From the NCBI RefSeq assembly GCF_030270585.1, contig NZ_BSYI01000051.1, positions 1 through 39,198 of the forward strand: a stretch of 39,198 nt of DNA. The letters run 5' to 3'. Under the pieces are notes generated by a model. The model worked only from the letters and a program-made list of their open reading frames with translations, had not been told where the DNA came from and ran no database searches. Below, piece after piece: positions 1 through 39,198 of the stretch. The translations under genes and the position numbers were made by a program. This DNA is from Paralimibaculum aggregatum. Its GTDB lineage: Bacteria; Pseudomonadota; Alphaproteobacteria; Rhodobacterales; Rhodobacteraceae. Numbering within the stretch: position 1 is the stretch's first letter; each line of letters opens with the position of its first letter.

Positions 1-2
1 GC

Positions 3-293
3 CACGGCGATGGCCGCTTCCCGAGGCTGTTCAGGCAGCTTGCAAAGGCTGACCTGCTCATCCTGGACGACCGGGGCCCCGACCGACTGACCGCGCCGCA
101 GCGCCGGGACCTCATGGAGATCGCCGAAGATCGCTATCAGGCCGGCTCCACGCGCATCACCAGCCAGCTCCCCGTCGGCGCCTGGCATGCCGTCATCGAC
201 GAGCCAACCTTCGCCGACGCCATCCTCGACCGCCTCATCCACAACGCCCACCGGCTCCCGCTCGACGGCCCGTCGCTGCGCAAGACCCGCGAT
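3..293 (+). pseudogene. IstB-like ATP-binding helper of IS21 transposition, C-terminal fragment
   Basis: The frame open from the window edge reads LLILDD, QRRDLMEI, ITSQLPV, WHAVI, ADAILDRLIHNAH and SLRK in the order found in the C-terminal half of IstB (DnaA/IstB AAA+ ATPase). LLILDD is the Walker B region. The Walker A half is outside the window. Homology ends near 293; the frame stays open by chance to 683, across the IS end and into the next gene, so the native stop seems lost. Together with the eroded terminal repeats this suggests a non-functional remnant. The family call is strong; inactivity is inference. Confidence 0.75.
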
Positions 294-460
294 GCCGGCA
301 ACCAGGAGGAGATCGAAGGACCACTCCAAACTCCCCGCCATGCGCGGCGCCGCGTCAGCGTGATGGAGCGCACGCAACGCCGCGCATGGCTCCCGCCGCG
401 CTTGCCGGCAACCGCCTCCGACGGGAACAGGAAAACACGCTCAGACGCGCGCGCTCAGAG

Positions 461-529
461 TGACCGGATACCCCGGAACGCCGGACCGGATGTCGTCAGA
501 ACGAGCAACCGGATGGCCCGGAATACGCA
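461..529 (+). repeat. Degenerate IS21 terminal repeats
   Basis: Three imperfect units share an accggat...ggaa(t)acg-like pattern: 461-480 (TGACCGGATACCCCGGAACG), 486-503 and 507-529, the last ending GGAATACGCA. Multiple subterminal repeats of this kind are the transposase binding sites of IS21 elements. The third unit lies inside the present 3' end of the fumarylacetoacetate-hydrolase-like gene. Confidence 0.6.
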
Positions 530-1401
530 TATTTATCGGTTGCTGTGCCGGCATTGCCGGTGCCTATGCGGTTCGCAAGTGTTCCAACGCCGGAAACCTC
601 GATCTCCAACATGTCGCCGTTCATCAGGAACCGTGGCGGTACGCGGCTGCCACCCGAACCTTCCGGCGACCCCATCGCGATGACATCGCCGGGCGCGATC
701 GGGGCGAGGTGCGAGACATAGGCAATGACCTTGGTGATCGAGAAGAACATTTCGGTCGCCGGCGCATGCTGCACGATCTGGCCGTTCAGACGCGTCGTCA
801 CGGTCATTGCTTCGGGCGCGCCGATCTCGTCAGCGGTCACCATCCACGGGCCGCACGCGCCGGATCCGGCAAAGTTCTTGCCGGCATGGACGGAATGCTT
901 CTGCCAGCCGCGCACCGAGCCGTCGTTGAAGGCGGTGTACCCGGCGATGTGTTCATGCGCCCGGTCTGCCGGGATGTGGCGGCCGGGCCTGCCGATGATG
1001 ACGGCGATCTCGCCTTCGTAGTCGAAGGTGGCGGCGGCCTCACCCGCCGGAATCTCCAGGCTCGCCCCGTGGCCGAGGATCGTGCCCGGCAGCTTGGCGA
1101 ACAGGATGATGTGCTCGGGCCGCCCGACATTGGCATCCAGCGGGTAGCGTTTGGGATAGTTGATCCCGACACAGGTGGTCCGTTCGGGATCCGGCACCGG
1201 CGGCAGGAACGTCACCGTGTCAATGCCGAGGGCAGGCTGGTTCCGACAGTGCTCGGCGAGCGCCGCAACGGACCCGGCTGCGAGCACCGACCGCAGCGAC
1301 GGAAACCGGGTCTTGAATGCCTCTTCGACGGGACGGAGGCTGTCGCCCTCGACCAGGCCGTACCAGGGGTCGTCCTTCCAGAGGAAACTCGCGATCTTCA
1401 T
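496..1401 (-). CDS. Fumarylacetoacetate hydrolase-fold protein, C-terminus altered by IS
   Basis: The 301-residue product belongs to the FAH superfamily (metal-dependent hydrolases, hydratases and decarboxylases of 2-oxo or acylpyruvate-type substrates). The N-terminal domain covers about residues 1-70. The catalytic domain has the metal ligands E129 and E131 (FDYEGEIAVIIG), then FND ending in D160, a GPWMVT stretch, TEMFFSI and PGDVIAMGSPEG near the C-terminus. The final residues (roughly AYSGPSGCSF) are encoded by the abutting IS21 end, so the native last residues and stop are gone; the core fold should be intact. It is the last gene of the minus-strand operon, 22 nt after the Ldh-type gene, with AAAGG upstream of ATG 1401. 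The substrate is unknown; a role in cleaving or decarboxylating a 2-oxo acid fits the neighbours. Confidence 0.85.
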   Translation of the reverse strand: MKIASFLWKDDPWYGLVEGDSLRPVEEAFKTRFPSLRSVLAAGSVAALAEHCRNQPALGIDTVTFLPPVPDPERTTCVGINYPKRYPLDANVGRPEHIILFAKLPGTILGHGASLEIPAGEAAATFDYEGEIAVIIGRPGRHIPADRAHEHIAGYTAFNDGSVRGWQKHSVHAGKNFAGSGACGPWMVTADEIGAPEAMTVTTRLNGQIVQHAPATEMFFSITKVIAYVSHLAPIAPGDVIAMGSPEGSGGSRVPPRFLMNGDMLEIEVSGVGTLANRIGTGNAGTATDKYAYSGPSGCSF

Positions 1402-1423
1402 GCCTCAGCCTTTCGCATGTTTG

Positions 1424-2467
1424 CTAGGCGACCCCGAGCGATCGCGCCAGTTCGGTGATCTGTGCCCATGTTGCCTCGGGTATCGCGATGGCGCCCTTCG
1501 CGGCGGCGCGATGCTCGCGCTCGCGCTCGCCGGGGATTTCCACCCTGTCGAAGCCTGGCGCGGGCGGGCAGGTTCGCAGCTCCTCGAGGATCTCTTCGGC
1601 GACGACGGTCAGACGGGATGCAGAGCGATAGCGCGCCGGGTCGATCGCGATCAGGAGCCAGTTGCATTCGACCGACACGGGGCCAAGCAGGGCCTCGCCG
1701 ATCAACTCGCCCATCAGCGCGAGAGCGAAGCCCTTGTGACCGCCCGAGGGCAGGATGGCGCCGCCGTCGAAATAGTCCTCGGGGTCGCGGGTCGGCCGCC
1801 CCTCCCGGTCGATCAGGCAGCCCTCCGGCAGCAGCGCCCCGGCGGAGCGGGCGGCATAGATCCAGCCCCCGGCGATCTTCGATGTGGCGAAGTCCAGAAC
1901 GACCGGCCCGTGCGCGCCTCCGGGGGCACCGATGCACCATGGATTGGTCGGCAGCATCGCCCGTGCACCGCCATGCGGAGCGACCTGCCGCCACTTCTGG
2001 CGATTTCCCCCACCCATGAGGAAGGTCAGGAAGCCGCTTTGCGCCGCATCGTCGGCAAAGGCCCCGTGGCGCCCGGTATGGCCGCAGTTGCGGATGGCAA
2101 TCGCGGCGATCCCCCTCTCCTGGGCTAGTCGGCAGCCTTCGTCGAAGGCGAGCCGCATCGCCGGAATGCCGATCCCGCCCCCGCCGTCGACCTCATGCGC
2201 GCCCAGTTCCGTCTCGCGGCAGACCGGCGCGACCCCGGCGGTCAGATCGCCCTCGCGGATCTGGGCGGCATATTGCAGAACCCGCATCACGCCATGGCTC
2301 TCCATGCCGCACAGGCTGGTGTCCGCCAGATGTTCGCCAACCTGGCGCGCCACGTCCGCGCTCGCGCCCAGCGCCCGGAAGATCGCCTCGACCCGGGCCG
2401 CGGCCTCGGTGGCCATGATCGTGACGCGCGGGCCCCTGAGTTCGAGTTTCGATCGCGTTCCGGTCAC
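1424..2467 (-). CDS. Ldh_2-family (malate/L-lactate/sulfolactate-type) NAD(P)-dependent dehydrogenase
   Basis: This 347-residue protein is of the Ldh_2 family, unrelated in fold to classical LDH/MDH and acting on 2-hydroxy acids. Family blocks visible are SHGVMRVLQY near the N-terminus, a GIGIPAM segment, RNCGHTGRHG (the catalytic histidine region), MLPTNPWCIGAPG, VLDFATSKIAGGWI and GGHKGFALALM. The GTG start at 2467 is chosen because AAAGGTG precedes it; an upstream ATG at 2536 would add 23 residues running through the end of the decayed upstream gene. It lies between the decarboxylase remnant and the FAH-fold gene, suggesting reversible oxidation of a 2-hydroxy acid to a 2-oxo acid in the same pathway. 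Which member reaction it catalyses cannot be decided from sequence. Confidence 0.88.
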   Translation of the reverse strand: MTGTRSKLELRGPRVTIMATEAAARVEAIFRALGASADVARQVGEHLADTSLCGMESHGVMRVLQYAAQIREGDLTAGVAPVCRETELGAHEVDGGGGIGIPAMRLAFDEGCRLAQERGIAAIAIRNCGHTGRHGAFADDAAQSGFLTFLMGGGNRQKWRQVAPHGGARAMLPTNPWCIGAPGGAHGPVVLDFATSKIAGGWIYAARSAGALLPEGCLIDREGRPTRDPEDYFDGGAILPSGGHKGFALALMGELIGEALLGPVSVECNWLLIAIDPARYRSASRLTVVAEEILEELRTCPPAPGFDRVEIPGEREREHRAAAKGAIAIPEATWAQITELARSLGVA

Positions 2468-2516
2468 GGCAGCACCTTTGAGACATTTCCACGCGCGCCT
2501 GCCGGAGCGGCCACTG

Positions 2517-3537
2517 TCAGCCCGACCATTCGACAATAGCCGTGGTCGGACAGGCGACGTCGAACGCCGGCGGAAACGCTTCTACGGAAGCCCGTTGCGC
2601 CATCCACTCGGGTCCCGTGGCGAAGGCAGGCCCCGGCCGGTGCGGCGATGTCCGGTCCGATCCCTTCGACCCCGACGCGGAAAGTGTCCCGATTGCGCAG
2701 ATCTCCGCGGATCCGGTTCGGGTTGCCATGTTCCGGGATGACGATGGGCATCGCCAGCCGCGCCTCGGCCACAGTCTCGAGCCTTGGCATGGGAACCCTC
2801 GAGCGGCTGTCCCCGGCCAGACCGGTGCGCGGTGCGCCCTGCGCCCTGGCCGCTACGGTGAGGCCGGACACTGCGCCGACGTTGACATCGCCGAACAGGA
2901 CCATCGGACGGAGCGAGGCCCGGTGCATCCGCGCCGCCTCGTAAGCCTCGTTGGGCGATGGAGCATGACGGTGTGGCAGGGTAACGGGTTCCCGGTTCTC
3001 TTCCACGATCCCGACTTGAACGCCGTGCCGCGGCGAGATGTGACACGGGCGCGGGCACTGGCTCGAAAGGATGGAACGGACGCGGGCGAGCAGTCCGAAA
3101 CCATCCGCTACCCGTCGTGCCGCTGCCGAACCGGCGCAGAGCGGTACGGTCATGCGCTCCTGTTCAGCGATCTCGGGGAGTAAACACCAGCTTCGGCCAA
3201 TGGATATCGCCTCTGGCCTAGTCGAGATCAGGAGCGTCGGCAGGTTGTGGGAATGGCACTGACCAAGCGCGGTCGCGCCGCGGCCCGAGATGACCACCGC
3301 CACACCGATCTTGCCTGCCGCCCGCGCCCGGCCCTCGACCGTGACACCCGCACCCTGTCCGTTGCGTGCCTGAACATGGGAGACCGCGCCGGCGTTTCGC
3401 TCGGCTGGCATCCCCGCGCAATGGCCGAGCGGGTGGAAACCGGGCGCGCCAGAGGCGGTCCTGGCGCCGTTTCCCGCAAGATGCCGCATCGGCGCTTCGC
3501 CGCAGGCCATGCCTTGTCCGGCGCTTTCCGCCTTCAT
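2517..3537 (-). pseudogene. Decayed ThDP-dependent decarboxylase / acetolactate-synthase-like enzyme
   Basis: An open frame runs from ATG 3537 with the N-terminal pattern of ThDP enzymes of the acetolactate synthase / 5-guanidino-2-oxopentanoate decarboxylase type: GEAPMRHLAGNG, GAPGFH, VVISGRGATALGQ, TLLIST, PEIAEQERMTVPL, ARVRSI, RPCHIS. About residue 240 it jumps to C-terminal pieces (PIVI, EHGNPNRIRGDL, GIGPDIAAPAG, HGTRVDGATGFRR). Roughly 200 residues are missing, including the GDG...N ThDP-binding motif, and the catalytic glutamate (usually in H-E-x-G-A-G) is glycine in NGQGAG. Near the 3' end the homology moves to another frame ending at 2517 (AIVEW). ATG 3537 overlaps the stop of the upstream gene (TGATG), so it was a true operon member. 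Almost certainly non-functional. Confidence 0.8.
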
Positions 3538-4466
3538 CAGCCCGGTCTTCCGAAATCCGCCTCGCGGGCGCGGATGACGGCGGTGAGCGTCTGGTTGTAG
3601 GGGGCCGCCAGCCCGTGCCGGGCTGCGACGACAGGCACCATGCCGTTGATCGCGTCGATTTCCGAGAGCTTGCCCGCCCGGTGATCCAGTGCCAGCGAGG
3701 GCCGCGCCTTGGGCATCGACTGCCCGAAGGCCAAGGCATAGGCGACAGGGTCGTCGAAGCTGAAGGCGATCCCCTCGGATCGCCCGGCATCATGGGCTTC
3801 GCGCGCGCAGCCTGCGGCGATGGCCCATAGGGCCGCGTCACCCATCACCTCGCCCAGGGTCCGGTCGAAGACCGCGCAGGGGGCCGAGAAGGTGACGTTG
3901 CAGATGAATTTTTCCCAGACCAGCTGGTTGATGTCGGGGAAGGCGCGCACGTTGAACCCCGCGCCGCGCCAGATATCTGCCAGTCGCTCCAGCCGGTCGG
4001 TCATGCCGCCGGCGATCTCGCCCACGCGGATCAGCTTCATGGCGTTGTGATGGGCGTGGCCCGGCCCCGTCATCGACGCGCCGAACCCGTCTGCGACCCC
4101 GAGCAGCACGTTGTCGGTGCCCACATGCGCGGCGATCCGTTCGGCGGCGCCGAGACCGTTCTGAATCGTCAGGATCAGCGCATCGCCTGCATAGGGCTGG
4201 ATCACCCGGGCCGCCTCGCCGACAGCGCTCGCCTTGGTGGCCAGCACGAACAGCTCTGCCCCCTCGGTCTCCGAGGCATCCGTGGTGGCGCGAATGCCCT
4301 GCACCAGGCGGTCGCCGCTCACCCCCGACAGCCGCAACCCTGCGCCGTTGATCGCCTCGACATGGTCCTGCCAGGGATCGACGGCGATGACCTCGTGGCC
4401 CGCCTCGGCAAAATGCGCCGCGTAGACGGACCCCATGGCCCCTGTGCCAATGACTGCGATCTTCAT
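3537..4466 (-). CDS. 2-dehydropantoate 2-reductase-like (PanE/ApbA family) oxidoreductase
   Basis: The 309-residue protein has an N-terminal Rossmann fold starting MKIAVIGTGAMGS (GxGxxG at residues 7-12), then LFVLATKA, ILTIQNGLG and NVLLGV, all PanE-family hallmarks, and the C-terminal helical domain with WEKFICNV carrying the conserved lysine. Family members reduce 2-oxo acids, classically ketopantoate, with NADPH. Here ATG 4466 overlaps the stop of the methyltransferase gene (ATGA) and its own stop overlaps the next start (TGATG). That catabolic-operon setting argues for reduction of a pathway-specific 2-oxo acid rather than pantothenate synthesis; this is inference. No defects are visible. 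Confidence 0.88.
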   Translation of the reverse strand: MKIAVIGTGAMGSVYAAHFAEAGHEVIAVDPWQDHVEAINGAGLRLSGVSGDRLVQGIRATTDASETEGAELFVLATKASAVGEAARVIQPYAGDALILTIQNGLGAAERIAAHVGTDNVLLGVADGFGASMTGPGHAHHNAMKLIRVGEIAGGMTDRLERLADIWRGAGFNVRAFPDINQLVWEKFICNVTFSAPCAVFDRTLGEVMGDAALWAIAAGCAREAHDAGRSEGIAFSFDDPVAYALAFGQSMPKARPSLALDHRAGKLSEIDAINGMVPVVAARHGLAAPYNQTLTAVIRAREADFGRPG

Positions 4467-6013
4467 GCCGGCCTCATTGCGTCTTCTGGGAGTCGGATAT
4501 CGAACTCGGCCCTGATCGCCGCCTCCGTTGCTGGCGGGATCGGCGCCGGGAAATGCGTCTCGAGGATCTCCCGGGCGCGCGCCCGGGCAGGTTGCCTGAT
4601 ATCCGGCGCGCCCGCCGCCTGCCATTCCTCGGGAGCGCGCCGGTCGGCGATCTGCGGGTAGAGGAAATCGCTCTGCATTCGCGCCAGGGTGTCGGCATGG
4701 CCGAGGAAATGCCCGGCGCCGCGCACCACCTCGCCGATCGCCTCCGCCGACAGCGTGGCCGCGTTGACCTCGATCGGTGCCATCGTGCGCAGGATCGCGC
4801 CCAGCATCTCGTTGTCGATGACATAGCTCTCGAACGAGCAGCCCATGAGCCCTGCCTGCATGCCACAGGCCTGGGTGATCATGTTGGCCCCGGTCTGCGC
4901 CGCGATGTTCACCGAGAGGCATTTCTCATAGCCGCTCTGGGCATCCGCGATCTTGCTGTCCGTCGCGCCTGCGATGGTCGAGTTTGGCAGGCCGTAGTGC
5001 TGCGCTATCTGGACGACGGCCGCAGTCAGAACCGCCTGTTCGCCGGCGCCGCCGGCCATGCCGCCGGTGCGCAGGTCCGTAACCATCGGCCGCGGCCCGA
5101 ATGTCACCTTCGCCGCCGGGTCGAGCGTCCAGGCAAAGACCACGCCAGCCAGCGTTTCGGCGATGGTCTGGGCGACGCACCCCGCGATGGTTACCGGGGA
5201 AGACGCGCCCATCTGGCCGAACGTGTTGACATGCGCGGGAATGCCGAGACGCACCGCCTCCGCCAGAACCGCGCAGGCATCTCCGGAAAACCGCAGCGGC
5301 GGCACCACATGATTGATGTTCAGCGACAGGAATGGCCGCTCGCGGAAGGCCGCCTCGGACCCGGCGATCAGGTGGCACATGCGGGCGATGGCACGGACAT
5401 GCGCGGCATCGTGAGCCGAGACGATCACGTGCTTCGTGGTCCCGGCGAGCGATGCGAAGGCCGTGTTGATGTCCAGAGCCTCGGGCTCCTCGACATCGCA
5501 GGCCACGACCGGGCGCGCGAAGAAGTGAATGTTCTCAAGCCGATCCACCAGCCGCGAGGCGTCGAAGAGGTCGCGGAGGGTGGACGGCCGGTAGGTGTCC
5601 GTCTCGAGATCGACAACCATTGGTGCGGCGCCGCCGGTGCCGACATAGACGCGGCTATGGGACAGGACCAGGTCATGGCCGGGGTCGCGCGCGGGCAGCA
5701 TCAGCGACCGCGGCAATTCCTCGATGGCCCGTTCGACCATTTCGGGCGGAAACGTCAGTCGCCCGTCGCCAGCCAGGCGCCCACCGGCCTCCAGAACACT
5801 CGCGGCAACAAGATCCGGCGCATCGGACATGCCGACGGTTGCCAGAATGTCGAGGGCCGCAGCATGGATCGCGTCGCGTTCGCTGCTGTCGAGCGGCGCG
5901 TATCGTCCGCCGCTGACCGCCGTCGAAGCCCGGACGGCCGGGGCGTCGTCGCGCGACCGTCGTCTCCGCCTTCCGGCTCTGGCGTCACTGTCGGCGATCT
6001 TGCTTTGCAACAC
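4463..6013 (-). CDS. MttB-family trimethylamine methyltransferase-like protein (non-pyrrolysine)
   Basis: The 516-residue product matches the MttB superfamily, TIM-barrel methyltransferases that move a methyl group from a quaternary or tertiary amine to a corrinoid protein. Visible are AALDILATVGM, a conserved GTGGAAPMVVD stretch, FFARPVVACDVEEPEALDINTA, TTKHVIVSAHDAAHV, FLSLNINHVVPPLRFSGDA, GQMGASSPVTIAG, FGPRPMVTDLRTG, and the C-terminal ILETHFPAPIP signature. No in-frame amber codon interrupts it, so it is of the non-pyrrolysine type known for betaine-like substrates. GTG 6013 is chosen for the GGGAG six bases upstream. It heads the operon and is divergent from the LysR gene. No corrinoid protein or partner methyltransferase is in the window, so the methyl acceptor is unknown. 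The N-terminus has a basic, low-complexity tail. Confidence 0.88.
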   Translation of the reverse strand: MLQSKIADSDARAGRRRRRSRDDAPAVRASTAVSGGRYAPLDSSERDAIHAAALDILATVGMSDAPDLVAASVLEAGGRLAGDGRLTFPPEMVERAIEELPRSLMLPARDPGHDLVLSHSRVYVGTGGAAPMVVDLETDTYRPSTLRDLFDASRLVDRLENIHFFARPVVACDVEEPEALDINTAFASLAGTTKHVIVSAHDAAHVRAIARMCHLIAGSEAAFRERPFLSLNINHVVPPLRFSGDACAVLAEAVRLGIPAHVNTFGQMGASSPVTIAGCVAQTIAETLAGVVFAWTLDPAAKVTFGPRPMVTDLRTGGMAGGAGEQAVLTAAVVQIAQHYGLPNSTIAGATDSKIADAQSGYEKCLSVNIAAQTGANMITQACGMQAGLMGCSFESYVIDNEMLGAILRTMAPIEVNAATLSAEAIGEVVRGAGHFLGHADTLARMQSDFLYPQIADRRAPEEWQAAGAPDIRQPARARAREILETHFPAPIPPATEAAIRAEFDIRLPEDAMRPA

Positions 6014-6084
6014 CTGGGCTCCCGATTTCGTCGCTCACCAGCGCCAGCCTTTGCCTTGAACCGGGAAGCCGACAAATGACTATT

Positions 6085-6107
6085 CGGGCCCGCATGGATT
6101 AAGTAAT
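6085..6107. promoter_or_regulatory. Candidate LysR-type operator in the mttB-like/lysR intergenic region
   Basis: The 120-bp divergent intergenic region holds a perfect CGGGCCCG palindrome (6085-6092) followed by an AT-rich perfect dyad ATTA-AG-TAAT (6098-6107), flanked farther out by ATGAC (6076-6080) and GTCAT. LysR-type regulators usually bind such AT-rich dyads between themselves and the divergent target operon. That this is the actual binding site is inference. Confidence 0.4.
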
Positions 6108-6133
6108 GTTGCGTCATATCGTGGAGAGCCGCA

Positions 6134-7048
6134 TTGAGCATACCGACCCGCCGACTGCCGCTGACCGCGCTACGCACCTTCGAAGCGGCAGCGCGGCGGC
6201 TGAGTTTCAAGGATGCCGCCGACGAGCTCTGCGTCAGCGCAACGACCGTTTCCAACCAGATCCGCCAGCTTGAACGCGACTGGGGCGTGCCGCTCTTCGT
6301 GCGCAAGACACGGGCCGTTGTCCTGACCGATGCCGGGCGCTCGCTTTCGGGTGTCCTGGCCAAGGCCTTCTCCGACATCCGCGAGGAGATCGACGCCCAT
6401 ATCCACACACCTGCCAAGACCGTCACGCTCGCCGTCGGGCCGATCTTCGGGGCGCGCTGGCTGATCCCGAGGCTCGGCAGGTTCCGGGCGCAGAATCCGA
6501 AGATCGAGCTGATCCTCCAGCACGGGCCTCGCATCACCGGTATCGAGACGATGCCAACGCCGGTCGCGATCGACTGGGGGACCGGCAGCTGGACGGGCAT
6601 GGAGGCGCGCCTGCTGTTCCGCATCGTCTATGCGCCGATGGCGGCACCTGCGCTCATCGGCCGGCTCGGCGGCCTGGACACGCCCGTCGATCTCGCGCGC
6701 TATCCGGTCATTCACCAGCATGATCGCGGTGAATGGCAGGCATGGCTGAAGCTAGCCGGGGTTCAGGGATTGAAGTTCCAGGAAGAGACGATCGTCACCG
6801 ACAGCAACGTCGTGGCGCAGGCGGCGCTGGATGGTCAGGCGGTCGCGTTGGGCGTCTTCCCGTTCATGCAGGCCGATGTCGATGCGGGTCGCCTGATCCG
6901 GCCTTTCGCCACCGATCTGCATCCGGAACGGGCATATCACATCCTGACCCGTCCGAATGCGAGGCAGACCCCGGAGATCCGGGCCGTCTGCGACTGGATC
7001 GAGGCGGAAGCGGCGGCGATGACAGTCAGGCCGGTGGCAGGGGAGTGA
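6134..7048 (+). CDS. LysR family transcriptional regulator, GcvA-like
   Basis: The 304-residue protein has an N-terminal winged helix-turn-helix (about residues 7-66: LTALRTFEAAARRLSFKDAA, CVSATTVSNQIRQLE, LFVRKTRAVVLTDAG) and a periplasmic-binding-protein-like effector domain typical of the GcvA subgroup (WLIPRLGRF, IDWGTGSW). The start is TTG 6134, supported by GGAGAG just upstream; no better ATG precedes the HTH. It is divergent from the MttB-like operon and is the obvious candidate regulator of it. Its last 23 bp overlap the convergent end of the peptidase E gene. The effector is unknown. Confidence 0.9.
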   Translation: MSIPTRRLPLTALRTFEAAARRLSFKDAADELCVSATTVSNQIRQLERDWGVPLFVRKTRAVVLTDAGRSLSGVLAKAFSDIREEIDAHIHTPAKTVTLAVGPIFGARWLIPRLGRFRAQNPKIELILQHGPRITGIETMPTPVAIDWGTGSWTGMEARLLFRIVYAPMAAPALIGRLGGLDTPVDLARYPVIHQHDRGEWQAWLKLAGVQGLKFQEETIVTDSNVVAQAALDGQAVALGVFPFMQADVDAGRLIRPFATDLHPERAYHILTRPNARQTPEIRAVCDWIEAEAAAMTVRPVAGE

Positions 7049-7715
7049 GCTGCGCCCCATTTCCCGTCCGTTCCGCGCGCCAGACGCCCGATCCGGGGCG
7101 GACCACGATCGCCGATGCTGCGCCGTTCGCGGCCAGAGCGAGCCCGGCGCCATCGCCGATCGCGAAACCAGCGGAAATCTTCCCCTCGGCAATGTGCCGG
7201 CGATAGGCATCCGCCCTTGCCGGCTCCGTGGTGAAATGCGGGCAGCAACTGCCAGGGAACAGGCCCAGCCCGTCCAGGGGGCGATATCCGCTTCCCGCTC
7301 CGTCCCAGAGCGCCTGATCGAACCAGCAGACCGCGCCGGCGCTTACGCCGCTGACCACGACGCCGGCCCGGGCGGCTGCGCAGAGCACGGCATCGATGCC
7401 TGTCTCGTGCCAGCTTCGCAGCATGCGCTCGGTATGCCCGCCGCCGACATAGATCGCGTCAAGACCGCCCGCCCAGTTGGCCGCCTCGGCCGCGGTCGCC
7501 CGCATCGGCAGGTGCCGCACATCCGCGCCAAGGTTGCCGAAACGGTGCACGACCCGCGCAAGCCGCTCGGGATCGTCGGAGCTCGCGGTGCCGATATAGC
7601 CGATCCGCGGCACGGACCGAAGGCACGACATCAGGAACGTCTCGAGCTCCGGGTCGGCGCCATGTGTCACCCCGCCGCCGCCGAAGAGCACTGCCCGGAT
7701 CGTCGCTGAAGTCAT
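7026..7715 (-). CDS. Peptidase E / family S51 dipeptidase
   Basis: The 229-residue protein has the class-I glutamine-amidotransferase-like fold of peptidase S51, enzymes that hydrolyse Asp-X dipeptides (PepE) or related alpha-aspartyl and isopeptide bonds. The nucleophile serine is in GVSAGAVCWF, and the later PGSCCPHF and AIGDGAGLA blocks carry the expected His and acidic residues. The N-terminal LFGGGGVTHG and YVGGGHTERML glycine loops are also typical. ATG 7715 has AGGGA eight bases upstream. It is divergent from the ABC peptide-type importer operon at 7983, which suggests imported dipeptides are its substrate. Its 3' end overlaps the convergent LysR gene by 23 bp. No signal peptide, so cytoplasmic. 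Confidence 0.85.
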   Translation of the reverse strand: MTSATIRAVLFGGGGVTHGADPELETFLMSCLRSVPRIGYIGTASSDDPERLARVVHRFGNLGADVRHLPMRATAAEAANWAGGLDAIYVGGGHTERMLRSWHETGIDAVLCAAARAGVVVSGVSAGAVCWFDQALWDGAGSGYRPLDGLGLFPGSCCPHFTTEPARADAYRRHIAEGKISAGFAIGDGAGLALAANGAASAIVVRPGSGVWRAERTGNGAQLTPLPPA

Positions 7716-7898
7716 GTGGGTTTCCCTACCGCCGCGTCCCGGTGGATCATAGCATTTCAGAATGTTTGGGCCAGAGAGCGCGATCTGACCCCGCGTCGCG
7801 GCTTCGCGAAACCCTGCAACGGCCTCAGCATGAAGTTTTCTTTGTCTATCGCCCGGATTTTTGTCGCTTGTCAGAAATGGCCTGCGGTGCGGAGGCTT

Positions 7899-7934
7899 CT
7901 GGCAACCAGTTTGGCCGAACCGGTGGCCTGCCAG
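7899..7934. promoter_or_regulatory. Inverted repeats upstream of the ABC importer operon
   Basis: The 267-bp gap between peptidase E and the binding-protein gene contains CTGGCA (7899-7904) matched by TGCCAG (7929-7934), enclosing an imperfect palindrome at 7906-7923 whose 9-bp halves match at 7 positions. It could be an operator or a leader hairpin for the importer operon. No clear promoter hexamers were picked out in this gap. Function is inference. Confidence 0.3.
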
Positions 7935-7982
7935 GATGGCCGTCTGCCACGAACGCCGGTCGAAATCAGGGAGGAGAACTGA

Positions 7983-9467
7983 ATGAAAAGACGACTGATC
8001 TCGGCCTGCGTGGCCGCACTTGCCATGGCAGGCACCGCGATGGCCGAGCCCAAGGGCACGTTCCGGCAGGCGCATGAAACCGGCTCGGGCGCCCAGTCGA
8101 GCCTCGACCCGATCGCCAAGGGCCGGGTGTTCCAGATCACCGAGAAGCTGATGAGCCGGCTGGTGCGGCCGGACATGGACGGCAAGCCCTCGCCGGACCT
8201 CGCGGTAAGCTGGGAAGCGAACGAGGACGCGACCGAGTGGACGCTGATGCTGCGCGAGGGCGTGACGTTCCACGACGGCTCCGACTTCGACGCGGCGGAT
8301 GTCGTCTATTCGCTGAACCGGGTGCTCGACCCGCAGGGTGACAGCCCGGCGCGATCGGCGGTGAAGATGATCACGAAGGTCGAGGCGGTCGACCCGATGA
8401 CGGTGAGGCTGACGCTCGACACGCCCTTCGCCGACATGCCGCTTCAGCTCATGGACTACCGGCTCCGCATGATCCCGGAAGGCTCGGGCGACACGATTGC
8501 ATCGACCGGGATCGGCACTGGGCCCTTCAAGCTCGAGAAGTTCGATGCGCAGGGCACGACCGTGCTCGTCGCCAACATGGACTACTTCGAAGGCCCGCCG
8601 GGCGTGGCGCGGATGGAGATCATCGGCATCCCGGACGGGCAGGCGCGGCTTCAGGCGCTGCTCGGCGGCCAGATCGACATGGAAAGCGGGATCACCCCGC
8701 AGCAGCGGGTGATGTTCGACGCCTCGGACAGGTTCTACATCCAGGAAGTGCCGACGGGGAACTGGCGCGGGTTCGTGTTCCGTACGGATGTCGAGCCGTT
8801 CTCCGATCCCCGGGTTCGCAAGGCGGTACGCCTGACCGCCGATCGCGAGGCGCTTCTGGCGCTGGTCGAGGGCGGCAACGGCACGATCGCCTGCGACACG
8901 CCGGTGGGGCCGACCGACCAGTACCGCGCCGAGATGTCGTGCCCGCAGGACATCGAGGGCGCCAGGGCGCTGCTCGCCGAGGCCGGGTTCGCCGACGGGA
9001 TCGACGTGGATATCCATGTCGCGACGCTCGAGCCGACCTGGCCCGCGATGGCCGAGGCCTATCAGGCACAGGCGGCCGAGGCGGGCATCCGCGTCAACAT
9101 CGTGCAGGTGCCGAGCGATGGCTTCTGGTCCGAGGTCTGGATGAAGAAGGACGTGGTCGTGACGCGCTGGAACGAGCGTCCGGCCGACCAGGCGCTGCAC
9201 GAGATCTACCTGTCGACGGCCAAGTGGAACGAAAGCTACTACAAGGACGAGGCCTTCGACGCGATGCTGGCCGATGCCCGGCGCGAGCTGGACTTCGACA
9301 AGCGCAAGGCACTCTACGTGAAGGCGCAGGAGCATCTGCAGGAAACTGCGGGCACGCTGATCCCCTACCACGTCACCAAACTCATCGGCGTGACCTCGCG
9401 GGTCCAGAACCTCGATCCGGTCGAGAACATGTCGATCCGCTGGTACAAGATCACCGTCGCCGAATGA
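7983..9467 (+). CDS. ABC transporter substrate-binding protein, family 5 (peptide/nickel/opine class)
   Basis: This 494-residue periplasmic receptor has a signal peptide (MKRRLISACVAALAMAGTAMA, cleavage after about residue 21). Family SBP_bac_5 marks are visible: the N-terminal SLDPIA region, LAVSWEANEDATEWTLMLREGV followed by FHDGSDFDAADVVYSLNRV, the GTGPFKLEKF segment and the C-terminal repeat of AQAAEAGI and lysine-rich helix. GGAGGAG precedes ATG 7983. It is first in a four-gene operon with two permeases and a fused ATPase. Family members bind oligopeptides, opines, nickel chelates or other solutes; the divergent peptidase E favours di- or oligopeptides, but this is not provable here. Confidence 0.92.
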   Translation: MKRRLISACVAALAMAGTAMAEPKGTFRQAHETGSGAQSSLDPIAKGRVFQITEKLMSRLVRPDMDGKPSPDLAVSWEANEDATEWTLMLREGVTFHDGSDFDAADVVYSLNRVLDPQGDSPARSAVKMITKVEAVDPMTVRLTLDTPFADMPLQLMDYRLRMIPEGSGDTIASTGIGTGPFKLEKFDAQGTTVLVANMDYFEGPPGVARMEIIGIPDGQARLQALLGGQIDMESGITPQQRVMFDASDRFYIQEVPTGNWRGFVFRTDVEPFSDPRVRKAVRLTADREALLALVEGGNGTIACDTPVGPTDQYRAEMSCPQDIEGARALLAEAGFADGIDVDIHVATLEPTWPAMAEAYQAQAAEAGIRVNIVQVPSDGFWSEVWMKKDVVVTRWNERPADQALHEIYLSTAKWNESYYKDEAFDAMLADARRELDFDKRKALYVKAQEHLQETAGTLIPYHVTKLIGVTSRVQNLDPVENMSIRWYKITVAE

Positions 9468-9537
9468 CAACCTGACAACCTCGATGGCCGGGGCGCGCTT
9501 GGCCGCGTTCCGGCCCTGTCGCTTGCGGAGGTTCCCG

Positions 9538-10497
9538 ATGCTCAGAATGCTCGTTCGGCGGCTGGCCCTGGGGGCGATCACCGTTTTTCTGGTGTCGCTC
9601 ATCATCTTCGCCGGTGTCGAGATCCTGCCGGGCGATGCGTGCACCGCCTTCCTCGAGCGCGAGGCACAGGGCCAGCTGCTGGAAAACTGCCGGCAGGAGC
9701 TGGGGCTGAAGCGCCCGGCCTCCGAGCGCTATCTGGAATGGGCGGCCGGTGCCCTGACCGGCGATCTCGGGGTCTCGGCAAACGGGCAGAAGCCGATCTC
9801 GGAGCTTGTCGGCTACCGCCTGCGCAACACGCTTCTCCTGGCCTCCTGCTCGATGCTCGTCGGCGTGCCGCTGGCGCTCCTTCTTGGCGTGGTCGCCGCG
9901 CTCTGGCGCGACCGGCTGGCGGACCTCGCAATCTCCACCATCGCGATCGGGGCGATGACAATCCCCGAATTCGTTTCGGCCACCATACTCATTCTGATCT
10001 TCTCGGTCTGGCTCGGCTGGATCCCCGGCATCGTCCTGACCTCGGCCGATGCACCGGTGGCGGAATTCTTTCCCGAGATCCTTCTGCCGATGATGGTCCT
10101 GACATTCGTCATGACCGCTCACATCCTGCGCACGGTCCGGTCTTCGGTGATCGAGGCGATGGCCTCGGACTATGCGCAGATGGCGACGCTGAAGGGCGTG
10201 CCCTACTGGCGGATCGTCTTCCGGCACGTCCTGCCGAACGCGCTCCTGCCCGCGATCAATGTCGTGGCCCTGACCATCGCCTGGCTTCTCGGCGGCGTCG
10301 TCGTGATCGAGACCGTGTTCAACTATCCCGGCCTCGGGCGCATGATGATCGACTCGATCTCCGACCGGGACCTTCCGGTGACGCAGGCGATCGCGCTGAT
10401 CATCGCCTCTGTCTATGTCGGCGTGAACCTCGCTGCCGACCTCCTGACCATGATCGCCAATCCGCGCCTGCGCACGATGCACATGAGGAAGGGCTGA
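9538..10497 (+). CDS. ABC transporter permease, DppB-like
   Basis: The 319-residue inner-membrane protein has six predicted membrane segments, the first at about residues 8-28 (LALGAITVFLVSLIIFAGVE), and the periplasmic loop after it typical of DppB/OppB. The cytoplasmic EAA loop, which contacts the ATPase, reads SDYAQMATLKGVPYWRIVFRHVLPNALLP. ATG 9538 is chosen over 9484 because GCGGAGG stands seven bases before it and the protein then starts directly with MLRMLVRRLA, as in relatives. Its stop overlaps the next start (TGATG), coupling the two permeases. Confidence 0.93.
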   Translation: MLRMLVRRLALGAITVFLVSLIIFAGVEILPGDACTAFLEREAQGQLLENCRQELGLKRPASERYLEWAAGALTGDLGVSANGQKPISELVGYRLRNTLLLASCSMLVGVPLALLLGVVAALWRDRLADLAISTIAIGAMTIPEFVSATILILIFSVWLGWIPGIVLTSADAPVAEFFPEILLPMMVLTFVMTAHILRTVRSSVIEAMASDYAQMATLKGVPYWRIVFRHVLPNALLPAINVVALTIAWLLGGVVVIETVFNYPGLGRMMIDSISDRDLPVTQAIALIIASVYVGVNLAADLLTMIANPRLRTMHMRKG

Positions 10498-11384
10498 TGG
10501 CTGTCGCAAGCATCCATCGCCGCCCATCCTTCACCGCGCGCTTCGTCGGCGTGACCGCCGACATCACCGCGCGGCCCTCCGGCGCGATCGGCCTCGGACT
10601 CGTCACCTTCCACCTGATGCTCGCGATCTTCGGGCCGTGGCTCGCGCCCTACGACTACAAGGCGGTCGACGCAAACCTGATCCTTCAGGGCCCCTCCGGG
10701 CTGCACTGGTTCGGCACCGACCATCTCGGCCGCGATACGTTCAGCCGAACGCTTCTCGGCGGACGAGAGGCGATACTCGTCACCGGCATCGCCACGCCCA
10801 TCGCGGTGCTCTGGGGCGGGTTCGTCGGCATCTTCTTCGGTCTCGTCGGCGGCAAGATCGACGACGTGCTGATGCGGGTTGTCGATGCCTTCCTGTCGCT
10901 GCCGTGGATCCTGAAGATGCTGCTGCTGATCGTGACCTTCGGCACCGGGATCGAGGTCCTGATCCCGACGCTCGCCTTCTTCTACGGCATCCCGGTGATC
11001 CGCATCGCCCGCGCCGCCACCCATGACGTCGTGGCCCGCGACTTCGTGCAGGCCGCCCGCGCCCGGGGGCATGGCAAGATGACGATCATCCGGAGCGAGC
11101 TTCTCCCGAATGTCCGCGACGCGTTGCTGGTCGAGGGCGCGATGCGCTGGTCCTGGATGCTGCTCGCATTCTCGTCGCTGTCGTTCCTCGGCTTCGGGGT
11201 CTCGCCGCCCACGCCGGACTGGGGGCTGATGATCGCCGATGCGCGGGGCTACATGTCCTTCGCGCCGTCCGGCGTGCTGGCGCCGGTGCTCGGGCTGTCC
11301 TCGCTCATCATCGGCATCAACCTGACGGCAGACGCGCTGGCCAAGGCGCTCGGGATCGACCGCGCGCAGAAGGCTCCTGTGTGA
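10497..11384 (+). CDS. ABC transporter permease, DppC-like
   Basis: This 295-residue permease partner has the DppC/OppC N-terminal cytoplasmic stretch, a first membrane helix near residues 25-45, the conserved HWFGTDHLGRDTFSR segment and a cytoplasmic EAA loop RDFVQAARARGHGKMTIIRSELLPN. It forms the heterodimeric channel with the preceding protein. ATG 10497 overlaps the upstream stop (TGATG), and its own stop overlaps the ATPase start in the same way. Confidence 0.93.
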   Translation: MAVASIHRRPSFTARFVGVTADITARPSGAIGLGLVTFHLMLAIFGPWLAPYDYKAVDANLILQGPSGLHWFGTDHLGRDTFSRTLLGGREAILVTGIATPIAVLWGGFVGIFFGLVGGKIDDVLMRVVDAFLSLPWILKMLLLIVTFGTGIEVLIPTLAFFYGIPVIRIARAATHDVVARDFVQAARARGHGKMTIIRSELLPNVRDALLVEGAMRWSWMLLAFSSLSFLGFGVSPPTPDWGLMIADARGYMSFAPSGVLAPVLGLSSLIIGINLTADALAKALGIDRAQKAPV

Positions 11385-13405
11385 TGAAGGATACGATGAC
11401 AGTGGATCCTCTCATTCGGGTCCGGGACCTCTCCATCGGTTTCACCGGGCGCTCGGGCATCACCTTGCCGGTCCTGCGCAACATCGACGTCGCGGTCCGC
11501 CCGGGCGAGAGCCTAGGCCTTGTCGGCGAAAGCGGCTCCGGCAAGTCGACACTGGCGCTGGCCATGATGGGCTATCTCAAGCACGGGCTGAGGGTGATCG
11601 GTGGCGAGGCGCGCTATGCCGGGCTCGACATGTTCGCGCTGACCCGCAGGGAACTGGAGGGGATCCGCGGCGGGCGACTTGCGCTCATCCCGCAGAATTC
11701 CGGCCAGTCCCTGACGCCGACGCTCAGGATCGGCGCGCAGCTTTCCGAGGCACTGAGGCTCCACTCGAAACTGCCCGAGGGCGAACATGCCGTGCGCGTG
11801 GTCGAGCTTCTGGAACAGGTGCGCCTGCCCGATCCTTCGGCAATCGCAGGGCGCTATCCGCACGAACTGTCGGGAGGCCAGCAGCAGCGCGCCGCCATCG
11901 CGATGGCGCTCGCAGGCGAACCCGAAGCGCTGCTTCTCGACGAACCCACGACCGGTCTCGATGTCACGACGCAGGCGCATGTTCTCGAGCTTCTGCGCGA
12001 TCTCGCCGCCGAGACCGGCATGGCGATGGTCTATGTCAGCCATGACCTCGGGGCCATCGCGCGGGTCTGCGACCGGGTCGTCGTGATGTATGCCGGCGAG
12101 GCCGTGCTCGAGGGCACCACGCGCGAGGTACTGCGCAATCCGCGCCATCCCTATGCGCGTGGGCTGCTCGCCTCGATCCCCAAGCTGGCCGACGCCCGGC
12201 TGCCCCTGGCGCTCGACGGTCGTCCGCCGGCTCCGGGGCAGGCGGGTGCTGGCTGCGCCTTCGTCCAGCGCTGCGCGATCGCCGGCGAGGGCTGCCGGAC
12301 GGCGCGGCCCGAACTCGCGACACTGCCCTCGGGCGCCCGCGTGCGCTGCCATCACGCCGATCGCGTGGGCAGCCTGCCTGCCCGCGCTCCCGCCGAAACC
12401 GGGCGGCGCGTGATCGCCGAGAGCGACGCCATCCTTTCGCTCGGCGATCTCTCGATCAGCTATGCCCGGCCGGGTATCCTCGACCAGCTCTTCGGCCGCA
12501 GACCGACGGCGACGCCCACCGTCGACGGGATCACGATCGCGCTTGCGAAGGGCGAGACGCTCGGCCTCGTCGGAGAAAGCGGTTCGGGCAAGTCGACCAT
12601 CCTGAAGGCGGTCGCGGGACTGCTCCCGCCGGCGGGCGGGCGGATCGAGCTGGCCGGCGATGGTGCGCTGCCGCCGCTGGTCGACGATCGCCGCCCGGAC
12701 CAGCTGCGCCGCGTGCAGCTGATCTTCCAGAACCCGGACGAAAGCCTCAATCCCCGCCAGACCATCGCCGAGATCCTGGCCCAGCCGCTCAGGCTCTATT
12801 TCGGACTCTCCGGCGAAGCGCTGCGGCAGCGCACCGAGGCGCTTCTGGAAAGCGTCCGTCTTGGCGCCCATTACATGGATCGCCTGCCGAGCCAGCTTTC
12901 GGGCGGCGAGAAACAGCGGGTCGCGGTGGCCCGCGCCTTCGCTGCAGAACCCGATCTCGTGCTCTGCGACGAGGTGACGTCCGCGCTCGACGTCTCCGTC
13001 CAGGCGGCGGTGCTGGATCTGCTCGACCAGCTCCGCCGAAGCCGGAACACGGCCTATGTCTTCGTCAGTCACGACCTTGCCGTGGTGCGCGCGCTCTCGG
13101 ACCGGGTGGCGGTCCTCTACCAGGGCCGTCTGTGCGAGATCGGGCCGGCCGCCGCGGTCTATGCGGCACCTTCGCATCCCTATACCGAGGTTCTTCTCGG
13201 TGCGGTCCTCGAACCGGACCCGGATACCGCGCCAAGGCTCACCGCGGCCGATATCCCCGAGCGATCGCCGCCGGCGCGCGGCTGCCCGTTCCAGCGCCGA
13301 TGTCCGCGCAAGCTGGGCCCACAATGCGACACCGACATGCCGCCATGGCGCCGGGGCAAGGGCGGCCACTCCATCCGTTGCCACATCCCGCACGAGCAGC
13401 TGTAG
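11384..13405 (+). CDS. Fused dual-domain ABC ATPase (DppD-DppF type)
   Basis: The 673-residue protein carries two complete nucleotide-binding domains. Domain 1 has Walker A GESGSGKST at about residues 48-56, signature LSGGQQQR, Walker B LLLDEPTTGLD and a C-terminal oligopeptide-transporter extension with cysteines (CAFVQRCAIAGEGC). Domain 2 has a second GESGSGKST, signature LSGGEKQR, Walker B LVLCDEVTSALD and a similar cysteine-bearing tail. One polypeptide therefore replaces the usual DppD plus DppF pair. ATG 11384 overlaps the permease stop; ATG 11396, with AAGGA before it, is an alternative. It is the last gene of the importer operon. Confidence 0.92.
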   Translation: MKDTMTVDPLIRVRDLSIGFTGRSGITLPVLRNIDVAVRPGESLGLVGESGSGKSTLALAMMGYLKHGLRVIGGEARYAGLDMFALTRRELEGIRGGRLALIPQNSGQSLTPTLRIGAQLSEALRLHSKLPEGEHAVRVVELLEQVRLPDPSAIAGRYPHELSGGQQQRAAIAMALAGEPEALLLDEPTTGLDVTTQAHVLELLRDLAAETGMAMVYVSHDLGAIARVCDRVVVMYAGEAVLEGTTREVLRNPRHPYARGLLASIPKLADARLPLALDGRPPAPGQAGAGCAFVQRCAIAGEGCRTARPELATLPSGARVRCHHADRVGSLPARAPAETGRRVIAESDAILSLGDLSISYARPGILDQLFGRRPTATPTVDGITIALAKGETLGLVGESGSGKSTILKAVAGLLPPAGGRIELAGDGALPPLVDDRRPDQLRRVQLIFQNPDESLNPRQTIAEILAQPLRLYFGLSGEALRQRTEALLESVRLGAHYMDRLPSQLSGGEKQRVAVARAFAAEPDLVLCDEVTSALDVSVQAAVLDLLDQLRRSRNTAYVFVSHDLAVVRALSDRVAVLYQGRLCEIGPAAAVYAAPSHPYTEVLLGAVLEPDPDTAPRLTAADIPERSPPARGCPFQRRCPRKLGPQCDTDMPPWRRGKGGHSIRCHIPHEQL

Positions 13406-13905
13406 CCGTACCGGCCAGTCTGGAGCGCTGGCTGCGGGAGAGGGGGCCTTTGAGCCTGGTCGCCGGAACCGGCAGGGCGACGGCACGGCCACGAGCGGTG
13501 GAGACCCGGGGATTTTTGTCGACCGGGCGCAGACGGTCACGGATGAGATGTTCCGGGCCTTGTCCGGGTTTGGTGTGCGATGTCCTCAACGCTGGCGGCC
13601 CGTCTGCCCTCTGGCACTTCACGCTACGGGGCGGGTGCGGTTTCGAGGCAGAGGCACCGGCGGAAATTGCCGGCAGGGTTTGCGAGTCCGATCCTGTGCG
13701 CGCCCTTGCGATGCCGATTGCGCGCAGGAAGAGCCCCACCTCCTCACCCGGCAGACCGTTTAGACCAGATCAGCGCATGGATGACCCGCCAATCGATCTA
13801 ACAAGCCTGGATCGCGATCTGGAACCCTGCTTCTGGCGGATCGAATTGGTATCCCTGTCCAGGGAATGGTAGGGTGTTCCACTGAATACGCGTGGAGCAA
13901 GCGGA
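13406..13905. other. Gene-free 500 bp between importer operon and secreted-protein gene
   Basis: No open frame here has recognisable homology. A near-palindrome CCCTGTCCAGGG lies at 13853-13864, close to GGATCGAATTGG; its complement resembles CCCTGGCCAGGG plus ATTCGATC at 39156-39180, so the segment may hold another eroded IS end. No convincing terminator with a T-run was seen after 13405. Confidence 0.35.
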
Positions 13906-14268
13906 ATGAAAATCCTGATTGTCCACCTGATTCTTGTCGCGGCAATGGGGGCGCCTGCGACCGCCGATACGGTGTCCGAAATTGCCGCTGCTGGCGAGAA
14001 GCGCGATGAGGACTTCAATTCGGGCGACGCGGCGCGCATGTTTCGCGCGTTCCTGCAGGCCGGGTTCAGCGACGAGACCTCGACCATTGAGAACCTGGAG
14101 ATCGTTCCTGACGATACGGCAATCGAAGTGTTCTGGGACGAGGTCAGCAGGACGACGAAATCGGGCGAAATGCATCGTGAGTTCGACAAGAACCTGCGGG
14201 TCTGGCGCAGGGGCGGCGATGGTATCCGGCGGGTGCACCGGTGGAGCTTCAGCAGCCTGCCGAATTGA
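13906..14268 (+). CDS. Small secreted protein, SnoaL/DUF4440-like, possibly internally shortened
   Basis: This 120-residue product has a signal peptide (MKILIVHLILVAAMGAPATA). The mature part resembles NTF2-like SnoaL/DUF4440 proteins: FNSGDAARMFRAF, a DDTAIEVF strand, and the closing pattern LRVWRRGGDGIRRVHRWSF. Between GDAARM and FRAFLQAG the roughly 25 residues that usually hold the DA.L..PG..GR.AI segment seem absent, so it may be shortened or a divergent member. Its stop overlaps the esterase start (TGATG), pointing to co-translation. Function unknown; many relatives are small ligand-binding or isomerase-like folds. Confidence 0.65.
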   Translation: MKILIVHLILVAAMGAPATADTVSEIAAAGEKRDEDFNSGDAARMFRAFLQAGFSDETSTIENLEIVPDDTAIEVFWDEVSRTTKSGEMHREFDKNLRVWRRGGDGIRRVHRWSFSSLPN

Positions 14269-15140
14269 TGGCTCGCCGCGCGCCGAGATCGCTACCGGGG
14301 CAATGCGCGTTACTCCGCAGGCTCGTTCTTCTCGGGGCCGTGCTCCTGTCCGCCGGTGCCGCGCGGGCGCTCGACTGCGGCGGGGACACCCGGCCCTGCA
14401 GGATCGCCTCCGGCGAGTATCACATCGCCGTGCCCGACGGATGGCAGGGCGGGCCGGCCGTCATCTTTCTGCATGGCTATGGCGGCACCGGCGCCAAGGT
14501 CATCCGCAACACCGACCTGGTGAAGCGGTTCACGGGGCGAGGCTACGCGGTGATTGCACCGACCGCCCTGCCATGGCGCGACGGCAAGCCGGCCGACTGG
14601 GCACTTCGCGACGGATGGCTGACCTATCCGCGCAACGATGTCCGCTTCATCCGCGACGTGCTGGCGGATGCCGTGGCCCGTGCGACGCTGGACCCGGACC
14701 GGGTGCTGCTGACCGGGTTCTCCCGAGGCGGGTCGATGGTGTGGGAGGTCGCTTGCCTGACCCCGAGCCTTGTCCGCGGATACGCGCCGATCGCCGGCGG
14801 CTTCTGGCTGCCGGCGACCGGGGACTGCGCCGGGCCGGTGAACATGCTCCACATTCACGGGTTCGCCGACAAGGTGGTGCCGCTCGAGGGGCGCAGGATC
14901 GAGAACCCGGAATTCGGCAGCTTCACCCAGGCCGATATCTGGCAGGGGCTGAAACTCTGGCGGAGCGAGAATGGCTGCCCGAGCAATCCCGCGAGCCATG
15001 AGGTGACCAGCGATTTCTGGCGCAAGCGTTGGGGCTGCGACACCGGCAGCCTCGAGCTTGTGCTGCACGGTGGCGGGCATCGTCTCCCGAAGGGCTGGGC
15101 CGGGATCGTGCTCGACTGGTTCGAGGGCCTCGGCAACTGA
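14268..15140 (+). CDS. Secreted alpha/beta-hydrolase, PHB depolymerase/LpqC-type esterase
   Basis: The 290-residue protein has an N-terminal signal (LRRLVLLGAVLLSAGAARA) and an alpha/beta-hydrolase fold of the COG3509 kind (polyhydroxybutyrate depolymerase, feruloyl and acetyl xylan esterases). The oxyanion region is FLHGYGGTG, the nucleophile elbow GFSRGGS, the acid is in HGFADKVVP and the histidine in HGGGHRLPKG. ATG 14268 overlaps the upstream stop; a GTG at 14241 inside the previous gene is less likely. Several cysteines (CGG, CRI, CLT, CAG) suggest disulfides in the periplasm or outside. The ester substrate is unknown. The decayed IS256 copy begins about 85 bp downstream on the other strand. 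Confidence 0.85.
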   Translation: MARRAPRSLPGQCALLRRLVLLGAVLLSAGAARALDCGGDTRPCRIASGEYHIAVPDGWQGGPAVIFLHGYGGTGAKVIRNTDLVKRFTGRGYAVIAPTALPWRDGKPADWALRDGWLTYPRNDVRFIRDVLADAVARATLDPDRVLLTGFSRGGSMVWEVACLTPSLVRGYAPIAGGFWLPATGDCAGPVNMLHIHGFADKVVPLEGRRIENPEFGSFTQADIWQGLKLWRSENGCPSNPASHEVTSDFWRKRWGCDTGSLELVLHGGGHRLPKGWAGIVLDWFEGLGN

Positions 15141-15224
15141 AGCCAAGGCGCCGCTTCCGTGGCGGGTCTGCAGGGTGCCATCCGGGAGCCATGTCCGACC
15201 GCGGAGGGCGCGGCCCGGTCGGGC

Positions 15225-16290
15225 GGTGCGGGCTTCGGCGCCGAGATCGGCGCCGCCGGTGAACCCGCTGTCCTCGACGGCAAGAGGCAACCGGTTCGCG
15301 CCCGGCGCAGTTCCCCGAAGCGGCGCGATGAGGTGCGAATGTCATGAGCCTGGCGGCCTTGTGCGGCGGGGCGTCCCAGGTCCGGGCGGTCCGGTACCTG
15401 ACGGTAGCGATGACACTCGCGGTGCGGTGTGCCGCGCGCGAACGATCCCGCTGCCCGGCGGGGAAATCGAAGACGGTCAGCAAGGCGTCGCGGTGCTTCA
15501 CTCGGCAGACGACGACCTTGGCGCCGTGTTCCCGGGCGGAAGCCTGTAAGGCCACCCCGGCGACAGCGCGGGTCTCGGCCTGCCAGAAGTTGCGCAGGCC
15601 AGACTTCACCGTGTGCGCCATGGCTGTCGGGAACGCGTTCTGCGGGCTGGCGGTCAGGTGGCCCCCGTATCTCCGTTGCCGCGCTCCGGCGAAGATCCCG
15701 TCGAGGGCCGCACGGAACCCGAACGAGCCATCGTCCACGGTGCTCTCGCGCTTGCTGCCGAGGAAGCTGGCGGGCTCCTTCCTCCCCTATGGCGTCGCGC
15801 GGATCACGGCAATCATGCATGCCCCGGGGGGGCCGTCCGGGCCTGGAGATGGGCGCTGTCCGCCGAGATGCTGACGTATCGGCGCGCCTAGCGATCGGGG
15901 CGCTGCCGGCGCTCTTGCCCAGCTCCCGCCCGGTCGAGAGGCAGGTGACGACGCCCGGCGCCGCGTTTGGCAAGCCCGCGCCGGGGAGCGCAGTGAGCGT
16001 CCCACGGACGTCGCCGGCGGAGACGCGCGCCAGCTTGGGACCGGCAGCAGCTCATCGATGCCTGTGGAACGGCGGGCCCAATTCGGCAGCATGCGCAACG
16101 GGAACCGCACCTTGCCCTCTGGGCCTGCCGCCGGGCGGCTGCGCGGCCCTTCCGGATCGACCGCGGCACCGTTGCGCAGACGAACGCGAGCCCGGCGCCG
16201 CCAGGATGCCGGACGAAGATCCCGGCACGCATTATGAGGCTGGCGGATCGCGGTGCTGTCATCGGGCAGGCCCCGGACGGCGGCAGGGGG
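15225..16290 (-). pseudogene. Decayed IS256-family (Mutator-type) transposase, copy 1
   Basis: Reading the minus strand from about 16290 down to 15225, and moving between frames, gives the order of an IS256 transposase: LPNWARRS..IDELLPV, the segment matching the YVYVWADG block (here LGGQRP), VIRATP then GRKEPASFLGSKRES, DGSFGFRAALDGIFAG (catalytic D region), NAFPTAM, LRNFWQAETRA, KHRDALLTVFDFPAG, SVIATVRYRTAR, ARLMTFAPHRAAS and RLPLAVEDSGF. An in-frame TAG occurs near 15787 and frameshifts occur near the C-terminus, so it is inactive. A paralogous remnant lies at 30480-31100. Confidence 0.8.
15631..15890 (+). repeat. Direct repeat copy A within IS256 remnant
   Basis: About 260 bp here align without gaps to 30495-30754 at a constant offset of 14,864 nt. 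Shared blocks include GAACGCGTTC, GAAGATCCCGTCGAGG, CTCCTTCCTCCCC, GTCGCGCGGATCAC and GGCGCGCC. Both copies lie in IS256 transposase remnants in the same orientation. Confidence 0.75.
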
Positions 16291-16299
16291 CACCGCCGA

Positions 16300-17586
16300 A
16301 GCCGTGCCCTGGTGCCCGGCGAACTTTCGGGCGTTCTCGTGAGGTGCGCGGGGGTCGTGGCGGCCGTGCCATGTTGCGCGGCGATGCGAGAGCCCGGCGG
16401 CCGGCGGCGGTGAAATACAAGGGTGGCGTCGAAGGCAGGGCGGACGTCACGCAGTGCAGGCTTGCGGTACCGATCCCGCTCGCGCGCGGCATCGACGCGC
16501 TGATCGCCATGCCCAGGTTCCCGCGATGAACGCCCGGAGCTGCGCCCGACGGGCACCACCACTGACCACCCCTATCGCAGCAGTTCGGCCCTGACGGCCC
16601 AGCGTGCCCTGGTCCGCGCCAGCCATGTGCATTGCACCCGCGCCAGGGTGGCCGCCCGAGCCGATATCCGACGCTCAAACGCAGTGCTGCCATCCCGCAC
16701 CGCCACCGAGGCAGAGATGACGGTGCAATTGACGATGGGCACGAACCGGCAGTGAACGGCGTGAACTCGGCAACGAGCGTTGTGGTTCGGGCATGCACCG
16801 ACAGGGCGAGCCAGGCGGCGGCGAGGCCGCGAGATCAATTGCGCTGAGCGCCTCTATCCTATGTCCCTGATGGATTGTGCGTGTTCGCGCAGGCATGGCG
16901 TGCAGATGCGGCCAGAGTGTAGCCGAGCCGCTCGCCAGGCCGTATGGCCCTGGCTAAGGGTTCCCTCATGGCGTCTCATCGCGCAGATTTCCGGTGCCGT
17001 CCGACCCGATCAAGCAGATGCGGTCTGCAATTGTCTTGAAAGCAGCTGGGTCGTGTGGGCAAAGGGTGCGGGCGGCGGATGGCGTGGATTGCGTCTGGCG
17101 ATCAGGAGCCGGCTCTGGACGGGAGCCTCATCGGTGGTGCCGCCCGGGGAGGCAGGTCGCGCCGATCCTTCCGCCGGAACGAGGTCGGCGTTGCGGCTTC
17201 TTGTTCAACAATCGCCGGGGCAGGAAGACATCCCCCTTGATCGCCCGGACCTGGACTCTCTGGCGTGAACTGCCGGGGCGCCCTGACACGTGGATCCCAT
17301 TTGGCACGCGCTACCCGCCAACAACGGTTGTGACGCCGGCGGTTCTCGCTCCGAGCGTCTCCTCCATGCCGTCAGGCCCGTCGTTCCCTTGATATCCGAT
17401 CGTCGCAAGCGCGGAGGGCCCGTGCGGAAACGCTGCCGGCTCGGGAGCCGCATCGAGATCACGGTCGGCTTGGTCGAGCCCTTGCGCCGCCGCGCCGCCA
17501 GCCGCGACAGGACGCCCGCAAGCGTCCCCCGGCGCGGTCCATGCCGCCGCCATTCACCGCCGGTTCCGCCTTGCCCAAACGGGTCA
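16300..17586. other. Gene-poor 1.3 kb, probably mobile-element debris
   Basis: Several open frames exist on both strands, but none shows a family pattern I recognise, a ribosome binding site with a coupled neighbour, or low-complexity-free composition typical of a kept gene. It lies between the N-terminal end of the IS256 remnant and the 3' end of the IclR gene, so it is most likely further eroded transposon sequence. I could not assign any part of it with confidence. Confidence 0.4.
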
Positions 17587-18387
17587 TCACTTTATCGGAA
17601 GTCCGAATTTCGGGTAGATCCTGGACAGGCTGTCCGCGGCGGATCTCAGGCGCGGCAGGAACTCTTCCACCAGGCTGGCTATGCTGCGGTCCATGTTGTG
17701 GCAGCTGATGCTGATCGACGCGACGCAGATGTTCTCGCGGTTGAAGATCGGGACGGCGACGGACTTGATCGTGAGATCGAGACCGGCATCGTTGGTCGCA
17801 TAGCCGTCCCGTCGCGCCTCGAGGATCAGGCGGCGCAGCTCGGCCTTGTCGACGATCGTGCGGGGGGTCAGCCGTTCCAGCGTGCTGCGTTCCAGGATGT
17901 CGTCGATCTGCTCGAGCGGCCGCTGCGCCAGCAGCACCCGTCCGGTCGAGGTGAGCGCCGCGGGGAAGGTGAGGCCGACGGTCATGGATGTGCGCACAAG
18001 GCCCTTGGCCGGCACGCCGCAGACGAACACCACGTTCGTGTCGTCGAGAACCGATGCCGAGGACGAGACATGGAGGGTGCCCTCGAGCACCTGCTCCATG
18101 TAGGGCATCATGATGTCCGTGACCGCCACGGACGAGAGATAGGCGTGGCTCAGGGTCAGGATGCGCGGCTGCAGCGCGAAGTGGCTCCCGTCGGTCCGCA
18201 CATAGCCCATTCCCGCGAGGGTGAGCAGAAGCCGCCGGGCGGTGGCGCGCGACAGGCCCGTCTTCTGGGCGACCTCGGACAGCGTCATGCCGCTGCTGCT
18301 GCCCTCGAAGGCCTCCAGCACGCGCATGCCCCGTTCGAGCGAACGGACCCAGTCCTTTCCGGACTCCGGCGTCTCTGTCACGTCCAT
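17587..18387 (-). CDS. IclR family transcriptional regulator
   Basis: The 266-residue protein has an N-terminal winged helix (about residues 14-75: VRSLERGMRVLEAF, MTLSEVAQKTGLSRATARRLLLTL, GYVRTDG) and the IclR GAF-like effector domain (PAALTSTGRVLLA, RRDGYATND, SVAVPIFNRENICVASISIS). ATG 18387 has AGGG upstream. It is divergent from the GMC/ALDH/aldolase/TRAP operon, and a 34-bp dyad at 18609-18642 overlaps that operon's putative -10 region, as expected for an IclR repressor site. IclR regulators commonly control catabolic operons and respond to a pathway intermediate; the effector here is unknown. Confidence 0.92.
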   Translation of the reverse strand: MDVTETPESGKDWVRSLERGMRVLEAFEGSSSGMTLSEVAQKTGLSRATARRLLLTLAGMGYVRTDGSHFALQPRILTLSHAYLSSVAVTDIMMPYMEQVLEGTLHVSSSASVLDDTNVVFVCGVPAKGLVRTSMTVGLTFPAALTSTGRVLLAQRPLEQIDDILERSTLERLTPRTIVDKAELRRLILEARRDGYATNDAGLDLTIKSVAVPIFNRENICVASISISCHNMDRSIASLVEEFLPRLRSAADSLSRIYPKFGLPIK

Positions 18388-18580
18388 CCATCCGCCCTGG
18401 CGATTGCGACCGCGAAGCTAGCCTTGTGCCGAGACGGCAGCAAGGAGGAACGCGGAACCTTTGCCGCCGCATCGCGGCAGGTCGGAGCGCCTGGCGGTGC
18501 CGGCGGATCCACCGCCGGGAGCTCGACATGCCTCGGCCTGCGCGGGGCGACCTCCTCGGTGCCCTTCCCGGATTCACCCG

Positions 18581-18608
18581 TTGACATATGGTTTCTCTTC
18601 GCCATGAT
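18581..18608 (+). promoter_or_regulatory. Sigma70-type promoter of the GMC/ALDH/aldolase/TRAP operon
   Basis: TTGACA (18581-18586) is a perfect -35 hexamer. After 16 bp comes CATGAT (18603-18608), matching TATAAT at four positions. Transcription would start near 18615, inside the adjacent dyad. A separate GC hairpin lies upstream at 18500-18518 (CCGGCGG, ATCCA, CCGCCGG). Confidence 0.55.
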
Positions 18609-18642
18609 GTTCGTCAAGCGCACACTTGTGCGCATAGCGAAC
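18609..18642. promoter_or_regulatory. 34-bp operator-like dyad, probable IclR binding site
   Basis: Two nested perfect inverted repeats share one centre at 18625/18626: outer arms GTTCG (18609-18613) and CGAAC (18638-18642), inner arms GCGCACA (18618-18624) and TGTGCGC (18627-18633), with 4-nt spacers on each side and CT in the middle. The dyad abuts the putative -10 hexamer, so a bound protein would block transcription start. The adjacent divergent iclR-type gene makes its product the likely ligand; this is inference. Confidence 0.65.
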
Positions 18643-18659
18643 ACAGCGCGGAGCACCGC

Positions 18660-20408
18660 ATGTCGATCCCTCGCGAGCGCGGCGATACCTTTCCCGGGAG
18701 CGGAATGGCCGAGCGCGCGTTCGACTACATCATCGTCGGTGCCGGTTCGGCCGGATGCGTGCTGGCAAACAGGCTCTCGGCCGACCCTTCGAGCCGCGTC
18801 CTGCTGCTGGAGGCTGGCCATGACACGCCGCCGGGCAATGTTCCGGACGATATCCTCGACAGCTATCCGCACGGCGCCTACTACAACGCCGCCTACCACT
18901 GGCAGGGACTGCGCGTCGCCAATGGCGCCGGCCGTCCCGGATCCGGCACGAAGGCCTACGAGCAGGGCCGGATCATGGGCGGCAGCTCCAGCATCAACGG
19001 CATGATGGCGATCCGGGCGCTGCCGTCCGACTTCGACGACTGGCAAGGCCATGGGCTCGAGGGCTGGAGCTGGGGCGATGTTGCGCCCTATTACCGGCGG
19101 CTCGAGCACGACATCGACATGCAGGGCGCGCAGCATGGCGCCGACGGCCCCCTGCCGATCCGGCGCATCCCGCGGGCCGACTGGCCCGGCTTCTCGGAGG
19201 CGGCCTGCAAGGCCCTCGAGCGCGCCGGGCTGCCCTTCCGCGCCGATCACAACGATGGCTCGGCCCGCGGTGTCTACCCGATGCCGATCAACAACCGGAA
19301 CGACCGGCGCGTCTCGGCTGCCGCGGCCTATCTGAAGGAAGAGGTGCGCCGGCGGGACAATCTGACCATCCTCTGCGACACCCATGTCGAGGCGATCAGG
19401 AGCGAACGGCGGAAGGCACTCGGCGTGACCGTGCTGCGCGGGCAGGAACGGATCGAGCTGACCGGACGGCAGATGATCATCTGCTGCGGTGCGCTGAACT
19501 CCCCGGCACTCCTCATGCGTTCGGGGATCGGCGACCCGGCCCATCTCGGCCAGGCCGGAATCGAGATCGCGAATCCGCGTCCCGGTGTCGGGGCGAACCT
19601 GCAGGACCATCCGACCGTGGCCATCGCCGCCTTCCTGAGCCCGGAGGCGCGCCTGCCGAAAAGCGTCCGGCGCCATCTCCTCTTCGGCGCGCGGTACAGC
19701 TCCGGGGCCAGCGGATGCCCACCGGGAGACATGTATGTCCTCGGCGCCAACCAGGTCGCCTGGCACAGCATCGGCAAGCAGTTCGGGGCGCTGCTCGCCT
19801 GGGTCAACAAGTCGTACTCGTGCGGCACGGTCCGGCTGAACCTGCAGAACCCGCAGGGTGCGCCGGATGTCGATCTGAACCTGCTGTCCGACAGCCGCGA
19901 CCTCGACCGCCTGGTTCAGGCAGTCCGCTTCCTGGCGGAGGTCTTCGCGTCCGACGAACTGGCGCGGGTGGCGCCGATGCCCTTCGCCGCCTCCTACAGC
20001 GAGCGCGAACGCAAGCTCGGCCGCCACACTCTCAGGAACCGGATGATGGCGGCGCTCGGCGCATATGTGATGGACCGCAGCCGGACCGCCCGCAACTACA
20101 TCATCGGGAAGATGGTCGCTCCGGAAGGCGAGCTTGCCGCGCTCATCGCCGACGATGCGCGGCTGCAGGACTGGGTCCTGCGCAACGTCACCCATGGCTG
20201 GCATGCCTGCGGCACCTGCCGCATGGGCGCGCGTGACGATCCCGGCGCGGTGCTCGACAGCGAGTGCCGGGTCATCGGCATGGAGGGGCTGCGGGTCGTC
20301 GATGCCTCCATCATGCCGGTGATCGTCAGCGCCAACACCAATCTGACAACCATGATGATCGCCGAGAAGATGGCGGACAGGATCATCGCCGAGGGGGGGC
20401 GAGCATGA
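18660..20408 (+). CDS. GMC-family FAD-dependent oxidoreductase (choline/alcohol dehydrogenase-like)
   Basis: The 582-residue protein has the FAD-binding motif FDYIIVGAGSAGCVLANRL near residues 21-39, a LLLEAG strand end, the GMC signature GRIMGGSSSINGM and, at the C-terminus, the catalytic-histidine block HACGTCRMG with GLRVVDASIMP and the partner asparagine in SANTNLTTMMIAE. Family members oxidise primary alcohols or polyols to aldehydes. ATG 18660 has GGAG six bases upstream; ATG 18705, after GGGAG, is a good alternative that matches the usual N-terminus. ATG 18588 is rejected because it would place the operator inside the gene. Its stop overlaps the aldehyde dehydrogenase start (ATGA), suggesting sequential alcohol and aldehyde oxidation. 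No signal peptide, so cytoplasmic. Confidence 0.9.
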   Translation: MSIPRERGDTFPGSGMAERAFDYIIVGAGSAGCVLANRLSADPSSRVLLLEAGHDTPPGNVPDDILDSYPHGAYYNAAYHWQGLRVANGAGRPGSGTKAYEQGRIMGGSSSINGMMAIRALPSDFDDWQGHGLEGWSWGDVAPYYRRLEHDIDMQGAQHGADGPLPIRRIPRADWPGFSEAACKALERAGLPFRADHNDGSARGVYPMPINNRNDRRVSAAAAYLKEEVRRRDNLTILCDTHVEAIRSERRKALGVTVLRGQERIELTGRQMIICCGALNSPALLMRSGIGDPAHLGQAGIEIANPRPGVGANLQDHPTVAIAAFLSPEARLPKSVRRHLLFGARYSSGASGCPPGDMYVLGANQVAWHSIGKQFGALLAWVNKSYSCGTVRLNLQNPQGAPDVDLNLLSDSRDLDRLVQAVRFLAEVFASDELARVAPMPFAASYSERERKLGRHTLRNRMMAALGAYVMDRSRTARNYIIGKMVAPEGELAALIADDARLQDWVLRNVTHGWHACGTCRMGARDDPGAVLDSECRVIGMEGLRVVDASIMPVIVSANTNLTTMMIAEKMADRIIAEGGRA

Positions 20409-21889
20409 CCAACGACAACGCATCGACCATGTCGAACGCCGAACTCTATGCGGCGTCGGGCTTCCATATCGACGGGGTCTGGACCTGCCCGGCGGGCGGG
20501 CCGCGTCTCGATGTCGTGAACCCCGCCACGGAGGAGAGGATCGGCGAGATCCCGCTGGCGCAGCCGGAGCATCTCGACGCCGCCGTCGACGCCGCCGCGC
20601 GCGGCTTCGCGCGCTGGCGCAAGACCCATGCCTGGGATCGGGCGGCCGTTCTGAAGGCCGCCGCCGCAGCGCTCAGATCGCGCAGCACGGCCATCGCGCG
20701 GATCTTCAGCATCGAGCAGGGCAAGCCCCTGATCGAAGCGGAGCGCGAGGTCGGCATGGCCGCGGATCACTTCGACTGGGCGGCGCAGGAGGCGATCCGG
20801 CTGACCGGCCAGATCCTCCCGGCGCGCCCGGCGGGGACCGTGAGCGTCGTCGAGCACCGGCCGGTCGGCGTGGTCGCGGCGTTCACCCCGTGGAACTTCC
20901 CTGCGCTCCAGATCGCCGCGAAGGTCGCCTATGCGCTCGCAGCCGGCTGCACCGTCGTCCTCAAGCCCTCCGAGGAAGCGCCGGGGATCGCGATCCTCCT
21001 GGTGCGGGCGCTGCACGAGGCCGGCCTGCCCGCCGGTGCGCTCAACCTCGTCTTCGGCAATCCCGCCGAGGTCAGCGAGCGCTGGCTCGCCTCGCCGAAG
21101 GTGCAGGCCATGTCGTTCACCGGCTCCACCCGGGTCGGCAAGCTGCTCGCGCCGATGGCGGCCGCATCGCTCAAGCGCATGACGCTGGAACTGGGAGGGC
21201 ACGCGCCCGTCATCGTCTATCCGGATTTCCCGCCGGGAGAGGCGGCCGCGCTGGCGGGGGCGGTGAAGTTCCGCAATGCCGGGCAGGCCTGTGTGTCGCC
21301 CAGCCGGTTCTTCGTGCACGAGGCGATTGCCGCGGATTTCACCCGCCACATGGTCGATTTCGCCGGCGGGCTCGTCCTCGGCGAGGGCACCGACCCGGTG
21401 ACGACGATGGGGCCGCTGGTCAATGCCGGCCGCGTCGAGGCCGCCGCCGCGCTGGTCGCGGATGCCGTCGGGCGCGGCGCGGTCTTGCATTGCGGCGGGG
21501 GCAGGCCACCGGGGCGCAACACGGGCTTCTTCTTCGAGCCGACGGTGCTGTCGAAGGTCTCGCCCGACAGCCGGATCATGCACGAGGAGCCCTTTGCGCC
21601 GATCGCCCCCATCATCGCCTTCGGAGACGGCGACGACGTCGTCGGCATGGCCAACGATGTCGATTACGGTCTCGGCGCCTATGTGCTCTGCCGCGACGAG
21701 GCGCTGGCAGCACGGACAGCCGAGGGCCTGGATGTCGGCATGGTCGGGATCAACAATCTGGCGCTGGCCGGGGCCGACACGCCGTTCGGCGGCGTGAAGG
21801 GAAGCGGGCTCGGGCGCGAGGGCGGACCGGGAGCGCTCGACGAATTCCTGCAGAAGAAGATGACCAAGAGACTGGTCGCGGCGGACTGA
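20405..21889 (+). CDS. NAD(P)-dependent aldehyde dehydrogenase
   Basis: The 494-residue enzyme shows the full ALDH superfamily pattern: TPWNFP with N164, VLKPSEEAP, FTGSTRVG, LELGG with the general base E262, and the catalytic cysteine C296 in FRNAGQACVSPSRFF. The later GPLVN and EPFAPIAP blocks are also present. It is closest in look to the succinate-semialdehyde/glycolaldehyde-type group, but the substrate cannot be read off. ATG 20405 overlaps the oxidoreductase stop; an internal ATG at 20429 is possible. It probably oxidises the aldehyde made by the upstream enzyme or released by the downstream aldolase. Confidence 0.93.
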   Translation: MTNDNASTMSNAELYAASGFHIDGVWTCPAGGPRLDVVNPATEERIGEIPLAQPEHLDAAVDAAARGFARWRKTHAWDRAAVLKAAAAALRSRSTAIARIFSIEQGKPLIEAEREVGMAADHFDWAAQEAIRLTGQILPARPAGTVSVVEHRPVGVVAAFTPWNFPALQIAAKVAYALAAGCTVVLKPSEEAPGIAILLVRALHEAGLPAGALNLVFGNPAEVSERWLASPKVQAMSFTGSTRVGKLLAPMAAASLKRMTLELGGHAPVIVYPDFPPGEAAALAGAVKFRNAGQACVSPSRFFVHEAIAADFTRHMVDFAGGLVLGEGTDPVTTMGPLVNAGRVEAAAALVADAVGRGAVLHCGGGRPPGRNTGFFFEPTVLSKVSPDSRIMHEEPFAPIAPIIAFGDGDDVVGMANDVDYGLGAYVLCRDEALAARTAEGLDVGMVGINNLALAGADTPFGGVKGSGLGREGGPGALDEFLQKKMTKRLVAAD

Positions 21890-21932
21890 CATCCGGCCCC
21901 GGCGAAGCGACGCGAGACAAGAAGGAACAGCG

Positions 21933-23084
21933 ATGAGTACCGATGGAAAGCTTGGCCCCAATCAGCGGCTGATCGGCGTGCCGGGATCGCGCGCCGCGCT
22001 GGCGACGCCCGCGCTGGTGCTCGATCTCGACATCTTCGAGCAGAACCTCGAGCGCATGGCCGAGATCTTCGACGGGCGGCCGGAAGGTATCCGGCCCCAT
22101 GCCAAGACGCACAAATGCGCGACGATCGCCAGGAAGCAGATGGAGCGGGGCGCCTATGGCGTCTGCTGTGCCAAGCCGGGCGAGGCGATCGCGCTCGCCG
22201 AAGCGGGCGTGCGAAGCCTGCTCCTGACCTCGCCCGTGGTCGATCCCTACAAGGTCGAGACCCTGGTGGGGCTGCGAGGCGGCCTCGACGAGCTGATCTT
22301 CGCCGTCGACAGCGAGCGGGCCGTGGACCTGCTCGCTCGGGCCGCCGGGACGGCGGGCGTGGTGATCTCGGTGCTGATCGATGTCGGCGTCGGCAACAAC
22401 CGGACCGGCGCGCGCTCGACCGAAGCGGCGGTGGCACTCGGCCGGCACATCACGGCCCATGCCAGCCTCGAGCTGCTCGGGATGCAGTGCTATGCGGGCC
22501 ATGTCCAGCATATCGAGGACCCGGTGGCGCGCGATGCCGAGGGCCGGCGCGTGCTCGAGGGGATCGCCGCGACGAAGGCGGCGCTCACGGAGGCGTTCGG
22601 ACCGCTGAAGATCGTCTCGGGCGGCGGCACCGGCTCCTACGACATCGACCTCGAGGCCAAGGTCTTCAACGAGTTCCAGGTCGGCTCCTACGTCTTTATG
22701 GACGTGGAGTACAATGCCGTGCGTCCCCGCGGCAACGCGGCCTGGCCGTTCGAAACCTCGCTGTTCGTCCAGACCACCGTGGTGAGCGCCAATGTCGAGG
22801 GGCGGGCCACAACCGATGCGGGCTACAAGTCGTTCGCGATGGACGGGCCGCAGCCGATCGTCGTCTCGGGCGCCCCGGAGGGAACGGTCTACAAGTTCCT
22901 CGGCGACGAGCACGGATGGGTCCATCTGCCCGAGGGGGCGGCGGATCTCGCGGCGGGGGATGTGCTCAGCTGCGTCACGCCGCACTGCGATCCGACGGTC
23001 AATCTCTACGATGTCTACCATGTGGTCCGCGGCGACATGCTGGTGGATATCTGGCCGATCGAGGCACGGGGGCGGAACTGGTGA
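21933..23084 (+). CDS. PLP-dependent D-threonine aldolase / 3-hydroxyaspartate aldolase-like enzyme
   Basis: The 383-residue protein is an alanine-racemase-fold, type III PLP enzyme of the D-threonine aldolase / D-serine dehydratase-like group. The N-terminal barrel begins TPALVLDLDIFEQNLERM; the PLP lysine is K58 in RPHAKTHK, followed by the family block GVCCAKPGEA. The barrel also shows GVGNNRTG, CYAGHVQH and SGGGTGSYD, and the C-terminal beta domain ends with the metal-binding H...C in VTPHCDPTVNLYD. Family reactions split a beta-hydroxy-D-amino acid into glycine and an aldehyde, or dehydrate it. BhcC of the beta-hydroxyaspartate cycle is a relative, but the other cycle genes are absent. 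AAGGAA precedes ATG 21933, 43 nt after the ALDH gene. Confidence 0.85.
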   Translation: MSTDGKLGPNQRLIGVPGSRAALATPALVLDLDIFEQNLERMAEIFDGRPEGIRPHAKTHKCATIARKQMERGAYGVCCAKPGEAIALAEAGVRSLLLTSPVVDPYKVETLVGLRGGLDELIFAVDSERAVDLLARAAGTAGVVISVLIDVGVGNNRTGARSTEAAVALGRHITAHASLELLGMQCYAGHVQHIEDPVARDAEGRRVLEGIAATKAALTEAFGPLKIVSGGGTGSYDIDLEAKVFNEFQVGSYVFMDVEYNAVRPRGNAAWPFETSLFVQTTVVSANVEGRATTDAGYKSFAMDGPQPIVVSGAPEGTVYKFLGDEHGWVHLPEGAADLAAGDVLSCVTPHCDPTVNLYDVYHVVRGDMLVDIWPIEARGRNW

Positions 23085-23112
23085 CGGTTCGGGCCGGATC
23101 CGGGGGGAGCTG

Positions 23113-23622
23113 ATGGAGCGGGCGTTCCGGCATGTCTGTCATGCGATGATGCTGCTCGGCGGGCTGAGCATCGTGCTGATGATGCTGAACGTCACCCTCG
23201 ACGTGCTTCTCAAGCTGATCTGGAACGCGCCGATCCAGGGCACGGTGGAGATCTCGTCCTACTACTACATGGTGGCGATCGTGATGCTGCCGATGGCGCT
23301 GGTCGAGCTCGACGACGAGCAGGTCGTCGTCGATCTCCTCTTCAACCACTACCCGGCCTGGCTCCAGAGGATCTGCCTGACGCTCGCCTGCGGGGCCGCC
23401 GCGGGCATCCTTGCCATCATGACCTGGCGCACCGGGCAGGACGCCGTCCGCGCCTTCAACGTGGGCGAGGTGGTGATGGGCAGCCGCGAGATCATCGTCT
23501 GGCCGTCGCGCTGCATGCTGCCGCTCGGCTTCGGGCTGGCCACCGTGGCGTCCGCGCTGCGGATGGTGATGGCGCTGCTGGGCAGGCCGGTGACGCGGGC
23601 CACGCACGAGGCCGGGCCATGA
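23113..23622 (+). CDS. TRAP transporter small membrane subunit, DctQ-like
   Basis: This 169-residue protein has four predicted membrane segments and the DctQ-family layout: an N-terminal helix (MMLLGGLSIVLMMLNVTLDV), a loop with EISSYYYMVAIVMLPMALVE, then the conserved VDLLF stretch and a C-terminal helix after WPSRCMLPLGFG. It pairs with the large permease to form a sodium-driven importer. A GGGGGGAG ribosome site sits just before ATG 23113. Its stop overlaps the DctM start (ATGA). Confidence 0.9.
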   Translation: MERAFRHVCHAMMLLGGLSIVLMMLNVTLDVLLKLIWNAPIQGTVEISSYYYMVAIVMLPMALVELDDEQVVVDLLFNHYPAWLQRICLTLACGAAAGILAIMTWRTGQDAVRAFNVGEVVMGSREIIVWPSRCMLPLGFGLATVASALRMVMALLGRPVTRATHEAGP

Positions 23623-24929
23623 GCAATCTCGAGATCGGCTGGATCGGCCTCGCCTGCCTCTTCGGGCTCCTCGCGATCCGAATGTCGATCGGGGTCGCGC
23701 TGATGATCGTCTCCGTCACCGGCATCTTCGTGATGCTGAACTGGACCGCCGCCCTCGGGATCGTCAGCGCGCTGCCGTTCAACCTGATGGGCGACTGGTC
23801 GCTGACCGCGATCCCGATGTTCCTGCTGATGGGCTTCATCGCCGCCAACACCGGCATGACCACCGGCGCCTTCTCGCTCCTGCGCATGCTCTTCGCGCGG
23901 GTGCCGGGCAGCCTCGCCTCTGCCAGCGTCGGGGCCTGCGGCCTGTTCGCCGCCGCCTCCGGCTCGAGCATCGCGACGACGGCGGCGATGTCGCGCATCG
24001 CGGTGCCGGAGATGCTGAAGGCGGGTTATCACCCGTCGCTCGCGACCGGCGTCATCGCCGCCTCGGGCACGCTCGGCTCGCTGATCCCGCCATCGATCCT
24101 GATGGTGCTCTACGGGATCTTCACCGAGCAATCCATCGGCCAGCTCTTCATGGCCGGCGTGATCCCGGGCATCCTCTCGGCTCTCGTCTACATCGCGATG
24201 ATCACCGTGCGGTGCAGCTGGAGCCCGCGGCTCGCGCCGAGGGTCGAGGAGCGGTTCGAGCTGTCGCGGCTGCTCGGGCTGGTGCTGTCCGTCTGGCCGT
24301 TCCCGGTTCTCGTGCTCGGAGTTCTGGGCGGGATCTTCGGGGGCTATTTCACGCCGACGGAGGCCGGTGCGGTCGGCGCCTCGATGGCGCTGGCGATCGC
24401 CGTGATCCGCCGGCAGGCGACCCGCGAGGCGCTGTGGCTGGCGATCCGGCAGACCGTCGTCGCGACCTCCTCGATCTTCTTCCTGACGATCGGCGCGGTG
24501 ATGTTCACCCGCTTCATGGGGCTCTCCGGGGTGCCGCAGGCGCTGGCACAGGCGATGCTGGCCGTGTCGCAGGACCAGATCGTGATCATCGTGATGATCG
24601 CCGCGCTCTTCGTCCTCCTCGGCATGTTCATCGACTCCATCGGGCTGATGCTCCTGACCCTGCCGACCCTCCTGCCGGTGCTCGATGCGGCGGAGGTCGA
24701 CATGATCTGGTTCGGGATCATCACCATCAAGCTGCTCGAGATCGGGCTGGTGACGCCGCCCGTGGGGCTCAACCTCTACGTGCTGCACCGTGCGCTCTCG
24801 GGGCAGGTCCGGCTCGGACACATCATCTCGGGCACGACATGGTTCCTCGCGATGGACCTCGTCACGCTCGCACTCCTGATCGCCTTCCCCGCGATCAGTC
24901 TCTACCTGCCCTCGTTGATGGCAGGATAA
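23619..24929 (+). CDS. TRAP transporter large permease, DctM-like
   Basis: The 436-residue protein has about twelve membrane segments and DctM family blocks: an N-terminal IGLACLFGLLAIRMSIGVAL helix, AIPMFLLMGFIAANTG, GSSIATTAAMSRIAVPEM, AASGTLGSLIPPSILMVLYG, GGIFGGYFTPTEAGAVGA and FIDSIGLMLLTLPTLLPV. It is the transport channel of the TRAP system. It is translationally coupled to DctQ and followed 31 nt later by the binding protein, completing a three-gene transporter for the substrate of the upstream enzymes. Confidence 0.93.
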   Translation: MSNLEIGWIGLACLFGLLAIRMSIGVALMIVSVTGIFVMLNWTAALGIVSALPFNLMGDWSLTAIPMFLLMGFIAANTGMTTGAFSLLRMLFARVPGSLASASVGACGLFAAASGSSIATTAAMSRIAVPEMLKAGYHPSLATGVIAASGTLGSLIPPSILMVLYGIFTEQSIGQLFMAGVIPGILSALVYIAMITVRCSWSPRLAPRVEERFELSRLLGLVLSVWPFPVLVLGVLGGIFGGYFTPTEAGAVGASMALAIAVIRRQATREALWLAIRQTVVATSSIFFLTIGAVMFTRFMGLSGVPQALAQAMLAVSQDQIVIIVMIAALFVLLGMFIDSIGLMLLTLPTLLPVLDAAEVDMIWFGIITIKLLEIGLVTPPVGLNLYVLHRALSGQVRLGHIISGTTWFLAMDLVTLALLIAFPAISLYLPSLMAG

Positions 24930-24960
24930 AACCAACCAGCAGGAGCGGAAGGACAACCAG

Positions 24961-26082
24961 ATGAACATGCGGATATTGTGGGCCTCGACAGCCCTGGCCA
25001 TGGCGGCGGTCGCACCGGCACCGGCGGCCGAATACAACAGCAACCATTTCTTTGCCGAGCGGCACTCGCTCGTGCGCGGACCCTATGTGGAGTTTGCCGA
25101 GAAGGTGGCCGAGGCGACGGGCGGCGAGATCACCTTCCGCGTGTTTTCCGGCGGCTCGCTGATCCCTGCGGCCGCCTCGCTCCAGGGGGTGCGCGACGGG
25201 GTGGCCCAGGTCACCTATCACGCCGGCACCTATACGCCGGCCGAGCTGCCGGTCGAGAACCTCATCGGCAACATGGCCTTCTACAACACCGATCCCTTCG
25301 TCATGGCCATGGCATCGACCGAGTTCAGCATGACCAACCCGGCGGCGCTCGAGGAGTGGCGCCGGAACGGCGTCGTCTTCGGCGGCGGATACTCGACCTC
25401 CGAATACTACATGATGTGCAACACCAAGGTGGAGACGCTGGCGGATGTCCAGGGCAAGCGTCTACGCATGGCCGGCGGCGCCTGGTCGCGCTTTGCCGAG
25501 CATGTCGGCGCGGTGCCGGTCTCGATCCCCTCGAGCGAGATGTATACCGGGCTCGACACCGGATCGCTCGACTGCGCGGTGACGCCGGGGGACAGCCTCG
25601 ACAGCTTCAGCCTCGGGGATGTCGTGACCTCGATGAACACGCTGGCCATCGGCAACTACTATGCGGGCTTCCTCTGGGGCTACAACAAGGCGTTCTGGCA
25701 GGGGCTGACCCCGGAGCAGCGCGAGGTCCTGTTCGGCCAGATGGCCTATTTCCTGGCCAAGGGGCGGGTGGAGTTCAGCGCCGATGTCGACAAGGCGATC
25801 GACTCCGCCATCGCCAAGGGCATGACGGTCTACAAGCCCGATGCCGCGCTCGAGGCCGCGCTCGCCGAGTTCGTTGCATCGGATGAGGCGGCTCTCATCG
25901 CGGCGGCGAAGGAGCGCGGGGTCGAGAACCCGGAGGAGATCCTGGCGGAGTTCAAGAAGGTCGTCGATCGCTGGGACGCGCTGCTCGAAGGGGTCGACCG
26001 GACCGATGTGGAAGCACTCGCCGCGCTCGCTCAGAAGGAGATCTACGACAAGCTTGACGCCTCGACCTATGGCGTGAAGTAG
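24961..26082 (+). CDS. TRAP transporter substrate-binding protein, DctP-like
   Basis: This 373-residue periplasmic receptor has a signal peptide (about residues 1-22, ending APAPAAE). TRAP-receptor blocks visible are YVEFAEKVAEATGGEITFRVFSGGSL, GVAQVTYHAGTYTP, LADVQGKRLRMAGGAWSRFAEHVGAVPVSIPSSEMYTGLDTGSLDC (described in pieces across the usual ligand-contacting lobe), and NKAFWQGLTPEQREVLF. The arginine in KRLRMAG is the position that normally contacts the ligand carboxylate, so an organic acid or amino acid ligand is likely. It is the last gene of the IclR-controlled operon. GGAAGGA precedes the ATG. Confidence 0.92.
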   Translation: MNMRILWASTALAMAAVAPAPAAEYNSNHFFAERHSLVRGPYVEFAEKVAEATGGEITFRVFSGGSLIPAAASLQGVRDGVAQVTYHAGTYTPAELPVENLIGNMAFYNTDPFVMAMASTEFSMTNPAALEEWRRNGVVFGGGYSTSEYYMMCNTKVETLADVQGKRLRMAGGAWSRFAEHVGAVPVSIPSSEMYTGLDTGSLDCAVTPGDSLDSFSLGDVVTSMNTLAIGNYYAGFLWGYNKAFWQGLTPEQREVLFGQMAYFLAKGRVEFSADVDKAIDSAIAKGMTVYKPDAALEAALAEFVASDEAALIAAAKERGVENPEEILAEFKKVVDRWDALLEGVDRTDVEALAALAQKEIYDKLDASTYGVK

Positions 26083-26105
26083 CGCGCCAGGCACACCGCC
26101 GAGAC

Positions 26106-26128
26106 GGTCAGCCGGCTTCCGGCTGGCC
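26106..26128 (+). terminator. Hairpin after the TRAP operon
   Basis: A stem of CAGCCGG (26109-26115) and CCGGCTG (26119-26125) with a CTT loop can be extended by GGT/GCC to ten pairs. It sits 24 bp after the last stop codon. There is no T-run, so it may terminate weakly or only stabilise the transcript. Confidence 0.4.
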
Positions 26129-26401
26129 GCGCCGATCCCGAGCCCATCCATGCAAGCAGGGACCGCTCGATGCCCGCCGCGGCTGGGCGTTCGACCTGAC
26201 CGACCGAGATCGGTAGGCCGGGCGAGGCACTGGGTGGCCCCGCTTCAACCGGACACCCGGCCTGGGCCAGAGCCTGGAGGAGACCCCCCGACGCAGGATC
26301 ATGTCGGGACACCATCCAGGTATCGAGGTGACGACCGGTGCCCGGCGTCGGCACCGCGCCCATTCGCCCGCATTGCTGGCGCCGCTCGATGACAGGGGGC
26401 G

Positions 26402-26565
26402 ATGCCAGCGGATGACGGCGCGAACGGGAATGCAGAGGCCCACAAGCTCGAGCCGAGCGTTCGCGAGTACGAGCGCCAGTTCGGTCGCCAGACCCTCGAG
26501 GTCAAGATCCTCCGGGATGCGCTGGCAACGGATCTGCCAGCCTGCCAATCGGCGCGCGAACGCGA
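26402..26565 (+). pseudogene. IS3-family OrfA remnant
   Basis: A short frame carries LEPSVREYERQFGRQTLEVKILRDAL, which matches the leucine-zipper region found at the C-terminal part of IS3-family OrfA proteins. The helix-turn-helix start is not seen, and the surrounding sequence lacks a ribosome site, so only a fragment remains. It points in the opposite direction to the OrfB pieces that follow. Confidence 0.6.
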
Positions 26566-26601
26566 CCTCCCGATGGAGTGCGCCCCCGTGGCCGGACAGG
26601 G

Positions 26602-26718
26602 TCAGGCTCCGGCTTTGAGCCGGGCCGGGCGGTTGCTCTCCTCCCAGCGCGCTGGGCTCAGAAAGCCGAGCGCGGAGTACAGGCGGCGTTCATTGCAGAC
26701 CTCCTCGATGAAGGGACG
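26602..26718 (-). pseudogene. IS3-family OrfB (DDE transposase) C-terminal fragment, well preserved
   Basis: The minus strand reads FIEEVCNERRLYSALGFLSP, then ARWEESNRPARLKAGA and a TGA stop at 26604-26602. This is the standard C-terminus of an IS3 transposase and is far less mutated than the OrfB piece at 27075-27880. It looks like a later arrival or the end of a different element; the rest of the gene is missing. Confidence 0.75.
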
Positions 26719-27074
26719 CCGCCCGGCGAGAGCCTGAACGCGGCGGAGCCGTGGGCGGAGGGTGCTCGGGCGGCTGCCGGGTGATCAGCGGAGGGGGCCG
26801 GGCGCGTTTGCCGGCGGGCCAGCTCGCGCTGCCGGCCCCGACGATCACGCGGTGGCAGTGGGCCGGTCGGGAGCGGTAGTCGTCGTCCCGGCTTCGCGAG
26901 GGGCGCTGGGCCATGCGCCGGAAGCGGGACCGGCCGTTGCACTGATCGGGGGCGGCGCGCGGAGTCGGCTGCTGCGGTGAAGCGGCGGCCGGCCACCGCT
27001 CCGGGCGAAGCGCGGAGGGCCAGGCTCGTCGATGACGGCGAGGTCGGGACTTGGTGTTGTCCCCGTATATCGGA

Positions 27075-27880
27075 CACCTCGGCGGGTTTGCGGGCGCGTC
27101 TGAGCTCGCGGGGCGCGCGCATCCGTAGCCCGGAACGGGAATGGTTCTCGTTGTGGTCCTCGAACCATCCGTCAATCTGGCCAAGTGCGGTGCCGGCGTC
27201 CGGCAACGGGTTCACGCGGACATCTTTGCGCTTCAGTGTCTTGGCGAAGGCTTCACCGATGCCGTTGCTCGCGGGGCTCGCGACCGGTGCGAAGCAGGGT
27301 GCGAGGCTGAGCTGCGCGGCGACGCGGCATGTCTCCTTTGCCGTGCATTGTCGGAGAGCCATTTGACCGACGATGGCGCGCCGGGGCATCGGAATCGTGC
27401 CTCGACGGCCCCGGGCATCACGTCCCGGACGCCCGCGCCGCTGATCCCGCTGCCGGTGACCGCCCGCCAGGCGATGATCTCGCGGTCGTGGGCGCCGACC
27501 ACGAAGGCGCCGCGGACAATCTCGCCGTTCCAGCAGGTGAACTCGCAGCCGTCCGAGCACCTTCGCAGTTTCGCGTGCATGACCACGACCTTGCCATCAT
27601 GCGTGCGGTTGGGCCGATCGGGATGGCGACGGGCCCGAAGGGTAGGGCGCCGATACAGGCGTCACGCCCGTCGACGTGATGGAATGCGCGATGGCAAGGG
27701 TCGTGGCTCGATGAGGCGACGACCCCCATTGCCGCCGGACAGATGGGAACTGGCTGCTCGGAAACTCCCTGCGCCGGGCACCTGCGGGGCTGGTGGTCGG
27801 CAACGCGCGGCCGTACCTCCTGCCGGGGCAGCGTCCGCAATCTCGTGGAGCGGCAGATGGCGGTGGGCGGCCAACCGCCG
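27075..27880 (-). pseudogene. IS3-family OrfB (rve integrase core) transposase, decayed and frameshifted
   Basis: On the minus strand from about 27586 the frame reads KLRRCSDGCEFTCWNGEIVRG, AHDREIIAWRAV and SSVKWLSDNA, the first two acidic catalytic regions of an IS3 DDE transposase. Near 27335 the homology moves to another frame: LAPCFAPVASPASNGIGEAFAKTLKR (third catalytic residue, E), NPLPDAGTALGQIDGWFED and HSRSGLRMRAPREL. Upstream, to about 27880, weaker matches to the N-terminal part occur in several frames. At least one frameshift and many substitutions make it inactive. It ends about 100 bp before recQ. Confidence 0.78.
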
Positions 27881-27987
27881 CGGCGGAGTAGACGGACGGG
27901 ACCGCGCCGGACACGAGCGATCCGCATTGTCGGATCAGGCCGGTTCGGCTCTGGGTTTTTCGGCTTCGATCCGCTAGGCGTGGCGCC

Positions 27988-29787
27988 ATGGAGATGGTCG
28001 AGGAAACACTGCGGTCGGTATTCGGGTTCGAGGCGTTCCGGCCCGGCCAGCGGGAGATCGTCGAGGCCGTGGTCGCCGGCGAGGATGTGCTGGCGATCAT
28101 GCCGACGGGCGGCGGCAAGTCGCTCTGCTATCAGCTGCCTGCCCTTGTGGGCGATGGTCTGACGCTGGTGATCTCGCCGCTGATCGCGCTGATGCGGGAC
28201 CAGGTGCGGGCGCTCGAGGAAACCGGTGTCGCGGCCGGGGCGCTGACCTCCGCCAACACCGGCGACGAGTCGGCCGCGATCCGGGATGCGCTGCGCGAGC
28301 GGCGGCTGAAGCTCCTCTACATGGCGCCGGAGCGGCTCGGGCGGCCGGACACCGCCGAGATGCTGGCGCGGGCCGGTGTCACGCGGATCGCCGTGGACGA
28401 GGCGCATTGCGTCAGCCAGTGGGGGCACGACTTCCGGCCCGACTATCTGGCGATCGGCGCCATGCGGGAGGCGCTCGGATGCCCGCTTGCCGCCTTCACC
28501 GCGACAGCCGATCCGGAGACGCAGGAGGAGATCGTCGCACGGCTCTTCGCGCAGCCGCCGCGGCGGTTCCTGCGCGGCTTCGACCGGCCCAACCTCGCGC
28601 TCGCCTTCGCGGCCAAGGACGGGCCGCGCCGGCAGGTGCTCGATTTCGCGGCGGCGCGCAGGGGGCATTCCGGCATCGTCTATTGCGGCACGCGGGCGCG
28701 GACCGAGGATTTCGCCGCGGCGCTCGCCGCCGACGGGCATCTCAGCCTCGCCTACCATGCCGGGCTCGACCCGGACCGGCGCCGCGAGGCCGAAACCCGC
28801 TTCCAGCGCGAGGACGGGATGATCGTCTGCGCGACGGTGGCTTTCGGGATGGGCATCGACAAGCCCGACATTCGCTATGTCGTGCATGCCGATCTGCCGA
28901 AGTCCATCGAGGCCTATTATCAGGAGATCGGCCGCGCGGGCCGCGACGGCGCGCCCGCCGAGACCCTCACGCTCTATGGCGCCGACGATATCCGCCTGCG
29001 CCGCGCGCAGATCGACGAGGGCAACGCCCCCGACGACCGCAAGCGCGCCGACCATGCCCGGCTGAACGCCCTCCTGGCACTGGCCGAGAGCCCGGTCTGC
29101 CGCCGGATCCCGCTCCTCGGCTATTTCGGGGAGGCCGTGGCCGATGGCTGCGGCAATTGCGACATCTGCCGGGACCCGCCGGCGACGTTCGACGCCACCG
29201 TCGCCGCGCAGAAGGCGTTCTCCGCGGCGCTGCGCACCGAGGAACGGTTTGGCGCCGGGCATCTCATCGACATCCTGCGCGGGCAGAAGACCGAGAAGAT
29301 CACCGCGCGCGGCCATGACCGCCTGCCGACCTTCGGCGTCGGGCAGGAGTTCACGAAGGGCGAGTGGACGGTGATCTTCCGCCAGCTCCAGGGGCTGGAC
29401 CTGCTGCGCCCGGATGCCGCCCGCCATGGCGCGCTGTTCCTGACCGAGGCGGCCCGCCCGGTCCTGCGCGGCGAGCGGCGCCTGACGCTGCGCCGCGACA
29501 CGGTGGCGAGGGCGGCGAAGGCGCGCGCGCGGGGCCCGGCGGTGCTGGCCGTCTCCGACGCCGATGCCCCGCTGCTCGCCGCCCTGAAGGCACGCCGCCG
29601 CGCCCTGGCCGAGGCCGCCGGGGTGCCGGCCTATGTGATCTTCCCCGACCGCACGCTTCTCGACATGGTCGCCCGGCGCCCGCGGACCCTCGACGAGATG
29701 CGGAGTGTCTCCGGCATCGGCGACAAGAAGCTGGAGCGCTACGGCGCCGAGTTCCTCGCGATCCTGAGCGAGGGACCGGATCAGTGA
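27988..29787 (+). CDS. recQ: ATP-dependent DNA helicase RecQ
   Basis: The 599-residue protein is a complete RecQ. The N-terminal motif 0 is FGFEAFRPGQREIV, Walker A is MPTGGGKSLCYQLP, the DEAH box is AVDEAHCVSQWGHDFRPDY and motif III AFTATAD. Domain 2 holds GIVYCGTR, AYHAGLD, VCATVAFGMGIDKPDIRYVVH and QEIGRAGRDG. The RQC zinc cluster is visible in CRRIPLLGYFGE followed by CGNCDIC, then the winged helix, and an HRDC domain at about residues 530-599. It unwinds DNA in recombination repair and fork restart. It is a single gene with transposon debris on both sides; ATG 27988 lacks a strong ribosome site, with ATG 27994 as alternative. Confidence 0.95.
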   Translation: MEMVEETLRSVFGFEAFRPGQREIVEAVVAGEDVLAIMPTGGGKSLCYQLPALVGDGLTLVISPLIALMRDQVRALEETGVAAGALTSANTGDESAAIRDALRERRLKLLYMAPERLGRPDTAEMLARAGVTRIAVDEAHCVSQWGHDFRPDYLAIGAMREALGCPLAAFTATADPETQEEIVARLFAQPPRRFLRGFDRPNLALAFAAKDGPRRQVLDFAAARRGHSGIVYCGTRARTEDFAAALAADGHLSLAYHAGLDPDRRREAETRFQREDGMIVCATVAFGMGIDKPDIRYVVHADLPKSIEAYYQEIGRAGRDGAPAETLTLYGADDIRLRRAQIDEGNAPDDRKRADHARLNALLALAESPVCRRIPLLGYFGEAVADGCGNCDICRDPPATFDATVAAQKAFSAALRTEERFGAGHLIDILRGQKTEKITARGHDRLPTFGVGQEFTKGEWTVIFRQLQGLDLLRPDAARHGALFLTEAARPVLRGERRLTLRRDTVARAAKARARGPAVLAVSDADAPLLAALKARRRALAEAAGVPAYVIFPDRTLLDMVARRPRTLDEMRSVSGIGDKKLERYGAEFLAILSEGPDQ

Positions 29788-29804
29788 CCCCGGCCACGCG
29801 ATCT

Positions 29805-29863
29805 GACCTTGTCTCGTGATCGCTGACCGGGGTGCTGCCCGATCGGGCGGCGATGCCGATGGT
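29805..29863 (+). repeat. Dispersed repeat, copy 1 (probable IS end)
   Basis: This 59-bp stretch aligns without gaps to 39140-39198 (offset 9,335 nt). Both begin GACCTTG and share GATCGGGCGGCGAT exactly (29841-29854 and 39176-39189), then CCGAT. It begins just after recQ and is best explained as a copy of one IS end. Confidence 0.6.
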
Positions 29864-29869
29864 TGTGTG

Positions 29870-30250
29870 CACCCTTACCTCGCCGGGGGCGGTGTCCGAT
29901 GCTCGGGGGTCGGCGCCTGCGATTGGCGAAGATCGCCATGCCCCAGGACTCGCGGCCCCGGCTTCCCGCCGGCTTCCGGTCCGGGTGTGATGCCGCACCC
30001 CGGTCCCGGGCGCGCCGGGGACGCTCGCCACAGGCGCGTCGCTGCGGCAGCTGCCCGTCAGGTTCATGGGTGCCGCAACGTCGTGCAGGCCGGGTGGCCT
30101 TCGACACGCGCCACATGCATGCCCCCCTGCCGCCGCGACGGATCCCCCCGGGCGGAGGGCGACGGCCGCGGGGCGCCCGCTTCGGCGCATCCTCGCGAGG
30201 GGCGCGGTCAGGCCCATCAAGGTCGTGGGAATTGCGAGATGGCCTGACGG
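29870..30250 (+). pseudogene. Possible IS110-type transposase C-terminal remnant
   Basis: Across plus-strand frames, patterns such as GRR.R.GRA.VR..LYM followed by a segment like ILARGAVRPIKVVGIAR loosely resemble the C-terminal part of IS110-family transposases. The match is weak and needs several frameshifts. The adjacent repeat at 29805-29863 supports a mobile-element origin in general. Confidence 0.25.
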
Positions 30251-30289
30251 CATGATCGGGCGGCCTGCCTGGCTATGCTGAGAACGGGA

Positions 30290-30475
30290 TCGGGCTCGGC
30301 GGCATGGATGCGCGAGACGGCCGCGGCCTGCATGTAGCTGTGCCGGGGCCCCACTCGCGCTTCTGCTTGCATTGAACGGTGCCGATCCGGCGTGTTCCGC
30401 AGGCTTCATCGGGGAAGATGCCGACGACATCGGCGCGGCGCTTCGCGGTTCAGGCGCTCGATCGGGTTCGCAAAG
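30290..30475 (-). pseudogene. IS256-family transposase, C-terminal remnant of a second subgroup
   Basis: The minus strand reads NPIERLNREAPRRC and, in the next frame, DVVGIFPDEA, then EWG...SYMQ. This is the C-terminal NPIERLNGEIKRRT / VVGIFPNEAAITRL / RYMTLETI pattern of the IS256 subgroup that differs from the remnants at 15225-16290 and 30480-31100. At least one frameshift is present. Confidence 0.6.
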
Positions 30476-30479
30476 TGTA

Positions 30480-31100
30480 GCTGCGCGCAGTCGGGAACGC
30501 GTTCGGAGGTCTGGTGGCCTCGTGGCCGTGGTATCTCCGGTGCCGCGTTCCGGCGAAGATCCCGTCGAGGGCTGTCCGGAACCCGAGCGTGCCATCGGCG
30601 GCGGCGCCCTCCCGCTTGCTGCCGAGAAAGCTGACGGGCTCCTTCCTCCCCAATTGCGTCGCGCGGATCACATTGAACCTGCATGCCGCGGCGGGCTCCG
30701 TTGGGCTTGGATATGGACGCTGACCGCCAAGATGCAGACCTACCGGCGCGCCGTCAGGTCGGAGCGCAGCCAGCGCTCTTGCCCGGATCCCGCCCGGTCG
30801 AGAGGCGGGTGCCGCCCGGCATCGGACCTCGGAACGCCGGGCCGCGAGCGGTCCGATCCCGGTACGGATCTCGTGCTCCGGGTCGCGCCCGTACGTCAGG
30901 GCGCGCCGGCGGCCACTGGGCAGCCGGTCTCCCGGGAATCCGTCAGGGGAGGCCTTGATACAGGCCGCGAGGGTGCGCGAGCATTTGGCGCGCATCTTCC
31001 CGCGCGGTCTCGGTGAGCGGATCGTCGGCGCGTTCCGGCAGGCGCAGGTGGATGACGCAGGTGGATGACGCAGGGAGCGTTCTTCATCGCGCATTGCACC
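30480..31100 (-). pseudogene. Decayed IS256-family transposase, copy 2, with internal deletion
   Basis: From about 31100 downward the minus strand shows DRLPSGRRRALTYGRDPEHEIRTGIG (N-terminal part), then jumps to LHLGGQRPYPSP, VIRATQLGRKEPVSFLGSKREG and DGTLGFRTALDGIFAGTRHRR, ending near NAFPTA. The stretch between (LPKWARR..LDALLPV and on) is largely lost. It is a paralogue of copy 1 at 15225-16290 but keeps the frame where copy 1 has TAG. It abuts the remnant of a different IS256 subgroup near 30478. Confidence 0.75.
30495..30754 (+). repeat. Direct repeat copy B within IS256 remnant
   Basis: Ungapped match to 15631-15890 at an offset of 14,864 nt, in direct orientation. Homologous recombination between the copies would delete the IclR operon and recQ. 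Confidence 0.75.
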
Positions 31101-31513
31101 TGCCGGCGGTTCTGGCCGGCGCATGCACCCGCCACGACATCCCGCCCTTTCAACCCGCATCACCTCGCGCCAGCGGTGGGTGACCGCGCACCGCTGGGGG
31201 CTCTGTGCGGGCGGCTCGGGCTCCATGCCAGGGGAGGCAGGAACGCGAACCGGCGCGGCTCGCTCGGCGGCAGCCGCCATGCGTCCTCTGCCAGTCGAAG
31301 ACCACTGGAGAGCCGGTTCCAGTCTTCCGGCACGCCCCGGCGGCTGTCCTCATCCTGTTGCAGGACGCGCCTCTTCGGGCGTGTGCAAGGCGCTCGCCCT
31401 CATGCTTCTCCGCGCCGTCGCCGGGCGGGAGAGGATGCAGGGGAGGCGGGCAGGGCGGCGCTGTTCTCGGGAAGCGGAGCGCCGAATGGCCCGATCCGGC
31501 TCCGGGGGCGTCC
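31101..31513. other. Gene-free 400 bp before the 3' end of the TPR regulator gene
   Basis: No recognisable coding pattern or strong hairpin was found. A short tandem duplication of GGTGGATGACGCA occurs at about 31048-31073, just outside. The stretch is probably further transposon debris plus the downstream region of the regulator gene. Confidence 0.35.
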
Positions 31514-33385
31514 CTAGTCGCGCCCGGGGGCGCTGGCCGGCGATGACCGGGATGCGAGCCGGCGTGCCGCCAGATATCCCGCCATCGTCGTTTCCACGAT
31601 CGCTTCGGTTGCGCCGTGGCGGCGCATGAAGTCCGCCGGGTCCGCCGCCAGGGACGGATAGCCGGAGAGCGCGTCCAGCGCCGATGCCGCCTTCTGCGCA
31701 TCGCCGAGCGTGCCGGCTGCGGATGCCACCAGGAACTGGCCGAAACCGGAGCCCCGTGCCACCGCCTGCTCGGCAGTCGCCAGCATCCGCCGGGGGTCGC
31801 CCTCCATCAGATGCCGTATCGCGAGCATATGATAGTACCACCCGGGCGGGTTGATCGTGCGCTCGATCGCGCGTTCCATCAGCCGCGTGCCCTCGTCGAA
31901 CTTGCCGCGGGCCGCGAGCCGCCAGCCGACCTGCGCGAGCGTGTCGGGGTCGTGCGGGTTGCGGCTCAGCGCCTCCCGCCCAAGGCGCTCGCCAATCTCG
32001 TAGTTCCCGATATGGTGATGGATGGAGGCCAGCGCCTTCAGCGCCAGCACGCTGCCCGGTGCGAGGGCGAGCGCGCGTTCGGCCGAGGCCAGGGCGGCCG
32101 CGTATTCCGCCGCGCGTCGGTCCGGCGGCACGAAATGGTAGCGGGCGGCGTCGAGCTGCAGCCAGCCGAGCATGGCCCAGGCGTCGCTGTATTCGGGGTT
32201 TCTTACCACGGCGGCATCGAGGCAGGCGCGCACCGGCACGGCCTCTTCGACCGAGAAGTGCCGGCGGTAGGCATGGGCCCGCATGACGCAGAAGTAGCTC
32301 TCGAGGCTCGACAGGGTCGATCCGGTGCCCTGCTGGCGGATATCGTCGTTGAGCGGGCCATAGGGCTGGCCGATGGCGGTCGCGATCTCCGCGGAGAGCG
32401 TGTCGCGCAGGGCCATGATCGCGCCCGGCGCAAGCTGCAGGTCATAGGCCTCGCCCCAGACGATCTCGTCGGTGCGGGCCACGACGAGCTGGACATGCAC
32501 CGAGGCACGCTCGTGCTCCGTCAGCACGACGCCACGCAGGATATAGGCCGGAACCGGGCTGCCGCGGAAATCGGCGAGCGTCTGCTCGAGATCGCCCGGC
32601 GCCACGGGAGAATAGAGCCGCAGGCCCTGGAAGCGGCTGAGGTTCAGGATCAGCTCGGAGCTCAGTCCGGCGGAGAGCAGGAGGTTCGTCTCCGAGGGGC
32701 CGAGGGCCTTGAAGGGCAGGATGGCGATCCTAGGCAGGGCCTCCGCAGGCTGGCCTTCGGGCGGAGATGCTTGGTCCAGGAAGGCGGCAAGCAGGCCGGC
32801 CGCGACGAGCAGGGCGGCCGCGATGGCGGCGCTCACCCGCAGCCATCCGTGCCCGCGGCCGCGGCGCGCCTGGCGGGCCGGCGGCGGAATTCTCCCCGGT
32901 TCCGCGATCTCGTCCGGGGCTGCCGGCCCGGACTCCGGCTCGGCTGCGGCCCCGCGTGCTTCGAACAGCGGCACGTAGCCGCCGCGCGGGATCGAGATGC
33001 GGACGGGATCGCCGGCGCCCGGGCCGACATAGTAGCTGTCGAGATCCCGGCGCAGGCGCCGCGCCTCGAGCCGCACCACGGGGTCGGTCTTCGGATCGAA
33101 CGTCTCGTCCCGCCCGAACACGGCATTGGCGATCGTGAAGCCCTTGAGCTCGCGCGCGCGCCCGGCGAGCCTTTCCTCGACGATGAAGTGCAGGAATGCC
33201 CGGCGCCGCTCGGTCGCCGTGAATTCCGGGTTCGTCATCAGCCGTGTGAGGGCGGTCCGTATCTCGTCGTCGGACGGCCCTGCGGCGGCTGCGCCACGCG
33301 GCGCTCTGCTTTCTGCTGTGCTGGTCAAGGGCGGTTCCGCCGAAGTGCTGTTCCAACGGAAACCCCGGGCGAACTTTCCGGCCAC
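31514..33385 (-). CDS. Membrane-anchored winged-helix-like/TolB-N/TPR regulator (adenylate-cyclase-annotated type)
   Basis: The 623-residue protein has an N-terminal cytoplasmic domain (about residues 38-140: TRLMTNPEFTATERRRAFLHFIVEE, LKGFTIANAVFGRD, FDPKTDPVVRLEARRLRRDL, ISIPRGGYVPLF) seen on many alphaproteobacterial proteins annotated as adenylate cyclase or TPR proteins. A single membrane helix follows (SAAIAAALLVAAGLLAAFL). The outer part has a TolB-N-like domain (RIAILPFKALG) and TPR-type helical repeats to the end. This resembles CadC-style one-component sensors. GTG 33385 follows AAAAAGGGAG. It is divergent from the sulfatase cluster with a perfect palindrome between, so it probably controls it. 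No cyclase catalytic domain is present. Confidence 0.75.
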   Translation of the reverse strand: MAGKFARGFRWNSTSAEPPLTSTAESRAPRGAAAAGPSDDEIRTALTRLMTNPEFTATERRRAFLHFIVEERLAGRARELKGFTIANAVFGRDETFDPKTDPVVRLEARRLRRDLDSYYVGPGAGDPVRISIPRGGYVPLFEARGAAAEPESGPAAPDEIAEPGRIPPPARQARRGRGHGWLRVSAAIAAALLVAAGLLAAFLDQASPPEGQPAEALPRIAILPFKALGPSETNLLLSAGLSSELILNLSRFQGLRLYSPVAPGDLEQTLADFRGSPVPAYILRGVVLTEHERASVHVQLVVARTDEIVWGEAYDLQLAPGAIMALRDTLSAEIATAIGQPYGPLNDDIRQQGTGSTLSSLESYFCVMRAHAYRRHFSVEEAVPVRACLDAAVVRNPEYSDAWAMLGWLQLDAARYHFVPPDRRAAEYAAALASAERALALAPGSVLALKALASIHHHIGNYEIGERLGREALSRNPHDPDTLAQVGWRLAARGKFDEGTRLMERAIERTINPPGWYYHMLAIRHLMEGDPRRMLATAEQAVARGSGFGQFLVASAAGTLGDAQKAASALDALSGYPSLAADPADFMRRHGATEAIVETTMAGYLAARRLASRSSPASAPGRD

Positions 33386-33407
33386 GGCTCCCTTTTTACG
33401 AGTGTAT

Positions 33408-33421
33408 CAAACGAACGTTTG
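33408..33421. promoter_or_regulatory. Perfect palindrome upstream of the TPR regulator gene
   Basis: CAAACG (33408-33413), AA, CGTTTG (33416-33421) form a perfect 14-bp inverted repeat 22 bp upstream of GTG 33385 on the minus strand. It lies in the divergent region facing the sulfatase cluster and resembles a dimeric repressor site (for example TetR type). No TetR gene is in the window, so the binder is unknown. Confidence 0.5.
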
Positions 33422-33602
33422 TCTGTGGAGGATAAGACGTCGCGCTCTGCCCGCCGCCCGTCCGGCACCGTCTGCCAGGGGTAGGAACATGTTCGCACTC
33501 CCTCCGGCGCGGGTTCGCGCGGCAGTCTGCGCGAACTTGCCAGGGAGCGAGTCGTGCGGGGATCAGGCGCCCCTTGCCGGCCGGTCCCGCGGAGCGGTCG
33601 GG

Positions 33603-33839
33603 ATGGAACCTTGGTCGATCATCGCAAAACGCTGGCCGGACCGGAACCTCGAGATCCGGCGGCGCTGCGCTGTCGACGCGGACTACCGCTCGATCGTCTC
33701 CGACTATGTCGAAGCGCGATCCGCCCTGGACCGCTGGCGCCGGTCCGATCCGGCCGGCTCGGGGAGGGTTGCCGACTACGAACGGCTCGTTCGCGAACTC
33801 GACGCGGAGATCGAACGGAGCTTCGTCACCCACGACTGA
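33603..33839 (+). CDS. Small conserved-looking cytoplasmic protein, function unknown
   Basis: This 78-residue product is mostly helical and charged, reading WSIIAKRWPDRNLEIRRRC, DADYRSIVSDYVEARSAL and YERLVRELDAEIERSF. Such short coiled-coil-prone proteins with a DxDYR...DY.EA...L.RW pattern occur widely in proteobacteria without a known role. ATG 33603 has GGAG eight bases upstream. It stands 69 bp before the sulfatase gene on the same strand, separated by a hairpin. I do not recognise a function. Confidence 0.6.
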   Translation: MEPWSIIAKRWPDRNLEIRRRCAVDADYRSIVSDYVEARSALDRWRRSDPAGSGRVADYERLVRELDAEIERSFVTHD

Positions 33840-33857
33840 CACCTTCCGACATGGCCG

Positions 33858-33876
33858 CCGCCCCGCCGGGGCGGCC
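33858..33876 (+). terminator. GC-rich hairpin between the small gene and the sulfatase gene
   Basis: GCCGCCCC (33858-33865) and GGGGCGGC (33869-33876) form a perfect 8-bp stem with a GCC loop, followed by CGGCCCCTTCTC. It could terminate the small gene's transcript or act as a 5' stabiliser for the sulfatase message. No T-run is present. Confidence 0.4.
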
Positions 33877-33908
33877 GGCCCCTTCTCACCGACCAGAGAG
33901 AGAGTGAT

Positions 33909-35579
33909 ATGAGATATATTCGACCCTTTACCGCACCGGCAGGGCGAACCCTCGCAATCGGCCTCGCCGTCCTCGCCTGCAGCTTCGCCGCGTCGCAGTC
34001 CGAGGCGCAGGCCGCCGGCGGCAAGCCCAACATCCTTCTCATCGTGTCGGACGACACCGGCTGGGGTGATCTCGGCCCCTATCTCGGTGGCGAGGCGCGG
34101 GGCATGCCGACGCCCCATTTCGACGAACTCGCCGCGGAGGGAATGTTCTTCACGAACTTCTACGGCCAGCCGAGCTGCACCCCCGGGCGCGCGGCGATGC
34201 AGACCGGGCGCATTCCCAACCGTTCGGGCATGACCACCGTGGCCTTCCAGGGCCAGGGCGGCGGCCTGCCGGCGGCGGAATGGACCCTCGCATCGGTGCT
34301 GAAGGAGGCCGGCTACAAGACCTACTTCACCGGCAAGTGGCACCTGGGCGAGAGCGACTACGCGCTGCCGAACGCGCAGGGCTACGACGTGATGAAGCAC
34401 GCCTTCCTCTATCACCTCAACGCCTATACCTACGCCGACCCGGCCTGGCACCGGAACATGAGCAAGGAACTTCGCGAGATGTTCGTGAAGGTCACCACCG
34501 GCTCGCTCTCCGGCCTGGCCGGCGAAACCGCGAAGGAGGACTTCAAGGTTCTCGGCGACGCCGACACGCCCGAAGACGGCAAGGTGGGCATCAAGTACCT
34601 CGACGGCTATGTGCAGGACACCGCATACGAGTTCCTCGAGGACGCGGCGAAGGACCCGGACACGCCGTTCTTCATCAACGTCAACTTCATGAAGAACCAC
34701 CAGCCGAACCTGCCGCATCCCGACTTCGTCGGCAGCTCCATCTCGAATTCGGACTATGCCGACTCCGTCGTCGAGCTTGACACGCGCATCGGCAACGTCC
34801 TGCAGAAGCTCGAGGATCTCGGCCTCGCCGACAACACCCTCGTGGTCTACACCGTCGACAACGGCGCCTGGCAGGATGTCTACCCGGATTCGGGCTACAC
34901 CCCCTTCCGCAGCACCAAGGGCACCGTCCGCGAGGGTGGCAGCCGCGTGCCCGCCATCGTGCGCTGGCCCGGCAAGGTCTCGCCCGGAACCCGGAGCGAC
35001 GCCATCGTCGGCGGTCTCGACCTGATGGCCACCTTCGCCTCGGCTGCCGGCATCGACCTGCCGACCGAGGACCGTGAGGGCCAGCCGATCGTCTTCGACA
35101 GCTATGACATGACCCCGGTGCTGACCGGCTCGGGCGAGTCGGAGCGCAAGGACTGGTTCTTTTTCACCGAAGACGAACTGACCCCCGGCGCGGTGCGGGT
35201 CGGCAACTTCAAGTACGTCTTCAACCTGCGCGGCGACGACGGCGCGCAGACCGGCGGCCTCGCCGTCGACACCAACCTCGGCTGGAAGGGTGCGGAGAGC
35301 TACATCGCCACCGTTCCCCAGGTGTTCGACCTCCTGGCCGATCCGCAGGAGCGCTACGACATCTTCATGACCACCTTCACCGAGAGCACTTGGGCGATGG
35401 TTCCGGCAAATGAAGCGGTGAAGAAGAAGATGCAGTCCTACATCAAGTATCCGCCGCGCAAGCTGCAGAGCGAGACCTATTCGGGACCGATCACTCTGAC
35501 CCGGTACCAGCGGTTCAAATACGTTCGCGACGCGCTGGAGAAAGACGGCATCAGCATCGGCCTGCCGAGCGGCAACTGA
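33909..35579 (+). CDS. Secreted formylglycine-type sulfatase (arylsulfatase)
   Basis: The 556-residue protein has a signal peptide (about residues 13-36, ending SEAQAAG). The alkaline-phosphatase-fold sulfatase motifs follow: NILLIVSDDTGWGDLG with metal ligands D48 and D49, then SCTPGRAAMQTGR, the C-x-P-x-R signature whose C90 becomes formylglycine, and FTGKWHLGE. Later come FINVNFMKNHQP, VVYTVDNGA and STKGTVREGGSRVPAIVRWPG, which hold further metal and sulfate-binding residues. It removes sulfate from an organic sulfate ester in the periplasm. It leads a cluster with a secreted phosphatase and a multihaem cytochrome. No formylglycine-generating enzyme is in the window. A GAGAGAGAG tract serves as ribosome site before ATG 33909. 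Confidence 0.93.
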   Translation: MRYIRPFTAPAGRTLAIGLAVLACSFAASQSEAQAAGGKPNILLIVSDDTGWGDLGPYLGGEARGMPTPHFDELAAEGMFFTNFYGQPSCTPGRAAMQTGRIPNRSGMTTVAFQGQGGGLPAAEWTLASVLKEAGYKTYFTGKWHLGESDYALPNAQGYDVMKHAFLYHLNAYTYADPAWHRNMSKELREMFVKVTTGSLSGLAGETAKEDFKVLGDADTPEDGKVGIKYLDGYVQDTAYEFLEDAAKDPDTPFFINVNFMKNHQPNLPHPDFVGSSISNSDYADSVVELDTRIGNVLQKLEDLGLADNTLVVYTVDNGAWQDVYPDSGYTPFRSTKGTVREGGSRVPAIVRWPGKVSPGTRSDAIVGGLDLMATFASAAGIDLPTEDREGQPIVFDSYDMTPVLTGSGESERKDWFFFTEDELTPGAVRVGNFKYVFNLRGDDGAQTGGLAVDTNLGWKGAESYIATVPQVFDLLADPQERYDIFMTTFTESTWAMVPANEAVKKKMQSYIKYPPRKLQSETYSGPITLTRYQRFKYVRDALEKDGISIGLPSGN

Positions 35580-35594
35580 TGCACCCTTGCCACC

Positions 35595-35618
35595 GGACGG
35601 GCCCCTGCGGGCCCGTCC
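35595..35618 (+). terminator. Strong hairpin after the sulfatase gene
   Basis: GGACGGGCCC (35595-35604) and GGGCCCGTCC (35609-35618) form a perfect 10-bp stem with a CTGC loop, followed by TCATTCTCCC. It lies in the 77-bp gap before the HAD phosphatase gene and may partly terminate, giving more sulfatase than downstream transcript. Confidence 0.6.
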
Positions 35619-35656
35619 TCATTCTCCCGGACCGTATCCGAAGAGGCTTGTCGACC

Positions 35657-36637
35657 ATGAAATGGCCTATCTCCATCGCCTTCGCCGCCGCCCTTGCTAT
35701 GGGCTCCACCGCCCTTGCCAAGGATGATCCGCTGCCTTCCTGGAACGACGGCCCGGCCAAGGCGGCCGTTCTGGCCTTCGTGCAGGCGGTGACGACCGAA
35801 GGCACCTCCAACTTCGCGCCCGTCGAGAAGCGCATCGCCGTCTTCGACAATGACGGCACGCTCTGGGCCGAGAAACCGGTCTACGTCCAGCTCCTGTTCG
35901 CGGTCGATCGCGTCAAGGCGCTGGCCCCGAAGCACCCCGAATGGAAGACGAACGAGCCCTTCGCCTCGATCCTGAAGGGCGATCTCAAGGGCGCGCTGGC
36001 CGGCGGCAAGCATGCGGTGGCCGAGATCGTCGCCGCGAGCCATGCCGGCATCACCACCGAGGAGTTCACTGCCGTGGTCCGCGACTGGATCGCGACCGCC
36101 CGGCACCCGGAGACCGGCCGGCTCTACACCGAGATGGTCTACCAGCCGATGCTGGAGCTGCTCGACCATCTGCGCGCCAACGATTTCGAGACCTTCATCG
36201 TCTCGGGCGGCGGCGTCGACTTCATGCGGGTCTTCGCCGAGTCGGTCTACGGCATCCCGCCGCACCAGGTGATGGGCAGCTCGATGAAGGTGAAGTTCGA
36301 GACCGTCGACGGCCTGCCGGCGCTGGTCAAGCAGCCCGAGCTGAATTTCGTCGATGACGGGCCGGGCAAGCCGGTCGGCATCCAGATGCAGATCGGCCGA
36401 AAGCCGATCGCCGCCTTCGGCAATTCGGACGGCGATCTGGAGATGCTGCAATACACCTGCCTGCCGCCGGGGCCGGATTTCTGCCTCTATGTCCACCATA
36501 CCGACGCCGAGCGGGAATGGGCCTATGACCGGGATTCCGCCGTCGGCAAGCTCGACAAGGGGCTCGATGCCGCGGCCGCAAACGGCTGGACCGTGGTGGA
36601 CATGGCAAAGGACTGGAGCGTCGTCTTCCCGGAATGA
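35657..36637 (+). CDS. Secreted HAD-superfamily phosphatase
   Basis: The 326-residue protein has a signal peptide (MKWPISIAFAAALAMGSTALA, cleaved before KDD). HAD motif I is VFDNDGTLW with D64 and D66, motif II is IVSGGG (serine), and motifs III/IV are seen around FGNSDGDLEML. This is the phosphoserine-phosphatase-like class with a helical cap between motifs I and II. Secreted HAD enzymes of this kind are often found next to sulfatases, but their substrate is unknown. ATG 35657 follows AGAGGC at a long spacing. The neighbour set suggests processing of a sulfated or phosphorylated organic compound outside the cytoplasm. Confidence 0.85.
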   Translation: MKWPISIAFAAALAMGSTALAKDDPLPSWNDGPAKAAVLAFVQAVTTEGTSNFAPVEKRIAVFDNDGTLWAEKPVYVQLLFAVDRVKALAPKHPEWKTNEPFASILKGDLKGALAGGKHAVAEIVAASHAGITTEEFTAVVRDWIATARHPETGRLYTEMVYQPMLELLDHLRANDFETFIVSGGGVDFMRVFAESVYGIPPHQVMGSSMKVKFETVDGLPALVKQPELNFVDDGPGKPVGIQMQIGRKPIAAFGNSDGDLEMLQYTCLPPGPDFCLYVHHTDAEREWAYDRDSAVGKLDKGLDAAAANGWTVVDMAKDWSVVFPE

Positions 36638-36739
36638 AGGAGCCGGCAGCGTCGCAGCTGCCGCTGGCCTCCCGGGCGGTTTCAAGCGACAATGCATCTG
36701 CGGTGCACGACCTGCACCGACTTCCGGAAAGGCTCCAGA

Positions 36740-37066
36740 ATGAAAATGTCATTGCGCTTCGTTCGCATTTTCGCATTCGGGCTGCTGATGCTCGGCCCGG
36801 CCAAGGCCGACGAGATCGATATCGGCGGGTACCCGCTGGTTCTCGTCTGCGATGTCGGGAACGTGCTGCTCGTCGGCTATCTCAGCGAGATCGGCAAGGA
36901 GGGCGGTGCCGTCTACATCTCGGCAAACGGGCGCCAGTCCATCGTGATCGGCACCGACGGCATGCTCTACCCGACCGAGACGATGCGGGCGGAGGGGTCC
37001 TGCGCGGGCCGCTCGCTCGCCGAACTCAAGGCCGATGGCCGCGCCTTCATGGTCCTGCGGCCGTGA
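36740..37066 (+). CDS. Small secreted protein of unknown function
   Basis: This 108-residue product has a signal peptide (MKMSLRFVRIFAFGLLMLGPAKA). The mature part of about 85 residues is beta-rich (GGYPLVLVCDVGNVLLVGYL, GAVYISANG, SIVIGTDGMLYP) with two cysteines, likely disulfide-bonded. I recognise no family. ATG 36740 is chosen over 36692 because GGAAAGG precedes it and the signal then starts directly. Its stop overlaps the cytochrome GTG (GTGA), so the two are translationally coupled, suggesting a working partnership with the cytochrome. Confidence 0.7.
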   Translation: MKMSLRFVRIFAFGLLMLGPAKADEIDIGGYPLVLVCDVGNVLLVGYLSEIGKEGGAVYISANGRQSIVIGTDGMLYPTETMRAEGSCAGRSLAELKADGRAFMVLRP

Positions 37067-39054
37067 GCCGGTCCGCCCCGGAGCAATCCGGCGCAGCGGC
37101 GCCCCGTTTCGGGACCGCCGGCCTGTATCGGGCTCCGGGGCGGCTCGTCGCCATCCTCTTCGCGATGGCGATCGCCGGGCCGGCCGTGGCGGCGGAGCCC
37201 GCCTATGTCGGCTCGGCGGCCTGCACGGATTGCCACGAGGCGGAGGCGGCCGCCTGGGCCGGCTCGCATCACGCGCTGGCCTGGACCGAGGCGACGCCCG
37301 CCAATGTTCTCGCCGATTTCGACGGAACCCGCTTTTCGCATGACGGCGTTGACTACCGCTTCCGGCTCGAGGCGGGCGGCCATTTCGTCACGGTGACCGA
37401 GGCGGACGGGACCGCGACCGACCACCGCATCCATTCCGTCGCCGGCGTGGCGCCGCTCCAGCAATACCTGATCGAGACCGAGCCCGGCCGGATCCAGAGC
37501 TTCGACGTGGTCTGGGATGTCGTGCGCGGCCGCTGGTATCACCTCTATCCGGACCAGCACCTGCCGCCCGGCGACGGCCTGCACTGGACCGGGCCCTACA
37601 AGACCTGGAATGCCCGCTGCGCCGAGTGCCACGCGACCGGCTTCGAAAAGAACTACGATCGGCGGACGGGGCGCTATGCCTCGGTTCAGGCGGAGATCGG
37701 CGTCGGCTGCGAGGCCTGCCATGGCCCCGGAGAGGCCCATCTCGACTGGGCGGCGGGGCGCCCGCCGAACCCGGCCTTCGCCGCGCTGGGCGCCCTCGGC
37801 CTGACGATGCGCTTCGGCGAGGCCGAGGCGACGATCCAGCAATGCGCCGGCTGCCATTCCCGCCGCGAGGCGCATGGCGACGGCAACCCGCTGCCGGGCA
37901 CGCCCTATCACGACGCCTACAACATGGCGCAGCTTCGGCGGGGCCTCTACCACGCCGATGGTCAGATCCTCGACGAGGTCTATGTCTACGGCTCGTTCCT
38001 GCAGTCGAAGATGTATGCCCGCGGCGTCAGCTGCCTGGACTGTCACGACGCCCATGACGCGACGCTCCGCGCCGAGGGCAATGCGGTCTGCACCCAGTGC
38101 CACGGCCCGTCCGGCAACCCGGCCTTCCCGACGCTGCGCCAGGCCGACTACGACAGCCCCGCGCACCACTTCCACGAGACCGGCACCCCGGGCGCGCAAT
38201 GTGCGAGCTGCCACATGACCGAGCGGGCCTACATGGGCATCGACTTGCGGCGCGACCACAGCTTCCGCATCCCCCGGCCCGATCTCGCATCGGAGACCGG
38301 TGCGCCCGACGCCTGCACCGGCTGCCATGCCGACCGCGACGCCGCATGGGCCGCCGCGCAGGTCGAGGCGTGGTATCCGGCCGGCACCCACCGCCGTGCA
38401 CATTTCGGCGAGGCGTTCGCGGCCGGCAGGCTCGACCCGCGATCGGCGGGCAACGATCTCCTGGCCGTGGCGAGCGATCCGGCACAGGCCGGCATCGTCC
38501 GCGCGACCGCCCTCTGGCTCCTCGAAACCGCGGGCGCCCCCGGCTTCGCCGAGCGGACCGCCGCGCTCGTCGCCGATCCCGACCCGCTGGTCCGTGCCGC
38601 CGCCGTGGGCCTGCAGCGTGCCGCCCCGCCCCGCGCCAGGGTGGACCGCGTGAGCCCGGCGCTCTCCGACCCGGTGCGCAGCGTGCGCATCGCCGCGGCG
38701 CGCGCCCTGATCGGGATGCCGGCCGCCGCGGTCTCCGGGCCGGTGGCCGGGGACCTGCGGCGCGCGCGCGGCGACTGGCAGGCCTCCCTGTCGAACCGGT
38801 TCGATTTCCCGGAGACGCATCTCCAGCTTGCCGGGATGGCGCTCACCTCGCGCAACCTGCCGGCGGCGAACGCGGCCTTCCGCGAAGCGGTGCGCATGGA
38901 TCCGCAGCGCGTCGACGCCTGGTCGATGATCGTCCGGATCGAGGCGGCGACACGCGGGCCGGCCGCCGCCGCCGCCGCGCTGGACGAGGCGCTGGCGCTC
39001 AACCCCGGTGACGCAACGCTGCGTGCCCTCGGCGAGGCGTTGCAGGCGCGTTAG
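37063..39054 (+). CDS. Secreted octahaem cytochrome c with C-terminal helical-repeat domain
   Basis: The 663-residue protein has a signal segment (VAILFAMAIAGPAVAA) and eight CxxCH haem motifs: CTDCH (about residue 54), CAECH (186), CEACH (216), CAGCH (261), CLDCH (324), CTQCH (343), CASCH (380) and CTGCH (418). The spacing is like large multihaem cytochromes of the cytochrome c554/nitrite-reductase-like superclass, but no CxxCK motif is present. Residues from about 440 to the end form HEAT-like (VADPDPLVRAAAVGL, LSDPVRSVRIAAARALIG) and TPR-like repeats (AANAAFREAVRMDPQRVDAW). It starts at GTG 37063 overlapping the previous stop. It probably carries electrons in the periplasm; its redox partner or substrate is unknown. 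Confidence 0.9.
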   Translation: MSRSAPEQSGAAAPRFGTAGLYRAPGRLVAILFAMAIAGPAVAAEPAYVGSAACTDCHEAEAAAWAGSHHALAWTEATPANVLADFDGTRFSHDGVDYRFRLEAGGHFVTVTEADGTATDHRIHSVAGVAPLQQYLIETEPGRIQSFDVVWDVVRGRWYHLYPDQHLPPGDGLHWTGPYKTWNARCAECHATGFEKNYDRRTGRYASVQAEIGVGCEACHGPGEAHLDWAAGRPPNPAFAALGALGLTMRFGEAEATIQQCAGCHSRREAHGDGNPLPGTPYHDAYNMAQLRRGLYHADGQILDEVYVYGSFLQSKMYARGVSCLDCHDAHDATLRAEGNAVCTQCHGPSGNPAFPTLRQADYDSPAHHFHETGTPGAQCASCHMTERAYMGIDLRRDHSFRIPRPDLASETGAPDACTGCHADRDAAWAAAQVEAWYPAGTHRRAHFGEAFAAGRLDPRSAGNDLLAVASDPAQAGIVRATALWLLETAGAPGFAERTAALVADPDPLVRAAAVGLQRAAPPRARVDRVSPALSDPVRSVRIAAARALIGMPAAAVSGPVAGDLRRARGDWQASLSNRFDFPETHLQLAGMALTSRNLPAANAAFREAVRMDPQRVDAWSMIVRIEAATRGPAAAAAALDEALALNPGDATLRALGEALQAR

Positions 39055-39139
39055 CGGCCCGCCTGCCCTCGCGCCGGGGCGCTACGACGGGCGCCGCGCC
39101 GCCGCCGCTGGCGCGCGCGGGTTCGCCACCTCGCTCGAT

Positions 39140-39198
39140 GACCTTGGCTCTGGATCCCTGGCCAGGGGCTCATTCGATCGGGCGGCGATACCGATTGT
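39140..39198 (+). repeat. Dispersed repeat, copy 2 (probable IS end), cut by the window edge
   Basis: Ungapped counterpart of 29805-29863. It also holds the perfect palindrome CCCTGGCCAGGG (39156-39167) followed by ATTCGATC. The 85 bp between 39055 and here show only GC-rich sequence with no gene. The element presumably continues beyond the window. Confidence 0.6.

Follow-up and report, generated by a model that had tools for sequence, protein, structure and literature searches.

The octahaem cytochrome encoded in a sulfatase gene cluster of Paralimibaculum aggregatum may activate the sulfatase beside it by oxidising the active-site cysteine. On this reading, to which a probability of about 55% is given, the genes form an exported sulfatase module, with the cytochrome as a candidate third system of sulfatase maturation. 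The cluster (33909–39054) comprises a Cys-type S1 sulfatase, an exported HAD phosphatase, a small secreted protein and the cytochrome, all on one strand.

FGE (formylglycine-generating enzyme) and anSME (anaerobic sulfatase-maturating enzyme) are unrelated enzymes whose known common task is the making of formylglycine. FGE contains no haem and uses copper and oxygen; anSME is a cytoplasmic radical-SAM enzyme. A passage of a 2013 review (PMC3920027) counts two formylglycine-making systems. Excerpts of a 2015 paper (PMC6189696) describe Cys-type sulfatases of Escherichia coli as activated without the known enzymes by a route that is called elusive, citing evidence from 2007 for a third system. 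An FGE-like domain within MoxR-vWA conflict systems, a different context, appears in part of another paper (PMC7159879). In the open PMC literature, covered by titles and the beginnings of abstracts and with subscription papers outside that scope, no description of a cytochrome in sulfatase maturation was found.

The gene cluster

The window is the whole stretch of DNA analysed, 39,198 nucleotides that make up all of contig C51. Only 144 bases follow the cytochrome gene before the contig stops, which leaves the cluster's downstream limit out of view. A sequence-only reading of this DNA had proposed a four-gene cluster at 33603–39054 with two of the genes coupled. All four genes are confirmed, and the coupling by a GTGA overlap at 37063–37066 between the genes for the small secreted protein and the cytochrome. 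The start at 33603 takes in a 78-codon ORF (33603–33839, plus strand) directly upstream of the sulfatase, which has relatives in seven plasmid records; the best of them (40%) lies immediately before the sulfatase gene of Sinorhizobium terangae. Signal peptides in the cluster were assessed by eye only.

The exported sulfatase (33909–35579, plus strand) scores 165 bits against PF00884, where the cut-off is 25, and matches arylsulfatases in the PDB. Its modification motif, of the general form C/S-x-P/A-x-R, is CTPGR. The protein is 84.6% identical to its Roseibium relative and 68–72% identical to those of Sinorhizobium, Rhizobium and Paraburkholderia, taking the full-length rows among the matches listed. 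SMa1683, named an arylsulfatase in a passage of PMC2912261, is perhaps the S. meliloti relative, the tag being unmatched to coordinates. The P. aggregatum genome encodes four sulfatases, all of the Cys type.

The exported HAD phosphatase (35657–36637, plus strand; PF12710) aligns with PDB 4ovy at 402 bits over 304 residues, a full-length relation. Translation could also begin further upstream, at 35579, where the start would overlap the sulfatase stop codon (TGATG). The ATG at 35657, which opens a signal-like peptide, is the likelier start because the alignment with the Roseibium relative begins at that residue. Folding of the gap between the sulfatase and HAD genes predicts an RNA hairpin with no U run (35595–35618, plus strand). 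The 61-base stretch that contains it has a folding energy of -27.5 kcal/mol (z -3.3), and a similar hairpin (z -2.9) is found in the decayed copy within the same genome.

The small secreted protein (36740–37066, plus strand) is 108 residues long from its most likely start, the ATG at 36740. Its longer form (36692–37066) gave zero matches in Pfam or NCBIfam. Seven weak relatives were found on plasmids, with no match above 50 bits in 80 cytochrome loci and none above 45 bits in 38 loci; the absence of any relative above 50 bits in the 80 led to its rejection as a core part of the system.

Divergent from the cluster is a regulator-like gene (31514–33385, minus strand) whose product has an N-terminal region, one hydrophobic stretch (judged by eye) and TPR matches, and is probably a one-component membrane regulator. 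The same divergent placement next to the sulfatase is seen for its relatives in Roseibium (L037, 36%), S. terangae (L042, 43%), genome G379 (L159, 34%) and the decayed copy in P. aggregatum itself (L153, 43%).

The octahaem cytochrome

The candidate sulfatase-maturing protein (37063–39054, plus strand) starts at a GTG and has 663 residues in two parts. The haem-binding domain (residues about 48–430; 37204–38352, plus strand) carries eight CXXCH motifs, beginning at residues 54, 186, 216, 261, 324, 343, 380 and 418. In an alignment of 39 sequences, some of them fragments, each motif is conserved in 36 to 39. The conserved histidines do not decide if a haem with an open site is present. The second part (residues about 440–662; 38380–39048, plus strand) matches HEAT_2, TPR_16, TPR_14 and other repeats, most of them below their own cut-offs, and is all-helical in an AlphaFold2 model of the cytochrome (mean pLDDT 90.5). 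Domains of HEAT and TPR repeats often bind proteins. The cytochrome is widespread: a scan of species genomes found at least 421 stretches that match it.

The best match by sequence (3.6e-13) and by fold is OcwA of Thermincola (PDB 6i5b; Foldseek E 1.7e-11, TM 0.40/0.54, rmsd 14.8). OcwA is a nine-haem terminal reductase of the outer wall without TPR, whereas the P. aggregatum cytochrome carries eight haem motifs together with the HEAT/TPR arm. OcwA is not a known thiol oxidase, a point against the activation reading. Haem-pair motifs are shared with the cytochrome c554, c7 and decahaem families (PF13435, PF14522, TIGR03508, NF041028). The protein reaches the PF13435 and PF14522 cut-offs, but the matches are partial and the NCBIfam cut-offs are missed (44.6 bits against 325 for NF041028). 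The cytochrome is unrelated to FGE, lacking the PF03781 domain and the GGSxLCxxxYC copper site, and showed no match to PF03781 or to the radical-SAM model TIGR03942 of anSME at E 0.01.

Alternation with FGE and anSME

Close relatives of the sulfatase occur at 69 loci examined, of which 45 carry the cytochrome, 11 a copper-site FGE and three an anSME; the other ten have none of these in view, a point against activation by the cytochrome. In the stretches read, which span 3.9 to 25 kb, no locus shows more than one of the three, at tblastn thresholds of 120 bits for the cytochrome, 150 for FGE and 120 for anSME. A more distant FGE could escape the tally because the stretches are limited, as at first happened with the FGEs of L238 and L239. 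The 45 cytochrome loci were mostly found through the cytochrome itself. The sulfatase-anchored sample consists of 16 plasmid loci picked for variety, mostly by annotation, from the best 120 rows (208 and 133 records). L050 was omitted because it duplicates L036, and L163, which duplicates L161, was left out of the tally; the second S. meliloti locus, L152, was counted in the tally and omitted from the trees.

The same HAD gene is mostly present at these loci, and a MoxR-DUF58-vWA-BatD cassette often is. Two arrangements place different maturases in an identical position. In Paraburkholderia the order is sulfatase (69% identical), HAD, anSME, as against sulfatase, HAD, cytochrome in Roseibium, Rhizobium and S. 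meliloti; the window has the latter order with the small gene added between HAD and cytochrome. In Rhizobium leguminosarum WSM1325, A. tumefaciens and R. tumorigenes the order is VWA, VWA, BatD, FGE, and in Alloyangia the cytochrome stands in the place of FGE, after VWA, VWA and a BatD-like gene. The cytochrome is predicted to do the same job as the FGE that replaces it directly after BatD. Elsewhere the operon is the same and the maturase is placed differently, with FGE ahead of sulfatase and HAD in Methylobacterium, FGE ahead of the sulfatase in Pseudochrobactrum, and anSME between sulfatase and MoxR in Rahnella and Pantoea. Three of the FGEs at these loci (L158, L166 and L167) have a signal-like N-terminus, as judged by eye.

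On a tree of 66 sulfatases, from which L083 (a wrong-frame ORF) and two long branches were removed, the three labels require at least nine changes, and the well-supported branches alone force seven for the cytochrome. The labels also cluster on the tree, none of 200 shuffles scoring as low, which counts against the activation reading.

All 54 readable sulfatases of the cytochrome loci (58 rows, the window included) have the Cys-type motif C-x-[PAS]-x-R when aligned. CTAGR is the commonest form, with CTPGR, CSPTR and others also present. When proline was demanded, no motif was found in 40 of 57 sulfatases, and alignment revealed the alanine variant. The FGE-linked sulfatases of genomes G324, G370, G280 and G144 likewise have CTAGR.

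The sequence-only reading had suggested redox-linked use of a sulfated compound. In such a scheme the cytochrome would be a respiratory partner, and its octahaem domain would oxidise or reduce a phenol, sulfur compound or other redox-active product that the sulfatase and the HAD enzyme set free. Multihaem cytochromes commonly act on small substrates, OcwA is the nearest fold, and a gene annotated as a transporter follows the cytochrome in Roseibium. A respiratory role nevertheless leaves unexplained both the pairing with several kinds of Cys-type sulfatase and the replacement by FGE or anSME in the same operons. It is considered unlikely, and substrate respiration was rejected as the main reading on the alternation. 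Sulfatase activation fits better, since the enzymes that replace the cytochrome share the task of making formylglycine, and it is to activation that the comparison points.

The cytochrome might instead aid maturation indirectly, as an electron sink or thiol keeper for another maturase or for MoxR-vWA-BatD assembly factors. The MoxR-DUF58-vWA-BatD cassette does accompany the cytochrome, FGE and anSME versions alike. However, it is absent from the stretches read in Roseibium, Rhizobium and S. meliloti, and queries with MoxR, DUF58, BatA, BatB and BatD gave no match in the window up to its end. Nor did a clustering of neighbours, which was not designed to exclude such a case, show any other gene that alternates with FGE and anSME. 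Such an indirect role is judged distinctly improbable beside direct activation by the cytochrome.

Known maturases in cytochrome-bearing genomes

The genome of P. aggregatum, 98.7% complete, has no recognisable FGE or anSME. Of its two PF03781 matches, the better (99 bits) lacks the copper-site cysteine pair, and the second scores 77 bits, its sequence unread. The best match to TIGR03942 reaches 22.8 bits against a cut-off of 349. To our knowledge, E. coli lacks this octahaem cytochrome, so its own route of activation need not be the cytochrome system. Absence of FGE and anSME alone is no proof for the cytochrome, because E. coli, according to the excerpts of PMC6189696, activates Cys-type sulfatases by a route yet to be identified. 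The same excerpts report that the choline sulfatase of S. meliloti stays unmodified in E. coli and that S. meliloti itself has a putative FGE.

In other genomes, FGE status was taken from the best PF03781 match per genome. A copper-site FGE is present in eight of ten sulfatase genomes without the cytochrome, as against five of 23 with it (Fisher 0.005), and an anSME above cut-off in one of 51 cytochrome genomes. For 50 cytochrome genomes, 30 best PF03781 loci were read, four genomes had no match, and 16 loci, of 143 bits or less, are unread. A copper-site FGE occurs elsewhere in at least 13 of 73 cytochrome genomes, with an FGE fragment in one more, and this counts against the activation reading. 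The cytochrome and FGE are thus exclusive by locus, as far as seen, and not by genome.

Association of cytochrome and sulfatase

The association itself is real. In a set of 100 genomes of the family, each from a different genus, 15 of the 16 that carry the cytochrome also have a sulfatase relative (p 8e-15) and 14 have the HAD (p 4e-14), phylogeny being otherwise uncorrected. In G379 and G381 the co-occurrence with both holds although they are on a different contig from the cytochrome. Of 21 cytochrome-bearing genomes, 13 have a PF00884 gene no more than 10 kb from the cytochrome, with 0.83 expected; the count was made by hand, and the P. aggregatum genome, G007, G009 and G140 stand outside the 21. 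The family set of cytochrome genomes excludes G369 (54 bits), the class set retains G140 (75 bits), and the class searches scored up to four candidates per genome. Chance neighbourhood was rejected on the co-occurrence and the adjacency.

The sequence-only reading therefore holds in part. Its undescribed exported system of sulfatase and octahaem cytochrome is upheld by co-occurrence and adjacency far beyond chance; its suggestion that a sulfated compound is used in a redox-linked way is not favoured by the comparison. Independence of the cytochrome from the sulfatase in nearly all genomes, the case it had named against itself, was not found in the family. The link is looser in the wider species genomes, where 48 of 80 cytochrome loci, some of them short, have no sulfatase relative above 50 bits in view, which speaks against the activation reading.

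These 48 loci and the 147 plasmid records with a cytochrome relative would suit an ordinary exported multihaem cytochrome co-travelling with sulfatase genes on plasmids or islands without a functional link, a reading made very improbable by the adjacency and by a co-occurrence that persists when the genes are unlinked.

Proposed role of the cytochrome

In the proposed mechanism, the exported sulfatase would cleave a sulfate ester, and the HAD enzyme would probably take phosphate off the same or a related substrate. The cytochrome would stand outside substrate breakdown, as a sulfatase-activating factor. Its HEAT/TPR arm may grip the newly exported sulfatase while the haem domain draws two electrons from the cysteine of CTPGR, giving a thioaldehyde that would react with water to formylglycine in the periplasm. 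The electrons would travel along the haems to the respiratory chain. The cytochrome would thereby do the job that FGE, with copper and oxygen, or anSME, with radical-SAM chemistry, does in related operons.

Both the activation of sulfatases by the cytochrome and its own catalysis of the cysteine oxidation are inferred. The further proposal that the cytochrome adds a third class to the formylglycine-generating enzymes, as an exported, haem-wired oxidase acting on the cysteine of CxPxR or CxAxR without oxygen or S-adenosylmethionine at the site, is put forward tentatively, at somewhat less than even odds.

If true, activation by the cytochrome would be new chemistry for a protein modification and possibly a new formylglycine tool for protein labelling. 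Sulfatase activity would be tied to respiration, and the prediction of sulfate-ester turnover from genomes would change. It would also account for the activation of Cys-type sulfatases in many bacteria that have neither FGE nor anSME.

Composition and conservation of the cluster

The four exported genes that the sequence-only reading had placed together are all where it put them. The sulfatase (33909-35579; PF00884, 165 bits; modification motif CTPGR) has arylsulfatases as its closest solved structures, and the HAD protein is related over its full length to PDB 4ovy. The octahaem cytochrome (37063-39054, GTG start) contains eight CXXCH motifs followed by HEAT and TPR repeats, and its start shares a GTGA with the stop of the small protein. 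The window is an entire contig that ends 144 bases beyond the cytochrome, so the downstream side of the cluster lies outside it. A strong RNA hairpin without a U run is found between the sulfatase and HAD genes (35595-35618) and might stabilise the mRNA or mark where it is processed. It recurs in a second, decayed copy of the cluster on another contig of the same genome (L153, contig C54, 35-4978), which consists, in order, of a regulator paralogue, a C-terminal remnant of the sulfatase, a different small secreted ORF, a truncated HAD gene, an outer-membrane transporter related to that of the Roseibium locus, and a further secreted ORF. The 20 kb read at this copy contain no match to the cytochrome.

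Conservation of the module is near certain. In a family sample of 100 genomes, one per genus, including that of P. aggregatum and with one weak cytochrome match dropped, 16 have a strong cytochrome match, 15 the HAD and 17 the sulfatase (E up to 1e-40). Cytochrome and HAD occur together in 14 genomes (Fisher p 4e-14, phylogeny uncorrected). The suspected link between sulfatase and cytochrome is real, and the two are not independent in the family: 15 of the 16 cytochrome genomes have the sulfatase (p 8e-15, likewise uncorrected). Class-wide, among 289 genomes excluding that of P. aggregatum, the sulfatase is present in 5/9 cytochrome genomes (p 9e-6) and the HAD in 2/9 (p 0.012), both uncorrected for phylogeny. 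A PF00884 gene lies within 10 kb of the cytochrome in 13 of 21 cytochrome genomes, against 0.83 expected. Two genomes (G379 and G381) carry the cytochrome on one contig and the sulfatase and HAD on another, so the link exceeds local hitch-hiking. At 80 cytochrome loci drawn from species genomes across several phyla, relatives above 50 bits are seen for the sulfatase in 32 and for the HAD in 12; in 48 no sulfatase is in view. ORF clustering of 117 loci gave at least 48 with the sulfatase, at least 23 with the HAD, and at least 13 to 17 for each of the MoxR, DUF58, vWA and BatD clusters; these are lower bounds because ORF picking retained the cytochrome itself in only 105 loci.

Distribution of known maturases

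One review names two sulfatase-activating systems (PMC3920027). A study on the S. meliloti choline sulfatase describes the E. coli machinery as elusive, with a citation to a third system (PMC6189696). Searches of open PMC papers found no description of a cytochrome-type maturation system.

Real FGEs can be told apart from other PF03781 proteins by a profile built on FGEs that have the copper-site Cys pair. Real FGE is present in 8/10 sulfatase genomes without the cytochrome, compared with 5/23 with it, plus one fragment (Fisher 0.005). Of the remaining two cytochrome-less genomes, one has a truncated FGE and in the other (G147) none was found. The FGE adjoins the sulfatase or HAD in five of the ten (G324, G370, G280, G148 and G144). 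In 50 further cytochrome genomes, real FGE was found at 8 of the 30 loci read, giving at least 13/73 cytochrome genomes overall. One genome has an anSME match above the cut-off, out of 61 searched, of which 51 carry the cytochrome. The P. aggregatum assembly, which is 98.7% complete and may have a gap, contains no recognisable FGE or anSME. In G301, a sulfatase fragment adjoins the cytochrome (L055, 7728-8003) and an FGE fragment lies elsewhere.

Exchange of cytochrome, FGE and anSME

When the survey is turned round and anchored on sulfatases, FGE or anSME, the two known activating enzymes, occupies the cytochrome's stead. The HAD goes with two close sulfatase classes, B (window, CTPGR) and A (mostly CTAGR). 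In class B, the order is sulfatase-HAD-cytochrome in Roseibium, Rhizobium and S. meliloti, sulfatase-HAD-small gene-cytochrome in the window, and sulfatase-HAD-anSME in Paraburkholderia. In class A, Alloyangia has sulfatase-HAD-MoxR-DUF58-DUF4381-VWA-VWA-hypothetical-cytochrome, the hypothetical protein matching BatD, and R. leguminosarum WSM1325, A. tumefaciens and R. tumorigenes have sulfatase-MoxR-DUF58-DUF4381-VWA-VWA-BatD-FGE-HAD. The gene position of cytochrome and FGE or anSME is identical in two arrangements only. The maturase takes another position in the same operon in Rahnella and Pantoea (sulfatase-anSME-MoxR-DUF58-DUF4381-VWA, continuing in Pantoea with VWA-oxygen tolerance protein-HAD), Methylobacterium (FGE-sulfatase-HAD) and Pseudochrobactrum (FGE-sulfatase); in Cupriavidus, the FGE is about 5.5 kb away on the opposite strand.

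Sixteen sulfatase-anchored plasmid loci have FGE in 6, anSME in 3, the cytochrome in 1 and none in view in 6. Among 69 close-sulfatase loci, 11 have FGE only, 3 anSME only, 10 none and 45 the cytochrome only, the last being no frequency, since all but three of these comprise the window and loci that were found via the cytochrome. None of the 69 has more than one of the three within the stretches read, and the weight of the tally rests on these missing doubles, for those stretches only. The sulfatase tree (66 sequences, 55 labelled) needs at least nine label changes, so the three were exchanged repeatedly.

The MoxR-DUF58-DUF4381-VWA-VWA-BatD type of cassette is found beside sulfatases at L235, L237, L238, L239, L252, L035, L060 and L106, and accompanies cytochrome, FGE and anSME versions alike. 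It may serve exported sulfatases as a set of chaperones instead of having a role in aerotolerance. In several Rhodobacterales (L048, L049, L072, L073, L095), AI-2E family permease and BrkB-like genes separate the cytochrome from the sulfatase or MoxR genes. At L158, L166 and L167, FGEs adjoin these sulfatases and have N-termini that look by eye like signal peptides, which suggests that these FGEs are exported.

In 32/54 readable sulfatases of cytochrome loci (L034-L151), the modification motif has Ala at the position where Pro is usual; 31 of them have exactly CTAGR and one has another motif. The four sulfatases of P. aggregatum have CTPGR, CSPTR, CAPSR and CVPAR.

A possible role for the cytochrome

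Sec-exported proteins traverse the membrane unfolded. The N-terminus of the cytochrome looks like a signal sequence, and its HEAT/TPR repeats form an arm of a kind that often binds proteins. The protein's structure is predicted with confidence (mean pLDDT 90.5), and the haem part has OcwA as its nearest match. Among 51 sequences, six histidines outside the haem motifs never vary, and another two are conserved in 48 and 46 of them. Strongly conserved residues that could serve as distal ligands therefore number no more than eight, and an open site may exist at one or two haems. The cytochrome could oxidise the sulfatase cysteine by two electrons to a thioaldehyde, which would be hydrolysed to formylglycine, while the electrons would pass to the respiratory chain. 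The odds that the cytochrome itself catalyses this reaction are somewhat short of even. That it is equivalent in function to FGE, which would make it a candidate third sulfatase-activating system, is somewhat better than an even chance.
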